A stretch of DNA of 64,000 nt from contig CACWTF010000002.1 in the NCBI GenBank assembly GCA_902763685.1, positions 1-64,000 on the forward strand. The letters are read 5' to 3'. The notes under the pieces were generated by a model. That model saw only the letters and a list, made by a program, of their open reading frames with translations. It was not told the DNA's origin and searched no databases. This DNA is from a methanogenic archaeon (GTDB lineage: Archaea; Thermoplasmatota; Thermoplasmata; Methanomassiliicoccales; Methanomethylophilaceae). The translations under genes and the position numbers were made by a program. Numbering within the stretch: the first letter of the stretch is position 1; every line of letters starts with the position of its first letter. Below are positions 1-64,000 of this stretch, one piece after another.

Positions 1-400
1 CGAATCGTCGAAACTGGTCGGACAGACCCGCGACGGCCAGGACATGTACAGGGTATCCTACCTTGTCCGTCTCCCCGAGTTCCATCTCGGGGACATCGTC
101 CGGTACGGGAAGAAGTACTATCTCCTCACCCGCATCTCCAATTCCGGAGGGAAGATCAGGTCCCTCACCAATTTCCAGGAGACCACCGTCAGGCGTCCCA
201 ACATGCCTGAGCTCAAGGTCTACGCAAAAGCCTCCGAACTGGAGGCGGCCGATGTGATATCGCAGTCCTACGGCGAGATCCAGATCATGGATCCCTCTAA
301 CTATTCCATGAAGGATGTGCTGGTGCCCAAGGATGCGGTCATCGGAGAATCAGTCAAAGTCGTGAGGATCGACGGGATCCTCTATTATGTCCCCCAGTGA
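1..400 (+). CDS. nmd3: NMD3-family ribosome export/assembly protein, 3' end only
   Basis: Partial gene cut by the left window edge; the frame is open from base 2 to the TGA at 398-400, giving about 132 residues. The text KLVGQT.DG followed by YRVSYLVRLPEF and GDIV matches the C-terminal part of archaeal and eukaryotic NMD3, the protein that in eukaryotes brings the large ribosomal subunit to the export machinery. In archaea it is a conserved protein probably acting in 50S maturation or quality control (family knowledge). The N-terminal zinc-finger region lies outside the window. An internal ATG at 44 is not the real start, because homology continues upstream of it. The fumarase alpha gene begins 9 bases after the stop, so the genes may be cotranscribed. 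Confidence 0.8.
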   Translation, partial: ESSKLVGQTRDGQDMYRVSYLVRLPEFHLGDIVRYGKKYYLLTRISNSGGKIRSLTNFQETTVRRPNMPELKVYAKASELEAADVISQSYGEIQIMDPSNYSMKDVLVPKDAVIGESVKVVRIDGILYYVPQ

Positions 401-409
401 GGCTTACCA

Positions 410-1282
410 ATGGTAGTCAAATTACCCGAACCAACCGAGAAAGTCGTTGAGAACATCCTGCGTCTCGCCAACACCAAGCTGCCCGAGGATATCGGGTGGG
501 CGCTGGAGGCCGCGGCCGGATGGGAGACCAATCCCACCGCACAGTCGCAGATAGGGGCGATCCTGGAGAACGTCCGCAAGGCCGAGCACATGTACAAACC
601 CATGTGCCAGGATACCGGTATTCCGATATTCTACGTCCGCGGGAAGTTCGATTCCTCCATCGCGAAGGACATCGCCCAGGCGGTGGAGAACTGCACCAAG
701 GCGATCCCCATGCGTCCCAACACCGTGGATCCCATCATCCGTATCAACAACGGCAACAATCTCGGTCCCGGCATGCCCGCAGTACACTACATCCCCACTG
801 ACGACGATTTCACCGAGATCTCCGTCATGCTGAAGGGTGCGGGTTCGGAGAACATGACCCGTCTGAAGATGCTCAACCCCTCTGACGGTATCGAGGGTGT
901 GAAGAAGTTCATCATCGACTCCGTCATCGATGCGGGTGGCAGGCCCTGCCCTCCCGGAATCGTCGGGGTCGGAATCGGAGGTACCGCGGACGAGTGCGTG
1001 GCAATGGCCAAACGCGCTCTGATGGAACCCCTCGACATGGAGGACCCGGATCCGGAGATACAGGCCCTCGAGGAGGAGCTCTTCGTCAAGATAAATTCCA
1101 GCGGACTCGGTCCCATGGGACTCGGAGGGGACACCACCGTCCTCGGTGTCAAGATCAGGAAGGCGTTCTGCCACACCGCAAGCCTTCCCGTTGCGGTCAA
1201 CATCGGCTGCTGGGCCACCCGCAGGGCGGTCGCGCGCATCACCGACAACGATGTGATCTATTCACAGGGGGTCAGGTTATGA
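410..1282 (+). CDS. fumA: Class I (4Fe-4S) fumarate hydratase, alpha subunit
   Basis: 290 residues, the usual size of the alpha chain of two-subunit fumarase/tartrate dehydratase. It interconverts fumarate and malate in the cytosol, part of the incomplete TCA pathway of methanogens. Candidate ligands of the oxygen-sensitive 4Fe-4S cluster are visible as Cys66 in CQDTGIP, Cys180 in GGRPCPPG and Cys267 in NIGCWATRR. The gene overlaps the beta subunit by ATGA (1279-1282), so the two are translationally coupled. The family also contains tartrate dehydratase and some other hydro-lyases; fumarase is preferred because this is the standard archaeal arrangement. No strong Shine-Dalgarno site is seen in the 9-base gap after nmd3. 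Confidence 0.93.
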   Translation: MVVKLPEPTEKVVENILRLANTKLPEDIGWALEAAAGWETNPTAQSQIGAILENVRKAEHMYKPMCQDTGIPIFYVRGKFDSSIAKDIAQAVENCTKAIPMRPNTVDPIIRINNGNNLGPGMPAVHYIPTDDDFTEISVMLKGAGSENMTRLKMLNPSDGIEGVKKFIIDSVIDAGGRPCPPGIVGVGIGGTADECVAMAKRALMEPLDMEDPDPEIQALEEELFVKINSSGLGPMGLGGDTTVLGVKIRKAFCHTASLPVAVNIGCWATRRAVARITDNDVIYSQGVRL

Positions 1283-1857
1283 GGTCCCTCTACGCACCCT
1301 TCGACGAGAAGACCGTCAGGTCCCTCAAGCTCGGGGAGATCGTCAACATCACCGGAGCGGTCGTCACCGGCAGGGACGAGGTCCATATCCGTGCCCTTGA
1401 GTACCTCGACGAAGGAAAGGAGGTCCCCCAGTGCCTCAACGAGGCGGTCCTCTATCACTGCGGACCCATCATGGTGCAGGACGACAAGGGCACCTGGTCC
1501 GTCGTGGCGGCAGGTCCCACCACCAGTGCCAGGATGAACACCCTCGAACCCCGTTTCATCAGGGAGTTCAAGATCCGTGCGATCATCGGCAAGGGCGGCA
1601 TGTCCAAGGAGGTCGCGGAGGCCATGAAGGAGGTCGGATGCGTATATCTAGCCGCCACCGGCGGTGCCGCGGTATCTTACGCTGAGGGACTCTCCCGCGT
1701 GACCGGATACGACTGGCTGGACCTCGGTATGCCCGAGGCATTATGGCATTTCCAGACCCGTGCACTCGGTCCCCTCGTGGTGGCCATCGATGCGGAAGGC
1801 AACAGCCTTTACGAAAAGGTCCGCGAGAAGGTCGCCGAGAATCTCAAGAAGCTTTAA
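1279..1857 (+). CDS. fumB: Class I fumarate hydratase, beta subunit
   Basis: 192 residues if started at the ATG inside the ATGA overlap with the alpha gene; the frame is open further upstream (to 994) but that part only shadows the alpha gene. It is the C-terminal swivelling domain of class I fumarase as a separate polypeptide, as in most archaea. Conserved stretches include the TTSARMNTLEP region, IGKGGMS and AATGGAAVSYAEG, which in this family form the active site together with the alpha chain. The stop at 1855-1857 lies three bases from the stop of the convergent surface-protein gene, so no separate terminator is obvious between them. Confidence 0.93.
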   Translation: MRSLYAPFDEKTVRSLKLGEIVNITGAVVTGRDEVHIRALEYLDEGKEVPQCLNEAVLYHCGPIMVQDDKGTWSVVAAGPTTSARMNTLEPRFIREFKIRAIIGKGGMSKEVAEAMKEVGCVYLAATGGAAVSYAEGLSRVTGYDWLDLGMPEALWHFQTRALGPLVVAIDAEGNSLYEKVREKVAENLKKL

Positions 1858-1860
1858 GCC

Positions 1861-2673
1861 TCAGTCTTCGATTCCCTTCGAGTTGCGCCTGACCATGATA
1901 TAGGATATCAGTACGAGGATCAGTCCTACCGCGACTCCGAGCATCATGAGTGCGTGATAAGTGGTCATTCCGTAGAATGTGGGGATCTCCTTCTCGACCA
2001 TCGTGACGCTGTGTGTGGTCTGCCCGTTGAAGGTGACATTATCTTCAGTAACGGACTGGTATCCATTACAGGAGACTTTGATGCGGTATATTCCGTAGGG
2101 AAGGTTGGTGAAAGTATATTTTCCGTCAGACTGGGTTTCACCGGAGAACTCTTGGGAACTATCTTTGTCTTCAAGGGTTATCATCGCATTCCTAAGGAAT
2201 CTGTCAGTACCTTTCACAGTGAATTCCACGTCTTCGTGACCGAGTATCAGTACGATGCCGTGATAAAGATCGGATCCAAGCTGATATGTGGTTCCGGTAA
2301 CCCCTTCGAGGTCGAGTCTCAGATGATTGGTACCTGAGATGGCGCTGATCCTCTCGGGCATGCTCTGGGCGATATAATCTATGTCGGTGAAGTAGATATT
2401 GAATGTATCCAGACTGGTATATTCCGAAGTCAGAGTAAAAGTGAATTTGCCTTCGTCGTCTACGATTGCTTTGATGGGTTCCAGGGACTCAGCAGTATTG
2501 TTGAGATTGATCTCTATACCCTTTGCTGGAGTATTGGGGGACCCTGCCATCCCGACGTAGCCGGTGATGGTGGTTACAGATGTGGCATCCGAGCTGTCGC
2601 TGTCAGCGAATATCACGACTGTCGAGGATAGCAGTGCGGCGACGAAAACGAAAGCGAACAGCTTGCGGTGCAT
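1861..2673 (-). CDS. Secreted/surface protein with carboxypeptidase-regulatory-like domain and C-terminal membrane anchor
   Basis: 270 residues from the ATG at 2673 (MHRKLFAF); an upstream TTG at 2697 would add eight residues but sits in the TATA region and is unlikely. Residues about 2-24 form a signal peptide followed by an Asp/Ser-rich stretch (ADSDSSDATS). A C-terminal segment near residue 245 (ALMMLGVAVGLILVLISYIM) is a membrane anchor ending in a short charged tail. The middle contains beta-rich segments; the piece with GETQSDGKYTFTNLPYG is the classic carboxypeptidase-regulatory-like fold, and one NVT glycosylation sequon is present. Architecture suggests an extracellular protein held in the membrane. 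Function unknown; it resembles the 272-aa protein at 49282-50100 in layout but not clearly in sequence. Confidence 0.75.
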   Translation of the reverse strand: MHRKLFAFVFVAALLSSTVVIFADSDSSDATSVTTITGYVGMAGSPNTPAKGIEINLNNTAESLEPIKAIVDDEGKFTFTLTSEYTSLDTFNIYFTDIDYIAQSMPERISAISGTNHLRLDLEGVTGTTYQLGSDLYHGIVLILGHEDVEFTVKGTDRFLRNAMITLEDKDSSQEFSGETQSDGKYTFTNLPYGIYRIKVSCNGYQSVTEDNVTFNGQTTHSVTMVEKEIPTFYGMTTYHALMMLGVAVGLILVLISYIMVRRNSKGIED

Positions 2674-2695
2674 CTGTGTTCGTAATGGAGTTCTC

Positions 2696-2713
2696 AATAT
2701 ATTTTTTTATATG
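2696..2713 (-). promoter_or_regulatory. TATA-box region for the leftward surface-protein gene
   Basis: A/T-only run (reverse strand ATATAAAAAAATATATT) centred about 30 bases before the ATG at 2673, the normal archaeal TATA spacing for a leaderless or nearly leaderless transcript. Confidence 0.5.
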
Positions 2714-2742
2714 ATATGGGGGAGCTTTTGGCCCAACGGAAA

Positions 2743-2752
2743 CTTAAATATA
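2743..2752 (+). promoter_or_regulatory. TATA box for the large Lhr helicase gene
   Basis: CTTAAATATA lies 48-57 bases before the ATG at 2800. A start of transcription about 25 bases downstream would leave a short leader containing the purine-rich site GAGGGGGA at 2785-2792, which also argues for ATG 2800 over the in-frame TTG at 2794. Confidence 0.5.
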
Positions 2753-2799
2753 GGCGCTAGGGTTAGGTCACGCGATTCCACATCGAGGGGGAGTTGGTT

Positions 2800-5700
2800 A
2801 TGGAGAAGATTAGTAAAGTTCACTCGACCGAAGAGGTCCTTGGCCTGATGGAACCGTTGGTTTCCAAGTGGTTCCACGAGAGATTCGATTCCCTTACCGA
2901 ACCCCAGTCGATGGCCATCCCCGTCATCCATGAGCGCAAGAGCGTCCTCATTTCTTCCCCTACCGGTTCCGGAAAGACCCTTACCGCCTTCACCAGCATT
3001 CTCAACCAGCTGATCAAATACTCCAACGAAGGCACCCTCGAGGAGAAGATCTACTGTATCTACATCTCCCCCCTCAAAGCATTGGCCAACGATGTTAAGC
3101 GTAACCTGAGCGACCCCCTCACCCAGATGAAAGAACTCGCCGCCAGGGAGGGAATGAATGTGCCAGACATCCGTGTCGCTGTACGTTCGGGAGACACTCC
3201 CCAGAACGAGAGGCAGAAGATGGTCCGCCATCCTCCGCACATCCTCATCACCACCCCCGAGTCGATGGCCCTCATCCTCGCATCCCCCAAATTCAAGGAG
3301 AACCTGAAGAACATCGAGTGGGTGATCCTCGACGAGATCCACGATATATGCGATTCCAAGAGGGGAGCATTCCTCTCCCTCACCCTAGAGATGCTCCGTT
3401 CCTACTGCGAGCACGATTTCACCAGGATCGGACTGTCCGCTACCGTGGCCCCCATCGAGGAGGTGGCGAAGTACCTGGTCGGATTCGGACCGGACGGTGA
3501 GGCACGCGATGTGGTCCTCATCCAATCCAGTTCCAAGAAGATCCTCGATCTGAAGGTGATCTGTCCCACCGACGACATGACCGCGCTGCCCACCGATGTG
3601 GTCAGTTCGATGATGTACGACCGCCTCAAGGAGCTGGTCGATGCCCACGAGACCACCCTGATCTTCACCAACACCCGTTCCGGTGCGGAGGCCGTCGTCT
3701 ACAAACTGAAGGAGAGGGGACTGGAGAACATCGAGGTCCACCACAGCTCCCTCGGAAAGGACACCCGTCTCGACGTGGAGGAGCGTCTGAAGAACGGGGA
3801 GATCAAGTGCGTCGTGTCCTCCACCTCGCTCGAACTGGGTATCGACATCGGTTCGGTGGATCTGGTGTGCCAGATCGGTTCCCCCAAATCCGTCGCCAAG
3901 GGACTCCAGAGGATCGGAAGGAGCGGTCACAGCTTCGGTAAGATCGCCAAGGGACGTCTCATAGTCTTCGATCCAGACGACCTCTCCGAGTGTGCCGTCA
4001 TGTGCAGGGCCGCCCACCGCAACGATATCGACCGTGTCGGTATCCCCGAGAACTGTCTCGATGTTCTCTCGCAGGCCGTCGTCGGTATGAGCATCGACCG
4101 CCGCTGGGACGTCGAGGAGGCATTCCAGGTCGTAAGGTCGTCGTACTGCTACCACCGTCTGCCCCGCGAGAAGTTCATGAACGTCCTGGACTACCTCGGG
4201 AGCAAGGAGGAGCACGAGGGCGTCTACTCGAAGATATGGTACGACACCGACAACATGCAGTTCGGTAAGAAGAAGGGTGCCCGTATGATCTACTTCATGA
4301 ATCTGGGTACCATTCCGGAAGAGGCCAACTACCGTGTCATCACCAGCTACGGTTCCGTGGCCGGGGAGCTCTCCGAGAAGTTCGTCGAGAGGCTGTCGCC
4401 CGGCGATGTCTTCGTCCTCGGTGGAAGGAGTCTGGAGTTCGTACGTTCCAAGGGGATGACCGCCTTCGTCAAGGAGGCCAACGGAAGGAAGCCCACCGTC
4501 CCCTCCTGGGCGGGAGAGATGCTGCCCCGTTCGTTCGACCTGTCCATGGATGTCGCCAGGTTCAGGAAGGAGATGTCGCAGGTCATCGCCGACAAATCCC
4601 CCGACCGTCTCGAGAGACTGTCCCAGGAGTTCGATATCGATACCGGTTCCGCCCGTTCCCTCGTGTCCTATTTCAGCGAGCAGGCGGCCGTTGCCGGATT
4701 CATCCCGGACATCGACAGGCTGGCTATCGAGGAGTACATCGACCCCTCCGGCAACCAGAGGATCATCTTCCATTATCCGTTCGGAAGGCGTGTGAACGAT
4801 GCCCTCTCCAGGGGTTACGCCTACCGCATCACCACTCTCACCGGTGCCAACGTCTCGGTCACCATCACCGACGACAACTTCATGATCGGCACCACCCACA
4901 AGATCGACATCAGCACCATCCCCTCGATGCTGAACACCCGCGACCTGGAAGCGGTCCTGAGGAAGGCCGTCAAGGACTCGGAGATATTCAAGCTGAGGTT
5001 CAGGCACACCGCCTCCCGCAGTTTCATGATCCTCCGTAACTACATGGGGCGCTCCATCTCCGTCAACCGCCAGCAGATGCGTTCCGCCTACCTCCTGGAG
5101 ACCCTGCGCGACATGGATAACGAACCCGTCATCGAGGAGACCTACAGGGAGATCCTCGAAGACGATATGGATATCAACAATGCCAGGGTCGTACTCGAGA
5201 TGATGGAGCGCGGAGAGATGAAGGTCACCACCATCCCCTTCACCGGCACCCCGTCCCCCTTCGCCCACACTGTCATCCTTTCCGGATTCTCGGATATCGT
5301 GCTGATGGAGGACCGCACCGCCCTGCTGAAGGAGCTCCACAGGAAGGTCCTGGAGAGGGCCCTCGGGGACAACATCAGGGAATTCGAGTTCGATCCCGAC
5401 CAGGTCACCCAGTATTTCAGGCAGAAGATCGGCAGGGTCACCTGCAAGGACGACATCCCCAAACTCCTGGCCCGCACAGGTCCGCTCCAGGTCATGCGCG
5501 AGCGCGGTAGGAACATCTATCCGTACTGCGACCCGGACAAGAAGACCGTCGACGGCTGGGTGCGCGAACTGGTCCGCGAAGGACGCATCGGCACCGTGTT
5601 CCTCGACGAGATGCACGTGGTACCCGCCGACGAGGTGGAGACCTATGCCGTCGCCACGGTCCGTGACCGTTCCCTCAACGAGGTGGATAAGCAGGTTTAT

Positions 5701-8163
5701 GCTTTGATCGGTCAGAACACCCTGCTCAGCGAGGTCCATTCCCAGGTGGACCTGTCCGAGGACATAGTCTTCAGGTCCATCCGCAAACTGGAATCCATGT
5801 ATCTCATCACCCGTACCGACGTCACCGAGAACAACCGTTGGTACTTCTCGCGCCGCGACCCCCCGTCCGGCAACAGGTCGGAAGCGGTGGACCATGTGGT
5901 GCTGAGGTATCTCGGTTGCTTCGCACCGACCACCGTGCAGGAGGCGGCGTTCGCCCTCAACCTTCCCGAGAACGAGGTGGAATCCTCCCTCAACTCTCTG
6001 GTGGCCAGCGGCGAGGTCCGCCAGGGTCAGTTCCTGGTGTCCGAGAACCAGCAGTACATGCTGACCTCCGACCATCTCAAGCTCCGTTCCGGCAGCACCA
6101 ACATCTACGATTACGAATCCGTGGAGAACTACAGGATGACCAAGGGAGAATCCTTCGATTCCATCGAGGACTTTTTCAAGTTCTATGTGACCGCCGGATT
6201 CGAGATAGATGTCTTCAGCAGGGTACGCAACTTCGACATCGCCGAATGGCAGAAGATGCGTGCGGATGGGCGTATAGTGCTCGGACGTTTCTGCCGCGGG
6301 CGTGTCAGGTACATGCTCGCCGAGGATGCAGACAAATATGCATATTTCAGAGTCGATTCGACGGAGTCCCAGGATGCTGATATCCTCAGCAGGATCGAGG
6401 GCTCGGGCAGCGGTATCACCCTCAGGGAGCTGGTGGCCGCCACGGGACTCGACAAGGAGAAGGTCAAGGAATCCGTCTCCCGTCTCGACCGTTCCCTGAA
6501 GATCGTCAGGGCTTACAGCGAGAGGGAGGACTGGGGTACCGAGAACCTTTATGTAGCATACAGTCCCAGACCGTTGGATTCCAGTCCCGAGGACGAGATC
6601 GTCGAGAAGGCCATCCGTGCTTACGGCCCCATACCCACCATGGCCGTGAGGTATCTGGTGAACATCCCCGACGACGAGATCGCATCCGCGGTCAGCAGGA
6701 TCGGTGCCGTCCAGATCCTGGTCGGCGCGGGACAGATGCCCATGTACATCATGCCCGACGAGCTCCCCGCACTGGATGCCGCACCGCCCGCCCCCACGGA
6801 CGTACGCATCCTGTCGCTGTTCGACCCCGACCTCGGATCCAAATGGGCGGAGATCTCCTCCCGTTACGGCGACAAGTGGATCTACCCCGTCGTCAAGGGC
6901 TCCAGGATCATAGGGGCCATGGAGATCTGGGAGATGTCGGGATGCGTGGAGATAAGGTCCCTGGACATCGACAACCCGGAGCTCCTGCCCGACGCACTCG
7001 CCGCGGTCGACCGGTTCATGGAGTTCTACGAGCAGAAGGGTGTGGGCATCGTCAGGATCCGCGAGGTCCTGTCCACCGACGCCGCCCAGCTGGGCGAGGG
7101 CATCGCCAAGTCCCTCCGGGATGCCGGATACGTCCTTGTCAACGGATTCTATGCCAAAGGTAAGTTCGTCACCCGCGTCATGTCCCGCGACGAGATGTAC
7201 AGCTATGTCTTCCGCAAGCAGCGTCTGGAGAAGACCTCCCGCTACGGGACCCTCGAGGATCTGCTGGCCTCCAGGGGATATATACGCAGCGATCAGGAAC
7301 TCCCCTGCCGTGTGTCCGCGCGCACCAGCATCAAGAAGCAGATGGAGCTGGGTCTCATCGTGAAGAGTATCCTCTGTCCCGCATACGTGGGGTACGCCAC
7401 GACCGAACTCCTCTCCCTCTACTGTGCGGCCAAGAAGGCCCCGCTCTCCGAGGAATGCATCGTCTTGAAAAAGGTAGTGAGGGAGCACCAGCCCATCAGC
7501 AAGAAGGAGCTGGTCATGCGTTCCCCCTACTCCTACAAGGTCACCAACGAGACCATATCGGAACTCACCCGCAGGTCCATCATCTACGTCGACGGCAACT
7601 CCGCATACTGCATGACGCCGGAGTGCGGGCTCTCCCAGGAGGACGCCCTGATGGAGGTGGCCAAATGGCACTTCCGCGACTTCGGTATCTTCTCCGCGGA
7701 GCATCTGTCCCAGTTCCTGGACATCCGTATGGGTCCCACCCGTAAGATCCTGGGCAAACTGGAAGAGGAGGGATTCGTATCCAAGGGATTCCTGGTCGAA
7801 GGCGACCCCAGTCTCTACTGGATGCTCTCGGAGGATGTCGATTCCCGTATCCGTCCCTTCACCGGTATGTTCCTGCTCAACACGCAGGACAACCTCAGCC
7901 TCTATCTGAGGGATTACATCAAGAAGGAGTGCGGAGGCACGGTCACCGCCATATTCTCCGGCACGAAGATCATCGGCCATTTCAAGGGCAAACTCACCCC
8001 GACCGCCGCCAAGGTGGACGAGTTCGAGGGCAGCGATCTAGCAAGGAAATACCTTGACGACACCGCCCGCATCTACGGGGTCTCCCTGAAGAAGGGTACC
8101 GATCAGGCAGACGACGATTGGGACGCCTGCGAATTCTATTCCAAGACAAACCCCGGCCTGTGA
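2800..8163 (+). CDS. lhr: Very long Lhr-type superfamily 2 helicase with extended winged-helix/YcaQ-like C-terminal region
   Basis: 1787 residues, about twice the usual archaeal Lhr. The N-terminal half is a complete Lhr core: Q-motif (LTEPQ), Walker A SPTGSGKT near residue 55, DEIH near 180, SAT near 214, and motif VI QRIGRSGH near 370. It is followed by a helical/DEAD-associated region containing IIFHYPFGRRVNDALS near 650. From about residue 890 there are repeated winged-helix-like segments, and around 1333-1420 a segment beginning RILSLFDPDLG that resembles the HTH_42 (YcaQ/AlkX-like) domain. In bacteria the equivalent Lhr C-terminal domain is tied to DNA repair and DNA glycosylase activity; that link is family knowledge, not shown here. 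Likely role is a 3'-5' DNA or RNA-DNA helicase in repair. Start ATG 2800 is chosen because of the purine-rich RBS. Confidence 0.88.
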   Translation: MEKISKVHSTEEVLGLMEPLVSKWFHERFDSLTEPQSMAIPVIHERKSVLISSPTGSGKTLTAFTSILNQLIKYSNEGTLEEKIYCIYISPLKALANDVKRNLSDPLTQMKELAAREGMNVPDIRVAVRSGDTPQNERQKMVRHPPHILITTPESMALILASPKFKENLKNIEWVILDEIHDICDSKRGAFLSLTLEMLRSYCEHDFTRIGLSATVAPIEEVAKYLVGFGPDGEARDVVLIQSSSKKILDLKVICPTDDMTALPTDVVSSMMYDRLKELVDAHETTLIFTNTRSGAEAVVYKLKERGLENIEVHHSSLGKDTRLDVEERLKNGEIKCVVSSTSLELGIDIGSVDLVCQIGSPKSVAKGLQRIGRSGHSFGKIAKGRLIVFDPDDLSECAVMCRAAHRNDIDRVGIPENCLDVLSQAVVGMSIDRRWDVEEAFQVVRSSYCYHRLPREKFMNVLDYLGSKEEHEGVYSKIWYDTDNMQFGKKKGARMIYFMNLGTIPEEANYRVITSYGSVAGELSEKFVERLSPGDVFVLGGRSLEFVRSKGMTAFVKEANGRKPTVPSWAGEMLPRSFDLSMDVARFRKEMSQVIADKSPDRLERLSQEFDIDTGSARSLVSYFSEQAAVAGFIPDIDRLAIEEYIDPSGNQRIIFHYPFGRRVNDALSRGYAYRITTLTGANVSVTITDDNFMIGTTHKIDISTIPSMLNTRDLEAVLRKAVKDSEIFKLRFRHTASRSFMILRNYMGRSISVNRQQMRSAYLLETLRDMDNEPVIEETYREILEDDMDINNARVVLEMMERGEMKVTTIPFTGTPSPFAHTVILSGFSDIVLMEDRTALLKELHRKVLERALGDNIREFEFDPDQVTQYFRQKIGRVTCKDDIPKLLARTGPLQVMRERGRNIYPYCDPDKKTVDGWVRELVREGRIGTVFLDEMHVVPADEVETYAVATVRDRSLNEVDKQVYALIGQNTLLSEVHSQVDLSEDIVFRSIRKLESMYLITRTDVTENNRWYFSRRDPPSGNRSEAVDHVVLRYLGCFAPTTVQEAAFALNLPENEVESSLNSLVASGEVRQGQFLVSENQQYMLTSDHLKLRSGSTNIYDYESVENYRMTKGESFDSIEDFFKFYVTAGFEIDVFSRVRNFDIAEWQKMRADGRIVLGRFCRGRVRYMLAEDADKYAYFRVDSTESQDADILSRIEGSGSGITLRELVAATGLDKEKVKESVSRLDRSLKIVRAYSEREDWGTENLYVAYSPRPLDSSPEDEIVEKAIRAYGPIPTMAVRYLVNIPDDEIASAVSRIGAVQILVGAGQMPMYIMPDELPALDAAPPAPTDVRILSLFDPDLGSKWAEISSRYGDKWIYPVVKGSRIIGAMEIWEMSGCVEIRSLDIDNPELLPDALAAVDRFMEFYEQKGVGIVRIREVLSTDAAQLGEGIAKSLRDAGYVLVNGFYAKGKFVTRVMSRDEMYSYVFRKQRLEKTSRYGTLEDLLASRGYIRSDQELPCRVSARTSIKKQMELGLIVKSILCPAYVGYATTELLSLYCAAKKAPLSEECIVLKKVVREHQPISKKELVMRSPYSYKVTNETISELTRRSIIYVDGNSAYCMTPECGLSQEDALMEVAKWHFRDFGIFSAEHLSQFLDIRMGPTRKILGKLEEEGFVSKGFLVEGDPSLYWMLSEDVDSRIRPFTGMFLLNTQDNLSLYLRDYIKKECGGTVTAIFSGTKIIGHFKGKLTPTAAKVDEFEGSDLARKYLDDTARIYGVSLKKGTDQADDDWDACEFYSKTNPGL

Positions 8164-8214
8164 TCGCGGGTCAGGGTCTGTCTCCGTTTTCCTTGTCATT
8201 CTGGATTTGTCAAT

Positions 8215-8228
8215 TTAACATATGTTAA
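8215..8228. repeat. 14-bp perfect palindrome TTAACATATGTTAA
   Basis: Perfect dyad in the AT-rich gap 8164-8331, followed by a partial copy (TGTTAACATA, 8224-8233). It lies about 105 bases upstream of the HTH regulator gene and could be an operator. No gene is seen in this gap. Confidence 0.5.
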
Positions 8229-8236
8229 CATAGATT

Positions 8237-8262
8237 ATTAGATGATACGACATTTATCTAAT
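8237..8262. repeat. Inverted repeat ATTAGAT ... ATCTAAT upstream of HTH gene
   Basis: Seven-base arms at 8237-8243 and 8256-8262 with a 12-base spacer. It is the second of three dyads between the end of lhr and the HTH gene, in sequence much richer in A/T than the flanking genes. Confidence 0.4.
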
Positions 8263-8297
8263 GATTATTAATTATGTAAGTCAAATATCTTGAATAC

Positions 8298-8329
8298 TAA
8301 TATTTATTAAGTGTATTGAAGATACAATA
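8298..8329 (+). promoter_or_regulatory. Promoter with operator-like dyad for the HTH regulator
   Basis: TAATATTTATTAAG (8298-8311) is a TATA box about 25-30 bases before the ATG at 8332. Immediately after it TATTG (8314-8318) and CAATA (8325-8329) form a dyad over the expected transcription start, which is the typical position of a repressor site. Autoregulation by the HTH protein it precedes is inference. Confidence 0.45.
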
Positions 8330-8331
8330 GC

Positions 8332-8730
8332 ATGAAGACCCCTTGCGAGATTGTCGTATGGTATGTTCTCCCCACAATCAGGAGAGAAATCGCCAAGGAG
8401 TTAGTGGACACGTTCCGCATGAAGCAGGTGGACGTGGGCCATCTTTTCGGCGTTACCGATGCAGCGATTTCGCAGTACCTCAAGAAGAAGAGGGGCGGAA
8501 ACGTATGGATCGAGTCCAGCGAGAGATACCCTGAATTTTTGGAAGAGATCAAGGTCAGTGCCAAAAGGATCTACGAGAACAACAGCGACATCGCGAAAGA
8601 GATGTGCAGGCTGTGCAGGTTCATCAAGAACATCGGCATCCTGGCAGAGGTATACAAGGGCTCTACCGGCGACGACCTTCCCCAGTGCGAGTGGGACGGC
8701 GAGATCATCACTCAGATAAAATCCGAGTGA
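8332..8730 (+). CDS. HTH transcriptional regulator, COG2522-like
   Basis: 132 residues. The opening residues TPCEIVVWYVLPTIRREIAKEL and the helix-turn-helix near residues 30-55 (MKQVDVGHLFGVTDAAISQYL) match the archaeal predicted regulator family COG2522. CRLCRF near residue 92 is a Cys-pair typical of the family. In some archaea this HTH domain is fused to a ThiN domain and controls thiamine genes (ThiR). Here no ThiN part is present, although thiC lies 2 kb away, so a thiamine link is only a possibility. It is preceded by an AT-rich region with three inverted repeats and probably reads a leaderless mRNA. The 3' end overlaps the convergent glycosylase gene by 19 bases. Confidence 0.72.
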   Translation: MKTPCEIVVWYVLPTIRREIAKELVDTFRMKQVDVGHLFGVTDAAISQYLKKKRGGNVWIESSERYPEFLEEIKVSAKRIYENNSDIAKEMCRLCRFIKNIGILAEVYKGSTGDDLPQCEWDGEIITQIKSE

Positions 8731-9506
8731 TACAGGAATTCCTGTGCATAGCCAGCGTAGGCACCGAACTTCCCGCGTCCGAATGCGGAGACCGTCTTGT
8801 AATTACCGGTGACCCCGTACATCCTTTCGACGCATTTCTGGATGCGCACATCGACCGGGAACGATTCGAGTTTCCCGAATCCGAACAGTGCTACGCAGTC
8901 CGCGACCTTGGGTCCGACACCGTTGATTTCCTGCAGTGCCAGAGTGAGTTTTTCGTAGGGCATGTCCTTCATGGACTCCAGGTCTATGCTTCCGTTCTCG
9001 ACGCCTTCGGCGAGCTGTATGAAGCGGGGTTCCCTGAACCCGAGCCTGCATTCCGAGATGGTGTCCTTCCCGTCGAGGATCTGTCCCGGGGTCGGGAAAG
9101 CCCGTCTCTCCCCCAGGTCCGTACCGTAGTGGTCGCAGACCGATTCCACCATCTTCGCTATGCGTTTCACGTTGACGTTGGTGGCGAGGACGTAGGTTGC
9201 CAGGCATTCCCACTCCGGCTGTTTCAGGATACGTAAGCCGGGGCATCTCGAGGAAAGGTCCGCCACGACAGGGTCGGCGGCGGATATCTCCGACACGATC
9301 ATTCCCAGATCGTCATCCGCACGGAAGTACTCCTTCAGGTCCCGTTCGTTGGATCCGGTATAACTGAAACCGTCATCCGTTTGGCAGAGGGTAACGACCT
9401 CGTTCTTCACGACTCCCTGCCAGCAGCCCGATTCCATCTTCCTCCAGCGGTGGGCCTGACCGCATCCGAGCGTGGGATCTAGGCGGACATCGAGTTCGAG
9501 TTGCAT
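8712..9506 (-). CDS. 8-oxoguanine DNA glycosylase/lyase-like HhH-GPD protein
   Basis: 264 residues from the ATG at 9506 (MQLELDVRL). The frame continues upstream to 9617 but would run into the divergent nuclease gene, so the inner ATG is preferred. The helix-hairpin-helix motif LQEINGVGPKVADCVALFGF contains the catalytic lysine and is followed by the conserved Asp in FPVDVRIQ, the signature of OGG1-type bifunctional glycosylases. The N-terminal part (QAHRWRKMESGCWQGVV) resembles the OGG N-terminal domain. It would excise oxidised guanine and nick the DNA. It is divergent from an endonuclease IV-like gene, which would process the resulting abasic or nicked site. Other HhH glycosylase specificities cannot be excluded. 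Confidence 0.85.
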   Translation of the reverse strand: MQLELDVRLDPTLGCGQAHRWRKMESGCWQGVVKNEVVTLCQTDDGFSYTGSNERDLKEYFRADDDLGMIVSEISAADPVVADLSSRCPGLRILKQPEWECLATYVLATNVNVKRIAKMVESVCDHYGTDLGERRAFPTPGQILDGKDTISECRLGFREPRFIQLAEGVENGSIDLESMKDMPYEKLTLALQEINGVGPKVADCVALFGFGKLESFPVDVRIQKCVERMYGVTGNYKTVSAFGRGKFGAYAGYAQEFLYHSDFI

Positions 9507-9576
9507 ACGGGATGATGGGCCCGGCCCTATTTGAGTTGTGCGCGGGATAAAATAGGGTAGCAACGATGGGGGAGAC

Positions 9577-10395
9577 ATGAGATTCGGACCGGCAGGATAT
9601 CCCGCGATAGGTACCAAGAGCGACCCGGAGAAATCCCTTCAATACACGCGCGATTTGGGCCTCGACGCGCTGGAAGTCGAGTTTGTACGCGGTGCCAGGA
9701 TAACAGAGGAACGCGCACACACTATCGGACAAATCGCGAAAAATTTAGACATTCGTCTAAGTTGCCATGCACCGTATTTCATCAGTTTCAATTCGGAGAC
9801 CCCGGAGACCATCGAGAAGAGCGTCGATTGGGTGGTGGATACCGCCGTCGCCGCCCACAACCTCGGTGCATACCTCATTGTGATCCACGCCGCTTCCTAC
9901 GGGAAGCACCCCGAGACCGCCTTGGACAATGTGATCAAGGGGATGTCCGTATGCAAGGACAAACTCGATGACATGGGGATCAAGGACGTCATCCTGGGGA
10001 TCGAGACCATGGGTAAGAAGGGACAGTTCGGTACCCTGGAGGAGATCGGCAAGGTCATGGACAGTGTGGACGGTGTGAGGCCGGTACTCGACGTCGCTCA
10101 TGTCCATGCCAGGGGCGTAGGGTGTCTGAAGACCAAACAGGATATGCAGGATCTCATCGACGAGTACTTCAAACTGGTCGGTCCGATCGCCCACTTCCAT
10201 ATCAGCTGCATCAAGTACGGGGACAAGGGGGAGATCTCCCACCTGCCCCTCTCGGAGAAAGAGCCAGACATGCAATTCCTGGCGGATATCCTGAACGATT
10301 CCAAGCAGGATTGCACCTTCATCTGCGAGTCTCCGCTCATCGAGAAGGACGCGGTTGTGTTCAGGGACATGTTCCCCGCATATAGGAAGAACTGA
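9577..10395 (+). CDS. nfo: Endonuclease IV-like (AP endonuclease family 2) TIM-barrel protein
   Basis: 272 residues. The xylose-isomerase-like TIM barrel of AP endonuclease family 2 is recognisable from MRFGPAGYPAIG at the start, metal-ligand-type segments SCHAPYF (near 65), VIHAASYG (near 105), GIETMGKK (near 145), LDVAHVHARG (near 172), AHFHISC (near 208) and a C-terminal CESP. The family cleaves DNA 5' of abasic sites using zinc. The divergent 8-oxoguanine glycosylase supports a base-excision repair role. Archaea carry several paralogues of this fold, some uncharacterised sugar-phosphate isomerase-like enzymes, so the exact substrate is not certain. The common upstream region is about 70 bases long. 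Confidence 0.78.
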   Translation: MRFGPAGYPAIGTKSDPEKSLQYTRDLGLDALEVEFVRGARITEERAHTIGQIAKNLDIRLSCHAPYFISFNSETPETIEKSVDWVVDTAVAAHNLGAYLIVIHAASYGKHPETALDNVIKGMSVCKDKLDDMGIKDVILGIETMGKKGQFGTLEEIGKVMDSVDGVRPVLDVAHVHARGVGCLKTKQDMQDLIDEYFKLVGPIAHFHISCIKYGDKGEISHLPLSEKEPDMQFLADILNDSKQDCTFICESPLIEKDAVVFRDMFPAYRKN

Positions 10396-10446
10396 GCGGA
10401 AATGCTCAAAGAGCCTTTATACGAATAACCATTTTCGTGAATCATT

Positions 10447-10521
10447 GCCACTGTGGCTCAGCGGTAGAGCATCGGTTTCGTAAACCGGTGGCCGAGGGTT
10501 CGAATCCCTCCAGTGGCTCCA
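10447..10521 (+). tRNA. tRNA-Thr (anticodon CGT), CCA encoded
   Basis: Cloverleaf: acceptor GCCACTG pairs with CAGTGGC, anticodon stem TCGGT/ACCGG with loop TTCGTAA (anticodon CGT), and T-loop TTCGAAT. CCA is encoded at 10519-10521. No intron. A TATA box (CTTTATACG, about 10413-10421) lies some 30 bases upstream. Confidence 0.95.
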
Positions 10522-10530
10522 TTTCTGAAT

Positions 10531-11844
10531 TCAGCAGTCGTGCTTCTTGTCGGAACCGGTGATGTCGCCCTCTTTGATGAGGTACTGGTTGACGATCTTC
10601 ACCGCGCAGAGGTCGCCGCACATGGAGCATCCGTCCTTTTCCTCGGTGCATCCGCGTGCGCGGTAACGCCTAGCTTTTTCCTCGTCAAGGCACACATCGT
10701 ACATTTCGGGCCAGTCCAGGGCCTTCCTGGCTCTTGCCATGCGGTTGTCGAGGTCCGTGCCGATGCCCCTTGTGAGGTCGGCCGCGTGGGCAGCTATCTT
10801 GGAAGCGATGACGCCTTCCTTCACATCCTCCTCGTCGGGGAGGGAGAGGTGTTCGGCGGGTGTCACGTAACATAGGAAATCGGCTCCGTTCTGTGCCGCG
10901 ATGGCTCCGCCGATGGCACTGGTGATGTGGTCGTAACCGGGTGCGATGTCGGTCACGAGCGGGCCGAGCACGTAGAACGGGGCGTTGTGGCAGAGGCACT
11001 TCATCAGCTTCATGTTGGCGGGGATCTGGTCCATCTTCATGTGTCCGGGACCTTCGACCATGGCCTGAACGCCGGCTTCGCGGGAACGTTTCACCAAATG
11101 TCCCAGAGTCATCAATTCGGACAGTTGGGCCTGGTCGGTGGCATCGTTGATGCAGCCGGGTCTGAAGCCGTCCCCAAGGGACAGTGTGAACTCGTATTTG
11201 CGGGCGAGCTCGAGAAGGTAATCGAAGTTCTTGTAGAGCGGGTTCTCCTGCTCGTTGTGGAGGATCCATGCGGTGAGGAAGGAGCCTCCCCTGGAGACGA
11301 CGTCCATCAGTCTGTCGGAGTTCTTCAGCCACCTGACGGTCTCGCGGGTGATCCCGCAGTGGACGGTCATGAAGTCCATACCGTCCTTGGCGTGCATCTC
11401 GATACCCTTGAAGATGTCGTCCTCGGTGAGTTCGACGATGGCGTTCTTCCTTGCGGCGGTGAGTCCCGTCTCGTAGATGGGGACGGACCCGATCATGACG
11501 GGGCACCTCTCCACCATCATCTTCCTGATCCTGTCGATGTCGCCGCCGGTGCTGAGGTCCATGATGGCGTCCGCGCCGTACTTCAGGGCGATCTCCAGTT
11601 TGCGGAGTTCGGGTTCCGCATCAGGCATGTCCCTGGAGGTGCCGAGGTTGGCGTTTATCTTGACGCTGAGGCCCTCTCCGATGGCTGCAGGCTCCGGATT
11701 GTGAACGGGGTTGCAGGGCATCACGATGCGTCCCGCCGCGATACCGTCGAGAACGAATCTCTCGGTCACTCCTTCCTTGCGGGCAATCGCTTTGATCCTG
11801 TCGTCAACGGCTCCTCTTCTGGCGGATTCCATGATGGTGCTCAT
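10531..11844 (-). CDS. thiC: Phosphomethylpyrimidine synthase ThiC
   Basis: 437 residues, full length. ThiC is a radical SAM enzyme that rearranges aminoimidazole ribotide to hydroxymethylpyrimidine phosphate for thiamine synthesis. The C-terminal cluster motif CSMCGDLCAVK (CX2CX4C) is intact. Conserved stretches VKINANLGTS, DLSTGGD, GSVPIYE, MTVHCGIT, RGGSFL, EGPGHM and the PAEHLSLP region are all present. The gene is transcribed away from gyrB across a 167-base spacer. No TPP riboswitch consensus was found in that spacer. It ends 10 bases from tRNA-Thr, which points towards it. No other thiamine gene is in the window. Confidence 0.96.
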   Translation of the reverse strand: MSTIMESARRGAVDDRIKAIARKEGVTERFVLDGIAAGRIVMPCNPVHNPEPAAIGEGLSVKINANLGTSRDMPDAEPELRKLEIALKYGADAIMDLSTGGDIDRIRKMMVERCPVMIGSVPIYETGLTAARKNAIVELTEDDIFKGIEMHAKDGMDFMTVHCGITRETVRWLKNSDRLMDVVSRGGSFLTAWILHNEQENPLYKNFDYLLELARKYEFTLSLGDGFRPGCINDATDQAQLSELMTLGHLVKRSREAGVQAMVEGPGHMKMDQIPANMKLMKCLCHNAPFYVLGPLVTDIAPGYDHITSAIGGAIAAQNGADFLCYVTPAEHLSLPDEEDVKEGVIASKIAAHAADLTRGIGTDLDNRMARARKALDWPEMYDVCLDEEKARRYRARGCTEEKDGCSMCGDLCAVKIVNQYLIKEGDITGSDKKHDC

Positions 11845-11920
11845 CGCTTATCGTAGTCAGAATCGCGGTTCGGTATATCAGATTTGTCGATTGTTTAACA
11901 TCGTTTAGGTGCACGATTTT

Positions 11921-11968
11921 TGCACGCGCACACACGCGTATTGCGTGCGCGCGCATACGCATATATAT
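11921..11968. other. Alternating pyrimidine-purine tract (Z-DNA-prone) between thiC and gyrB
   Basis: Bases 11921-11941 and 11942-11968 alternate strictly between pyrimidine and purine, with one phase slip at the TT 11941/11942. The left 40 bases consist mostly of CG and CA/TG steps (for example TGCGTGCGCGCGCATACG), the steps that most readily adopt Z-DNA under negative supercoiling; the right end is AT alternating and contains the gyrB TATA box. Confidence 0.7.
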
Positions 11969-11971
11969 TAT
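11961..11971 (+). promoter_or_regulatory. TATA box of the gyrB-gyrA operon
   Basis: ATATATATTAT lies about 45 bases before the gyrB ATG at 12012, leaving a leader of roughly 15-25 bases that includes the purine-rich RBS GGAAGGGAAG. Confidence 0.55.
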
Positions 11972-12011
11972 AGCGGCATACGGGAAATCGTAATTTTTCG
12001 GAAGGGAAGTT

Positions 12012-13946
12012 ATGGGAAGCGAAGAAGATTTTAGAAAATCTGAGGTCTACGATGCAGACAGCATCAAGGCCCTCAAAGGACTCGAGGCCGTCCGTAAAAG
12101 GCCAGGTATGTACATCGGAAGTACCGACACGAGAGGTCTGCACCACCTCGTGTACGAGGTCGTCGACAACTCGATCGACGAGGTCATGGCGGGATTCGCC
12201 ACGAGCATCGATGTGACCGTCAATACCGACGGTTCCATTTCCGTCGTCGACGACGGTAGGGGTATCCCCACCGGTGTCCCGAAGGGAGAGACCAAATCCG
12301 CAATGGAGCTGTGTCTCACCGACCTCCACGCTGGAGGTAAGTTCGATCAGAACGCCTACAAGGTATCCGGAGGTCTCCACGGAGTGGGAGTCTCCGTCGT
12401 GAATGCCCTTTCCGAGTGGATGGTCGCCACCGTCAAGAGGGAGGGTAAGATCCACAGGCAGTCCTACCACTGCGGTAAGCCTGACGGACCCATAGAGATC
12501 ATCGGCGAGACGCAGGAGACCGGAACCGCCATCACATTCCTGCCTGACAAGACCATGTTCGAGACCGTGGTGTTCGATTTCGACACCCTGCAGAACAGGT
12601 TCAGGAACCAGGCGTTCCTCAACACCAAGGTCACCATCAACCTCACCGACGAGCGTGTCGGGAAGAAGGAGGTCTACCACTACGACGGAGGTGTGAGTGC
12701 CTTTGTCAAGTTCCTCAACAGGTCCAAGACCCCTCTCTATCCCGAGCCCGTCGTCATTCAGGGCACCAAGACCTTCAGCGACCTGAAGGGCAAGCCCGTG
12801 ACCGTCGAGGTCGACATCGCCATGCAGAACACCGACGGATACAACGAGTCCGTCGATTCCTTCGTGAACACCGTTTCCACTCCCGACGGAGGTACCCACC
12901 TTACCGGATTCAGGACCGCCCTTACCAAGACCCTCAACGACTACGGTAAGGAGAACAACATGCTGAAGGACATGACCCTCGAGGGATCCGATACCCGTGA
13001 GGGACTCACCGCCATCATCAGCATCAGGATGCCCGATCCCCAGTTCGAGAGTCAGACCAAGGAGAAACTCGGAAGCAGCGTCGCTCAGAACGCCGTCGCC
13101 TCGGTCGTATCCGAACAGCTCAAGCAGTTCCTCGAGGAGAACCCCTCCATCGCACAGATCATCCTGAACAAGGCCAAGAACGCCTTCCAGGGACGCGAGG
13201 CCGCGAGGAAGGCAAGGGATGCCACCCGCAGGAAGTCCCTGCTCGAATCCACCTCCCTGCCCGGCAAGCTCGCCGACTGTTCCGAGAAGGACCCCTCCAA
13301 GTGCGAGATCTTCATCGTCGAGGGAGAGTCCGCAGGAGGATCCGCGAAGATGGGAAGGGACCGTGCGTTCCAGGCCATCCTGCCCATCAGGGGAAAGATC
13401 CTCAATGTCGAGAAGGCCCGTCCCGACAAGCTCCTCGACCACGAGGAGATCAGGAACCTCACCATCGCCGTGGGCGGCGGAATCGGAAAGGACTTCGACG
13501 TCAGCAAGATCCGCTACCACAAAGTCGTAATCATGACCGATGCCGATGTGGACGGAGCCCACATCGCAACCCTTCTCCTGACCCTCTTCTACAGGCAGAT
13601 GAGGCCCCTCGTGGAGGAAGGATACGTCTACCTTGCCATGCCTCCCCTCTACAGGGTGTACAAGGGAAAGACCCAGAAGTACGCATACAACGACGAGGAG
13701 ATGCAGAAGTACCTCGCCGAGATGCCCGGTGCCAACGTCAGCAGGTACAAGGGATTGGGAGAGATGAATCCCCAGCAGCTGTGGGAGACCACCATGGATC
13801 CCGAGCAGCGTATGCTGAAGAGGATCCGCATCGCCGATGCGATGCTCGCCGACCAGCTCTTCTCCACCCTGATGGGCGACGATGTCGAACCCAGGAGGGA
13901 ATTCATCATCGAGCATGCGAACGAAGTCGTGAACCTGGATGTGTGA
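12012..13946 (+). CDS. gyrB: DNA gyrase subunit B
   Basis: 644 residues, the short bacterial-type GyrB. It supplies the ATPase and the TOPRIM metal site of gyrase, which introduces negative supercoils. The GHKL ATP site is visible in [20 protein letters not shown] and [15 protein letters not shown], all within the first 130 residues. The TOPRIM motif reads [15 protein letters not shown] near residue 440 (usual EGDSAGGSAKQGRDR), followed by [12 protein letters not shown] and [10 protein letters not shown]. The gene overlaps or abuts gyrA. Gyrase in Thermoplasmata is held to be an ancient acquisition from bacteria (established view). Its promoter lies beside an alternating Z-prone tract. Confidence 0.97.
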
Positions 13947-13950
13947 TACC

Positions 13951-16407
13951 ATGGATGCAGAAGACAGAATCTTAGTACAGACCGTCGAGAAGGAGATGCA
14001 GCGCTCCTACATCGACTACTCCATGTCCGTCATCGTCAGCAGGGCGCTTCCCGATGTCCGCGACGGACTGAAGCCCGTCCACAGGAAGATCATGTTCGCC
14101 ATGCACGAACTCGGTCTCGCCTTCAACCGCCCCCACAAGAAGTCCGCCACCGTGGTCGGAGAGGTGCTCGGTAAGTACCACCCCCACGGAGACACCGCTG
14201 CATACGATGCGATGGTCAGGATGGGACAGCCCTTCTCCCTGAGGTACCCCCTTGTAGACGGTCAGGGTAACTTCGGTTCCGTGGACGGCGACCCGCCCGC
14301 AGCGATGCGTTACACCGAGGCAAGGCTCTCCAAGATGGCATCCGATCTGCTGTTGGACCTCGACAAGGACACCGTGGACTTCGTTGACAACTTCGACGGC
14401 TCCCTCAAGGAGCCCTCCGTGCTGCCCTCCAAGTTCCCCAACCTCCTCGTGAACGGTTCCGACGGTATCGCTGTCGGTATGGCCACCAAGATGCCCCCGC
14501 ACAACCTCACCGAGGTCTGCAACGCGATCATCTACACCATCGACAACCCCGACGTGGAGGTCCCCCAGCTCATGGAGTTCGTCCCCGGACCCGACTTCCC
14601 CACCGGAGGAATCATCAACGGTGCACAGGGAATCACCGAGGCCTACACCACCGGAAGGGGCAGGATCAAGATCCGTTCCAAGACCCACTTCGAGGAGCTC
14701 AAGAGCGGAAAGACCTCCATCATCGTGGACGAGATCCCCTACCAGGTCAACAAGGCCGAGCTCGTCAAATCCATCGCCGATCTCGTCAAGGACAAGGCCA
14801 TCACCGGCATCACCGATCTCCGCGACGAGTCCGACAGGAAAGGTATGCGTATTGTCATCGAGCTCCACAAGGATGCCATCCCCGATGTCGTCCTCGAGAA
14901 CCTGATGAAGAAGACGCAGATGGAGAACACCTACGGAATCATCAACCTGGCACTTGTCAACAACAAGCCCACCCTCCTCGGTCTGAAGGATCTCATCACC
15001 CACTACATCAATCACCGCCGTTCGGTCGTCACCCGCAGGGTGCGGTTCGACCTGAACGAGGCGGAGAAGAGGTTCCACATCCTCGACGGTCTCATCAAGG
15101 CACTCAACATGCTCGACAAGACCATCGCTCTCATCAGGGCATCTAAGACCGGTGCCGAGGCGAACGAGGGTCTGCAGAACCTGCTCGGCATCGACCAGGT
15201 GCAGGCACAGGCCATCCTCGATATGAGGCTGCAGAAGCTGACCGGTCTCGAGATCACCACCATCCGCGACGAGTACGATGCGCTCATCATCAAGATGAAC
15301 GACCTGAAGGACATCCTCGCCAAGCCCGAGAGGGTCGACGCCATCATCAAGGACGAGCTCAAGCAGATGAAGGACACCTACGGCGACGAGCGTCGCACCG
15401 AGATCAACAGGATCGCCCTCGACGTGGACGCTGAGGACCTCATCCCCAAGGAGGAGATGGTGTACACCCTCTCCGATGACAACTACATCAAGAGGATCCC
15501 CCTCAGGACCTACAGGCAGCAGGCCCGCGGAGGAGTCGGACTCACCGGTATGCAGACCAAGGAATCCGACTTCATGAAGAACATGCTGGTGGCATCCTCG
15601 CACACCTACCTGCTGTTCATCACCGACACCGGCCGTATCCTGTGGCTGAAGGGTTACAACATCCCCGAGGGAAGCAGACAGTCCAAGGGTAAGCCCATCG
15701 TCAACATGCTGCCCGACCTGCAGCCCGGGGAGAACATCACCAACATCATCCCCGCCAACGAGTTCCCCGCGGACAAGTACCTGGTGTTCTGCACCAAGAA
15801 CGGTCTGCTGAAGAAGACCTCCCTTGACCAGTACGGAAACGTCAGGAACAAGGGAATCAAGGCCATCAAGCTCGACGAGGACGACGCCCTCATGGAGACC
15901 TGGATCACCGACGGTCAGGATGAGATAATCCTGGCCACCAACAGCGGTCTCGCATGCAGGTTCAGCGAGGAGGACGTACGTCCCACCGGAAGGGACACCA
16001 TGGGAGTCAAGGGAATGACCATCGGTCTGCACGACGAGGTCGTCTCCATGGCCGTGGTGAAGCCCACCGATCTCCTGCTCACCGTCACCGAGAACGGATT
16101 CGGAAAGATCTCCACCGTCGACGACTACAGGAAGACCCACCGCGGAGGAAAGGGAGTCATCACCATCAAGACCACCAAGAAGAATGGCGGCGTCGTGAGT
16201 GTCCGCAGGGTCAGCGAGAACGACGAGCTCATGGTGATCTCCAAGACCGGTAAGATCATCCGCATCAAGGTGGACTCCATCCGCAAGACCGGACGCAACG
16301 CGCAGGGCGTGAAGATCATGGAGCTGAAGGACGACGATGTCGTCGTGTCCCTCATGCCCATCCTCAACACCGACGGTCAGGAAGAGGAAACCGAGACGAC
16401 CCAGTAA
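13951..16407 (+). CDS. gyrA: DNA gyrase subunit A
   Basis: 818 residues from ATG 13951 (MDAEDRI); an ATG at 13939 overlapping the gyrB stop would add four residues and cannot be excluded. The breakage-reunion domain is clear: [23 protein letters not shown] near the N-terminus and the catalytic tyrosine in [10 protein letters not shown] near residue 120. The C-terminal pinwheel carries a GyrA-box of the form THRGGKG near residue 730 (bacterial consensus QRRGGKG), which supports true gyrase (negative supercoiling) rather than topo IV. It is translated together with gyrB, and a GC-rich hairpin follows the stop. Partner of GyrB in an A2B2 complex. Confidence 0.97.
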
Positions 16408-16415
16408 ACAATTTC

Positions 16416-16434
16416 GGAGGGGCTCCGCCCCTCC
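16416..16434 (+). terminator. Stem-loop after gyrA
   Basis: GGAGGGGC and GCCCCTCC form an 8-bp stem with loop TCC, 8 bases after the gyrA stop, followed by ATCCTTT. Probably a transcript end or 3' stabiliser. Confidence 0.6.
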
Positions 16435-16483
16435 ATCCTTTACCCATACCTTTTTAATGGTTTAGCAGATAAGGGAAATCCAA

Positions 16484-16559
16484 GCCTCCGTAGCTCAGTT
16501 GGGAGAGCGCGTGACTGAAGATCACGAGGTCGCTGGTTCGAACCCGGCTGGAGGCACCA
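16484..16559 (+). tRNA. tRNA-Phe (anticodon GAA), CCA encoded
   Basis: Acceptor GCCTCCG pairs with TGGAGGC (one G-T pair), anticodon stem GTGA/TCAC with loop containing CTGAAGA (GAA), T-loop TTCGAAC, CCA at 16557-16559. No intron. A TATA-like TTTTTAATGG lies about 30 bases upstream. Confidence 0.95.
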
Positions 16560-16609
16560 TACTTTTCAAATCAACCGATTGGTCCCGTATCGACTGCCGA
16601 GGGAGTTAC

Positions 16610-16783
16610 ATGGAAAACGAGAGCCTGGACGAGATACTCATCGACATCCGCAGCACCGAGATGTCCATGATGGAGGTCCTGGCACGTATCGACCAGTACA
16701 AGCAGGACCCCCGTTACCAGAACTTCGAGATCTTCCTCGACGGCGACAGGTACGCCATAGTGGCGCGTCCGAAGGTGAGATGA
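16610..16783 (+). CDS. 57-aa protein coupled to DUF531/SPOUT-like gene, unknown function
   Basis: Small acidic protein from the ATG at 16610, preceded by GGGAG (16601-16605) as a Shine-Dalgarno site; the frame is open upstream only across tRNA-Phe. It has no Cys motif, signal peptide or membrane segment. Predicted helices at residues 5-30 (LDEILIDIRSTEMSMMEVLA) are followed by a beta hairpin FEIFLDGDRYAIVARPK. Its stop overlaps the start of the next gene by ATGA, so it is translationally coupled to that gene and probably works with it. I do not recognise a family. Confidence 0.65.
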   Translation: MENESLDEILIDIRSTEMSMMEVLARIDQYKQDPRYQNFEIFLDGDRYAIVARPKVR

Positions 16784-17343
16784 TGGTTTACGAGAAGACA
16801 GGCCGCAGAGGAAGGATGACCATAGGCATCTACAACGCCTACGATCCCAAGACCTTCAGGGAGCCGCACCGCCGTGTCATCGCCCGCGCGGGTGATCTCG
16901 CGATGGCCTTCAATATGAATCTGGCACTGTTCGGTTTCCCCATTCCAGAGGACTGCAAGACCCCCATGGAGATAGCCAATTTCATCGCCGGAACCACCAG
17001 CATAGGTGCCCACGGGGACAACTTCGTCCAGCTGGCGGAACTGGGCCGTTTTCAGACCTTCCCGTACCCTGCCAAGGGATTCCCGCCGCAGCTCGGAAAG
17101 GTCGTCCTGACCACCTGTAAACCAGAGCCCAAGAAGCAGCTCACCACCGCACAGCTGGCCGACCTGGTGGCTGGCGGACAGAGCATCCTGCTGATCTTCG
17201 GCATCGGCCCTCACGGTACCCCCAAGGAGGTCCATGCGTTATCAGACATAGACTTCGAGGTCACCGGCGGCAATTTCTCGCTGGAGACCTGCACCGCGCT
17301 CGGAGCGGTATGCGGTGCTCTCGACTGCAAATTGAACAAGTGA
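16780..17343 (+). CDS. DUF531-family, SPOUT-methyltransferase-like protein
   Basis: 187 residues from the ATG in the ATGA overlap. The C-terminal half has the look of a SPOUT trefoil-knot cofactor site: ILLIFGIGPHGTPKE, then DFEVTGGN, then SLETCTALGAVCGAL near the end. This matches the archaeal DUF531 family as I remember it; the family has been proposed to belong to the SPOUT RNA methylases, but I know of no demonstrated activity. The N-terminal half (GIYNAYDPKTFREPHRRVIARAGDLA) resembles the start of other SPOUT proteins. RNA modification is therefore a reasonable guess, and the upstream 57-aa protein may be an accessory subunit. It is convergent with purM across a stem-loop. Confidence 0.7.
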   Translation: MMVYEKTGRRGRMTIGIYNAYDPKTFREPHRRVIARAGDLAMAFNMNLALFGFPIPEDCKTPMEIANFIAGTTSIGAHGDNFVQLAELGRFQTFPYPAKGFPPQLGKVVLTTCKPEPKKQLTTAQLADLVAGGQSILLIFGIGPHGTPKEVHALSDIDFEVTGGNFSLETCTALGAVCGALDCKLNK

Positions 17344-17344
17344 A

Positions 17345-17364
17345 CCGAGGGCTTCCGCCCCCGG
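17345..17364. terminator. Stem-loop between DUF531 gene and purM
   Basis: CCGAGGGC/GCCCCCGG with loop TTCC and one mismatch. It lies between two convergent stops (17343 and 17379) and may serve both transcripts. Confidence 0.5.
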
Positions 17365-17378
17365 TATGAAAAATACGA

Positions 17379-18413
17379 TCAGTAGTGGTCGTAGGTGAGT
17401 TTGGAGGGTGCGTAGTAGACCCCGTTACCCTCTTCGACGCGTCCGACGATCTTCGCGTTCTTGTTCTCGCGGACGATGTCCTCCGCCTCGTCGGCGGGGG
17501 CGATGATGGTGAATCCCATACCCATGTTGAAGGTCTGGAAGATCTCCTGGTCGGAGATGTTTCCGAGTTCCTGGAGCACGGTGAAGACGGGGTTGGGCTT
17601 GATGGGGTCATCGATGGTGTACTTCAGTCCCTTCCTCATGCGGAGGATGTTCCTGAGTCCGCCTCCGGTGATGTCCACCAGTCCGTGGATCTCGTGCTTG
17701 GAGGTCATCTCGAGCACCTGTTTCACATAGATCTGGGTGGGGGTGAGGAGCTCCTTTCCGATGGTCTGGGTCAGTCCAGGTACGGAGTCGGTGAGCTTGA
17801 TGTTGTTGGCTTCTACGACCTTCCTGGCGAGGGTCAGTCCGTTGGAGTGCAGACCGGATGCCTGCAGAGCGATGATGGCGTCTCCCTTCTCGCAGGTGTC
17901 GCCGGTGATGATCTTGTCCTTGTCGACGACTCCGAGACAGGTTCCGGAGAGGTCGAGACCGTTGACCATCTCGGGGAGGACAGCGATCTCTCCGCCCACG
18001 ATCTCCATGTCGGAGAGTTCGGCACCCTTGTTGAGTCCGATTCCCACTTTCTGTGTGATCTCTTCGTCGGGTTTGTCGATGGCGATGTAGTCGACGAAGG
18101 AGATGGGAGTGGAGTTCACGCAGATGGTATCGTTGACATTCATGGCGATACAGTCGATACCGATGGTGTCCCAGATGCCGAGTTCCTCGGCGATGAGGAT
18201 CTTGGTGCCCACGCCGTCGGTGGCGAGGGTGACGTACCTGTCCCCGAAATCGATGAGACTGGCGAACAATCCGGACTTCTGTACCATCTGTCCGAATCCT
18301 TTTCTGCGGTAGGTGAGTTCGCTTACGAGGGAACCGATGGAGCTAGATTTCTTGTCGATGTTAACTCCGGCCTTTGAGTATGTCCAGCCTTCTGCCATGA
18401 TATCAGTGGACAT
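17379..18413 (-). CDS. purM: Phosphoribosylformylglycinamidine cyclo-ligase (AIR synthetase)
   Basis: 344 residues, normal length. PurM closes the imidazole ring of aminoimidazole ribotide in purine synthesis using ATP; AIR is also the substrate of ThiC, whose gene is 6 kb away. Recognisable features are YSKAGVNID near residue 12, the conserved FASLIDFGDRYVTLATDGVGTKILIA segment near 50-75, AMNVNDTICVNSTPISFVDYIA near 90-110, GGEIAVLPEMV near 140 and the glycine-rich VDITGGGLRNILRM near 245. A second purine gene, purD, is in the window at 51.5 kb but not in the same operon. The gene is divergent from the rRNA methylase at 18496 with an 80-base spacer. Confidence 0.96.
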   Translation of the reverse strand: MSTDIMAEGWTYSKAGVNIDKKSSSIGSLVSELTYRRKGFGQMVQKSGLFASLIDFGDRYVTLATDGVGTKILIAEELGIWDTIGIDCIAMNVNDTICVNSTPISFVDYIAIDKPDEEITQKVGIGLNKGAELSDMEIVGGEIAVLPEMVNGLDLSGTCLGVVDKDKIITGDTCEKGDAIIALQASGLHSNGLTLARKVVEANNIKLTDSVPGLTQTIGKELLTPTQIYVKQVLEMTSKHEIHGLVDITGGGLRNILRMRKGLKYTIDDPIKPNPVFTVLQELGNISDQEIFQTFNMGMGFTIIAPADEAEDIVRENKNAKIVGRVEEGNGVYYAPSKLTYDHY

Positions 18414-18495
18414 TATGCGTTTCCCCTATAACTAGATAGGGCGAGGGCCCGTATCCTAGGTTACTTACTTATCCGATGAACATTTAGCGGCAAGT

Positions 18496-19182
18496 GTGTC
18501 CGACCTTCACGACCGTTGGGTGGCAGAGCGCCGCAGGGAATACTATTATCGTCTGGCGAAGAAGCTGGACTACCGTTCCAGGGCATCCTTCAAGCTCATC
18601 CAGATCGACGAGCGCTTCGGGATCATGAAGGAGGGAGACTCCGTGGTCGACCTTGGTGCGTGTCCCGGCGGTTGGTCCCAGGTCGCGAAGGAATGCGTCG
18701 GGGAGTCCGGCCAGGTCATCGGTGTCGACCTCAGGTACATCCACCCTCTGGAGGGTGTGCAGTTCATCATCGGGGACATCACCGACGACAACACCATGAT
18801 CAGGCTCCTGGATATGGTCGGAGGTAAGGTGGATGTGGTCCTTTCCGATATGGCCCCCAACATCGCCGGGGCGTATTCCATGGATCATGCCAGGTCCATC
18901 GAGCTGTGCATGTATGCGGTGGACGTGTGCGACCGTATCCTCAAGAAGAAGGGAAAACTGGTCACCAAGGTCTTCCAGGGCGATCTCCTGGAAGGATATC
19001 TGAACGAGCTCAGGAAGAGGTTCGAGAAGGTAGTGGTCCATTCGCCCAAGGCCTCCCGTCCCACCTCGTCCGAGGTCTACGTCATCTCCACAGGTTTCCT
19101 GGGTGCCCACAACGTCACCCCCAAGAAGCTCGATACCGAGGAAGCGAAACCCGAGTTCTCGGCCAAGGGCGGAAACTTCTGA
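18496..19182 (+). CDS. rlmE: FtsJ/RrmJ-type rRNA 2'-O-ribose methyltransferase
   Basis: 228 residues with a GTG start. It is the RlmE/FtsJ fold that methylates a ribose of 23S rRNA using SAM. The SAM site VVDLGACPGGWSQ is at 50-62; the KDKE catalytic set is represented by the lysine in SRASFKLIQI (about 33), Asp in VLSDMAPN (about 118), Lys in LVTKVFQG and Glu in TSSEVYV. The GTG is at the beginning of a probably short leader (the spacer to purM has TAGGTTACTTACTTATCC). Its TGA is directly followed, with no base between, by the stop of the convergent helicase gene. Confidence 0.93.
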   Translation: MSDLHDRWVAERRREYYYRLAKKLDYRSRASFKLIQIDERFGIMKEGDSVVDLGACPGGWSQVAKECVGESGQVIGVDLRYIHPLEGVQFIIGDITDDNTMIRLLDMVGGKVDVVLSDMAPNIAGAYSMDHARSIELCMYAVDVCDRILKKKGKLVTKVFQGDLLEGYLNELRKRFEKVVVHSPKASRPTSSEVYVISTGFLGAHNVTPKKLDTEEAKPEFSAKGGNF

Positions 19183-21930
19183 TCAGTCCCAGAACTGTCT
19201 GGTACGGGCGTAGTTGATCTCCGATGCCATGATGTCGCGCAGCAGACTGTCCTCGTCGCTGTGCATCTTGCTGAGGATCCTCGCCGCCACCTCGGGTCCG
19301 ATACCCCTTCCCGCGAGTACGATGGCCGCCATGCCGCCGTAGGAATTCACGAGGTTGGCGTTCTTGATTATGCGCTTCTGGGTATTCTTTTCCGCCTGGG
19401 TGGGGCTGGGTTTGTTGACGAGCTGTATCGTGTCCCTCTCGTAATCCTTGAGGAGGGCGATCATGAACCCGTTACACTTCGGACATACGAACTTCTTCGG
19501 CACGTTCTTCACGCGTACCCTGTTCTGAGTCTTGCAGCGGATGCAGGATGCGTAGAGGACCTCGTCCTCCAGCCTCTTCTTCATGGCTGCCAGGATGGCA
19601 TGGTCGGCGCGGGCGGGCTGCATGAGCTCCTTGGTGGCGGTTATGCCTTCGAGACCTATCCTGGAGATGCCCCCGGATACGATGTTGATCTTCCTTTCGG
19701 ATATCAGTTTCAGAACCTTTTCAGTGTTCTCGATGTCCAGATCCTCGTCGAGCACCTTGTTCAGGGCATCGTTGTAGGCAGGGGTGTCCTTGTGGAGTTC
19801 GAACAGACGGTTGTAGTTGATGTACCTGCGGTCGGCCCCCTTCTCGATGATACCGAACTTCTTGGCCACGTTCATGAACCTCCACTTCAGATAGGAGGAG
19901 TTGAGGATGGTCAGTCTGCAGTACGCCTCGACAGTGCCAGGCTTCAGGGTTTTCAGTGTTTCCACGATGACGTCGCGGTCGATGTTGCGCGGTAGTTCTA
20001 TGATTATGCGATAAGCGTCGGTACTGATCCCGACGCTCTCCCCGATGCGGGCCATGAGCAGTGCCGAGATGATCTTCGAAAGGGTATCGTTCACCCTGCT
20101 CCCGAAGCAGCAGTTGATGATGGAGAGGCGGTCGCCGGTCTCGACGGTGATGGTGACGTCGGTGGGCATGATCCACTTCTCCTCCTGTTCGTCGAAGTAT
20201 TCGTTGACGGTCTTCACCGCCTGCTCGTCGGCGGGATATCTGTCGAACTCCCTCATGCGGCGGAGCCTTCCCACCTCCATGGCGACCTCGAAGGGCACGG
20301 GGATATCGGATCCGACCCATGCGGGTACGTTCCCTATGCATCTGGCCTCCTCCACCAGGAGCTCGTCCTCCCTCTGTTCGACGATTCTCCAGGTGCGGCC
20401 CTTGGCGATGAATAGTGCAGCTCCCTCCTCAGCTTCCAGGGTGGCCACGAAGTTCTCGTCCAGGGTACCGATGATCCCGCGGCTGGCTATGTCCCTGATG
20501 AGATAGGTCTTCTCGTCGGGGATCATGGAGATGTTGTTGTAGAAATAATCCATCCCTTTGCGGGAACGTTTGATCACACCGTCGTATTCCAGCAGCATCC
20601 TGATGGATTTCAGCTGTTCGATGGTATCATCGAAGTCCTTCCTCGAAAGGGTGCGGAAGGGGTGTGCCCTGCACACCATGGCATACGCGGAATCGGGTTC
20701 GAAACCGCCCGACATGGTCATCGCGACGAGCTGGTTCGCGAGAACCGACAGCGGGTTCTTCCTCCCGGCCGTGTATTCCATCTGCTTGTTCTCGCATCTC
20801 CTCGCCACGACCATGGCCTCCGCCAGTTCGTCGGGGCTGGTGGCCAGGATCTCCGAGCGTATCTTCCCGCCGATGCGGTGTCCCGCACGTCCGGCGCGCT
20901 GGGTCATGCGTGCCACCTGCCTGGGGGAGTTGTATTGGATGACCAGGTCGGCGCTTCCGATATCGATTCCGAGTTCCAGGGAGGACGTACAGATCAGTGC
21001 TTTCAATTCCTGGTTCTTGAAACGGTCCTCGGTCTCCATCCTTATCTCCTTGGAGAGCGAACCGTGGTGCACCTCGATGAGGAACTTCTCGTCCCACATG
21101 TGGTAGCGGGAGCCCATCCATTCCGCGGTCTCCCTGGTGTTGACGAAGAATAATGCGGAGGTGACGCTCTCGATCAGTTCCCTGGCGCGGAGCATGACCG
21201 ACAGCACCTCACCGTCGCTCTGGAGTTTATCCTTCAGGGCATCGTCGTCCCTTCCTTTGGTGGGGCATTCGACCTTGATGGAGAATTCCCTGAACGAATC
21301 GTGCTTGCAGAGGTGCACCGTCCTGCCGGCACCTGCCAGGAATTCGATGACCTCCTTGAGGTTGCCGACGGTGGCGGAAAGGCCGATCCTCTGGTATTCG
21401 CCGGCGAAGAGAGTGAGCCTCTCCAGTGCGACGGAGAGCTGTGCTCCCCTCTCGTTGCCGGCCAGCTCGTGGATCTCGTCGATGACCACCCACCTGATGT
21501 GCTTCAGATGGTTCCTGAGGGTCTTCCCGGTGAACAGCACCTGGAGGGTCTCGGGGGTAGTGATGAGGATCTCCGGCGGGGCCTTGGACTGCCTCTGCCT
21601 CTCGGACGGGGAGGTGTCCCCGTGCCTCACCCCGACGGTGACCCCGAGTTCCGCACCCAGGGATTCCATCCTCTTCAGCATGTCCCTGTTCAGTGCCCTC
21701 AGCGGGGTGATGTACAGGCACTGGAATCCCGGGACGGAGCCCTTCGCGAGCTCGTCGAAGATCGGGAGCATGGCGGATTCGGTCTTACCGATACCGGTCG
21801 GGGCGACGACGAGGACGTTCTCCTTCCGTATGATGCGGGGGATGGCGTCCTTCTGGGGGTCGGTGGGTTCGGTGATTCCCCTCTTTTTCAAAGCCTCGAC
21901 CAATCTGGGCGAGAGGAAATCGAAGGGCAT
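19183..21930 (-). CDS. Archaeal Lhr-family superfamily 2 helicase with C-terminal zinc ribbon
   Basis: 915 residues, the usual length of archaeal Lhr proteins. Helicase motifs: Q-motif TDPQKDAIPRI near 22, Walker A APTGIGKTES near 44, DEIHELAGNERGAQ near 160, LSATVGN near 190, and QRAGRAGHRIGG (motif VI) near 370. The DEAD-associated domain contains CCFGSRVNDTLSKI near 610. Near residue 785-825 CIRC and CPKC make a zinc ribbon, followed by an HhH-like GRGIGPEVAARILSKM close to the end. It probably belongs to the aLhr2-type group, linked to RNA or DNA structure remodelling; the precise assignment needs a tree. It differs clearly from the 1787-aa Lhr at 2800-8163 and is not a recent duplicate. 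Confidence 0.9.
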   Translation of the reverse strand: MPFDFLSPRLVEALKKRGITEPTDPQKDAIPRIIRKENVLVVAPTGIGKTESAMLPIFDELAKGSVPGFQCLYITPLRALNRDMLKRMESLGAELGVTVGVRHGDTSPSERQRQSKAPPEILITTPETLQVLFTGKTLRNHLKHIRWVVIDEIHELAGNERGAQLSVALERLTLFAGEYQRIGLSATVGNLKEVIEFLAGAGRTVHLCKHDSFREFSIKVECPTKGRDDDALKDKLQSDGEVLSVMLRARELIESVTSALFFVNTRETAEWMGSRYHMWDEKFLIEVHHGSLSKEIRMETEDRFKNQELKALICTSSLELGIDIGSADLVIQYNSPRQVARMTQRAGRAGHRIGGKIRSEILATSPDELAEAMVVARRCENKQMEYTAGRKNPLSVLANQLVAMTMSGGFEPDSAYAMVCRAHPFRTLSRKDFDDTIEQLKSIRMLLEYDGVIKRSRKGMDYFYNNISMIPDEKTYLIRDIASRGIIGTLDENFVATLEAEEGAALFIAKGRTWRIVEQREDELLVEEARCIGNVPAWVGSDIPVPFEVAMEVGRLRRMREFDRYPADEQAVKTVNEYFDEQEEKWIMPTDVTITVETGDRLSIINCCFGSRVNDTLSKIISALLMARIGESVGISTDAYRIIIELPRNIDRDVIVETLKTLKPGTVEAYCRLTILNSSYLKWRFMNVAKKFGIIEKGADRRYINYNRLFELHKDTPAYNDALNKVLDEDLDIENTEKVLKLISERKINIVSGGISRIGLEGITATKELMQPARADHAILAAMKKRLEDEVLYASCIRCKTQNRVRVKNVPKKFVCPKCNGFMIALLKDYERDTIQLVNKPSPTQAEKNTQKRIIKNANLVNSYGGMAAIVLAGRGIGPEVAARILSKMHSDEDSLLRDIMASEINYARTRQFWD

Positions 21931-21946
21931 GTGAATGAAAAGTCAT

Positions 21947-21972
21947 CCGGCGGGGAGAATGGGCCCCGCCGG
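21947..21972 (-). terminator. Stem-loop downstream of hdrD
   Basis: CCGGCGGGG and CCCCGCCGG make a perfect 9-bp stem with an 8-base loop, 11 bases past the hdrD stop in the direction of transcription and followed by GACTTTTCATTC on the reverse strand. Confidence 0.65.
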
Positions 21973-21983
21973 GGTTAGTGGTT

Positions 21984-23174
21984 TCACTCTGCTTTGGGTT
22001 CTTCCGCGGGAGCGGTGACCTGCAGGAGAATGTCGGAGACATCGACTACCTTGATCTTGGAGCCGATTGCCTGGGCACCCTGGGACAGGTTGGTTACGCA
22101 GAAGGGACAGCTGGTAACGAGGTACTCGGCACCAGTGGCCTCTGCCTCCCTGACCCTGTCGGATGCGATCCTGACTGCGAAGTTGTTGAACTGGCTCTTG
22201 TAGCCTCCTCCTGCTCCGCAGCACATGGAGTTGACCCTGTTCCTGGGCATCTCGATGAGTTCGAGTCCCTTGATGGCCTTCATGATGTTCCTGGGTGCAT
22301 CGTAGACTCCCATGTGCCTTCCGAGGTGGCAGGGGTCATGGTAGGTGACCTTGTGGTTGAAGGGCTGGAGGATTGCGAGCTTCTTCTCCTTGATGAGCTT
22401 CTCAGCGTACTGGGTGAAGTGGTAGCACTGCTGACCCATCTGTGCGTAGTACTTTCCGAAGTCGGTGGCGATGGTCTTGTAGCATCCGGAGCAGGCCATG
22501 ACGATGTCCTTGGCACCCATTCCGTCAGCTTTCTCGACCATGTGCTCGGCCGAATCGATGGTGAGTTTGTCGTTTCCGGTCCTGAGGAGAGGAGAGGTGC
22601 AGCACCATTCGTCCTCGCCGAGGATGTTCATCTTGACGCCTGCCCTTCCGAGTACACGGGCGGCGGTCTGGGGAACCTGTTGCTGCCTGAAGGATCCGGT
22701 GCATCCTGCGAAGAGGATCACGTCGGGCACTTCTGCCTTGGGGACCTCTGCGGGCCACCAGTCTCCGCGGTGCTTCTGGTTTCCGCCGTAGGGGTTGTGG
22801 TTCTTTGCGATTCCGACGGCCATTGCCTGGTGTGCGCTGAGGGGACCTACTCCTTCGTTGACCATCCAGGTCCTGATGGTCTCCCAGAGTTCGACGAGGG
22901 GGATGTGGGCGTGGCAGACTGCCTCGCAGTTTCCGCATCCGGTACATTTGTAGATGGCGTCGACGAAGTAGGGGCTGAGAGAAACCTCCCTCTTGAGGGG
23001 TTTGTCAAGGGGTCCCTGAACGTTGATCTGGTTCAGATAGTAGATTTTTCCCCTGGGGGTAACGGATTCCCAAGGGGTCTGGTTGTGTGCCTGGCAGACA
23101 GAGATGCAGTAACCGCACTGTACACAGGCAGTGAGCTCTTTCTCAATATGGGGGATTTTTGCCAATAGGTCCAT
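21984..23174 (-). CDS. hdrD: CoB-CoM heterodisulfide reductase subunit D
   Basis: 396 residues from the ATG at 23174, chosen over the GTG at 23192 because AAAAGGTGTT ends a few bases before it as an SD site. Two 4Fe-4S ferredoxin motifs are intact: CVQCGYCISVC (Cys17/20/23/27) and CTGCGNCEAVC (Cys77/80/83/87). Two CCG domains follow, with the signature Cys-Cys pairs in EDEWCCTS and SMCCGAGGGY and the closing CSGC and CPFC. The CCG clusters of Hdr reduce the heterodisulfide CoM-S-S-CoB at the end of methanogenesis. No hdrE cytochrome gene is adjacent; in Methanomassiliicoccales HdrD is thought to work with an Fpo-like membrane complex (published proposal). Highly expressed gene character is suggested by strong codon bias and its own leader and terminator hairpins. 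Confidence 0.93.
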   Translation of the reverse strand: MDLLAKIPHIEKELTACVQCGYCISVCQAHNQTPWESVTPRGKIYYLNQINVQGPLDKPLKREVSLSPYFVDAIYKCTGCGNCEAVCHAHIPLVELWETIRTWMVNEGVGPLSAHQAMAVGIAKNHNPYGGNQKHRGDWWPAEVPKAEVPDVILFAGCTGSFRQQQVPQTAARVLGRAGVKMNILGEDEWCCTSPLLRTGNDKLTIDSAEHMVEKADGMGAKDIVMACSGCYKTIATDFGKYYAQMGQQCYHFTQYAEKLIKEKKLAILQPFNHKVTYHDPCHLGRHMGVYDAPRNIMKAIKGLELIEMPRNRVNSMCCGAGGGYKSQFNNFAVRIASDRVREAEATGAEYLVTSCPFCVTNLSQGAQAIGSKIKVVDVSDILLQVTAPAEEPKAE

Positions 23175-23201
23175 TCTAACACCTTTTCCCACAAAAGCAG
23201 G

Positions 23202-23218
23202 GGGGATACGGAGTCCCC
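23202..23218 (-). promoter_or_regulatory. 5'-leader stem-loop of hdrD
   Basis: GGGGA (23202-23206) pairs with TCCCC (23214-23218) in the leader, 28-44 bases before the ATG. Upstream on the reverse strand a TTTTAATAG box (about 23256-23264) would place the transcript start near 23234, so the hairpin should be in the mRNA. Confidence 0.35.
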
Positions 23219-23347
23219 TCTTCTTTATAGATATAGGAGAACAAGTGACAGTCTATTAAAATCCTTTGCAGGTTTCGGTAATTGCTGGGTAGCCTAAAAC
23301 CCCGGTTTTCGCATCAATCCATCCAAAAACGTGGAATTGTAAAAGAA

Positions 23348-23424
23348 TGGTGGGCCCAGCCGGATTTGAACCGGCGGCCACCCGATTATGAGTCGGGCGC
23401 TCTACCTAGCTAAGCTATGAGCCC
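23348..23424 (-). tRNA. tRNA with CAT anticodon (Ile2 or elongator Met), CCA encoded
   Basis: Reverse-strand cloverleaf: acceptor GGGCTCA with TGGGCCC, anticodon stem CCCGA/TCGGG with loop CTCATAA, T-loop TTCAAAT, discriminator A and encoded CCA. The anticodon stem lacks the three G-C pairs pattern of initiators. The acceptor GGGCxC and body resemble archaeal tRNA-Ile(CAU), which is agmatidine-modified, more than elongator Met. A TATA-like box lies about 27 bases upstream (around 23449-23457). Confidence 0.85.
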
Positions 23425-23594
23425 TCGGCACACCTTAGGAACCCATCGGATAAAAACATTGTTTGCTCCGTCCCGGTCCCGGATCGATGCCTTCCGGCGA
23501 AGGATGAATGAATGTGCCAGACACGGATAACTGCGGATTTCGTACGCAATGTGTGAACAACGGAACGGGTGTGTTCGAGAAGCGAAATGAAAAG

Positions 23595-23670
23595 TGGCGC
23601 CGTCGCACGGGATCGAACCGTGGACCTTGTGATTAACAGTCACACGCTCTACCGACTGAGCTACAACGGC
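23595..23670 (-). tRNA. tRNA-Asn (anticodon GTT), CCA encoded
   Basis: Acceptor GCCGTTG pairs with CGACGGC, anticodon loop CTGTTAA in stem GTGA/TCAC, T-loop TTCGATC, discriminator G and encoded CCA. No intron. The TATA box AATTATAAATA (about 23693-23703) abuts the stop of the next upstream gene. The 170 bases between the two tRNAs hold no gene. Confidence 0.95.
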
Positions 23671-23703
23671 TTGATTCCAGCCATTATACGGCCGTATTTA
23701 TAA

Positions 23704-24012
23704 TTATTCGTCGGCGACCTCGTCGCGGATTTCGTTGATGCGGTTCACGAGTGCGTCGAGTCTGTCCGAGAGTTCTTTCATGAAAACATCGTATTTCTCG
23801 GTGACGACAGCCCCTTCCTGCGTGGCGGTGATGAGCCCGTCGCGTTCCAGGAGCCTGAGCGAATAACGGACCTTGTGCTTGGGGATACCAAGGATCTCAG
23901 ACAGTCTGATGATGCCGACCGGCTGGTTCTGCTTGGTTGCCTTGAGCATGAGGATGTGGCGTTTGATGAGCTCCATCTCGCCGTAAGTTCCCGAGAACAT
24001 TTCGCCGTCCAT
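23704..24012 (-). CDS. Winged-helix transcriptional regulator, 102 aa
   Basis: Small DNA-binding protein. Residues about 15-75 form a winged helix: recognition region IIRLSEILGIPKHKVRYSLRLLERDGLI followed by the wing TATQEGAVVT. The C-terminal 30 residues are a short acidic coiled-coil-like helix (ELSDRLDALVNRINEIRDEV) suited to dimerisation. There is no sensor domain. A TATA-like ATTATTAAC is about 30 bases upstream on the reverse strand, suggesting a leaderless mRNA. Target unknown. It is one of four small HTH genes within 5 kb. Confidence 0.8.
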   Translation of the reverse strand: MDGEMFSGTYGEMELIKRHILMLKATKQNQPVGIIRLSEILGIPKHKVRYSLRLLERDGLITATQEGAVVTEKYDVFMKELSDRLDALVNRINEIRDEVADE

Positions 24013-24111
24013 TGCGTAACGGATATCGCTGAAAGTTAATAATGCTACTCATTGACACGGTATCCTAAGAAGGAACAGAAGTAAAACTAAACGGTGATAA
24101 AAAAGGGTGAA

Positions 24112-24129
24112 AAATCCCCTAAGGGATTT
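24112..24129 (-). terminator. Intrinsic-type terminator of the 65-aa Cys-rich gene
   Basis: AAATCCC/GGGATTT, 7-bp stem with loop CTAA. On the reverse strand it is followed by TTCACCCTTTTTTATC, a T-rich tail, 20 bases past the gene's stop. Confidence 0.65.
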
Positions 24130-24148
24130 CAGTGACGGGGTAAGGCGT

Positions 24149-24346
24149 TTACCTGCCGTACCATTTCTGGATTCCCCATCTCCTGTAGTTCACGTAGAAT
24201 CCCTGAATGAAGGATCCACAGCAGTCCAGAGCTTTCTGCTCGGCAACGTCCTGCTCCTCTTTGGAGGGACCTTTTGCCTTGTAGGTCTTGTAGCAGTTGA
24301 GACACTGGAAGCAGGCGGTAAGGGGGGATTTCCTGTCGAATCTCAT
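24149..24346 (-). CDS. 65-aa cysteine-rich protein of unknown function
   Basis: Starts at ATG 24346 (a TTG directly before it is also in frame). Five cysteines: Cys12, Cys15 and Cys18 in ACFQCLNCYKTY and the pair Cys42-Cys43 in ALDCCGSF. Such spacing could hold zinc or a small iron-sulfur cluster. The C-terminal end is aromatic and basic (FYVNYRRWGIQKWYGR), suitable for nucleic acid or membrane-surface contact. No signal peptide. The gene stands alone with its own TATA box (TATAAAAC, reverse strand, about 24371-24378) and terminator, so it is likely a real expressed unit. Family not recognised. Confidence 0.65.
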   Translation of the reverse strand: MRFDRKSPLTACFQCLNCYKTYKAKGPSKEEQDVAEQKALDCCGSFIQGFYVNYRRWGIQKWYGR

Positions 24347-24550
24347 CAAGCTGGTTATTAGCTAAGGCCCTATAAAACGTTTGCATTCTCCGTGTCCGCC
24401 CAAAAGGCCGGAGACCCATCCAGAATCATGAAAAATTAACAGAGCTTAATACATTTGGATGGATTATCGGAGTTTTTTGCTGGCTATTTCATCCCTTTTT
24501 AAAACAATAATACTGTTAGGATTATATTGTCGTAAATCTATTAGGTTGGC

Positions 24551-25048
24551 ATGAACAGAATTAAGGTCATCAACGAGCCCTCTGAGTTAGTACCTATGCT
24601 CAGAGCGGTGGACACCCCTGTCAAGAGGGAAGTCCTGAAAGAGGTGACCCTCGAGTGGAAAACTGCTGATGAGATCGAAAAGAAATTCGGTCCCGAGGGT
24701 AGGGAGGCTACCATCTTCTTCGAGAAGATGAAGCTGGTCGAGACCCGTTGGTTCTCCACCAACGGAGGCTATCCCGAGAAGTCCTATCACACTTACTACA
24801 CCTCGTTCAACATCAACGCGCAGTGGCCCGTATACGAGATCAGCGATGTTCTCGCCGCCGCGATGATGAGTGAAGAGGAGTACGCGATCATAGAGGCCAA
24901 GATCCTCGAGCAGGTCGGATCCGGTAAGTTCTCCGGTGACGTCGCGGAAGCTCTGGGTCTTTCGTCCACGATGCTCAAGAGCCTTGTCCGCAGGTCCGTC
25001 AAGATGGATTACCGCGGACACAGGATCGAACCCATCAAAGATGAGTGA
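24551..25048 (+). CDS. ArsR-like winged-helix regulator
   Basis: 165 residues. N-terminal winged helix at about 20-75 (VKREVLKEVTLEWKTADEIEKKFG, then the wing with ETRWFSTNGGYPEKSYHTYY). A C-terminal helical half (MSEEEYAIIEAKILEQVG ... DVAEALGLSSTMLKSLVRRS) looks like a second HTH, so the protein may be a two-HTH regulator. It is followed after 9 bases by trm56 and probably heads a transcript with trm56 and the HD gene. The upstream 130-base AT-rich spacer contains the box TTTTTAAAACAATA. Ligand and targets unknown. Confidence 0.75.
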   Translation: MNRIKVINEPSELVPMLRAVDTPVKREVLKEVTLEWKTADEIEKKFGPEGREATIFFEKMKLVETRWFSTNGGYPEKSYHTYYTSFNINAQWPVYEISDVLAAAMMSEEEYAIIEAKILEQVGSGKFSGDVAEALGLSSTMLKSLVRRSVKMDYRGHRIEPIKDE

Positions 25049-25057
25049 TGAGTGACC

Positions 25058-25576
25058 ATGTCCGACATCTACATCATGAGGATAGGCCACCGTCCGGAGA
25101 GGGACAAGCGCGTCACCACCCATGTCGCACTCTCCTCCAGGGCATTGGGTGCCAAGGGCATCTACGTGGATACCGAGGACCCTGTCCTCGAAGGCAACAT
25201 CCAGAGCGTCGTCGAGCGTTTCGGCGGCGATTACACGATCAAGACAGGCGTTCCCTGGCAGGAAGCCATCAAGGACTTCAAGGGAAAGATCGTCCACCTG
25301 ACCATGTACGGTCAGAGGATGGACGAGGCACTCCCCAAGATTCCCAAGGACGAGGATATCATGATCATCGTCGGGGCGGAGAAGGTCCCGGCAGAGGTCT
25401 ATCAGACCGCGGATTTCAATGTCTCCGTGGGCAACCAGCCCCACTCGGAGATCGCGGCCCTGGCCATCTTCCTCTATTCCTACACAGGCGGCCAGCACCT
25501 CTACGAGGACCGCGACGGCCAGATGACCGTTATTCCCAACGAACGGGGGAAGACCGTTGTTAACAGGGATGACTGA
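25058..25576 (+). CDS. trm56: tRNA (cytidine(56)-2'-O)-methyltransferase Trm56
   Basis: 172 residues from ATG 25058; a GTG two codons earlier is also in frame. The archaeal-specific SPOUT enzyme Trm56 methylates the ribose of C56 in the T-loop of tRNAs. The signature IMRIGHRPERDKRVTTHVAL opens the protein, and the SPOUT cofactor knot is seen as IMIIVGAEKVPAEVY followed by ADFNVSVGNQPHSEIAALAIFL. Length agrees with the short, single-domain archaeal enzyme. It overlaps the HD-domain gene by 8 bases, and the ArsR-like gene precedes it, so the three are probably one transcript. Confidence 0.95.
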   Translation: MSDIYIMRIGHRPERDKRVTTHVALSSRALGAKGIYVDTEDPVLEGNIQSVVERFGGDYTIKTGVPWQEAIKDFKGKIVHLTMYGQRMDEALPKIPKDEDIMIIVGAEKVPAEVYQTADFNVSVGNQPHSEIAALAIFLYSYTGGQHLYEDRDGQMTVIPNERGKTVVNRDD

Positions 25577-26141
25577 CAGGATCCCGACCGATAAAGAATG
25601 CATTGATCTTCTGTGGGACGCCGGTTGCAAGAAACGTGTCGTGGTTCACTGTGCCACGGTGCGTGCCGTGGCAGAGGTCATCGCGGAGGGCATCCCCCAG
25701 GCCGACATGGATCTGGTCATTGCGGGAGCACTGCTGCACGATATCGGAAGGTCGAAGGACCATTCCATCATGCATGCCTACCTCGGCTCCAAGATCGCGG
25801 AGGACTACAAGCTCCCCCGGTCGATCGTGGAGATCATCCGCAAGCACACCGGTGCGGGTCTGGACGAGGAGGATGTCGAGGCCATGGGTCTCCCGCCCGG
25901 AGATTACATGCCGTCCACCATCGAGGAGAAGATCGTCGCGCATGCCGACAACATGGTCAGCGACAACCGCGTCGTGCCCCACCAGCATTCAGTGGACAAG
26001 CTGATGTCCAAGGGTGCGGAGAAGGGTGCGTTGCGCGTGGAGATGCTCCACCGCGAGCTGTCCGACCTCTTCGGCAGGGATCTGGATACTATCATACCGG
26101 AGATCGGGGAGTATCCCAAGCTCAAGCATGTCAAACCGTGA
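25569..26141 (+). CDS. HD-domain hydrolase, TIGR00295-like
   Basis: 190 residues from ATG 25569, which overlaps the end of trm56. The HD metal motif is complete: His in VVVHCATV near 27, the doublet in GALLHDIGRSKDHSIMH near 57-72, and Asp in IVAHADNMVSD near 126. It matches the archaeal HD family TIGR00295 in length and in the segment HAYLGSKIAEDYKLP. These are presumed metal-dependent phosphohydrolases; the substrate is not known, though the neighbour trm56 hints at nucleotide or tRNA metabolism. A stem-loop follows the stop. Confidence 0.85.
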   Translation: MTDRIPTDKECIDLLWDAGCKKRVVVHCATVRAVAEVIAEGIPQADMDLVIAGALLHDIGRSKDHSIMHAYLGSKIAEDYKLPRSIVEIIRKHTGAGLDEEDVEAMGLPPGDYMPSTIEEKIVAHADNMVSDNRVVPHQHSVDKLMSKGAEKGALRVEMLHRELSDLFGRDLDTIIPEIGEYPKLKHVKP

Positions 26142-26153
26142 GGCTTCTGCCTC
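26140..26153 (+). terminator. Stem-loop after the HD-domain gene
   Basis: GAGGC/GCCTC with loop TTCT starts at the stop codon and is followed by CATTCCTTAACTTTTTAG, ending in a T-run that also serves as the thioredoxin promoter region. Confidence 0.5.
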
Positions 26154-26204
26154 CATTCCTTAACTTTTTAGTATCGGTCAGCGATAATTACAGAGGTAAT
26201 CAAC

Positions 26205-26516
26205 ATGGTAACTGAACTCAACGAAGCACAGTTTAGCGAGTTTGTCAAACAGAGCGGAGTCGTCATGGTCGACTGCTGGGCCCCCTGGTGCGGACCCTGC
26301 AGGAGGATGGGCCCCGTCGTCGACGAGATCGCCAACGATCTCGCAGGCAAGGTCGCTGTCGCGAAGCTCAACACTGACGAGAACCAGAACGTCGCCATGC
26401 AGTTCGGCATCAACGCGATCCCCACCCTCCTCTTCTTCAAGGACGGAGTGCAGCAGGAATCCCTTGTCGGACTCAGGCCCAAGGAAGACATCATCGCCTA
26501 CATCAACAGTCTCTGA
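26205..26516 (+). CDS. trxA: Thioredoxin
   Basis: 103 residues, a classic single-domain thioredoxin. The redox site WCGPC (Cys29, Cys32) follows VMVDCWAPW, and the cis-proline loop INAIPTLLFFKDG is at about 68-80. It reduces disulfides of cytosolic proteins and is itself reduced by the reductase encoded eight bases downstream. An extra cysteine (Cys24) lies just before the active site. AGAGGTAATC 5 bases before the ATG is a good Shine-Dalgarno site, and a TTTTTAGTAT box is further upstream. Confidence 0.95.
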   Translation: MVTELNEAQFSEFVKQSGVVMVDCWAPWCGPCRRMGPVVDEIANDLAGKVAVAKLNTDENQNVAMQFGINAIPTLLFFKDGVQQESLVGLRPKEDIIAYINSL

Positions 26517-26523
26517 TGGTACC

Positions 26524-27417
26524 ATGGAAGCCGATGTGCTGATCATAGGCGCAGGTCCCGCCGGGGTACAGGCCGCCATCCACGCCGCCCGCAAGAAGGC
26601 AGCGACCGTATTGGTGGGTAAGACCGGCAACAGTGCGATGCACGGGACCGAGCTCGAGAACTACTTCGGCTTCCAGCAGGTACAGTCGGGAACGGACATC
26701 CTGAGATACGGGATAGAGCAGGCGGAGTCCTTCGGCTGCACCGTCCTCGACATGAACGTCATGTCCCTTTCCAGGGAAGGGGACCTTTTCAAAGCCGCTC
26801 TGGAGGACGGCACCTCCGTAAGTGCCAGAGCGCTCATCGTCGCGACCGGTACGTCCCGTGTGAAACTCGGTGTGCCCGGCGAGAAGGAGTTCGCCAACGG
26901 CAAGGGCGTCAGCTACTGTGCCGTCTGCGACTGCAATTTCTACCGTCAGAAGACCGTCGCCCTGGTCGGCGGACAGGCGGAGGCCGTGGCCGATGCGGAG
27001 TTCATGACCCGCTACGCGTCTAAGGTCTACCTAATCTCACCCACATTCGACACCAGCCAGGTCCTGATGGACGCCGCCGAGAAGGCAGGCGTGGTTAGGC
27101 TCGATGCCGCCGTCACCGAGATCCTCGGGGACGGGAAGGTGAACGCCGTGAAACTCTCCGACGGCGAGACCGTGGCGGTGGATGGCGTGTTCATCGAGCT
27201 CGGGGGGAAATCCTCCGCCGATTTGGTGATGGACATAGACCTCATGCCGGAGATGGACGACACCATCAAGGTCGACCGCTCGTGCGCTACCTCCGTTCCC
27301 GGCGTGTTCGCTTGCGGTGACGTCACCGGTAAACCCTGGCAGGTGGCCAAGGCCGTCGGAGAGGGCTGTATCGCGGGGCTCTCCGCCGCCGAGTACGCCA
27401 AGAAGGTGAAGCAGTGA
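26524..27417 (+). CDS. trxB: Thioredoxin-reductase-like flavoprotein with non-canonical pyridine-nucleotide site
   Basis: 297 residues from ATG 26524. FAD site GAGPAGVQAA at 9-18, the redox pair CAVCD (Cys132, Cys135) and the second FAD motif GVFACGDVTG near 260 are all intact, so the disulfide chemistry should work. The nucleotide-binding motif normally GGGDSA is GGQAEA (149-154) and the HRRxxxR motif that binds the NADPH phosphate is replaced by ISPTFDT (171-177). The same loss is known from Thermoplasma reductase, which does not use NADPH or NADH, and a deazaflavin (F420H2)-dependent reductase is known from Methanocaldococcus. The electron donor here is thus uncertain. Directly downstream of its thioredoxin; overlaps the next gene by GTGA. 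Confidence 0.9.
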   Translation: MEADVLIIGAGPAGVQAAIHAARKKAATVLVGKTGNSAMHGTELENYFGFQQVQSGTDILRYGIEQAESFGCTVLDMNVMSLSREGDLFKAALEDGTSVSARALIVATGTSRVKLGVPGEKEFANGKGVSYCAVCDCNFYRQKTVALVGGQAEAVADAEFMTRYASKVYLISPTFDTSQVLMDAAEKAGVVRLDAAVTEILGDGKVNAVKLSDGETVAVDGVFIELGGKSSADLVMDIDLMPEMDDTIKVDRSCATSVPGVFACGDVTGKPWQVAKAVGEGCIAGLSAAEYAKKVKQ

Positions 27418-27929
27418 CCGTCCAGGACTTGATCACCAGCATGCTCAGGGACGAGACCGGGTTCAGGAAGGCCTTTAACGAGATCCTCGAGAACGAGCTC
27501 AAGATGTCCCTAAATGAGTTCTGCCGTGTATCCGGGCTCTCCCAGAGCACCATGTACAAGATCCTGGAGGAACAGCGCGAACCCAACCTCAGGACGGTCA
27601 GGCAGATAATCAAGGCCCTCAACAGGATGAGCTCCAAGAACAGCGAGAGGTTCATCGCGATCATCGCATCCTCCAGATTCATGGAGGGTCTGCCCAAGTC
27701 GATAGAAAGCGACCTGTACGGTACCGTCAACATCCGCGAGTACCCCGTCTCCACCGTGGAGGATGCCATCATCGCCGCCGTGCGTGCGGAGCGCGACGGA
27801 GCGCTGGCACTCATATGCGCACCCATCGTGGCCAACACCATCGTGAAGATCATCTCCATCAAGGTGTACACCGTTTTCCCGATGGACAGCGTGATCAAAC
27901 TCGTCGAGGAAATCAAGGACGACCTTTGA
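27414..27929 (+). CDS. XRE-type HTH regulator, COG1709-like
   Basis: 171 residues with a GTG start inside the trxB stop (GTGA), so coupled to the thioredoxin system genes. The HTH lies at about 30-60 (MSLNEFCRVSGLSQSTMYKILEEQREPN). The C-terminal half (YPVSTVEDAIIAAVRAERDGALALICAPIVANTI) looks like a small sensor or CBS-like alpha/beta domain and matches the archaeal predicted-regulator family COG1709 as I recall it. Given its coupling it may report redox state, but no cysteine sensor is present. Effector unknown. Confidence 0.72.
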   Translation: MTVQDLITSMLRDETGFRKAFNEILENELKMSLNEFCRVSGLSQSTMYKILEEQREPNLRTVRQIIKALNRMSSKNSERFIAIIASSRFMEGLPKSIESDLYGTVNIREYPVSTVEDAIIAAVRAERDGALALICAPIVANTIVKIISIKVYTVFPMDSVIKLVEEIKDDL

Positions 27930-27986
27930 TTACTCGATAAAAGTTAATATCCGAACTTAATTAATTATCTAATATCAGGTGGACCC

Positions 27987-28454
27987 ATGTTCGAACTGCA
28001 AGTTGTATCCAACACCCCCATGACCGGCGTCGATGACCTGGACGTTCTGGCGGAGACCTTCCTCGTCCAGATCGGATATCTTCCCAAGGGATACGACCCC
28101 CGTTCGGCTGGCGCGCTGTCGGTGAGGGACAGCATCCCCTACCGTCTTTTCATGGATTTCTTCATGAAGAATCCCTCCAAGGCCTGGACCGCAGAGGAGC
28201 TCGCCCTCCTTCTCGACACGTCCAAACCCACCATCTACCGCCACATCAACAAGCTCCGTTCTATGGACATCCTGGAGAACACCGACGTGCTCGGCGCCGA
28301 CGGACAGACCAGGAAGGGCTTCCGCATCAGGTACGGCGACCTCGAGAAGGCCTGGAGTTTCACCGAGGCCAACGTCGCCCTCGCCATGGAGAACTACAAG
28401 AAGACCGTTCTCCGTTTCCAGCAGCTTGTCAAGGAAAGGGCGGAGAAAAGCTGA
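27987..28454 (+). CDS. Winged-helix regulator directly upstream of elp3
   Basis: 155 residues. The HTH is at about 65-105 (KAWTAEELALLLDTSKPTIYRHINKLRSMDILENTDV), with a wing around GQTRKGFRIRYGD. A C-terminal helix (ANVALAMENYKKTVLRFQQLVKERAEKS) may dimerise. AGGTGGACC before the ATG is the ribosome-binding site. The stop codon is immediately followed by the elp3 ATG, without a spacer, so the two are one operon and the HTH protein may control or assist elp3. I do not know a characterised member. Confidence 0.72.
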   Translation: MFELQVVSNTPMTGVDDLDVLAETFLVQIGYLPKGYDPRSAGALSVRDSIPYRLFMDFFMKNPSKAWTAEELALLLDTSKPTIYRHINKLRSMDILENTDVLGADGQTRKGFRIRYGDLEKAWSFTEANVALAMENYKKTVLRFQQLVKERAEKS

Positions 28455-29606
28455 ATGGCGAGCATCGTCGCAGAGAAACTTCTGGAGGCCATCCGTTCCG
28501 GCGAGGTGGCCGACCGCGAGGAGCTTCAGCGTCTCAAGATGAAGTTCTGCGCAAGGTACGGTTCCGACAAGGTACCTTCCAATTCCGAGATCCTGGCACT
28601 TGTCACCGAGGACGAGAAGAAGGCCCTCCTTCCCCTTCTGGTGAAGAAGCCTATGCGTACCGCCAGCGGGGTCGCCGTGGTGGCGGTCATGACCTCTCCC
28701 TATCCCTGTCCGCACGGTAAGTGCGCGTACTGTCCCGGAGGGGTGTCCAACGATTCGCCCCAGTCCTACACGGGTAAGGAACCCGCCGCCAGGAGGGCGG
28801 CCATGAACCGTTTCGACCCGTACGATCAGGTCGAGAGCAGACTCACGCAGCTGGAGGAGATAGGCCACGATACCGACAAGATCGACCTCATCATCATGGG
28901 CGGGACGTTCACCTCACGCAACCCCCAGTATCAGGAATGGTTCGTGAAGAGGTGCCTGGAGGCCATGAACGGCCATCCGTCGCCCAGTCTCGAGGCGGCC
29001 CAGGAGGAGAACTCCCGCGCGAAGAGGCGCTGCATAGGTCTGACCGTGGAGACCCGTCCCGATTATTTCTGCAAGGATATCCAGATAGAGAGGATGATGA
29101 TGCTGGGCGCCACCCGCGTGGAGCTCGGCGTGCAGATCCTCGACGACGGCATTCTCGAAGGCGTGGAGCGCGGCCACGGGGTGGCCGAGGTCATCCGTGC
29201 CACCAAGGTGTGCAGGGACCACGGACTCAAGGTCTGCTACCACCTCATGCCCGGACTCCCGGGTTCGGATCCTGACAAGGATTTCGAGAGTTTCCGCAGA
29301 TGTTTCGACGATCCGGATTTCAGGCCCGACATGCTGAAGTTCTATCCCACGCTGGTGGTCGCCGGGACCAGACTCTACGACATGTGGAAGGACGGCGAGT
29401 ACACCCCGTATTCGGTGGAGACCGCCACCGAACTCCTCAGCAGGATGAAGGCCATCGTTCCCGATTACGTGAGGATACAGCGCATTCAGCGCGATATCCC
29501 CGTACCCGAGATCACCGCTGGGATCCCCAGAGGAACATGGAGGAACACGGTCTCCGGTGCAGGTGCATACGCTGCAGGGAGGTCGGCCATACGGGAGAGA
29601 TCTTAG
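28455..29606 (+). CDS. elp3: Elp3 tRNA-uridine carboxymethyltransferase, radical SAM part; gene frame-broken
   Basis: 383 residues, of which about 360 are Elp3. Elp3 builds the cm5 side chain on U34 of tRNAs using a radical SAM domain and an acetyl-CoA-binding GNAT domain. The radical SAM cluster motif CPHGKCAYCPGG (Cys85, Cys90, Cys93) is intact, as are GGTFTSRN, ETRPDYF, GVQILDD and KFYPTLVVAGT. Homology ends at RDIPVPEITAGIPRG; the following residues are frame-shifted and stop at 29606. The missing zinc-binding and GNAT part follows at once in the -1 frame (29534-29965). Either a true mutation, a programmed shift, or a sequence error. Confidence 0.85.
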   Translation: MASIVAEKLLEAIRSGEVADREELQRLKMKFCARYGSDKVPSNSEILALVTEDEKKALLPLLVKKPMRTASGVAVVAVMTSPYPCPHGKCAYCPGGVSNDSPQSYTGKEPAARRAAMNRFDPYDQVESRLTQLEEIGHDTDKIDLIIMGGTFTSRNPQYQEWFVKRCLEAMNGHPSPSLEAAQEENSRAKRRCIGLTVETRPDYFCKDIQIERMMMLGATRVELGVQILDDGILEGVERGHGVAEVIRATKVCRDHGLKVCYHLMPGLPGSDPDKDFESFRRCFDDPDFRPDMLKFYPTLVVAGTRLYDMWKDGEYTPYSVETATELLSRMKAIVPDYVRIQRIQRDIPVPEITAGIPRGTWRNTVSGAGAYAAGRSAIRERS

Positions 29607-29965
29607 AGGATCCCTCCGAGGTCCGCCTGGAATCGATGGAATACGATGCCGCCGGCGGGAAGGAGTTCTTCATCTCGTTCACCTACCGCGATTCCCTGGT
29701 AGGCTACGTACGCCTGCGTATCAACGACACCGATACAGCCATGATCAGGGAACTGAAGGTGTTCGGCAACGAGACCGCCATCGGTGCTGCCGCAGAGAGC
29801 TGGCAGCACAGGGGATTCGGCAGGAAACTGGTCGCGGAGGCGGAACGCGTAGCCGCGGAACACGGGAAATCCAGGATCACGGTGACCAGCGGGATCGGCG
29901 TCAGGGAATACTACGCTTCGCTGGGATACCATCTGGAGCGGCCCTATATGGCCAAGAACCTCTGA
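29534..29965 (+). pseudogene. elp3: Elp3 C-terminal zinc and GNAT acetyltransferase part, in -1 frame
   Basis: Continuation of elp3 in the -1 frame: GLRCRCIRCREVG (the Elp3 zinc-site signature) starts at about 29549, followed by the GNAT domain with FFISFTYRDSLVGYVRLR, IRELKVFG and the acetyl-CoA loop HRGFGRKLVAEAERVA, ending GYHLERPYMAKNL as expected for Elp3. There is no convincing separate start with an RBS; ATG 29537 is possible. Compared with typical Elp3 the linker between AG(I/V) and the zinc motif is about seven or eight residues short, so the lesion could be a 3n+1 deletion. Its TGA abuts the stop of convergent cdc48. Confidence 0.8.
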
Positions 29966-32191
29966 TCAGCTGTAGAACGGCACGTCGGACCAGCGGTCCT
30001 TGCGTTTCTTCATCTCGGGTCCGAGCTTGCGGTATGCATCCTCGGTGTTGGTATCCACGGACGGTTTCACCGCCTTGAGTGCGGCCTCGAAGTCCTCCGC
30101 GGTGACGGTCTCCGCGTGTTTGTTGCTGCGGTATGCGTTGAGTCCCGCTTCCCTGCAGAGTGCGAAAAGGTCCGCTCCGACGTAACCGTCCGTGACGTCC
30201 GCGATATGTGCCAGATCCACGGATTTGTCGAGCGGCATGTTCTTGGTGTGCACCCTGAGGATGCTCAATCTTCCTTCCGTGTCCGGCTTTCCGATGTAGA
30301 TCATGCGGTCGATCCTTCCGGGTCTGAGGAGTGCTGGGTCGATCATGTCGGGACGGTTGGTAGCGGCCATCACCAATACGTGGTTGAGCTGTTCCACCCC
30401 GTCCAGCGAGGTGAGGAGCTGGGCAACGACCCTTTCCCAGGCCTCGCCGCTCTCGCTGCCCCTTCTGGGTGCGATGGAGTCCACCTCGTCGAAGAATATG
30501 ATGGATGGAGCCATTTGTTTGGCGCGTTTGAAGATCTTCCTGATAGCCTGCTCGCTCTCTCCCAGCCATTTGCTGGCGATCTCCGGACCGTTCACCAGGA
30601 TGAAGTTTGCTCCCGATTCGTTGGCCACGGCCTTGGCGATGAGGGTCTTACCGGTTCCAGGGGGACCGTAGAGGAGAAGACCTTTGCCGGGCGTGATACC
30701 CAGACGTTCGAAATCCTTCTTGTCCTCCTCGGGAAGGAGGGTGTCGCGGATCTCGTTGCGGACCTCGTCGAGTCCGCCGATGTCGTCCCAGGTGACCTTG
30801 GGTATCTCGATGGAGACCTCCCTCATACCGCTGGGTTCCACCTCTCCGAGGGCGTTGGTGAAATCGATCATGGTGACCTTCATGGTCTCCAGCATCTCCG
30901 CGGGGATGGGGGCGTCCAGGTCGAGTTTCATCATGTTCCTGCTGAGGCATTTCATGGCGGCCTCCCTGGCCAATGCGGCCAGGTCAGCACCGACGAATCC
31001 CTGTGTCATGCGTGCGAGGACCTGGAGGTCCACGTCCTCGGCCAGGGGCATGTTGCGGGTGTGCACCCCGAGGATGGACTCCCTGCCCTGGCGGTTGGGG
31101 ACGCCGATCTCGATCTCCCTGTCAAAACGTCCAGGTCTTCTGAGTGCTGGGTCTATTGAGTCCTCACGGTTGGTGGCACCGATGACGATGACGTTTCCGC
31201 GGCCGCCCATGCCGTCCATGAGGGACAGGAGCTGGGCCACCACACGGCGTTCCTGTTCGCCGTATGCGTTGTCGCGGTTGGGTGCGATGGAGTCGATCTC
31301 GTCCAGGAAGATGATGCTGGGGGAGTTCTTCTCTGCGGTGGAGAACAGTGTACGGAGCTTGCTCTCCGATTCGCCGTAGTACTTGCTCATGATCTCCGGT
31401 CCGCGGATGGAGAAGAAGCTGGCTCCCGATTCGTTGGCCAGTGCTTCCGCGATGAGGGTCTTTCCGGTTCCGGGGGGACCGTAGAGGAGGAGACCCTTGG
31501 GGGCGGAGATGCCCATCCTCTCGAACAGTTCGGGATGCTTCAGGGGGAGTTCGCTCATCTCCCTGATGCGTTTGAGTTCGTCGTTGAGTCCGCCGATATC
31601 GTCGTAGGTGGTGTTCTTGTTGTCCCTCCCGATACCGTTCTCCTCGGTCTTCTGACTCTTCCCTCTTTTCTGAGGGGTCTCGAGGATCACGAGATCGGTG
31701 ATCGAAGAAATCACGACGGGCCCCGTGGGCATGGTGGACACCACCCTGAAGGTGGAACGGTTACCCATTAGCGAGACGTTCTGGACCATGATGTCCATGC
31801 CGGACATCACCGGGCGGCTGATGAGGTTGTTCTTGAAGATCTCGATCAGGCCCTTGTCGACGGTAATGCGGGAGCCCTCGGGGATCTTGGGTTCCAGGGT
31901 GACCTTCTCCGCCTTCTGCGGTTCTATCCTGCGGACCCTCACGTTCTCGCCGATGGTGGTCTCGGCGCTGGTCCTGGTGAGACCGTCGATACGGATGAGG
32001 TTGGTGCCCTCGTCCTCGGTGTCGCTCCTGAAGACCTTGGCGACCGCCGTCTTCTTGCCGGTGATCTCGATGATGTCGCCGATCGAAAGGCCCAGCTTGG
32101 CATACGCCTCGGGATCGAGACGTGCGCGTCCGTATCCCGCCTCGTTGATGCGCTTCGGGCTGTCCACTTTCATGGTGATCGATTCGGCCAT
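29966..32191 (-). CDS. cdc48: CDC48/VAT-type AAA+ ATPase
   Basis: 741 residues, full length. An N-terminal double-psi barrel/CDC48 domain (about 1-190, with [21 protein letters not shown]) is followed by two AAA modules. Each has Walker A GPPGTGKT (D1 LIAEALA, D2 LIAKAVA) and Walker B ([12 protein letters not shown] in D1, [15 protein letters not shown] in D2), with arginine-finger segments [11 protein letters not shown] and [11 protein letters not shown]. This is the archaeal unfoldase VAT, which feeds proteins to the proteasome. The closing residues are [12 protein letters not shown]; the HbYX-like hydrophobic-Tyr end resembles proteasome-docking tails, with Tyr next to last. It is convergent with elp3. 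Confidence 0.96.
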
Positions 32192-32366
32192 TGGATGGCG
32201 GGATTGATTCTACGTATTTCATCCCTTACATCGGAGGGTGTTTTCGGCCGTTTTTGGGGCCCGCCGCCCTGTTCTCCTTATTTTATTACGTGTGCGCTTT
32301 TCTGAACGAACCATTATTTTAAATATAAGTAGAAATTCTGGGGTTCTACTAGCTTAAGACATCAAT

Positions 32367-32440
32367 GGGCCTGTAGCTCAGCTAGGTAGAGCATCTGACT
32401 TTTAATCAGGTGGTCGGGGGTTCGAATCCCTCCAGGCCCG
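32367..32440 (+). tRNA. tRNA-Lys (anticodon TTT), CCA not encoded
   Basis: Acceptor GGGCCTG pairs with CAGGCCC, anticodon stem CTGA/TCAG with loop CTTTTAA, T-loop TTCGAAT, discriminator G. The bases after it are CTG, so CCA must be added, unlike the other tRNAs here. TATA box TTTAAATATA about 45-50 bases upstream (around 32317-32326). Confidence 0.94.
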
Positions 32441-32548
32441 CTGTACTTCATGAGCGATCGACGGCGGATCAAGTATGAGGAGCGAAATCAGAACAGTTTT
32501 TTGTGAGTGTCTTTCCCGTTGACCGGTACGGGACCAAATGGTGATAGC

Positions 32549-32812
32549 ATGGCAACAACAGTTAACTCGTTTAATCCTGGGCACATCCTCGTGTCCGAGC
32601 ACCATCTCCTCTCTGAAGAAGAGGCTGGGGTCGTCCTCAGCCAGCTGAAGGTGGAGAGGGACAAACTCCCCAAGATCAAAATGGATGACCCCGCAATCCA
32701 GTACCTTGCGTCCATCCACGGCGAGATCAAGGAGGGAAGCGTCATCAGGATTATTAGGAAGAGCGAGACCGCAGGCGAGTTCATCGCATACAGGCTCGTA
32801 ATCAAAGGGTGA
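32549..32812 (+). CDS. rpoH: DNA-directed RNA polymerase subunit H (RPB5-like)
   Basis: 87 residues from ATG 32549. The archaeal H subunit corresponds to the C-terminal domain of eukaryotic RPB5 and contacts downstream DNA in the jaw. Conserved features: HILVSEHHLLSEEE, VLSQLKVERDKLPKIKMDDPAIQYL and the end VIRIIRKSETAGEFIAYRLVIKG. It is the first gene of the RNA polymerase operon; the stop lies in the Shine-Dalgarno region of rpoB. The mRNA leader between tRNA-Lys and this gene is about 100 bases with no other gene. Confidence 0.96.
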   Translation: MATTVNSFNPGHILVSEHHLLSEEEAGVVLSQLKVERDKLPKIKMDDPAIQYLASIHGEIKEGSVIRIIRKSETAGEFIAYRLVIKG

Positions 32813-32813
32813 T
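32808..32813 (+). promoter_or_regulatory. Shine-Dalgarno site deciding the rpoB start
   Basis: GGTGAT overlaps the rpoH stop and lies four bases before TTG 32818. It matches the archaeal 16S tail well, supporting TTG 32818 over GTG 32809, which would sit inside the site. Confidence 0.5.
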
Positions 32814-32817
32814 ATTT

Positions 32818-35800
32818 TTGAGGGATTTAGTAAGGCTTTATTTCAAGGACAAGGACATCGTGAACCATCACGTCGAGTCCTTCAACGACTTCCTCGCGAC
32901 TCCTGAGAACCCCAACAGCAGGATGCAGAAGATCGTCGATGACATCAGGGTTCCCACCGACGACGCACTCCGCGGGATCATCAAGCTCGACCCCGAGCGC
33001 ACCAACGGTAAGGACATTGAGATCCGCCTCGGAAGGGAGAGGGACAGCAAGGGCAACATCCTCGCCCAGGCCAAACCCACCATCCGCATCAAAGCCCCCA
33101 CCGTCATGGAGGCCAACGGTTACGAGCACGAGCTCACCCCCATGGAAGCCAGGCTCAGGAACCTCAACTACATGTCCTCCGTCGAGGTCCGCTTCGAGGT
33201 CTTCGAAGACGGTGTCAAGAAGGATCTTGACGACGACGGCTGGGTACACATCGGCGACCTGCCCATGATGGTCAAGTCCAAGGGATGCAACCTCCACAGG
33301 TCCAAGATCGAGGCCGCCTGCGAGCGCAAACTCAAGGATGAGGAGTACAACGAGAAACTCATTGAATTCAAGGAGGATCCCCGTGAGCCCGGAGGATACT
33401 TCATCATCGGCGGAACCGAGAGGGTACTCATCACCCTCGAGGACCTCGCCCCCAACAGGATGCTCTTCGACTGGGGAGAGAAGTACGGCCAGTACGTGCC
33501 CTCCGTAAAGGTGTTCTCCGAGAGGGAAGGATACCGTGCACTCACCCAGGTCGAGATGAAGAAGGACGGTGCTCTCATGGTCTCCGTTCCCGTGGTCCCC
33601 AGCGCCATCCCCCTCGTGGCACTCCTCAAGGCCCTCGGAATGGAGAGGGACAGCGAGATCCACGACATCCTCTGTTCCAACGAGGCCATGGAGAACGTCG
33701 TCCTCGCCAACCTCGAGAACTCCTACAACGCCAAGGACTGGCCCCCGAACGGATTCCACACCCAGGAGGATGCCATCGCATACCTCGAGAGGAACTTCGC
33801 CGCAGGTCAGGCCAAAGAGTACAGGACCAAGAAGGTCGAGTCCATCCTGGACCGCTCCCTCCTCCCCCACCTGGGAGACGACGAGTCGGCCAGGAAGAAG
33901 AAGGCAATCTTCCTCGGACGTATGGCTGAGTACCTCCTCAGGAAATCCATCCCCGAGCGCCTTCCCAGCGACGATAAGGACCACTACGCCAACAAGAGGC
34001 TGAAGCTCTCCGGAGACCTCATGGAGGATCTCTTCAGGACCAGCTTCACTTCTCTTATTAAAGATTTGAAATATCAGCTCGAGAGGAACTTTGGAAGGAA
34101 GAAGTATGATTACAACATCACCTCCTCCATCCGTCCCGACCTCTTCACCCACAAAATCCTCCACGCCCTCGCTACCGGTAACTGGGTCGGAGGACGTGCA
34201 GGTGTCTCGCAGCTCCTCGACAGGACCTCCAACATGTCCGCCATGTCTCACCTGAGGAGGATCACCTCGTCCCTTACCAGGAGCCAGCCTCACTTCGAGG
34301 CACGTGACCTGCACCCCACCCAGTGGGGAAGGCTCTGCCCCTCCGAGACCCCTGAGGGTCAGAACTGCGGTCTGGTGAAGAACGCCGCTCTCATCATCGA
34401 TGTCTCTCACTCCGTCCCCGAGCGCGAGGTCTTCAAGAACCTGAAGGACTTCGGACTCGAGAACGTCAACGAGGAGGAGACCCGTGTCTTCGTCAACGGA
34501 GATCTGGTCGGTTCCATCCACGATCCCGACAGACTCGTCGTCGAGTTCAGGGACCGCAGGAGGTACGGACTCATCGACAACAGCATCAACATCCGCTACT
34601 CCTCCAACAAGAGGAAGGACCGCCTCGAGGATGACGACGGATCCGTCTCCAAGGTACAGGAGGTCATCATCAACTGCGACGACGGACGTCTCAGAAGGCC
34701 CCTGCTCATCCTCAAGGACGGAAAGACCGTCCTCACCAGGAAGCACGTCGAGGGCATCCGTGAAGGAAAGATCTCCTGGGACGAGCTCTTCGGAGAGGGA
34801 ATCATCGAGTGGGTCGACGCAGAGGAAGAGGAGGACGCATACGTTCTCGTCTCCCCCTACGAGCTCCCCCACAGGTGTCCCTGCTGCGGACATGCACTCT
34901 CCGAGACCGATGTCGACTGGATGAACCCCGGAAAGGCAGAGGACTGCGAGCTCGAGTGCAACTGGTGCCACGAGAAGTTCCAGGTGCCCTCGCTCATCAC
35001 CCCCGAGCACACCCACATGGAGGTCGACCCCATGATCATCCTCGGAGTCGCCGCAGGTATCGTTCCCTACCCTGAGCACAACTCCGCACCCCGTATCACC
35101 ATGGGTGCAGGAATGGCAAAGCAGGCACTGGGAATCGCCACCGCCAACTACCGTATCAGGCCCGACACCCGCGGTCACCTGATGCACTACCCCCAGGTAC
35201 CGATGGTACAGACCCAGACCATGGATTTCATGGGATACAAGTACAGGCCTGCAGGACAGAACTTCTGCATCGCCGTCATGTGTTACCACGGTTACAACAT
35301 CGAGGATGCAATCGTCATGAACAAATCCTCTGTCCAGAGGGGACTCGGAAGGTCCACCTTCATGAGATCCTACCGCGCAGAGGAACACCACTACCCCGGA
35401 GGAACCGCTGATAAGTTCCAGATCCCCTCACCCGAGGTCGTCGGCGTCCGTGCCGACGAGGCTTACGCATGCCTCGGTGAGGACGGTCTCATCTCCCCCG
35501 AGTCCTACGTCGAGGGATCCGATGTCCTCATCGGAAAGACCTCGCCTCCCAGGTTCCTCGAGGAGGAGACCGGAAGCATGCTGTCCACCCAGAAGGACAG
35601 GGAGACCTCCGTCACCGTCAGGCCCGGAGAGAAAGGATACGTCGACTCCGTCATCGTCACCGTCAGCGAGAACGGTTCCAAACTGGTCCGCGTCAAGGTC
35701 AGGGACGAGAGGATCCCCGAGCTCGGTGACAAGTTCTGTTCCAGGTTCGGTCAGAAAGGAGTCGTCGGAAGGCTCGTCGAGCAGTCCGACATGCCCTTCA

Positions 35801-36465
35801 CCTCCGACGGTATCACCCCTGATATCCTCGTCAACCCCCACGGTATCCCTTCCCGTATGACCGTTGGACACGTTCTCGAGATGATCGCAGGTAAGGTCGG
35901 ATCCATGGAGGCACGCACCATCGACGGTACCGCCTTCTCCGGAGAGTCCGAGGATTCCATCCGCGACGGACTCGTCAGGAACGGATTCGCAAGGTCCGGA
36001 AAAGAGATCATGTACGACGGAAGGACCGGACGCATGGTCGAGGCCGACATCTACACCGGTGTCATCTTCTACGAGAAGCTGCACCACATGGTATCCGGTA
36101 AGCTCCACTACAGGTCCAGGGGACCCGTGCAGATCCTTACCAGGCAGCCTACCGAGGGACGTTCCAGGCAGGGAGGTCTCAGGTTCGGAGAGATGGAGCG
36201 TGACTGTCTCATCGGTCACGGAGTGGCCATGGTCATCAAGGACCGTCTGCTCGACCAGTCCGACGGAACCCAGCAGTACATCTGCGGCAATCCGAACTGC
36301 GGACACATCGCAATCACCGACAGGACCGGACAGCGCTACTGTCCTGTCTGCCACGAAAGCACCAACATCCACCTTGTGCAGACATCCTACGCATTCAAGC
36401 TCCTCATGGACGAGCTTCTGTCGCTGGGTGTAGCCATGAGGCTTCAGCTGGGGGACTTATCATGA
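32818..36465 (+). CDS. rpoB: DNA-directed RNA polymerase subunit B, unsplit (RPB2-like)
   Basis: 1215 residues from TTG 32818 (a GTG at 32809 is the alternative). This is the full-length second largest subunit; many methanogens have it divided into B'' and B', Thermoplasmata do not. Conserved marks include [59 protein letters not shown], the hybrid-binding [16 protein letters not shown] and the C-terminal clamp zinc site CGNPNCGH ... YCPVCHE. A second cysteine set, CPCCGHAL ... CNWCHEKF near residues 684-722, is inserted just before [19 protein letters not shown], where eukaryotic RPB2 has only a short link. Coupled to rpoH and, by ATGA, to rpoA'. Confidence 0.96.
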   Translation: [1215 protein letters not shown]

Positions 36466-39458
36466 ACACTATCGACAAGAAAATCGGATCCATCAAGTTC
36501 TCCTGCATCTCCCCTGACGAGATCAGGAACATGTCCGCGGTGAAGATCATCACCGCCGACACCTATGATGATGAGGGTTACCCCATCCAGGGAGGACTCA
36601 TGGATTCCCGTATGGGAGTCATCGAGCCCGGACTCCGCTGTAAGACCTGCAACTGCAAGGTCGACGACTGTCCCGGACACTTCGGACACATCGAGCTTGC
36701 GATGCCCGTCATCCACGTCGGTTTCATCAAGGACATCAAGCTGATGCTGGAGTCCACCTGCTGCGTCTGCGGCAGGCTGATGCTTTCCGAAGAGGAGATC
36801 AAAGAGAGGATCGAGAGGATGAATGCCATCACCGACCTCGGCGGAGACACCATCGATCAGAAGAACTACAGTAAGGACACCGTCAAGGTGGCATCCAGCA
36901 GGGGAATCTGCCCCTACTGTAACGCTGAGCAGAGCAAGATCAAGCTCGACAAGCCCACCACCTTCAGGATCGTCAAGGACAACAACAAGCTGACCCCCAA
37001 GGAGGTCCGCGAGAGGCTCGAGAGGATCCCCGACGAGGACCTCAGGGCACTCGGAATGGACCCCGCCGTCTGCAGGCCCGAGTGGATGGTCCTCACCGCC
37101 CTTGCCGTTCCCCCCGTGACCGTCAGACCCTCCATCACCCTGGAGTCCGGAGACAGGTCCGAGGATGACCTCACCCACAAGCTGGTCGACGTGCTCAGGA
37201 TCAACCAGAGGCTCAGGGAGAACCGCGACGCCGGTGCACCCCAGCTCATCGTCGAGGATCTCTGGGAGCTCCTCCAGTACCACGTCACCACCTACTTCGA
37301 CAACCAGACCTCCGGAATCCCGCCCGCAAGGCACAGGTCCGGAAGGCCCCTCAAGACCCTCGCCCAGAGGCTCAAGGGTAAGGAGGGACGTTTCAGGTCC
37401 AACCTGTCCGGTAAGCGTGTGAACTTCTCCGCACGTACCGTCATCTCCCCCGACCCCAACCTCTCCATCAACGATGTGGGAGTACCCGTCAGGGCAGCCA
37501 GGGAACTCACCGTCCCCATGGCGGTCAACGAGCACAACATCGAGGACATGAGGCTGTTCGTCAAACGCGGACCCCTTGCCTTCGGCAGGTTCCTCAAAGA
37601 GGACGGCGACTACGACCTCGAGGCCGCACGCGAGTACGCCAGCAGGGAACTCTCCGACCTCGAGAAGGACACCGACTACCTCGCAGGAGTCAACTACATC
37701 TTCAGGGAGGACGGAAGGAGGATCAAGGTCACCCTCGAGAACGTCGAGACCGTGGCGGAGAACCTCAACGTCGGTTACACCATCGAGAGGCAGCTCGTCA
37801 ACGGCGACGTCGTCCTGTTCAACAGGCAGCCTTCGCTGCATAGGATGTCCATCATGGCCCACCGTGTCAGGATCATGCCCGGAAGGACCTTCAGGTTCAA
37901 CCTCACCGACTGTGCCCCCTACAACGCAGACTTCGACGGGGACGAGATGAACCTTCACGTCCTCCAGTCCGAGGAGGCCCGTGCCGAGGCACGCGTCATC
38001 ATGCAGGTACAGGAGAACATCCTGTCCCCCAGGTACGGAGGACCCATCATCGGAGGAATCCACGACCACATCTCCGGTTCCTACTTCCTCACCCACGGTA
38101 AGTACAACGAGGCCACCGGACAGATCGACGAGCCCAAGTTCGACCGCTACAGCGCGATGAACATCCTCTACAAACTCTCCGACTTCGGACTCGTGGACAA
38201 ATCCAAGGAGTACTTCGAAGAGCTCCGCAACGACCCCGAGGAGACCAAGCCCATCCCCGAGCCCAGCGGATACTACGAGAACGGAAAGCCCTACTGGACC
38301 GGTAAGGACCTGTTCTCTCTCGCACTTCCCAAGGACTTCAACATCACCTACAGGGCATCCGTCTGCCAGTGCGACCCCGGAAAGGGCTGCCGTGCCGGCG
38401 GAGTATGTCCCATGGACGGATACGTCAGGATCCGCAACGGAAAGCTGATCTCCGGAACCATCGACGAGAAGGGAGTCGGAAACAGCAAGGGTATGATCAT
38501 CGAGAAGGTCGCCCGCGACTACGGATCCGCCCGTGCAGCCAAGTTCCTCTACGACGCCACCAGGCTCGCTCTGGGAGCGGTCATGAACCACGGATTCTCC
38601 ACCGGTATCGGTGACGAGGACATCCCCGAGGAGGCCGTCAACCAGATCCAGGAGAACTCCAGGGAATGCATCAGGGCCGTCAGCGAGTATGTGGAGTCCT
38701 ACAGGGACCACACCCTCGACCAGATGCCCGGAAGGAGCATCAGGGAGACCCTCGAGGTGCTCGCACAGAGCAAACTCGGAGAGGCCCGTGGTCAGGCAGG
38801 AGAGATCGCAGGACAGTACCTCGGTATGTCCAACCCCGCGGTCATCATGGCCAAGACCGGAGCCCGTGGTTCGATGCTGAACCTGTCCCAGATGGCAGGA
38901 TGCGTCGGACAGCAGTCCGTCCGTGGTGAGAGGATCGCCAGGGGATACCTCGGCAGGACCCTCTCCCACTTCCACAGGGGAGACCTGGGAGCATACGCAA
39001 GGGGATTCTGTCTGAACTCCTACAAGTCCGGACTCACCCCCACCGAGTTCTTCTTCCACGCAATGGGAGGAAGGGAAGGACTCGTCGATACCGCGGTCCG
39101 TACCGCCAGGTCCGGATACATGCAGAGGCGTCTCGTCTCCGCACTCGAGGACCTCAAGCTCACCCTTGACGGAAGCATCAAGAACACCGTCGGTACCATC
39201 GTCCAGTTCAAATACGGAGAGGACGGAACCGACCCCTCCAGGGCAGTCCGCGGAAAGGCGGTCGATCTCAACGACCTGTTCTCCGAGGTGCTCGGCGACA
39301 AGGCCGACAGCGTCCTGAACGTCGACCAGAAGGAGAACCAGGGAGACGACTACGGATCCCGCGAGAAGGACCTCGAACAGTACGAGGATTACGATGACGA
39401 CGGTGACGAGGACAGCCTCGACAGCGACGACGGATCCGACTACGAGGGAGGTGAGTGA
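36462..39458 (+). CDS. rpoA1: DNA-directed RNA polymerase subunit A' (RPB1 N-terminal part)
   Basis: 998 residues, about 100 more than usual. It forms the clamp and active centre. The catalytic metal motif NADFDGDEMNLH is intact near residue 485. The N-terminal zinc site CKTCNCKVDDCPGHFGHIE is near 58-76 and CCVCGRLMLS/CPYCNAEQ follow. RFRSNLSGKRVNFSARTVISPDP and the bridge/trigger region PTEFFFHAMGGREGLVDTAVRTARSGYMQRRLV are canonical. The final 50 residues are an acidic tail (QYEDYDDDGDEDSLDSDDGSDYEGG region) not typical of A'. It starts by ATGA overlap with rpoB and ends just before rpoA''. Confidence 0.96.
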   Translation: MNTIDKKIGSIKFSCISPDEIRNMSAVKIITADTYDDEGYPIQGGLMDSRMGVIEPGLRCKTCNCKVDDCPGHFGHIELAMPVIHVGFIKDIKLMLESTCCVCGRLMLSEEEIKERIERMNAITDLGGDTIDQKNYSKDTVKVASSRGICPYCNAEQSKIKLDKPTTFRIVKDNNKLTPKEVRERLERIPDEDLRALGMDPAVCRPEWMVLTALAVPPVTVRPSITLESGDRSEDDLTHKLVDVLRINQRLRENRDAGAPQLIVEDLWELLQYHVTTYFDNQTSGIPPARHRSGRPLKTLAQRLKGKEGRFRSNLSGKRVNFSARTVISPDPNLSINDVGVPVRAARELTVPMAVNEHNIEDMRLFVKRGPLAFGRFLKEDGDYDLEAAREYASRELSDLEKDTDYLAGVNYIFREDGRRIKVTLENVETVAENLNVGYTIERQLVNGDVVLFNRQPSLHRMSIMAHRVRIMPGRTFRFNLTDCAPYNADFDGDEMNLHVLQSEEARAEARVIMQVQENILSPRYGGPIIGGIHDHISGSYFLTHGKYNEATGQIDEPKFDRYSAMNILYKLSDFGLVDKSKEYFEELRNDPEETKPIPEPSGYYENGKPYWTGKDLFSLALPKDFNITYRASVCQCDPGKGCRAGGVCPMDGYVRIRNGKLISGTIDEKGVGNSKGMIIEKVARDYGSARAAKFLYDATRLALGAVMNHGFSTGIGDEDIPEEAVNQIQENSRECIRAVSEYVESYRDHTLDQMPGRSIRETLEVLAQSKLGEARGQAGEIAGQYLGMSNPAVIMAKTGARGSMLNLSQMAGCVGQQSVRGERIARGYLGRTLSHFHRGDLGAYARGFCLNSYKSGLTPTEFFFHAMGGREGLVDTAVRTARSGYMQRRLVSALEDLKLTLDGSIKNTVGTIVQFKYGEDGTDPSRAVRGKAVDLNDLFSEVLGDKADSVLNVDQKENQGDDYGSREKDLEQYEDYDDDGDEDSLDSDDGSDYEGGE
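39447..39454 (+). promoter_or_regulatory. Strong Shine-Dalgarno site of rpoA''
   Basis: GGAGGTGA, a full match to the anti-Shine-Dalgarno core, five bases before ATG 39460. It lies inside the 3' end of rpoA' and codes for its last Glu-Gly-Gly-Glu residues. Confidence 0.7.
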
Positions 39459-39459
39459 A

Positions 39460-40971
39460 ATGGCAAAGAAAGATACTAAAGCAGCCCTTATGAAGAGGGG
39501 CATCAGCGAGGAGGTTGCCACCGTTCTCATCGAGAACTTCAACTCCCTCGGCGAGATCGCCTCCGCCGGCATCGAGGGACTCGACGCCGTCGGAATCGAG
39601 AGCGAGGTCGCAGAGAAGGTCCTTGCCAGCCTCGGCAACACCGCCCGCAAGAGCAAGAAGCCCGCACTCAAGGCAGCCGCGGAGTCCGCACCTGCCGAGG
39701 AAGAGGCCGTTCCCGAGGGTCCCCGCGAGGAGTACACCGGGAAGCAGCATGTCAACACCGAGACCGAGCAGAAACTGTTCGACATCGCGGAGAAGAACGG
39801 CGTGACCCTTCCCAAGAAGGTCGTCTTCGACATCGCCGAGAGGATCGACAAGGCCGCGGACAAGTCCATCTTCGACGACGCGACCTGCGAGAAACTCATC
39901 GTCCGTGCAGGCGAGATGTATGACAGCCACAAGATGTGCCAGAACGAGTCCGCAGGAGTCATGGCGGCACACTCCATCGGAGAGCCCGGTACCCAGATGA
40001 ACCTGCGTACCTTCCACTTCGCGGGAGTCGCATCCGTGTCCGTTACCCAGGGTCTTCCCCGTCTCATCGAGATCGTGGATGCCAGGCGTGACCCCAGCAC
40101 CCCTTCGATGATCATTCCCCTCACCGGCCTCGCCGCTGAGGACGAATCCCTCGCGAAGCACGTGGCTTACAACATCGAGACCACCAAGCTCCGCAACGTC
40201 GCGACCATCGAGACGGATATCACCAACCTCCGTCTCATCATCATCCCCGACGCCAGGAGCATGGACAAACACGATCTCACCCTCGACGACCTCGTCGACG
40301 CACTCAGCAAGATCAAGGCCGTCCGCGGCCTGGTCCAGAAATGCCCCGCATTCGACACCGACTCTCCCAACGCAGTCGACACCAACCTCGTGATCAACTC
40401 CGATCCCGAGGGAGAGGCACCCTACGCCAAACTGCAGGAGATGCACGATGCCATCGAGAACGCGAGGATCAAGGGCGTCGACAAGATCAAGAGGGCACTG
40501 ATCGAGCAGGACAGCAAGACCGGAAAGTACCGCATCATCACCGAAGGAAGCAATCTGAAGGATATCCTCAACGTCGAGTACGTCGACAAGGATAACGTCA
40601 TGACCAACTCCATCATCGAGATCGCGGACGTCTTCGGAATCGAAGCAGCCAGGAACTCGATCATCCACGAGGCTACATCCACCCTCGGCAACGCAGGACT
40701 CGACGTCGACGTCAGGCACATCATGCTCGTCGCCGACCTGATGACCAACGACGGAACCGTCAGGGCCATCGGAAGGAACGGAGTTTCCGGAAAGAAGTCC
40801 TCCGTCCTCGCCAGGGCAGCATTCGAGATCACCGCCGCCCATCTGCTGCACGCAGCGATGGTCGGAGAGGTGGACAGGCTCGAAGGAGTAACCGAAAACA
40901 TCATCGTAGGTCAGCCGGTGACCTTAGGAACCGGAGCAGTCAAACTAGTTTACGATCCCAAGAAGAACTAA
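39460..40971 (+). CDS. rpoA2: DNA-directed RNA polymerase subunit A'' (RPB1 C-terminal part) with N-terminal HhH-like extension
   Basis: 503 residues, roughly 100 longer than the usual A''. The polymerase part begins around residue 115 and shows QNESAGVMAAHSIGEPGTQMNLRTFHFAGVA, GLPRLIEIVDARRDPSTP and the end TENIIVGQPVTLGTGAVKLVYDP. The first 60 residues (MKRGISEEVATVLIENFNSLGEI ... GIESEVAEKVLASLG) look like a tandem helix-hairpin-helix module, followed by an Ala/Lys/Glu-rich linker. Similar additions may exist in other Thermoplasmata; their job is not known to me. One base separates the gene from the A' stop, and it has the best SD site of the operon. Confidence 0.95.
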   Translation: MAKKDTKAALMKRGISEEVATVLIENFNSLGEIASAGIEGLDAVGIESEVAEKVLASLGNTARKSKKPALKAAAESAPAEEEAVPEGPREEYTGKQHVNTETEQKLFDIAEKNGVTLPKKVVFDIAERIDKAADKSIFDDATCEKLIVRAGEMYDSHKMCQNESAGVMAAHSIGEPGTQMNLRTFHFAGVASVSVTQGLPRLIEIVDARRDPSTPSMIIPLTGLAAEDESLAKHVAYNIETTKLRNVATIETDITNLRLIIIPDARSMDKHDLTLDDLVDALSKIKAVRGLVQKCPAFDTDSPNAVDTNLVINSDPEGEAPYAKLQEMHDAIENARIKGVDKIKRALIEQDSKTGKYRIITEGSNLKDILNVEYVDKDNVMTNSIIEIADVFGIEAARNSIIHEATSTLGNAGLDVDVRHIMLVADLMTNDGTVRAIGRNGVSGKKSSVLARAAFEITAAHLLHAAMVGEVDRLEGVTENIIVGQPVTLGTGAVKLVYDPKKN

Positions 40972-40987
40972 AGGGGGAAAATGAAAA

Positions 40988-41272
40988 ATGAGCGAAGAAA
41001 TCGACATCAGCAAAGCATTGAAAGCAGCCATCTCCACCGGTAAGGTAGAGTTCGGAGTAGACCAGACCGAGAAGGCCGTCAAGGCCGGCAAGGCACAGAT
41101 GATCGTTGTGTCATCCAACTGCCCTGCAGAGGCACTCGTCAAAGCCAAGGACGTGAAGGTTCACGTCTACAGCGGAAACAACATGGAGCTCGGCGCTCTG
41201 TGCGGAAAGCCTTTCTCCGTATCCGCTCTTGTCATCCTTGATAAGGGTACTTCCAACATCCTTAACCTGTGA
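40988..41272 (+). CDS. rpl30e: Ribosomal protein L30e
   Basis: 94 residues. An L7Ae/L30e-fold RNA-binding protein of the large subunit, here in its usual position behind rpoA''. Conserved text: GKVEFGVDQTEKAVKAGKAQMIVVSSNCPAE and VYSGNNMELGALCGKPFSVSALVILDKG. The spacer of 16 bases carries AAAGGGGG as a ribosome-binding site. Confidence 0.95.
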   Translation: MSEEIDISKALKAAISTGKVEFGVDQTEKAVKAGKAQMIVVSSNCPAEALVKAKDVKVHVYSGNNMELGALCGKPFSVSALVILDKGTSNILNL

Positions 41273-41277
41273 TTGCC

Positions 41278-41706
41278 ATGGCAGCGGATATCGTACTAAC
41301 GGAGGACACCCTTCGCTACATCGCACTGTTCCAGCAGCTGACCCACACCAACGCGGTCGACTGCATGGAGACCGAGGACAAGCTCGTCTTCGTCGTCGAG
41401 AAAGGGCAGGGTAACATCGCCGTAGGAAAGAAAGGAGAGCATGTCATCAAACTCAAGGACATGACCGGGAAGAACATCCAGGTAGTCGAGTACTCCGAGG
41501 ATCCCCAGCAGTTCGTGATGAACGTGTTCCACATCTACGGGCCTCAGAAGGTCGTTATCGAGCAGCGCGGTAACATTACTCACGCCACCGTCACGGTGGA
41601 TCCCAAACTCAAAGGACGTGCCATCGGCAAGTCGGGAAAGAACCTGCGCATCGCCAGGGACATCGTGAACAGACATCACGATATCCAGAGCATCAGCGTG
41701 GACTGA
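41278..41706 (+). CDS. nusA: NusA-like transcription elongation/termination factor (archaeal KH protein)
   Basis: 142 residues from ATG 41278 (the frame is open a little upstream). Archaeal NusA has only the two KH domains of bacterial NusA. Visible here are the first KH with VFVVEKGQGNIAVGKKGEHVIKLKDMTGK and the second with KLKGRAIGKSGKNLRIARDIVNRHHDI; both contain the GxxG loops (VGKKG, IGKSG) that bind RNA. It is the last gene of the operon in this genome, as a stem-loop follows and the next gene is convergent; the customary S12, S7 and elongation factor genes are not here. Confidence 0.94.
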   Translation: MAADIVLTEDTLRYIALFQQLTHTNAVDCMETEDKLVFVVEKGQGNIAVGKKGEHVIKLKDMTGKNIQVVEYSEDPQQFVMNVFHIYGPQKVVIEQRGNITHATVTVDPKLKGRAIGKSGKNLRIARDIVNRHHDIQSISVD

Positions 41707-41734
41707 GTTCACAGTTCCATAAACCTCTTACACC

Positions 41735-41752
41735 ATCCCCCGGTGGGGGGAT
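41735..41752. terminator. Stem-loop ending the RNA polymerase operon
   Basis: ATCCCCC and GGGGG(G)AT form a 7-bp stem with a 4-base loop, followed by ATTTACCCTTTTTAATTT. It lies between convergent nusA and the radical SAM gene, and may stop both. Confidence 0.65.
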
Positions 41753-41763
41753 ATTTACCCTTT

Positions 41764-42825
41764 TTAATTTATTGGGGTCCTCTCGACTTCGAGACGGTCC
41801 TCGGTAGGATATTCCTCGATGATGTAACACCTGAATTGGAGCTCTATTCCAATTTCCTCAAGTATCCATGGGGCGATTTCCAGCCTGTTACGGTCGGAAT
41901 CTATGAACATGAGTTCGTCTGGCACATCGTAGGCCTCCTTCAGGAAGGCGGCAGCTGCGGGCAGGTCCTTGGCATAGATGACCCCCTTCAGAAGGGTGCC
42001 GTCATCCGTTATGACATCGTATTCTTTTGCGATATGTTCCGCCCTGCGGATGAGCCTGTTCCTGAGCTGGACGCTGTCCTTGAAGGTGGACGAGCAGAAA
42101 TGGATCCTGTAATCGGGGTACTTCTCGAGGATGTGTATCGCCACCTCCTCAGAACCCAGGACAGCGGACGACAGTTCGTCCTTGATCTGGTAGTTCTGTT
42201 CCCCCATCATCCCCCAGTTGCTCTCGGAGAATTCGAGTTCGTTGAGGTTCATGAACTTCAGACCGGCACCGAAGGCGTATTCCACCAGGGCACCGAGCTC
42301 CTTCTCCTTGCCGGGAAGGGCGGGTACCTCGATACCGACATCCATCCCCGTTCCGTCGATGACCGCTTTGAGCTCGGTGGTCTCCATCCTCTCCCAGAGG
42401 GATTCCACCGGATGGTACCTGATCTCGTCGAGTCCGGCCTCCTCCAGTTTCCTGGCGTTCTCGAGACTGATGACCGAGGTGTACATGTGGATGTGATGTC
42501 CTTTTCCGAACCTCTCCTTGAGAAGGCGGATGTAATGGATCGCCCTGTCGAGTTTCATCGAGGGGTCGCCGCCGGTGATGCCAGTACCCTCCGCTTCCAT
42601 GGCTAGGGCTTCCGCGATGACCTCCTCGTCGCTTCCGATCCTGCCCTCGTTCGCGTAGACGACGTCCTTCCCCTTCTTCTCGGCGGATACGGGACAGTAG
42701 AAGCATCCCGCGTTGCATACGCCGGTGATCAGGAGCACCATCTTCGAGCCTTTCACGCAGTACTTGCAGCCTTCTGCCAGTTCTCCGTTGGCGGCGGATC
42801 CGGAATCGAACCTCTGAAAGGTCAT
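41764..42825 (-). CDS. Radical SAM protein, COG2108-like, unknown substrate
   Basis: 353 residues. The radical SAM cluster motif is CNAGCFYCP (CX3CX2C, Cys37/41/44), preceded by a further CKYC pair (Cys20, Cys23) that may bind metal or substrate. GTGITGGDPSMKLDRAI near 80 and HIHMYTSVIS near 112 are typical of the SAM barrel. The C-terminal part (residues about 255-353) is specific to this archaeal family, which as far as I know is uncharacterised. It is divergent from pyrF across 49 bases; no functional hint comes from that. The similarity to pyruvate formate-lyase activase-like proteins is only general. Confidence 0.82.
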   Translation of the reverse strand: MTFQRFDSGSAANGELAEGCKYCVKGSKMVLLITGVCNAGCFYCPVSAEKKGKDVVYANEGRIGSDEEVIAEALAMEAEGTGITGGDPSMKLDRAIHYIRLLKERFGKGHHIHMYTSVISLENARKLEEAGLDEIRYHPVESLWERMETTELKAVIDGTGMDVGIEVPALPGKEKELGALVEYAFGAGLKFMNLNELEFSESNWGMMGEQNYQIKDELSSAVLGSEEVAIHILEKYPDYRIHFCSSTFKDSVQLRNRLIRRAEHIAKEYDVITDDGTLLKGVIYAKDLPAAAAFLKEAYDVPDELMFIDSDRNRLEIAPWILEEIGIELQFRCYIIEEYPTEDRLEVERTPIN

Positions 42826-42874
42826 GTCTTTCCATTCTCGCGAATGTTAAATAAGGTTTTGCCGATGGACACGC

Positions 42875-43522
42875 ATGAGAAAGAGTTCACGTCTGATTTT
42901 GGCGCTTGACGAAACCGACGAGAAGAAGGCACTGGCGATCGCGGAATCCGTCTCCGGTATAGTCGATGCCATCAAGATCAACTGGCCCCTGGTGCTTTCC
43001 GCCGGTCCCGAGATGATCACCAAGCTCTCGAAGTATTCCGACGTGATCTGCGACTTCAAGGTAGCTGACATCCCCAACACGGTCCGTCTCATCGTCGAGA
43101 ATTCCGTGGCCCGCGGCGCCGCGGCGGTCATCGTCCACGCATTCCCCGGCAGCGATTCCCTCGCGGAGGCCGTCAAGGCCGCCGGAGACAAGGCCGCAAT
43201 CTATGCCGTGACCGAGATGAGCCACCCCGGAGGAAAGGAGTTCACCGCCCCCAACGCCGAGCGTCTGGCACAGGTGGGTGTGGACTGCAACGTCAGGGGT
43301 TTCATCGCTCCCGCCACGCGTCCCGAGCGCATCGCCGCCATCAGGAAGATCATCGGCGACAGGGAGATCCTCTCCCCCGGCGTAGGTGCACAGGGCGGTT
43401 CCGCATCCGAGGCGATCAAGGCCGGCGCCGACTACGTCATAGTCGGACGTGCAATTTACAAATCCGACGACCCCCGTAAGGTCGCAGAGGACATAGCCAG
43501 CGAGATAAAATCGGTCCTCTAA
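42875..43522 (+). CDS. pyrF: Orotidine 5'-phosphate decarboxylase
   Basis: 215 residues, usual archaeal length. It converts OMP to UMP. The catalytic charge network is visible in DFKVADIPNT (Asp60, Lys62, Asp65), together with LALDETD at the start, the AIKINWPLVL strand and the phosphate-binding SPGVGAQGG and ADYVIVGRAIYKSDDP near the C-terminus. TATA-like TGTTAAATAAGG is about 30 bases upstream. The gene stands alone; no other pyrimidine gene is in the window apart from thyX. Confidence 0.96.
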   Translation: MRKSSRLILALDETDEKKALAIAESVSGIVDAIKINWPLVLSAGPEMITKLSKYSDVICDFKVADIPNTVRLIVENSVARGAAAVIVHAFPGSDSLAEAVKAAGDKAAIYAVTEMSHPGGKEFTAPNAERLAQVGVDCNVRGFIAPATRPERIAAIRKIIGDREILSPGVGAQGGSASEAIKAGADYVIVGRAIYKSDDPRKVAEDIASEIKSVL

Positions 43523-43553
43523 TGGAAAATACATCCAAACCTTTTCCTTTTCC

Positions 43554-43580
43554 CTTATATATTATAATTAAAACCTATAA
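43554..43580 (+). promoter_or_regulatory. Promoter of the AglB-like giant gene
   Basis: CTTATATATTATAATTAAAA includes the TATA box (about 43555-43564), 31-40 bases before the ATG at 43595; a second AT box CCTATAAATA follows. The strong, long AT-run differs from most promoters in the window. Confidence 0.55.
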
Positions 43581-43594
43581 ATACAGAATCGCGC

Positions 43595-46500
43595 ATGGAA
43601 CGCTATTCGAAATCGATTTACGGAGATTCGAGAATGCGCACATTTGGAAAGAAACAGACCAGTCCTGCCGATTCTGAGGGCAGGGCATCCTCTCCCGCGG
43701 AAAAATCCGCAGGACAGGACAGTTGGTTCAGAAAGAACTGGTGTGTGCTGACCCTTATCGCAATCGTCGTCGTCGCTTTCCTGCTGAGATTCTGTTTCGT
43801 ATACGGCATCTCCGCAGGCGACAACTACGCACTGTCGGGCGGGAGCAGCGCTGCCAGTCACCGTCGTATAATCGCTGAAATCCTCTGGGGAACCTACAAC
43901 CCCGGCAACGAGGCCGCCCTCAACTACCCCTACGGTGCTGAGAGCATATACGGCCCCCTGTTCGATTACTGCTGTGCTGCCTGGGCCAAGCTGTTCTCGG
44001 CATTCGGCATGAGTTACGACGCTTCCGCAGGCGCAGCACTCGCTTGGAACCCCCCGATCTTCGGTGCCCTCACATGCATCCCCGTATTCATGCTGGCCAC
44101 CAAGATCTTCAAGGGCGACAAGGTCATCGGGCTCACCGCAGCAGGATTCTACTGCCTGTTCCCCGCCCTGATCATGACCTCCCCCTTCTCCTACGGAACC
44201 GAGCTCCCCTTCCTCTGCTTCCTCGTCGCAGGACTCACCTACTTCGTCGTATCCGCATTCAGTGCGGTCGATGAGCTGGGAGTCACCGGAATCAAAGAGG
44301 TCTTCACCACCAAGGCCGTCCTCATGTGGGTCCTTCTCGCAGCACTCTTCATGGTGTTCATCGTACTCACCTGGACCGGATTCTGGGCCATCATGATGGT
44401 TTCCGCTGTCATGCTGTTCTTCGCACTCCTGTTCGCCCGCCTCGCCGGCAGGCCCTTCGGTGCGGTGGTCGGTGTCGCCAGTGCGGTTCTTCTCGCGGGA
44501 GTAGTGGCGGGCGCATGCTATTACATCCCCTACGGAATGTGGGACAGTGTATTCTCCGGAGGATGCCTCGTCGGTGTACTCGCAGTCGCCTACAGCATCC
44601 TGTTCCTCGCTCTTGAGAAGAAGCCCTGGGTACTCTCCATCCCCCTGACCTGCGTCGTCATCCTGGCGGTCGCGGTCGTCCTCTACTTCGTCGCACCCGA
44701 GCTCTCCGATGCGGCCCTCAGCGGAAACGATGTCTACGTCGGTTCCCTCATGAGTTCCCTCGCAGCCGAGACCAGCCGTACCAGCATCTCCGCTATGGCC
44801 TCCTACTACGGATGGCTCACCCTCTGGTTCCCCCTGCTCCTCGGATTCTGGATGTTCTACAAGTACCGTGAGAACATCAGGAGCAACACCTACACCTTCA
44901 CCATGCTCTGGCTCCTCGCATGCTACTGCGTCGGATGGTACAACTCCGAGTACGCGATCGTCGCAGGTGCCGGATTCGCCGTGGGTTCCGCGGCACTCAT
45001 CGTCATGGTCTTCAGGGCTGTTGACCTCAAATCCTACTTCCGTTCCCTCAGGGGCAACGGAGCGAAGGCAGGTGCCAAGAAGGCACTCAACTTCTTCCCC
45101 CTCGTGACCGTCCTCGTGGCGGTCCTCCTCGTGGCCGTCCCCACCGCTGTATACGCAGCAGACGCGGCCACCCCCTCCAACGACGACGGTGACGGATACT
45201 TCGGCGGCATGGGTTACACCATCAACACCAGCGACTCCAGCCTCGTCAACTCCGCATGGGCGCATTCGAACGATTACGCAACCAACGACAAGACCCTCCT
45301 CGCCTGGTACGGTTACTCCGATTCCGCCAGCTCCGCAGGAGGATTCTCCACTGTCACCAGTTCCATCGGAGGCGGAACCTCTGCCATGGCATCCGTGTTC
45401 TACGCTACCAACGGTTCCGAGGCCATCGCCTCCTTGCTCATCCGTCTGATCGAGAGCAACCCCTCCGCATACAAGACTCAGATGACCGGTGCCGGCCTGA
45501 GCGACGAGGATGCCGATGCGTTCATCGGAATCCTCAATTCCGAGAGCAAGGCCCGTGCATACATGGCCGAGAACCCCGACAAATTCGTCGGATACAACGC
45601 CTCTCCCGCATCCGAGAGCCTGCCCTACATCGTCGGATCCAAGTTCCTCGAGTCCAAACTCGGCGAGAGCAAGATCTCCGAGATGTACGAGGCTGTCTGT
45701 GCCGCAAGCGGCAAGAGCATCAACTACATCGAGGTCGACGCGGGAATGATCCCCCTCTACTACGGTGACGGAAGCTACGCAAGCTCCGCAGCCTACTTCG
45801 GTGACTACAAGCTCGATAAGTACAATGCCCCTTCCAAGTTCTTCAACGTATCCAGCACCACCGAGTACTACTATCAGTACGGATACTACGACAGGATGTA
45901 CTACGATTACACCGACGATATGTACGACACCTTCTTCTGGAACGCTGTCATGGGAGTCACCCCCGAGACCTACGGCCTCAGCAGCGGCATCAACCTCCTG
46001 TCCTCCCTCGCATCCTCCGACGGTTCCGTCGTGGCAACCCCCGGAGCCGGAATGGGACACTTCAAGGTCGTATATTGGCACCTCAACTACAAAGCGAGCG
46101 AGAACGCCAGCTGGGTCGATATGGATGCAACTGCAGCCTTCGCCAAACTGAAGGACGAGGGCGGTTACGTCAACTTCCTCTCCTCCGTCGTCGTACTCGA
46201 GTACGTCTCCGGATCCGCCGCAACCACTGTCTCCGTAACCTCTGGCAGCGAGAAGGTAGCCAACGTCAAGGTGGCTGTCTTCGAGAAGTACGAGGTCTCC
46301 GACGCGGTATCCTACGTACAGCGCAGCACCGCATATACCGACGAGAACGGTGAATGCGACATCGTGCTCCCCGCCTCCGACTACCTCATCAGGTACTATG
46401 TCGGTTCCGAGCACCTCAGGGACGGAACCCTCGTAGTGACCCAGAGTTCCTATTCCGCCGTGGATCTGGCAGCCGTCAGCATCGCAGGAAGCCTCGTGAA

Positions 46501-49324
46501 CTCCGACGGAAAGGCGATCGAGAACTCCAACTGCACCATATCCTTCACCGACAGTTCCGGAAAGGTCAAGCAGACCGTATCCGTCGGAACCGACGGTACC
46601 TTCACCGGCGTCTCGCTGGTCCCCGATAAGTACACCGTCACCGTGTACTCCGCCGACGGAGCCTCCGTCAGCAGCGAGAGCCTGTATGCGGTTTCTACTG
46701 CCACCGATGTGAGGATCAGTGCCACCACCGGATCCATCAAGGTGTCCTTCGTCGACATGTTCGGAAACACCGCGGACAACGCGAACATCACCATCACCGA
46801 TGCGACCGGTAAGAAAGTCGAGTACACCGCAGCCCAGCTCACCACCCTCGAGGGAGTCATCCCCGTCGTTGCTGGAACATACACGGTCGACGTCTCCGCA
46901 GCTGACCTTGTCTCCACCGGGGCCAAGACCGTCACCGTCAGTTCCGGAAGCTCCAGCACCCAGAACGCCGAGCTCACCGTGTACGCAGCCACCACCAAGG
47001 GTGCGGCAGGCGACTTCGTAATGGGCATCGGATATCTCGGATTCCTCGGAGATCACAACTCCGTGCCCGCTCTGGCAGCCGACAAGCTCACCGTTTACAA
47101 CGACTCCACCGGGGCCAAGACCGTATCTGGAACCGTCAAGAACAACGGAAGCGGAACCTCTGCCACCGTCGTGTTCATCAACGGAACCTCCACCTACGTG
47201 TTCAGCACCGGATCCGACGGATCCTTCAGTGCCAAGCTGCCCAGCGGAAACTACGACCTCTACGTCTACAACAGTGCTGGACGCGTATACTATGAGAAGG
47301 GCATCGATGCCTCCGCAGATGTCAGCGACAAGGCAATCGCACTTGGCGAAGGACGCACCGTGACCTTCACCGTCAACTACACCACTCTGATGTCTCCCAG
47401 CACCAGGGGAATCGCATATGTCCCCATTACGCTGAAGGTGACCGTTGAGGATAAGGACTACACAATGTACCCCATCACCGGTACCGACGGTATCGTGAAG
47501 GTCTATGTACCCAGCGGTGCGAAGATCTCCTACAGTATCGCCGAAGTATCCAGCGATATGTCCGCAAAGTTCAACTGGACCAAGCCCTGGACCAACGGAA
47601 CCGACACCGAGCCTGTGACCGTCACCGCTGCTACCAGCGTAAACCTCAAGTTCGAAGGAAAGGAGACCACCGACAAGCCTTATATGGAAGCCGTCTCCGC
47701 ACCTACCTTCAAGAACAGTGACGGAACCGATCTTCCCGATGCAGTTTACCACTTCGACGCTTACGCAAGTGCCGGACAGGACTTCTACATGAAGGTGGAA
47801 AGCGGTTCGCCCACCTTCTACAGCGACAAGGAGTGCAACACCAGCATCACAACGGTCCTTGCAGGCCGTTACACCGTCTCCGTCGAGAGCGGCAACGCCT
47901 TCGTGGATTCCGTTACCGTGAACATCTACCCCACCACAACCGAGGTGAAGTTCGCAGCCATCAACGCTGCCAAGATCACCTTCAGCACCGCAGCTGCCAA
48001 CAGCGTCGAGGTCGTATGCCTTTCCATCAACGATACCGAGGGTACGACCCACAGCGACAATGAGACGACCTCCGGCATCACTACCTACACTTACTACGTG
48101 CAGAAGGATGCCGCCTACTCCTACTACTTCGTCGTCACCAACGGAACCAAGATCGCATACACTGATGTGTACACCGGCAGTGCGGACATCACCGATGCCA
48201 TCGAGCCTGTCGAAAAGAAGACCCTCAAGGGTTACGTCGGTTCCTCCATCGACGGAGATATCCTCGTGACCTTCGACACCTCCAAGAAGGCACTCGTTAA
48301 GGTCAGCGGAGGAGAATACTCCGTGGACCTGCCTGTGGGCGAAGCAAGCGTGAGTGTCAGTTCGATGATCCTCAACGCAAGCAAGGACAATGCCAACCAC
48401 ACCTACTCGGTCACCGATGCGGAACTCCTCTCGGCGGCCATCGACGTGGATGCCGACAAGACCCAGAACTTCGCTGTGAAGACCACCGAGTCCGCAGCAG
48501 GTTCCTACAGCATCACCACCGCATCCATGGATTGCGATGCAGGTACCGGAACCGCCACCGTGAAGATCACTGGCGGAGACGGAACCTATTTCGTCAACGG
48601 AGGCAACGGATTCACCCTTGACAAGACATACTCCATCACCCTCAACGGTGCGGATGGAAACGTCGATGTCAGTGGATTCTTCAACGGTGCATCGGTCGGT
48701 GCCGGAAACTCCGGTATGACCCTTGTCATCACTAAGCTGGGAAGCAGCGACTCGACCACTCTCGTGATCCCTGCCGAGTACTACATCAACGGAGCCACCG
48801 GGGAACTTACCGTAGCCACCGCAGGTGATGGAGAAGCAAAGGATTCCAGGAACGGATTCGGTTACAAGTACGTCCTTGCGTTCGACAACAAGAACTCCGC
48901 TGCGGTCAAGATCGTGTTCGATAAGGCTCAGACCATTTCCGAATCCGGGCTTGACGAAGACAAATGGATCCTCGCATTCGTCGACGAGAGCGGATACCTC
49001 GTGGATGCTGACGAATACTACGTCAACGGACTCACCACCACTAACCTGTATGCGATGCTCATCAACAAGACCGGCGACGGCAGCGAAGTACCCGGTCTTT
49101 CCATTAACTTCGATGCCGGTTCCGGTGACGAAGAAGTGCAGGTCTCCGGACCCCAGTCCGGTTCCGTATCCGTTGATTCCTCTTCCGCATCCGGAAGCGG
49201 AATCGACAACAGCGAATCCACTCTCCCCATGGGATTCTGGATCCTGCTGGTCTTCGCAGTGCTTCTCCTCCTCATCAGTGTATGGGGCGGAATGAAGAGG
49301 GGGGTGTTCTCACGCAGAAACTGA
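43595..49324 (+). CDS. AglB/STT3-like membrane protein with giant extracellular C-terminal region
   Basis: 1909 residues. Residues 1-45 are cytoplasmic; about 47-520 hold some 12-13 membrane helices arranged like the oligosaccharyltransferase AglB/STT3. The first external loop has GDNYAL (Asp76), HRRI and NYPYGAESIYGPLFD, and another loop has SSLAAE (Glu391) resembling the external-loop-5 Glu motif. The WWDYG catalytic motif is replaced by AWYGYS near 570-575, and the usual second acidic residue before NYP is Asn102. From about 525 the protein is extracellular, with Ig-like and carboxypeptidase-regulatory-like repeats (for example TDENGECDIVLPASDY), over 15 N-glycosylation sequons, and ends with one more helix (LPMGFWILLVFAVLLLLISV) and a basic tail. 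Related to archaeal AglB, but activity is open; it may be a modified transferase or a surface structural protein. Confidence 0.8.
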   Translation: MERYSKSIYGDSRMRTFGKKQTSPADSEGRASSPAEKSAGQDSWFRKNWCVLTLIAIVVVAFLLRFCFVYGISAGDNYALSGGSSAASHRRIIAEILWGTYNPGNEAALNYPYGAESIYGPLFDYCCAAWAKLFSAFGMSYDASAGAALAWNPPIFGALTCIPVFMLATKIFKGDKVIGLTAAGFYCLFPALIMTSPFSYGTELPFLCFLVAGLTYFVVSAFSAVDELGVTGIKEVFTTKAVLMWVLLAALFMVFIVLTWTGFWAIMMVSAVMLFFALLFARLAGRPFGAVVGVASAVLLAGVVAGACYYIPYGMWDSVFSGGCLVGVLAVAYSILFLALEKKPWVLSIPLTCVVILAVAVVLYFVAPELSDAALSGNDVYVGSLMSSLAAETSRTSISAMASYYGWLTLWFPLLLGFWMFYKYRENIRSNTYTFTMLWLLACYCVGWYNSEYAIVAGAGFAVGSAALIVMVFRAVDLKSYFRSLRGNGAKAGAKKALNFFPLVTVLVAVLLVAVPTAVYAADAATPSNDDGDGYFGGMGYTINTSDSSLVNSAWAHSNDYATNDKTLLAWYGYSDSASSAGGFSTVTSSIGGGTSAMASVFYATNGSEAIASLLIRLIESNPSAYKTQMTGAGLSDEDADAFIGILNSESKARAYMAENPDKFVGYNASPASESLPYIVGSKFLESKLGESKISEMYEAVCAASGKSINYIEVDAGMIPLYYGDGSYASSAAYFGDYKLDKYNAPSKFFNVSSTTEYYYQYGYYDRMYYDYTDDMYDTFFWNAVMGVTPETYGLSSGINLLSSLASSDGSVVATPGAGMGHFKVVYWHLNYKASENASWVDMDATAAFAKLKDEGGYVNFLSSVVVLEYVSGSAATTVSVTSGSEKVANVKVAVFEKYEVSDAVSYVQRSTAYTDENGECDIVLPASDYLIRYYVGSEHLRDGTLVVTQSSYSAVDLAAVSIAGSLVNSDGKAIENSNCTISFTDSSGKVKQTVSVGTDGTFTGVSLVPDKYTVTVYSADGASVSSESLYAVSTATDVRISATTGSIKVSFVDMFGNTADNANITITDATGKKVEYTAAQLTTLEGVIPVVAGTYTVDVSAADLVSTGAKTVTVSSGSSSTQNAELTVYAATTKGAAGDFVMGIGYLGFLGDHNSVPALAADKLTVYNDSTGAKTVSGTVKNNGSGTSATVVFINGTSTYVFSTGSDGSFSAKLPSGNYDLYVYNSAGRVYYEKGIDASADVSDKAIALGEGRTVTFTVNYTTLMSPSTRGIAYVPITLKVTVEDKDYTMYPITGTDGIVKVYVPSGAKISYSIAEVSSDMSAKFNWTKPWTNGTDTEPVTVTAATSVNLKFEGKETTDKPYMEAVSAPTFKNSDGTDLPDAVYHFDAYASAGQDFYMKVESGSPTFYSDKECNTSITTVLAGRYTVSVESGNAFVDSVTVNIYPTTTEVKFAAINAAKITFSTAAANSVEVVCLSINDTEGTTHSDNETTSGITTYTYYVQKDAAYSYYFVVTNGTKIAYTDVYTGSADITDAIEPVEKKTLKGYVGSSIDGDILVTFDTSKKALVKVSGGEYSVDLPVGEASVSVSSMILNASKDNANHTYSVTDAELLSAAIDVDADKTQNFAVKTTESAAGSYSITTASMDCDAGTGTATVKITGGDGTYFVNGGNGFTLDKTYSITLNGADGNVDVSGFFNGASVGAGNSGMTLVITKLGSSDSTTLVIPAEYYINGATGELTVATAGDGEAKDSRNGFGYKYVLAFDNKNSAAVKIVFDKAQTISESGLDEDKWILAFVDESGYLVDADEYYVNGLTTTNLYAMLINKTGDGSEVPGLSINFDAGSGDEEVQVSGPQSGSVSVDSSSASGSGIDNSESTLPMGFWILLVFAVLLLLISVWGGMKRGVFSRRN

Positions 49325-50100
49325 ACGTATCCATACTGGCAGTCGCGATCATGCTGACTGCAGGTATCGCCGGAGCACTTGTCATGAGCGACGATTCCTC
49401 CGCCGCAAGCGGTACCGGAAGCGGTGTCGTGACCTTCGACTCCTACTACATCGCCACAGAGAAAACGACCGATGCGCACATCGTCTTCACCGACAGTGCG
49501 GCATACTCCGAGATCACCTGGTCCGCCAAGCTCACCAATTCCTCGGGCTCCACCCAGTCTGGTGCCCTCAGCAAGACCTCCGGATCCGCCGCTGAAGAGA
49601 CCATCACAGTCACCGCACCCAAGGTCGCCGGTAACTATACCCTCACCGTGACCTTCAAGGAGAAGGTGGATTCCGATAGCTACGAGTACACCGCGAAAGC
49701 AGTGCTCCACGTGGGTAACCCCATCACGCTGTCCGTCACCCTCAAGGTGCCTAGCAGTGCAGGTGTAGGATTCAGCAACAACGTCTACTTCTACGTCGAC
49801 GGTGTGAAGTGCGACGACAGCGAACAGATGCTCACCATCAACCCCGGAGAGACCAAGACTGTCCAGTACAAGTACTACAACCACAACCTCTCCTCCGGAA
49901 AGCACACCTACTACGTGGCAGCCGGAGAGAACGTCGACGTCACCGGACTCGATGCGAAGCAGACCTTCTACTATGAGCAGAGCACCCAGGATTACCTCCT
50001 GTGGATCGCCGGAATCATAGTGGTCCTGATGATCCTCTTCGCTGTATGGGTGTTCCGCAAGCCTGTGAAGAACTACGGAAAGCCCAAGGCAAGGCGTTAA
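49282..50100 (+). CDS. Surface protein with CARDB-like domain and C-terminal membrane helix
   Basis: 272 residues starting at ATG 49282, inside the preceding gene (43-base overlap in another frame); no other ATG, GTG or TTG precedes the signal peptide. Residues about 14-35 (LNVSILAVAIMLTAGIAGALV) are the signal peptide, followed by MSDDSSAASG. The ectodomain is beta-rich; VKCDDSEQMLTINPGETKTVQYKYYNHNLSSGKHTYYVAAG near 175-215 looks like a CARDB adhesion-type domain. NSS, NYT and NLS sequons are present. Near 240 there is a membrane helix (LLWIAGIIVVLMILFAVWVF) and the tail KPVKNYGKPKARR is strongly basic. The overlap suggests coupled translation and a shared surface role. Confidence 0.75.
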   Translation: MGRNEEGGVLTQKLNVSILAVAIMLTAGIAGALVMSDDSSAASGTGSGVVTFDSYYIATEKTTDAHIVFTDSAAYSEITWSAKLTNSSGSTQSGALSKTSGSAAEETITVTAPKVAGNYTLTVTFKEKVDSDSYEYTAKAVLHVGNPITLSVTLKVPSSAGVGFSNNVYFYVDGVKCDDSEQMLTINPGETKTVQYKYYNHNLSSGKHTYYVAAGENVDVTGLDAKQTFYYEQSTQDYLLWIAGIIVVLMILFAVWVFRKPVKNYGKPKARR

Positions 50101-50110
50101 AACTTTAACC

Positions 50111-50126
50111 GGGGGCGCAAGCCCCC
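50111..50126. terminator. Stem-loop between the CARDB-like gene and the translin operon
   Basis: GGGGGC/GCCCCC with loop GCAA, followed on the plus strand by AAAATTATTAATTTT. It sits between convergent stops at 50100 and 50146 and can act in both directions. Confidence 0.65.
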
Positions 50127-50145
50127 AAAATTATTAATTTTCGGT

Positions 50146-50730
50146 TCACTGAACCTTCGACATTATCTTCGCGGTGGCGAGATCCGCTCTGGACCTCTCC
50201 ATTATCCCGCGGGCGATATCCTGTTTCCTCCTGAGAGGGGCCACGGAATCCTTGATGTCGAAGGTCATCAGTGCGTCGCAGAGTTCGTCCATGGTGGCGA
50301 ACAGTTCCTCCGCACGGTTAAGGTCGTCATTGACGAGGGCGGTCAGCATGTCCCTCCTGAGCTCGCCTATGCAGTCCGCCAGGCCCATGGCCCATGCGAC
50401 GGGTGTGATCTCCAGGTCCGCATAGGAAGGGAGTTCCCTGCCCTGAAGCGAATAATCGTAGAGGACGGTCTCGGCGAATTCCATCATGGCACTGCCGACA
50501 TCGGCCCCGAAGACCAGGCGGGGATAGCCCGCCAAGGCCTCTACGAGGCCCGCTATGTCACTCGAGATGCTGTCGATGAGCTCTGGGTCCCTTTGGCCCA
50601 GATGAAGGCCGTGGATGGCCTTCTTGGTCTTCCTGACGATCTTGCGGGATTCCTCGAAGGCGAGGTCGCTCGCGCGTTCCTCGTCGGACAGAACGTGTTC
50701 CACTTCGGAGATGAGCTCCATTAACTGCAT
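50146..50730 (-). CDS. Translin family protein
   Basis: 194 residues, all-helical. Matches the translin/TRAX family: SRKIVRKTKKAIHGLH near 28-43, the acidic helix SAMMEFAETVLYDYSL near 80-95, AWAMGLADCIGELRRDMLTAL near 112-132 and the C-terminal LRRKQDIARGIMERSRADL. In eukaryotes translin-TRAX (C3PO) is an endoribonuclease acting in RNA interference and tRNA processing; archaeal members form octamers and can cut RNA (family knowledge). Acidic residues in MEFAE could be catalytic. Last gene of the hypB-purD-truA-translin operon, 21 bases after truA, whose product is also a tRNA enzyme. Confidence 0.85.
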   Translation of the reverse strand: MQLMELISEVEHVLSDEERASDLAFEESRKIVRKTKKAIHGLHLGQRDPELIDSISSDIAGLVEALAGYPRLVFGADVGSAMMEFAETVLYDYSLQGRELPSYADLEITPVAWAMGLADCIGELRRDMLTALVNDDLNRAEELFATMDELCDALMTFDIKDSVAPLRRKQDIARGIMERSRADLATAKIMSKVQ

Positions 50731-50751
50731 GACGGGGATATGGAGGTACGG

Positions 50752-51540
50752 TTACAAGGATGTATGGAAGAGGGTCCTGACCGTATCATGGTAGAGGTCC
50801 TGCCTGATCCTCTTCTCGAAGGGACAGAAATCGGGTTTCCAGAATTCGAGGTCTGGGTATGTGACGTCGAGGAGCGTGAGACCCTCGGGTTTGGCGATGC
50901 CGAAGGTACCGTCCTCCCCTGCCAGCTTGGCCTTCACGTCGTCCAGCGAGGACATGCCCTTGCCGACCTGGATGATGGCGGCCATGATCCTCCTGATCAT
51001 GTTCCACAGGAAGTAGTCCGCCCTGAAGTCGGTGATGATGAGGCCGTTCTGATACGTGACCTTCACGTAGTCTATGGCCATCACGGTGGATTTGCCGGTC
51101 TCGTTCTTGGCGAAGCGTTTGAAATCGTGGTGCCCCTCGAAGAGCTTGGCCGCTTCGCAGAACTTCTCAAAATCGATGCGGTGCTCGGGCACGATGTAGC
51201 GGTAGAACCTCTTCTCCGCCATGCGGGGATTGAACGTCTCGCTGACCTCCGTTACCGCGGTGTAATAGACCCCGTGGGAGATGGAGTTCAGTGCCCTCAG
51301 CAAAAGACCCAGGTCCTTGAATTCCGTGTAGAAAGTGACTACGTTCCCCAGGGCACTGACACCCGCATCGGTACGGCTCGCGAACTTCAGGTCTATCCTG
51401 TCCGGGAGGACGTGGTCCACCAGCAGCAGGTTGGACAGGATCTCCCCTGCGACGGTGCGGAGATTGGATTCCGCGGGCTGTATCTGGGAGCCGTTGAACT
51501 CGTCCCCCAGATAGGCTATCTTGACGGCGACGCGTCTCAT
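50752..51540 (-). CDS. truA: tRNA pseudouridine(38-40) synthase TruA
   Basis: 262 residues from the ATG at 51540, which overlaps the purD stop (TCAT on the plus strand). TruA isomerises uridines 38-40 in the anticodon arm. The catalytic Asp is in FASRTDAGVSALGNVVTF near 55, KRFYRYIV near 110 and YFLWNMIRRIMAAIIQVGKG near 185-205 complete the family signature. N-terminal KIAYLGDEFNGSQIQP corresponds to the usual YDGTxFxGxQ motif. Normal archaeal length. Confidence 0.93.
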   Translation of the reverse strand: MRRVAVKIAYLGDEFNGSQIQPAESNLRTVAGEILSNLLLVDHVLPDRIDLKFASRTDAGVSALGNVVTFYTEFKDLGLLLRALNSISHGVYYTAVTEVSETFNPRMAEKRFYRYIVPEHRIDFEKFCEAAKLFEGHHDFKRFAKNETGKSTVMAIDYVKVTYQNGLIITDFRADYFLWNMIRRIMAAIIQVGKGMSSLDDVKAKLAGEDGTFGIAKPEGLTLLDVTYPDLEFWKPDFCPFEKRIRQDLYHDTVRTLFHTSL

Positions 51541-52859
51541 TGCCCACGGATCTGCTTCATGTGGTCGATCCTTTTCTGGATGAGGGGTGCGGTACCGATG
51601 TCGTGACGGACATAGATCGCATCGCACTTGATGTAGGTGAGACCCTTCTCGCAGTGCTGTTCCGCTTCCTCGATGGTATCTCCGATACCGACCACTCCGA
51701 TGGAACGGGAGGTGCCGGTGATGAGCTTGTTCTCCTTCAGGTCGACGGATCCGTAGTATGCGATGGCACCGGAGTTCTCGATGCTCTCGGTGTCGATGGA
51801 GATGGTGTGTCCGGGCTCGGATTTGACCCCGTATCCCCTGGGGACGACGTACTTGCAGACGGTCGCCTTGTTGGAGAACTTGACCTCGTCCTTCATCTTG
51901 CCTCCCGCTTCCCACTTGATGATCTCGCTGAAGCTGGATACGAGGGCGGTGAGGACGTTCATGGCCTCCGGGTCGCCGAACCTGGCGTTGATCTCGATGA
52001 TCTTGGGTCCGTCCTTGGTGAGCATGAACTGTCCGTACATGGTACCGCGGTAGGGGCACCCCTCCTTGGCAAGGGCCTTGATGATATCCTTGACGATGGC
52101 AAGGGCCTTCTCCCTGTCCTCTTCGGTGACGAAGGGGAGCAGGTGGTTCGAATCGCTGTAGGAACCCATACCTCCGGTGTTGGGTCCGGTATCTCCCTCG
52201 TATGCCCTCTTGTGGTCCTGTACCAGGGGCATGGGGATGATGTCCTCTCCGTTGGTGAAGACCATCTGGGTGAATTCCTCTCCCTCGGCCTTCTCCTCGA
52301 TGATGACCTTTCCTCCGCCGACATGTCCCTCGAAGATCTCGTTGATGTACTCGATGGTGTCGTCGAGGTTCTGGAGCTGGTCTCCCTGGACCTTGACTCC
52401 CTTTCCGCCAGTGAGTCCGACGGGTTTGACCGCGACCTGGTAGTCGACCTTCTTGACGAAGTCGATGGCCTCGGCGGCGGTGTCGAAGCTGTTGTACCTC
52501 AGGTTTCCGTCGATCCCGTACTTGGTCACGAGTTCCCTCATGAAGCTCTTGCTGGTCTCGATCCTTGCCGCCGCTGCGGTGGGGGACGCGCATTTGACTC
52601 CGATGTCCTGGAGGGCATCCACGACACCTGCCGAGAGGGGGGCCTCGGGGCCCACGAATCCGTACTCGATGAAGTTGTCGATGGCGAAATCGCAGATCTT
52701 GTCGAGATCGTCCTCGTTGCAGATCAGGACCTTGGCCGCCCTGGCCTGGATCCCGGGGTTGACGTTCTTCATCACTGCGTAGATCTCGGCGCCGGAACGG
52801 GCGAGGGCCTCCACGGCTGCGTGTTCCCTGGCTCCTCCGCCTATTGTAAGTACCTTCAT
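51537..52859 (-). CDS. purD: Phosphoribosylamine--glycine ligase
   Basis: 440 residues from ATG 52859 (MKVLTIGGGAREHA); the frame extends further upstream but only over the intergenic space and the end of hypB. PurD couples phosphoribosylamine to glycine, an early step of purine synthesis, with an ATP-grasp fold. Visible: GGGAREHA, GPEAPLSAGVVD, KSFMREL, VAVKPVGLTGGKGVKV, EEKAEGEEFTQM, DHKRAYEGDTGPNTGGMGSYSD and the metal site EINARFGDPEAM. Second gene of the hypB-led operon, 13 bases after hypB. Confidence 0.96.
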   Translation of the reverse strand: MKVLTIGGGAREHAAVEALARSGAEIYAVMKNVNPGIQARAAKVLICNEDDLDKICDFAIDNFIEYGFVGPEAPLSAGVVDALQDIGVKCASPTAAAARIETSKSFMRELVTKYGIDGNLRYNSFDTAAEAIDFVKKVDYQVAVKPVGLTGGKGVKVQGDQLQNLDDTIEYINEIFEGHVGGGKVIIEEKAEGEEFTQMVFTNGEDIIPMPLVQDHKRAYEGDTGPNTGGMGSYSDSNHLLPFVTEEDREKALAIVKDIIKALAKEGCPYRGTMYGQFMLTKDGPKIIEINARFGDPEAMNVLTALVSSFSEIIKWEAGGKMKDEVKFSNKATVCKYVVPRGYGVKSEPGHTISIDTESIENSGAIAYYGSVDLKENKLITGTSRSIGVVGIGDTIEEAEQHCEKGLTYIKCDAIYVRHDIGTAPLIQKRIDHMKQIRGQ

Positions 52860-52872
52860 TATGAATCCTCCT

Positions 52873-53526
52873 TCAGTTGAATCCGAGTGCTCTGATGATC
52901 TCGTCCACTCCGAGATCCTTTCTGGCACTGCAGGTGTACATGTTCTTCAGTCCGCCTGTGAGCTTGTTGTAATCGCTTGTGATCACATTGGGGTCGACAC
53001 CCACCGCGTCCGCGATGTCCATCTTGTTCAGGATGGCGATGTCGGAATGCTGGAAGACCGCATGGTGCTTCCTGACCATGTCGTCCCCCTCGGTGGTGGA
53101 CACCACAACAGCCCTGTAATCGGTTCCCAGGGGGAAGTCCGCGGGACATACGAGGTTGCCCACGTTCTCCACGATGACTATGTCATATTTGTCCAGGTCC
53201 ATGCCCGCCAGGGTCTTCTTGACGAGATTGGCGTCCAGGTGGCATTCCTTGCCGGTGTTGCAGTTCACCGCGTCGAGGCCGGCCGCGCGGAACCTCTGGA
53301 AATCGTCGTCGCCGGTCACATCGCCTGCGATGACGCAGACCCTCTTGCCGGCAGCGACCAGTTTCTTCCCCATCTCGATGATGAGTGCGGTCTTGCCGGC
53401 TCCGATGGATCCCATGAAATCGACGGATTTGATGTTGTGCTCTTTTAGCAGGTGGTAGTTCTCGTGGGCGATACGGTTGTTCGCCTTCAATACATCGAAC
53501 TCCATTCCTGCTTGGATTATATGCAT
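52873..53526 (-). CDS. hypB: HypB-like nickel GTPase for hydrogenase maturation
   Basis: 217 residues from ATG 53526 (MHIIQAGMEF); ATG 53505 and an upstream one at 53565 are alternatives. HypB loads nickel into NiFe-hydrogenases. The SIMIBI GTPase motifs are GSIGAGKT (39-46), VNCNTGKECHLDANLV (metal-binding Cys/His segment) near 105, ENVGNLVCP near 143 and NKMD near 192. The N-terminal poly-His metal store of bacterial HypB is absent, as usual in archaea. No hydrogenase or other hyp gene is nearby; instead it leads an operon with purD, truA and translin. Confidence 0.92.
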   Translation of the reverse strand: MHIIQAGMEFDVLKANNRIAHENYHLLKEHNIKSVDFMGSIGAGKTALIIEMGKKLVAAGKRVCVIAGDVTGDDDFQRFRAAGLDAVNCNTGKECHLDANLVKKTLAGMDLDKYDIVIVENVGNLVCPADFPLGTDYRAVVVSTTEGDDMVRKHHAVFQHSDIAILNKMDIADAVGVDPNVITSDYNKLTGGLKNMYTCSARKDLGVDEIIRALGFN

Positions 53527-53577
53527 GGATGGATAATAGGCGGAGTAGGGTATAAGGATATCCACACGTGCACACGC

Positions 53578-53588
53578 ATATTATAAAA
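53578..53588 (+). promoter_or_regulatory. TATA box of gatD-gatE
   Basis: ATATTATAAAA lies 25-35 bases before ATG 53613. This supports ATG 53613 as start with a nearly leaderless mRNA, rather than the in-frame GTG at 53568, which is upstream of the box. Confidence 0.6.
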
Positions 53589-53612
53589 GAGGAGCGACAT
53601 AATGCGGCCGTT

Positions 53613-54905
53613 ATGTATGCTGACTTCCTTTCGAAGAAACTGTCCGATGCCGGAGCGGACGAGGGGTGCATGCTCAATGTCACCGTTGCGGGGAAGACCT
53701 ACAAAGGCGTCCTCATGCCCCATCACGAATTCAGCGGCCAGGATATCATCATCCTGAAGATGAAGAGCGGATACAACATCGGTATCCGTCTTGACGAGTC
53801 ATCGCAGATCGAAGTCGTCTCCAGGCCTGTCGAGAGGGTGAAACCCGAGACCGCCGAGGAGACCAAGAAGGGACTCAAGACCATCGTCCTCATCGGTACC
53901 GGAGGAACCATCGCCTCCTACGTGGACTACAGGACCGGTGCGGTTCATCCCGCCCTCTCCACCTCGGACATGATCAACGCGGTCCCCGAGATCAAGGAGA
54001 TCGCCAACATCAAGGCCAACGTCCTCTTCTCGATCTTCTCCGAGAACATGACCGTCCCGCACTGGCAGCAGCTCGCCAAGGCCATCGCCGACGAACTGAA
54101 CAACGGTGCTGACGCGGTCATCGTCCCTCACGGTACCGATACCATGGGATACACCGCAGCGGCCGTTGCGTTCATGCTCGGAGACGTCTCCAAGCCCGTC
54201 ATTTTCGTCGGTGCCCAGAGGTCCTCCGACAGGCCCTCATCCGATGCGAGCAGCAACCTCATGGCGGCTGCCAGGTTCTGCGTCAACGGCAACCGTGCCG
54301 GCGTGTTCGTGGTCATGCACGACGGTTCCGGCGACGACGTCTTCGCGGTGCACAACGGAACCCGCGTAAGGAAGATGCACACCTCCCGCAGGGATGCGTT
54401 CAAGAGCATCAACGTTCCCCCCGTCGCACTCGTCGACAGGGCGGGGAAGATCACTTTCAACTGTGACGGCAGGCCCGTATCCAAGGACAGGGTGGAAGTC
54501 AGGTCCGATATGTGCCAGGATGTCGTCCTCTTGCAGTTCTATCCCGGTATGGATCCCGTCCTCTTCCGTGACATCTTCATGAAGAGCAAGGGAGTCGTCA
54601 TCTCCGGTTCAGGACTCGGACACGTCAACAGCAACATGGTGCCCCTCATCAAGGAAGCAGTGGACAACGGCACCATCGTGGTCATCACCTCCCAGTGTCT
54701 CAACGGCCGTACCAATCTCAACGTCTACAACACCGGAAGGGACATGCTGAACGCTGGAGCCATAACCGTCATGGACATGCTCCCCGAGACCGCCTACGCC
54801 AAACTCATGTGGGCGCTGGCCAACACCAAATCTACCGAGGCCGCGAAGGGGGTCATGAAGACCCCGCTGGCAGGCGAGATGAGCGACAGGAGGGTGATGC
54901 TGTGA
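53613..54905 (+). CDS. gatD: Glutamyl-tRNA(Gln) amidotransferase subunit D
   Basis: 430 residues from ATG 53613. GatD is the asparaginase-like ammonia producer of the archaea-specific GatDE complex, which turns Glu-tRNA(Gln) into Gln-tRNA(Gln). A beta-barrel N-terminal domain (KGVLMPHHEFSGQDIIILKMKSGYNIGI region) precedes the type I asparaginase fold with GTGGTIAS (95-102), VPHGTDTMGYTAAA and FVGAQRSSDRPSSDASSNL. The C-terminal half has ISGSGLGHVN. It is followed by gatE with a GTGA overlap. Upstream it is divergent from hypB. Confidence 0.96.
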   Translation: MYADFLSKKLSDAGADEGCMLNVTVAGKTYKGVLMPHHEFSGQDIIILKMKSGYNIGIRLDESSQIEVVSRPVERVKPETAEETKKGLKTIVLIGTGGTIASYVDYRTGAVHPALSTSDMINAVPEIKEIANIKANVLFSIFSENMTVPHWQQLAKAIADELNNGADAVIVPHGTDTMGYTAAAVAFMLGDVSKPVIFVGAQRSSDRPSSDASSNLMAAARFCVNGNRAGVFVVMHDGSGDDVFAVHNGTRVRKMHTSRRDAFKSINVPPVALVDRAGKITFNCDGRPVSKDRVEVRSDMCQDVVLLQFYPGMDPVLFRDIFMKSKGVVISGSGLGHVNSNMVPLIKEAVDNGTIVVITSQCLNGRTNLNVYNTGRDMLNAGAITVMDMLPETAYAKLMWALANTKSTEAAKGVMKTPLAGEMSDRRVML

Positions 54906-56773
54906 GCGAGGAATACGAGATGATGTGCGGAATCGAGATCCACCAGCAGCTCGACACCAAGAAGCTCTTCTGCGACTGCGAGAGCAACCTCACGGAGGAG
55001 GCCGCAGGCGGCATCTACAGGCGTCTCAGGCCCACCACCTCCGAGATGGGAGAGGTCGACCGCGCCGCGCTGGCACAGTTCATGAGGGGCTACGGTTACA
55101 GGTACCAGAGCTGCCCCTGCGAGACCTGTCTCGTGGAGCTCGACGAGGAGCCTCCCCACGAGGTCAACGCCGATGCCCTGGAGACCACCCTCATCTTCTC
55201 CGAGCTGATCGGAGCGAGCGTCATCGACGAGGTCCAGTTCATGAGGAAGATCGTCGTCGACGGTTCCAACACCTCCGGATTCCAGAGGACCTCCCTCGTG
55301 GCGGTCGACGGATCCATCGACGCCATCGGCAAGAAGGTAGGTATCCTCTCCGTATGTCTGGAGGAGGACGCTTGCCGTAAGATCGAGACCACCGCCGACG
55401 AGGTCACCTGGAGGACCGACCGTCTCGGTATCCCCCTCATCGAGGTCGCCACCGCACCCGACATGAGGACTCCCGAGGAGGTACTTGAGGTCGCATCCCG
55501 CATCGGTTCCCTGCTCAGGGCCACCAAGAGGGTCAAGAGGGGTCTCGGAACCATCAGGGAGGACCTGAACATATCCATCCCCGAGGGTGCCCGTATCGAG
55601 ATCAAGGGTGTGCAGGAGCTCAGGCTCCTCCCCGACTTCGTATCCAACGAGGTCAAGAGGCAGAAGATGCTGGTCAGGGTCAGGGATATCCTCCGCGAGA
55701 GGGGAACCAAACCCGCCGCGGTAGAGGTTGTCGACGCCACCGAGATCTTCAAGGACTGCGATGCAAAGGTCATCGCCGCCGCCCTTAAGGACAAGGGAAA
55801 GGTCCTTGCGGTCAGACTCCCCGGATTCGCGGGAGTCATGAACGGCGACAACAAGACACTCAGGCTCGGATCCGAGATGGCTCAGTACGCACGCACCGTC
55901 GGCGTCAAGGGAATCTTCCACTCCGACGAGCTGCCCAACTACGGAATCGAGCAGTCCTACGTGGACAGGCTCAGGGAGTTCCTCGGAATGACCGGCGAGT
56001 TCGATGCGTTCGTCATCTGTGCCGCATCCGAGAAGAAGGCGACCGTCGCCCTCGAGCTTGCCGTGAAGAGGGCCAACGCCGGAATCGAGGGCGTTCCCGA
56101 GGAGACCAGGGATCCCCTGCCCGACGGAACCACCAGGTACTCCAGGCCCCTGCCCGGAGCAGCCAGGATGTATCCCGAGACCGACGTCCCGCCCACCCCC
56201 ATACCCGCGGCCAGGCTGGAACGCATCAAGAACAACCTGCCGGAATTCCCCGAGCAGATCGAGGCCCGTCTCGTCAAGGATTACGGCATCAACGCCCAGC
56301 AGGCGCACCAGATCGTCAGGCAGAGCCGCGACGACCTGTTCTGCCAGATCGCCAGCGAGTTCGACCTCGCTTCCGTCGCCGCCACCACCTTCCAGAACAC
56401 CTTCCAGGAGCTGGAGCACGAGGGCATCGACACCGACCTGTTCACTTACGACGATCTCTACGCTGTGTTCTCCGGCCTGAAGGCAGGCAAGTTCGCCAAG
56501 GAAGCCATCCCCGCCATCCTCAAGGAGATGGCCAAGGGAACCGACCTCGAGACCACCGTGAAGAAACTCGGGCTCTCCGCCGTCGATGCCGGCGAGGCCG
56601 CCGCGATCATCGAGAAGATCGTCAGCGAGCGTGCCGATTTCGTCCGCGAGAAGGGCATGGGTGCCATCGGCGGACTCATGGGTCCCGTCATGGGTGCACT
56701 CAGAGGAAAGATCGACGGAAAGCAGGCCAACGAGCTGCTCACCGCGGCCATCAGGAAACTCCTGGGCCAGTAA
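54902..56773 (+). CDS. gatE: Glutamyl-tRNA(Gln) amidotransferase subunit E
   Basis: 623 residues with GTG start in the gatD stop. GatE binds the tRNA, activates the glutamate and accepts the ammonia. GatB/E signature: MMCGIEIHQQLDTKKLFCDCES, RRLRPTTSEMGEVDRAAL and the zinc-site-like CPCETC near 75; AspRS-like insertion domain with KDKGKVLAVRLPGFAG near 300 and HSDELPNYGIEQ; C-terminal GatB/YqeY helical tail from about 480. Length is normal. The stop is followed by a stem-loop and the convergent HemK-like gene. Confidence 0.96.
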   Translation: MSEEYEMMCGIEIHQQLDTKKLFCDCESNLTEEAAGGIYRRLRPTTSEMGEVDRAALAQFMRGYGYRYQSCPCETCLVELDEEPPHEVNADALETTLIFSELIGASVIDEVQFMRKIVVDGSNTSGFQRTSLVAVDGSIDAIGKKVGILSVCLEEDACRKIETTADEVTWRTDRLGIPLIEVATAPDMRTPEEVLEVASRIGSLLRATKRVKRGLGTIREDLNISIPEGARIEIKGVQELRLLPDFVSNEVKRQKMLVRVRDILRERGTKPAAVEVVDATEIFKDCDAKVIAAALKDKGKVLAVRLPGFAGVMNGDNKTLRLGSEMAQYARTVGVKGIFHSDELPNYGIEQSYVDRLREFLGMTGEFDAFVICAASEKKATVALELAVKRANAGIEGVPEETRDPLPDGTTRYSRPLPGAARMYPETDVPPTPIPAARLERIKNNLPEFPEQIEARLVKDYGINAQQAHQIVRQSRDDLFCQIASEFDLASVAATTFQNTFQELEHEGIDTDLFTYDDLYAVFSGLKAGKFAKEAIPAILKEMAKGTDLETTVKKLGLSAVDAGEAAAIIEKIVSERADFVREKGMGAIGGLMGPVMGALRGKIDGKQANELLTAAIRKLLGQ

Positions 56774-56781
56774 AACTCATT

Positions 56782-56799
56782 CGTGGCCTCACGGCCACG
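56782..56799. terminator. Stem-loop between gatE and HemK-like gene
   Basis: CGTGGCC/GGCCACG with loop TCAC, between convergent stops at 56773 and 56811; likely a shared terminator. Confidence 0.6.
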
Positions 56800-56810
56800 T
56801 CCACATGTTC

Positions 56811-57377
56811 TCAGAATCTGATCTCGAGGACACGGAGTTTCTCGAAGAACAGCGGCAGTTCGCCGAGACACCTAACCGGCCTGTCGGCGAGCACCTCTTC
56901 CAATCTGTCCTGGTCCATCAGAGAGGATACGACGACCACCACGCGGCCACCCGCATTCAGGTGTTCCGGAGCATGTGCCAGTAGCTCGGGAAGGGGACCC
57001 ATCCCGTCCTTTCCGCCGGACCATGCCTTGGCCAATTCCCCCTCCTCTTCCACAGGCAGGTAGGGGAGATTGAAGATGATCGTATCGAACCTCTCGGGGA
57101 AGGCTTTGTACAGATCCGTATCGCGGGCGTGGATGTTCACCCCGTTCTGTACGGCATTCCTCCTGGCGAGTTTCACTGCCTTGGGATTGATGTCCCCGCA
57201 CGTGACCTCCGCACCGTTCAGCGCGCAGTGTATGGAAACGATCCCGGAACCGCATCCGATCTCCAGCACCTGCTCTCCCGTATGTATGTCGAGCGACTCG
57301 ATGAGGAGTATGCTGTCCTCGGAAGGAGGATAGACGTCTGGGTCTGATGAAATGTTCAGGTCGGGCCTGTATTCCAT
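56811..57377 (-). CDS. HemK2/PrmC-like SAM-dependent methyltransferase
   Basis: 188 residues. SAM site VLEIGCGSGIVSIHCAL near 39-55 and the substrate motif NLPYLPVEEEG near 103; in the HemK family this is normally (N/D)PPY, so the first proline is replaced by leucine. The opening YPPSEDSILLIESL is characteristic of the small archaeal/eukaryal HemK2 (Mtq2) group, which methylates the glutamine of the release factor aRF1 GGQ motif together with Trm112. Identity as a protein-glutamine methylase is therefore likely but the substitution leaves some doubt. Confidence 0.85.
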   Translation of the reverse strand: MEYRPDLNISSDPDVYPPSEDSILLIESLDIHTGEQVLEIGCGSGIVSIHCALNGAEVTCGDINPKAVKLARRNAVQNGVNIHARDTDLYKAFPERFDTIIFNLPYLPVEEEGELAKAWSGGKDGMGPLPELLAHAPEHLNAGGRVVVVVSSLMDQDRLEEVLADRPVRCLGELPLFFEKLRVLEIRF

Positions 57378-57428
57378 GATATCTAATCGTGCTAAAGAGG
57401 TTTAAACCCTCTTGAAGATACGGAACCC

Positions 57429-58013
57429 ATGAATTCCATCGATATCCTAGTGCTCGGACACCTGGAACGCGACGAGGACGGTTCCGTTATCCAGAGCGAT
57501 ACCTGGTCCACCTCCACTCTCATCAGGACCGACGACGGCCACAATATCGTGGTGGACACCAGCAAGGACTTCATGAGGGCGGCCATCAAGACCTCGCTGA
57601 AGCAGATCGGGAAAGTCTTCCCCGAGGATATCGACATCATCGTCCTCACCCATGCCCACGAGGACCACATCGGCAACAATGACATGTTCAAGAATGCCAA
57701 GATCTACATTCATAAAGACGAGGTCTGCGATATCGACGGAGCGGTGAGGATAGACAAGGAGACGGAGATCGCGAAGGGTGTGAGGATCGTCCCCACGCCC
57801 GGCCATTCCGCCGGTTCGGTCAGTGTGTTCGTGGATTCCGACAGGCATTACGCCATCGCAGGCGACGCCATCCCGCTGAAGAACAACTTCGTCAAGAGGC
57901 AGGCCCCCAGGCTGAACATCGACGAGGCCTTGGCATTGGAGAGCATGAAGAAGATCGTCGCCTACGCCGATGTCATAGTGCCCGGCCACGACCAGCCCTT
58001 CAAAACGAGTTAA
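57429..58013 (+). CDS. Metallo-beta-lactamase fold hydrolase
   Basis: 194 residues. Metal motif THAHEDH (His75, His77, Asp79, His80), followed by PTPGHSAGS (third His), AGDAI (bridging Asp) and VPGHDQPF at the end. This is the short single-domain MBL type, similar to archaeal predicted hydrolases and glyoxalase II-like proteins. No beta-CASP insertion, so probably not an RNase J/CPSF-type enzyme. Substrate unknown. A TATA-like region is part of the 51-base spacer divergent from the HemK-like gene. Confidence 0.85.
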   Translation: MNSIDILVLGHLERDEDGSVIQSDTWSTSTLIRTDDGHNIVVDTSKDFMRAAIKTSLKQIGKVFPEDIDIIVLTHAHEDHIGNNDMFKNAKIYIHKDEVCDIDGAVRIDKETEIAKGVRIVPTPGHSAGSVSVFVDSDRHYAIAGDAIPLKNNFVKRQAPRLNIDEALALESMKKIVAYADVIVPGHDQPFKTS

Positions 58014-58056
58014 ATATAAGAGCAACCCCCTATATCCACTCGAAACCTAGGAAGCT

Positions 58057-58063
58057 GAGGTGA
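58057..58063 (+). promoter_or_regulatory. Shine-Dalgarno site choosing the start of the HVO_0476-like gene
   Basis: GAGGTGA five bases before ATG 58069. An in-frame GTG at 58060 is inside this site and is therefore rejected as start. Confidence 0.5.
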
Positions 58064-58068
58064 AGAAG

Positions 58069-58755
58069 ATGACAAACGAATTACCTGATACCATCTACAA
58101 CATGTGTCCCGACTGCGAGGATGTCACCGAGCACAAGATCCTCAAAGGAAAGCTCGGAAAATCGAACGTCAACGGCACCTTCCAGTGCACCGAATGCGGA
58201 CGCATCTTCACCGGCATCATCAGGCTTCCCAAGGAGTTCGACGTCAAGGTCCTGGTATCGGACGAGGACGTCACCGACGTCACCAGCACCAAGCTCCGCG
58301 AGGATGAGATCGTCTCCGTGGGCGACGAGTTCGACCTCGACGACGGCACCCATGTGCAGGTCACCTACATCGAGCTTCCCGACGGCAGCAGGAAGAAGAA
58401 GGCCCCCGCCCCCGAGATCAAGGCCTTGTGGGTGAAGTACTACGGCACCCTCAACGTGAAGGTCTCTGTCAACGATTACAAGAAGACCTACCCCATGATC
58501 TGCGAGGCCGAACCCGATGACGAATTCACCATCGGATCGTTCATGCATTTCGACCTCTGGGACTGTGTCATCCACGCCATCAAGACCAAGGATAAGCTCA
58601 GGCGTAAGGGAACCGTCGAGGCAAGGGACATTGTCCGTATCTATGCCAAGATCAGGCACAGGGACGGCAGCACCACCCCCATGGACGACGGTGAGTTCGA
58701 CGAGGAACAGCTCGAGTTCGCCGATGATGCCGTGATGGACCTCGACGAGGAGTGA
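58069..58755 (+). CDS. HVO_0476-family zinc-ribbon protein
   Basis: 228 residues. N-terminal zinc ribbon: CPDC near 13-16 and CTEC near 40-43. The following part (about 55-200) contains VGDEFDLDDGTHVQVTYIELPDGSRKKKAPAPEIKALWVKYYG, conserved in the archaeal HVO_0476 zinc-finger family. The C-terminal 35 residues are very acidic (DDGEFDEEQLEFADDAVMDLDEE region). Function unknown; the zinc ribbon plus beta-rich body suggests nucleic acid or protein binding. The SD site GAGGTGA supports the start. Convergent with the HAD phosphatase, with only three bases between the stops. Confidence 0.8.
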   Translation: MTNELPDTIYNMCPDCEDVTEHKILKGKLGKSNVNGTFQCTECGRIFTGIIRLPKEFDVKVLVSDEDVTDVTSTKLREDEIVSVGDEFDLDDGTHVQVTYIELPDGSRKKKAPAPEIKALWVKYYGTLNVKVSVNDYKKTYPMICEAEPDDEFTIGSFMHFDLWDCVIHAIKTKDKLRRKGTVEARDIVRIYAKIRHRDGSTTPMDDGEFDEEQLEFADDAVMDLDEE

Positions 58756-58758
58756 ATC

Positions 58759-59415
58759 TCACTCCTTATCGAAGATTATCAGGTCAAGGATATCCGCGAT
58801 ATTGTCCGTTTTGAGTTTCACGGTAGCGGCCGCTTCGGTGTACTCGTCCGCGTTGATGGCGATGGAGAATCCGCTGGACTTGAACATCGGGATGTCGGTG
58901 AATGAATTGCCGATGGAAACGGTGCGTTCCGGGGTGGTACCGTATTCCTCCATGAACTTCCTGACCCAGACGCTCTTGTCCTGGAGGTCGACGACCTTCA
59001 CTCCCTCGCCGGTGAGGACTCCGTCCGCATCCATCTCGAGGCTGTCCGCGGCCACCGCATCGAACCCGAACTCGTTGGCAAGCATGTTGGCGGCCAGATC
59101 GATGCCTCCGGAGATTATCACGCATTTCATGCCCGCCTCCTGAAGGGTGGCCACGGTCTCCTGGATTCCCTCTATGAGCGGGATCGTCTGGAAGATCCTG
59201 ATGAGGTCTTTCCTGCAGAGGTCGGGCTTCACCGATTTCCAGACGGCGATGTCCATGCGCATGAACTCCTGTTCGGTGATCTTGCCGTTGACGAAAAGCT
59301 GGTAGCCTTCCTCATCCTCGGTACCCAGGCACTGGTGTATCCAGCTCCAGGTGCTGCGGGTACGGGTCAGTGTACCGTCCATGTCGAAACAGACGAGGTC
59401 GTACTTGCTCAGCAT
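58759..59415 (-). CDS. serB: HAD-superfamily phosphatase, phosphoserine phosphatase-like
   Basis: 218 residues. HAD motif I DMDGTL (Asp11, Asp13), motif II CVIISGGID near 98, motif III Lys in LQDKSVWV region and motif IV IGNSFTDIPMF near 168. The cap inserted between motifs I and II is helical (type C1) as in SerB, and SGG plus GNSxxD fit phosphoserine phosphatase, which finishes serine synthesis. Other small phosphates are possible substrates. No serine pathway gene is adjacent; the gene is divergent from the MORN protein. Confidence 0.8.
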   Translation of the reverse strand: MLSKYDLVCFDMDGTLTRTRSTWSWIHQCLGTEDEEGYQLFVNGKITEQEFMRMDIAVWKSVKPDLCRKDLIRIFQTIPLIEGIQETVATLQEAGMKCVIISGGIDLAANMLANEFGFDAVAADSLEMDADGVLTGEGVKVVDLQDKSVWVRKFMEEYGTTPERTVSIGNSFTDIPMFKSSGFSIAINADEYTEAAATVKLKTDNIADILDLIIFDKE

Positions 59416-59498
59416 GACGGGAGCAATCCCATTTTCGCATAAAGAAGTATCCGAGACCTTACCGTAATGCTTTTTACCCGCTAATCATAGGGTTTGGC

Positions 59499-59963
59499 AT
59501 GGAGATGCCCGAGAACTTCGTCAGGATCGATTACGCGGACGGTTTCTACCGCGGTGAGGTGGCCAAGGACGGTACCACCGAGCACGGTTACGGTTCGTTC
59601 TTCTTCAATTCCGGCAACATGTACATCGGCGAGTTCAGGAACGGACGTTTCAACGGCCACGGCCGTTACGCATGGGCGGACGGCAAGATCTACGAGGGTG
59701 ATTTCCTCGACGACACGATCTCGGGGAAGGGTACCATGACCTGGCCTTCCGGAGAGGTATACGAGGGCGATTTCGCCAACGGGAAACCTGTCGGTAACGG
59801 GAAGATGACCTGGCCCAGCGGCGACCGTTACGAAGGAGGCTTCGTGGACGGCAAGATGGAGGGCGAGGGCACCTATTACGACAAGGATGGGAGCATAGTC
59901 TATTCGGGTCCTTGGGTGCAGGGCTGTGCCGTCAATTCCGACGACAAGAGACTGACTGAGTGA
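59499..59963 (+). CDS. MORN-repeat protein
   Basis: 154 residues, nearly all consisting of five to six MORN repeats of about 23 residues: YIGEFRNGRFNGHGRYAWADG, YEGDFLDDTISGKGTMTWPSG, YEGDFANGKPVGNGKMTWPSG and YEGGFVDGKMEGEGTYYDKDG are clear copies. No signal peptide or membrane helix, so a cytosolic protein. MORN repeats form flat beta-hairpin strips that in eukaryotes bind membranes or scaffold other proteins; they are scattered in bacteria and rare in archaea, so horizontal acquisition is plausible. TATA box GCTTTTTACC is about 25 bases upstream. Confidence 0.88.
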   Translation: MEMPENFVRIDYADGFYRGEVAKDGTTEHGYGSFFFNSGNMYIGEFRNGRFNGHGRYAWADGKIYEGDFLDDTISGKGTMTWPSGEVYEGDFANGKPVGNGKMTWPSGDRYEGGFVDGKMEGEGTYYDKDGSIVYSGPWVQGCAVNSDDKRLTE

Positions 59964-59999
59964 GCCCTTTTATCCCTCTACGTCATTTCCTCATCCCAT

Positions 60000-60749
60000 A
60001 TGCTCACCCTCATCGGTACAGGCCACGTTTTCAAGATCGGGGAGACCGTTTCGTTCCTCGTACGTCAGGCTTGGCCGGATGCTGTCTGCGTGGAGCTGGA
60101 CGATTTCCGTCTGCACATACTCACAGGCGACAAGGAAGCTATCAGGAAGGATCTGGAGGCCAGGGGCATCGATCCCGATGCCAGTCGCGAGGAGCGGATG
60201 AAGAACGCCTCCCCGGTCTTCAGGCAGTCCGCGAAATACCAGGAGAAGGTGTCCGAGAAGAACCGCAGCCAGGCGGGAGCCGATATGGTGGCTGCCATCG
60301 GAGCCGCCAAATCCGTGGATGCCAAGATCTATTGTATCGACTTCGATGCACAGCAGTCCCTGCAGAAGATGTGGGACCAGATGTCCCGCAGGGAGAGGCT
60401 GAGATACAGGATGTCGGGGCATCTCGACAACCTTTTCAAGAAACGCAGGGTCGATAAGACCCAGAAGGACTACACCAAGGACCAGGAGGCCTATGTCGAG
60501 AACATGAGGAAGCGGTATCCCACCCTGGTGAAGGTCCTTATTGACGAGCGCAACGAGCACATGTCCAAGGAGATATCCAAGGTGTGTTCGCAGTACGAAC
60601 GCGTGGTGGCCGTCGTCGGCGATGCCCACGTGGACGGACTTTTGAAACTTCTTCCGCCTGACCTGAAGGTCCGTACGGTCAGGCTGTGGGAGCTCATGGA
60701 CTCGGAACAGGCCATGAAGCTCAAATCGGAATTCTGGGAGTCTGACTGA
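60000..60749 (+). CDS. TraB/PrgY-like protein without membrane segments
   Basis: 249 residues. TraB family features: LIGTGHVFKIGETVSFLVRQAWPDAVCVELDDFRLHIL at the N-terminus (GTGHV and the VELD motif) and LIDERNEHMSKEISKVC ... VVAVVGDAHVDGLLKLL in the second half, with the conserved ERN and GxxH residues. The family includes PrgY, which limits pheromone signalling in enterococci, and is structurally linked to Tiki-type proteases. Many members carry C-terminal membrane helices; this one has none and should be cytosolic. The middle (about 90-175) is a charged helical insert. Coupled to thyX, which begins one base after the stop. Confidence 0.78.
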   Translation: MLTLIGTGHVFKIGETVSFLVRQAWPDAVCVELDDFRLHILTGDKEAIRKDLEARGIDPDASREERMKNASPVFRQSAKYQEKVSEKNRSQAGADMVAAIGAAKSVDAKIYCIDFDAQQSLQKMWDQMSRRERLRYRMSGHLDNLFKKRRVDKTQKDYTKDQEAYVENMRKRYPTLVKVLIDERNEHMSKEISKVCSQYERVVAVVGDAHVDGLLKLLPPDLKVRTVRLWELMDSEQAMKLKSEFWESD

Positions 60750-60750
60750 G

Positions 60751-61449
60751 ATGATCGTGAAACTGTTAGCCTATACGCCGAACGCAGACAGGGTATGTGC
60801 GGCCGCCGCCCGTTCCTGTTACTCTGAGAACCCCTCCGGTACCCTCGTGGAGACCATGAAGAACCCTGCGAAGATGCTCTCCGCGGTAGTGGCCATGGGC
60901 CACCACTCCGTGATCGAGCACGCGGTGTTCACCTTCTCCATCGAAGGCGTATCCCGTTCCCTCACCCACCAGCTCGTGAGGCACAGGGTCGCATCGTACT
61001 CCCAACAGAGCCAGAGGTACGTTTCCATCAACGAGCCCACCTATGTGATCCCGGATACCATCAAGCAGAATCCCGAGGCCTGCAAGCTGTACGAGGACCT
61101 CATGATCAAGATATGGGACACCTACGGGAAGCTCGAGGACCTTGGCATCCTCGCGGAGGACGCAAGGTACGTCCTGCCCAACGGATGCACCACCAACATC
61201 ACTGTCACCATGAACGCCAGGGAGCTCATGCACTTCTTCACCCTCCGCTGCTGCAACCGTGCCCAGAAGGAGATCAGGGACGTCGCCGACGAGATGCTGA
61301 GGCAGTGCAAAGCCGCCTGTCCGGTCATATTCGCGTATGCTGGACCGTCCTGCGTCAGGGGCCCCTGTCCCGAGGGGGAGAAGTCCTGCGGACATTCCAG
61401 AAGGAAGGAGTTCCTTACCGAAGAGGACATCGCGTCTACTAACCTTTAA
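60751..61449 (+). CDS. thyX: Flavin-dependent thymidylate synthase
   Basis: 232 residues. ThyX makes dTMP from dUMP with FAD and methylene-folate/pterin. The ThyX motif RHRxxSxxxxSQR is exact as RHRVASYSQQSQR (77-89), and HHSVIEHAVFTF near 51-62 and MNARELMHFFTLRCCNRAQKEIR near 152-174 are canonical. The C-terminal segment has several extra cysteines (CKAACPVIFA, CVRGPCPEGEKSC) that are unusual and could bind metal. It lies directly behind the TraB-like gene. Confidence 0.96.
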   Translation: MIVKLLAYTPNADRVCAAAARSCYSENPSGTLVETMKNPAKMLSAVVAMGHHSVIEHAVFTFSIEGVSRSLTHQLVRHRVASYSQQSQRYVSINEPTYVIPDTIKQNPEACKLYEDLMIKIWDTYGKLEDLGILAEDARYVLPNGCTTNITVTMNARELMHFFTLRCCNRAQKEIRDVADEMLRQCKAACPVIFAYAGPSCVRGPCPEGEKSCGHSRRKEFLTEEDIASTNL

Positions 61450-61453
61450 ATAA
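61444..61453 (+). promoter_or_regulatory. TATA box of the S17e gene
   Basis: CTTTAAATAA overlaps the end of thyX and lies about 40-50 bases before ATG 61493, giving a leader of roughly 15-20 bases. Confidence 0.5.
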
Positions 61454-61492
61454 GGAGTGTCTATCACACACGCATATAACTCGGTGAACGAT

Positions 61493-61684
61493 ATGGGAAG
61501 AATAAGACCCACCTACATCAAGAGAGTATCCATCGAACTGATCAACAAGTATCCTCAGGCATTCAACAAGGACTTTGACAACAACAAAGAAATGGTTGCC
61601 CAGCTTACTGACGTTCAGACCGTTCCCATGAGGAACAAGATCGCCGGATACATTACCCGTTACCTGTCTCGTCCCGAGGCATGA
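61493..61684 (+). CDS. rps17e: Ribosomal protein S17e
   Basis: 63 residues from ATG 61493; the frame is open 36 bases further upstream but MGRIRPTYIKR is the family's start. S17e is a small basic protein of the archaeal/eukaryal 30S/40S subunit. Conserved text: RPTYIKRVSIELINKYPQAFNKDFDNNKEMV and RNKIAGYITRYL. Its own TATA box is at the end of thyX. Confidence 0.95.
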   Translation: MGRIRPTYIKRVSIELINKYPQAFNKDFDNNKEMVAQLTDVQTVPMRNKIAGYITRYLSRPEA

Positions 61685-61738
61685 GGGTAAAAACCCTTTA
61701 CCTATCCGCAAGGATAAGAGATTCCGCATTATTCACAT

Positions 61739-61815
61739 GGGCGTATGGGGTAGCTTGGATATCCTGAGGGCTTGCGGAGCCCCAGACCTGGATTCGAATT
61801 CCAGTACGCCCGCCA
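61739..61815 (+). tRNA. tRNA-Arg (anticodon GCG), CCA encoded
   Basis: Acceptor GGGCGTA pairs with TACGCCC, T-arm CTGGA TTCGAAT TCCAG, discriminator G, encoded CCA. Anticodon stem AGGGC/GCCCC (one A-C mismatch) with loop TTGCGGA, anticodon GCG, reading CGC/CGU Arg codons. The D-arm GGGT AGCTTGGAT ATCC is unusual for Arg and looks like archaeal tRNA-Pro. A20 and G73 favour Arg. Confidence 0.85.
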
Positions 61816-61818
61816 CTT

Positions 61819-63756
61819 TCACTCTTCTTCTTCGTCGTCCTTCGGCCATACCTTGCGGACGATCTCGTAAGATCCCGGGGGTAAGATCCTGGAGATCTCC
61901 TCTTCGGGGACCTCGAAGGTCTTGGCGATGTCGCCGTTGATCCTTCCGTTCTTCTCTTTGGAAGGTTTGATGACGTAGTATTTCTCGCTGCACTTCTCGA
62001 TCACTTCGGTGGGAGCGCACATGACCTTCCTCGCACCTTCGTAGGCGATCTCGCCGATACCCAGTTCGATGGGCAGGTGATACTCCCAATTCCTCTTGCC
62101 GCGGATGATGAATGCTCCGCGGGGGACGAACTCTCCTGCGTTGGGGGTCTTGCTGACCTGGTCGGGATAGGCCCAGAATGCCCCGCCCTCCATGGAGCCT
62201 GCCATCCACGCCTTCGACTGTGCCAGAGCGAACCAGCAGGCCTCTCTCAATTCCTGATCGGATGCCTTGGAACCGTCCTTGAGGATGACCGACGGGGCAC
62301 CGTGGATGTCCGCGTGGACGTACACATCAGGGTCCTTCAGGTGTTTCTTGACGATCTGGTCGTTGGAGTGGGTATCCCTTCCCGCGATGACCAGTTTCCC
62401 TTCGGACGTGATGAACCATTTGTATGCTTCGAACCAGAACTTCTTGGTGGGTGCGGCCTTGGAAAGCTCGGCGGCGACCTTCTTCTCGAATCCCTTCTGC
62501 CTCTTCTCGAGTTCCGCCTGGCTGTCCCTGAGTGCCTTCTCGGCGTTGTCCGATTTCTCTGATTCTGTCTTACCCTTGGCGTAGATGTCGGAGGCGTTGG
62601 CATCGATGTTCTTGGTGTAGTCGAGCTCCACCGTGAGGAATCCGATCTTCATCGCCACGATGTTCTTCTCCGGTTCGATGTAATCGACGTAGGGGATCTT
62701 CAGTGCACCTTCGGTGAGCTTCTCCCAATTGAGCTTCTGGGACTGTTCGTTCAGAACGGTCAGGAGTTCGGTCACCTTCTGGTATTCGGTGTACAGCGAA
62801 TCGGCCTGTGCCTTGAGCTTCTCCGCGTTCTGACGGTAGGTCTGGACGGTCTCGGTCTGCTTCTCGATCCTCTTCTTCAGCTTCTCGATCTCGGGGTCCT
62901 TGAACTCCTTCTTTTCCTCAGTAGCAATCTCCGCCATGTACTTCCCGATGGCGGCGGAGATGGTCTCGGAGAATTCCCTCTCGCAGTCCTCGTAGATCTG
63001 GAGGTTCACGGGGGAGATGTCCACAATCTTCCCCTCCCTGCGGTATACGGTGGGCTCTGATTTCTCGGAGATCTGGTCGACGATGGTGCGGAGGGCCGCG
63101 TACATCTGCGAGAGCGAAGCGTCAGATACCTCGGAAGCGGGGACGGTCTTGTCGCATCCCGCACGCATGCATACCTCTTCGGCATACTGGCCTCCCAGGT
63201 TGTTGACGGTTGCCAGCGTCCTGACGGTATCCGATTCGGAGGTCCTGAAGACCTCGGAGAACGTCTTCTCGTCGGCGGTCATGGGGTTGAACCGCTCCTT
63301 GGGCATGACATAGTCCTCGCCCGGGCGGGTGGCCCTGTCCCTGAAGGTCCTTTGTGTAAGACAGTTCACGATCTTGCCGTCCTGGACCAGCAGGACGTTG
63401 CCTCCGCCGAACATCTCGAATATGAGCTGGTAGTCGGCATCGGCTTTGAAGACCTCCAGGATGACGATACGGTCGAATCCCACCTGCGTGGCCTTGCCGA
63501 TGAGGGCGTTGGTGAGGTACTTCCTCATGAAAGTAGCGAAGGAGGTGGGCGTGGTGGGGGTCTCCGGCCTGTCGGGGGACAGGTAGAGCCACTTCTTGTC
63601 CTTGAAGAAAAGGTCCGCTTTCCCGTCGTTCTTGGTGTTGATACGGAAAAGGACGTTGTTCTCCCACTGGTAGATCTTGTCCATGTGGGCTCCGTCGAGC
63701 ACAGCCATGTCCTTGACCAGAGAGCTGACGTCGAACGAACTCATTTCCTTCTTCAT
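61819..63756 (-). CDS. rqcH: NFACT-family ribosome-associated quality control protein (Rqc2/RqcH-like)
   Basis: 645 residues from ATG 63756 (MKKEMSSFDV); other ATGs at 63744 and 63768 are possible, while the longer frame up to 63837 crosses the promoter. Domains: NFACT-N (about 1-200, starting SSFDVSSLVKDMAVLDGAHMDKIYQ), a long coiled coil at about 280-345 (IEKLKKRIEKQTETVQTYRQ region) with an HhH part before it, and NFACT-R/DUF814 with KDPDVYVHADIHGAPSVILKDG near 475-495. Eukaryotic Rqc2 and bacterial RqcH bind stalled 60S/50S subunits and add C-terminal tails to nascent chains; the archaeal protein probably does likewise. The tail is acidic. Confidence 0.92.
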   Translation of the reverse strand: MKKEMSSFDVSSLVKDMAVLDGAHMDKIYQWENNVLFRINTKNDGKADLFFKDKKWLYLSPDRPETPTTPTSFATFMRKYLTNALIGKATQVGFDRIVILEVFKADADYQLIFEMFGGGNVLLVQDGKIVNCLTQRTFRDRATRPGEDYVMPKERFNPMTADEKTFSEVFRTSESDTVRTLATVNNLGGQYAEEVCMRAGCDKTVPASEVSDASLSQMYAALRTIVDQISEKSEPTVYRREGKIVDISPVNLQIYEDCEREFSETISAAIGKYMAEIATEEKKEFKDPEIEKLKKRIEKQTETVQTYRQNAEKLKAQADSLYTEYQKVTELLTVLNEQSQKLNWEKLTEGALKIPYVDYIEPEKNIVAMKIGFLTVELDYTKNIDANASDIYAKGKTESEKSDNAEKALRDSQAELEKRQKGFEKKVAAELSKAAPTKKFWFEAYKWFITSEGKLVIAGRDTHSNDQIVKKHLKDPDVYVHADIHGAPSVILKDGSKASDQELREACWFALAQSKAWMAGSMEGGAFWAYPDQVSKTPNAGEFVPRGAFIIRGKRNWEYHLPIELGIGEIAYEGARKVMCAPTEVIEKCSEKYYVIKPSKEKNGRINGDIAKTFEVPEEEISRILPPGSYEIVRKVWPKDDEEEE

Positions 63757-63842
63757 GCTGACAGGCATGCAGACGGATATCATAAAACCTTGTAAAAAAC
63801 CCAAAAGGTTTATGTATGGTCTGTTGATACTCGACACTACGA

Positions 63843-63917
63843 GCCGCGGTGGCTAAGAGGTATAGCGACGCCTTGGTAAGGCGTAGGCCGAGGGTTCAAA
63901 TCCCTCCCGTGGCTCCA
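63843..63917 (+). tRNA. tRNA-Thr (anticodon GGT), CCA encoded
   Basis: Acceptor GCCGCGG pairs with CCGTGGC, anticodon stem ACGCC/GGCGT with loop TTGGTAA, T-loop TTCAAAT, discriminator T (as in tRNA-Thr CGT here) and encoded CCA. TATA-like GGTTTATGTAT (63807-63817) about 30 bases upstream. Confidence 0.95.
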
Positions 63918-63977
63918 CTTCTACCTCACTTTCACATCCTTCTCGGGGAATCCCCTTTTCGGAAAAATAATGGAAGG

Positions 63978-63997
63978 GCCGGCTGATCACAGCCGGC
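63978..63997 (-). terminator. Terminator hairpin of a leftward gene beyond the window
   Basis: GCCGGCTG/CAGCCGGC, perfect 8-bp stem with loop ATCA. Read on the reverse strand it is followed by CCTTCCATTATTTTTCC, a T-rich tail, so it probably ends a gene entering from the right edge. Confidence 0.55.
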
Positions 63998-64000
63998 ATT

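Follow-up and report, generated by a model that had tools for sequence, protein, structure and literature searches.

A giant AglB orthologue with degenerate active-site motifs is probably kept for a non-catalytic role in Methanomethylophilaceae

Among the closest described systems is the archaeal oligosaccharyltransferase (OST) AglB of Archaeoglobus fulgidus, AfAglB (PDB 3WAJ, 3WAK, 5GMY and 7E9S; STT3/AglB/PglB family, PF02516), in which Asp47, Asp161 and His163 are the metal ligands, Glu360 of the TIXE motif is also used, and the Ser or Thr of the sequon is bound by the WWDYG and DK/MI motifs (PMC8342417). The protein studied here, referred to as pseudo-AglB, shares with AfAglB the STT3 transmembrane fold and the core that follows it, as judged by model and profile. 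However, it lacks the first DXD Asp, the second DXD motif, the Thr-Ile of TIXE and WWDYG, and it has an additional beta-sandwich ectodomain of ~1000 residues with a C-terminal anchor. The giant single AglB proteins of other Thermoplasmata (2,050-2,440 aa) resemble pseudo-AglB in architecture and downstream partner and, for members of the order, in locus. Unlike pseudo-AglB, they retain TIXE and WWDYG, and their ectodomains are rich in sequons. Gram-positive pilins and adhesin stalks (TIE, BcpA, PitA, CNA B repeats) match the ectodomain locally as beta-sandwiches, but with a global TM of ~0.1 and no detected sequence homology the likeness is one of domain type only. Gut Methanomassiliicoccales have a further kind of large surface protein, the adhesin-like Flg_new (PF09479) group; a domain search of pseudo-AglB found no Flg_new match. 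No S-layer or cell wall was seen in Methanomethylophilus alvi and ISO4-H5 (PMC10673518, PMC5011839), and glycosyltransferase loss in gut Methanomassiliicoccales has been reported earlier (PMC9723798).

The window, the whole 64,000-nucleotide stretch of DNA analysed, encodes pseudo-AglB in an open reading frame at 43595..49324 on the plus strand (1909 aa), the coordinates and length given in an earlier note on this DNA. The source genome has the same genus label as Ca. Methanomethylophilus sp. 1R26, and the proteins of locus L069 and genome G036 are identical over the compared stretch. Translation probably begins later than the first codon of the frame at 43595, the likely true start being Met14 at 43634, which has a GGAG ~9 nt upstream and is kept in all relatives. 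Very long antisense frames lie on the minus strand opposite the STT3 gene (43568-48400, 1610 aa) and opposite rpoA (36444-40124, 1226 aa); these are probably artefacts of codon composition.

Pseudo-AglB is a true STT3/AglB homologue with an STT3 fold. The transmembrane domain spans residues 44-526 (43724..45172, plus strand). TIGR04154 (archaeo_STT3) matches residues 52-526 with E=8.7e-26 and 90.5 bits, below its curated cut-off of 450 bits, which no genome of the order or the class sample reaches either. PF02516 matches above its cut-off in a six-frame search (27.6 bits) and is absent from the hmmscan output for the whole protein. A profile built from 44 relatives matches AfAglB (3WAJ/5GMY) with E=1e-19 over residues 7-492; profiles were needed, since phmmer with the single full-length protein against the PDB gave chance matches only. 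Residues 44-905 were modelled with AlphaFold2 (mean pLDDT 80.4, pTM 0.74), and the best PDB matches of the model are the AglB structures 7e9s, 5gmy, 3wak and 3waj (E 4e-14 to 1e-11, TM ~0.55), with eukaryotic STT3 and bacterial PglB ranking after these four. The central extracellular core following the transmembrane domain (residues 527-875, 45173..46219, plus strand) lies inside the modelled part that matches AfAglB. All these comparisons agree with the STT3-like N-terminal part proposed in the earlier note, and the overlay on AglB that it suggested shows that the STT3 fold is present.

Alignment showed how far the active site has departed from that of AfAglB (all positions on the plus strand). 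Ser85, within GGSSAASH (43847..43849), is placed where AfAglB has the catalytic, metal-binding Asp47 of the first DXD motif. The earlier note had pointed to Asp76 and Asn102 as loop residues; both exist, but Asp76 is ruled out as the catalytic residue by the alignment, in which Ser85 occupies that column. Thr202-Glu203 (44198..44203) stand where AfAglB has Asp161-His162 of the second DXD motif. The Glu of TIXE (AfAglB Glu360) is present, without the Thr-Ile of the motif, as residue 392 (44768..44770) rather than 391 as numbered before. WYGYS (residues 571-575, 45305..45319) occupies the expected place of WWDYG, and the previously noticed reading AWYGYS (W571-Y572-G573) is indeed seen in the sequence. 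DAGMI (residues 715-719, 45737..45751) is a remnant of the DK/MI-motif region, for which the canonical form in the order is DxRLF. Glu392, Trp571 and Asp715 are retained in the window protein.

Motif tables covering 52 derived Methanomethylophilaceae proteins, 25 intact-motif proteins and class-wide Thermoplasmata representatives showed that the loss extends across the derived clade. The Asp of the first DXD motif is present in 6% of the derived proteins compared with 100% of the intact ones, and the EL1 Asp position is taken by Ser, Gly or Ala. Among the same 52 proteins, the Asp and His of the second DXD motif are both at 0%, the TIXE Glu is at 6%, and WWDYG is kept in none (0/52), its second Trp likewise being at 0%. 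The DK/MI region has its Asp in 75% of the derived proteins and the canonical Arg in 0%. Outside the derived clade, the Thermoplasmata representatives have the first Asp, TIXE or TVXE, and WWDYG, with a variable second DXD motif; the Methanomethylophilaceae genera g10 and g13 have all motifs intact. If pseudo-AglB were an ordinary, active enzyme whose motifs tolerate change, this could explain why Glu392, Trp571 and Asp715 persist in the window protein, and it would be in line with the variability of the second DXD motif in other intact-motif Thermoplasmata. However, elsewhere in the class the first-DXD Asp, TIXE and WWDYG are all retained, and the best-preserved derived protein retains 4 of 12 motif residues, with none higher, which makes this explanation very unlikely.

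A transferase with a changed mechanism, in which the old cavity holds a new active site for another acceptor, linkage or donor, would fit the retained STT3 fold and the purifying selection described below, as well as the recurrence of SNGTE in EL2 (Glu203 in 39/53) and the frequent Asp at position 715. However, among the derived proteins no Asp, Glu or His reaches a conservation of at least 80% at the former metal-binding and TIXE positions, the EL1 Asp has been replaced, and glycosyltransferases are depleted. We consider this explanation improbable, and the new transferase subtype put forward in the earlier note finds no support, since the derived proteins share no conserved acidic or metal site that could stand in for the old one. 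From the substituted motifs, we infer that pseudo-AglB cannot transfer glycans to sequons, so the derived clade would probably be without AglB-dependent N-glycosylation.

The rpoA tree, read without G037 (a mis-extracted sequence on an absurd branch), places the intact-motif genus g10 as sister of the derived clade (support 100). The early-branching genus g7 still has the vestiges GGSDAAYHL and VTWLDFGAEA (L118), and active-site vestiges dwindle along the branching order (L118, L119). The sister position of g10, together with g7 vestiges such as WLDFG, fits a single loss followed by decay. Conservation was 2/12 for the motif columns versus 70/158 for other conserved columns (p=0.07, marginal); as the loss of motif columns is barely above that of other invariant columns, the whole region has diverged. 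A partial loss is seen in one further genome, G016 (locus L126), which keeps 7/12 motif residues, with Glu changed to Leu and WWDYG to WNGYG. In the tree this genome falls within a family whose other members have intact motifs (support 100), and its motif loss is independent of that in the derived clade.

Comparisons of the locus showed that the STT3 gene is single and stays in place. The source genome has no second STT3 gene in a genome-wide profile search, so the second canonical aglB that the earlier note proposed to look for was not found there. A single giant STT3 protein is encoded in 135/147 genomes of the order and in 142/150 genomes of the class sample, with lengths of mostly 1,830-2,560 aa for complete frames in both sets. 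By synteny, pseudo-AglB is encoded where the order has its aglB locus, common to the intact-motif orthologues, and the derived gene has full-length open frames at this locus in almost all genomes. Synteny and single copy rule out a duplicated and diverged paralogue. Throughout the order, the STT3 gene lies in a stable neighbourhood between pyrF and a conserved gene for a secreted or membrane protein of ~260 aa. In the window, these are the pyrF-like synteny marker at 42875..43522 and the 272-aa partner at 49282..50100, both on the plus strand; the partner has a signal or transmembrane helix, an Ig-like part, a C-terminal transmembrane helix and a YRKPVKNYGKPKARR tail. The partner gene is found 3' of the STT3 gene at 72 examined loci across the class, including a few duplicates, where the two frames overlap or nearly abut, and an iterated profile showed that its product is homologous across Thermoplasmata (loci L062-L126, L197-L216 and the window). 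The partner is a candidate OST-associated subunit without a clear family assignment.

The ectodomain of pseudo-AglB consists of a chain of beta-sandwiches (residues 876-1878, 46220..49228, plus strand), in which one domain is recognisable as CarboxypepD_reg, a domain found in the ectodomains of 24/39 members. Its model has a pLDDT of 79.7 and shows local matches to pilins and adhesins with low global TM. The chain ends in a transmembrane helix with an RGVFSRR tail (residues 1879-1909, 49229..49321, plus strand), and related RGVF.RR tails are found across the order. The large, C-terminally anchored ectodomain recognised in the earlier note is thus real, but its size is not unusual, as ectodomains of this kind are the rule throughout the class. 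The giant ectodomain is ancestral to the class Thermoplasmata and is present on OSTs with intact motifs too, which rules it out as a peculiarity of pseudo-AglB. The predicted arrangement of pseudo-AglB, with a large extracellular chain of beta-domains and an anchor, fits the layout of a membrane-anchored surface protein.

The derived transmembrane domain is under purifying selection. Its omega in close pairs is 0.10-0.27, compared with 0.07-0.17 for the intact proteins, and it is under tighter constraint than the ectodomain (omega 0.11 to 0.55) in several derived pairs. The low omega of the transmembrane domain indicates that the gene is not simply decaying. A functionless gene heading for loss would account for the dwindling vestiges and for an ectodomain omega of up to 0.5 in some pairs. 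However, this is extremely unlikely, given that nearly every genome has a full-length frame in the syntenic position and that the transmembrane-domain omega is far below 1. Retention chiefly for a role in secretion or lipid binding, in which the pseudo-OST binds a lipid carrier or aids the folding or translocon exit of surface proteins without glycan transfer, is a serious rival to a structural role and in our judgement possible, if rather unlikely. It would explain why the transmembrane domain too is constrained, sometimes above the ectodomain, and eukaryotic STT3 is located at the translocon according to PDB titles among the model matches. However, the metal- and sequon-binding residues are gone, and the genes syntenic with the STT3 locus are pyrF, purD and hypB, with no secretion gene adjoining.

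Sequon counts differ between the derived and the intact proteins. The forward-to-reverse ratio of N-x-S/T in the part after the transmembrane domain is 1.02 in the derived proteins versus 1.90 and 2.11 in the intact proteins of the order and the class, respectively (Mann-Whitney p ~1e-8 and ~1e-13, with kinship ignored). However, the intact-motif genus g10 is likewise not enriched in sequons (25 versus 28), and the sequon signal thus tracks the motifs imperfectly. The idea of a tethered substrate, raised in the earlier note, does not suit the pseudo-AglB clade but could apply to the intact relatives (1.9-2.1). The ectodomains of intact-motif giant AglB proteins are about two-fold enriched in sequons (class-level loci L178-L215); because of this enrichment, an intact giant AglB may glycosylate its own ectodomain.

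Glycosyltransferase and adhesin genes follow the same division. Here as elsewhere in the analysis, many of the statistics lack phylogenetic independence, and MAGs make up most of the genomes. Among genomes at least 90% complete, the median number of GT2 genes per genome is 2.5 in the derived clade versus ~10 in the intact families f2-f6, and three near-complete derived genomes have none. G016 has 4 GT2 genes versus 8-16 elsewhere in its own family. GT4 genes number 1-4 in derived genomes, 9 in G016 versus 18-26 in its tested relatives, and 2-12 in other families. Since GT4 genes remain and some derived genomes have several GT2 genes, lipid-linked glycans could exist in the derived clade. Nearly all derived genomes encode Flg_new adhesins, as does G016, where they number at least 38; none are found in g10, g13, f2, f3, f4 and f6, and four f5 (g20) genomes have single matches. 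In both cases of motif loss, glycosyltransferases are thus fewer and Flg_new adhesins of the host type are present. PF00953 (GlcNAc-1-P transferase) is uninformative as a pathway marker, being missing from the entire order, intact-motif families included. PMT_2 counts do not separate the derived from the intact groups, and no PMT_2 was found in the source genome, G072, G076, G077 and G016.

Taken together, pseudo-AglB is the orthologue of the single giant AglB of Thermoplasmata, and it has probably lost its OST activity in place and been retained for a non-catalytic role. Of the two readings in the earlier note, the clade-wide catalytic loss, the independent partial second loss, the single STT3, the vanished sequon enrichment and the depleted glycosyltransferases favour that of a former enzyme that became a surface protein. 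The architecture suggests that the remaining role is probably structural, as a surface scaffold. Most simply, N-glycosylation would no longer have been needed upon host adaptation and loss of the S-layer; the active site could then have decayed, and the protein would have stayed because the giant AglB of the class already had another role that was still required. The ~1000-residue beta-sandwich chain would lie outside the membrane with an anchor at each end, the STT3 bundle at one and the C-terminal helix at the other. This scaffold would probably act together with the downstream membrane protein found across the class, and it would belong to the envelope in cells reported to be without an S-layer. 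More tentatively, and at somewhat less than even odds, AglB-dependent N-glycosylation would be gone from nearly the whole host-associated family and, by convergence, from a second host-adapted lineage, with the dead OST serving as a doubly anchored scaffold alongside its class-wide partner. A limited literature search found no description of an STT3 pseudoenzyme. If the loss of N-glycosylation is real, the presence of aglB would be misleading in this family of gut and rumen methanogens, where STT3 is recognisable and its active site gone. The family would then offer a natural, apparently convergent experiment on the non-catalytic roles of STT3, and it would allow one to test directly if archaea that lose the S-layer can do without N-glycosylation.
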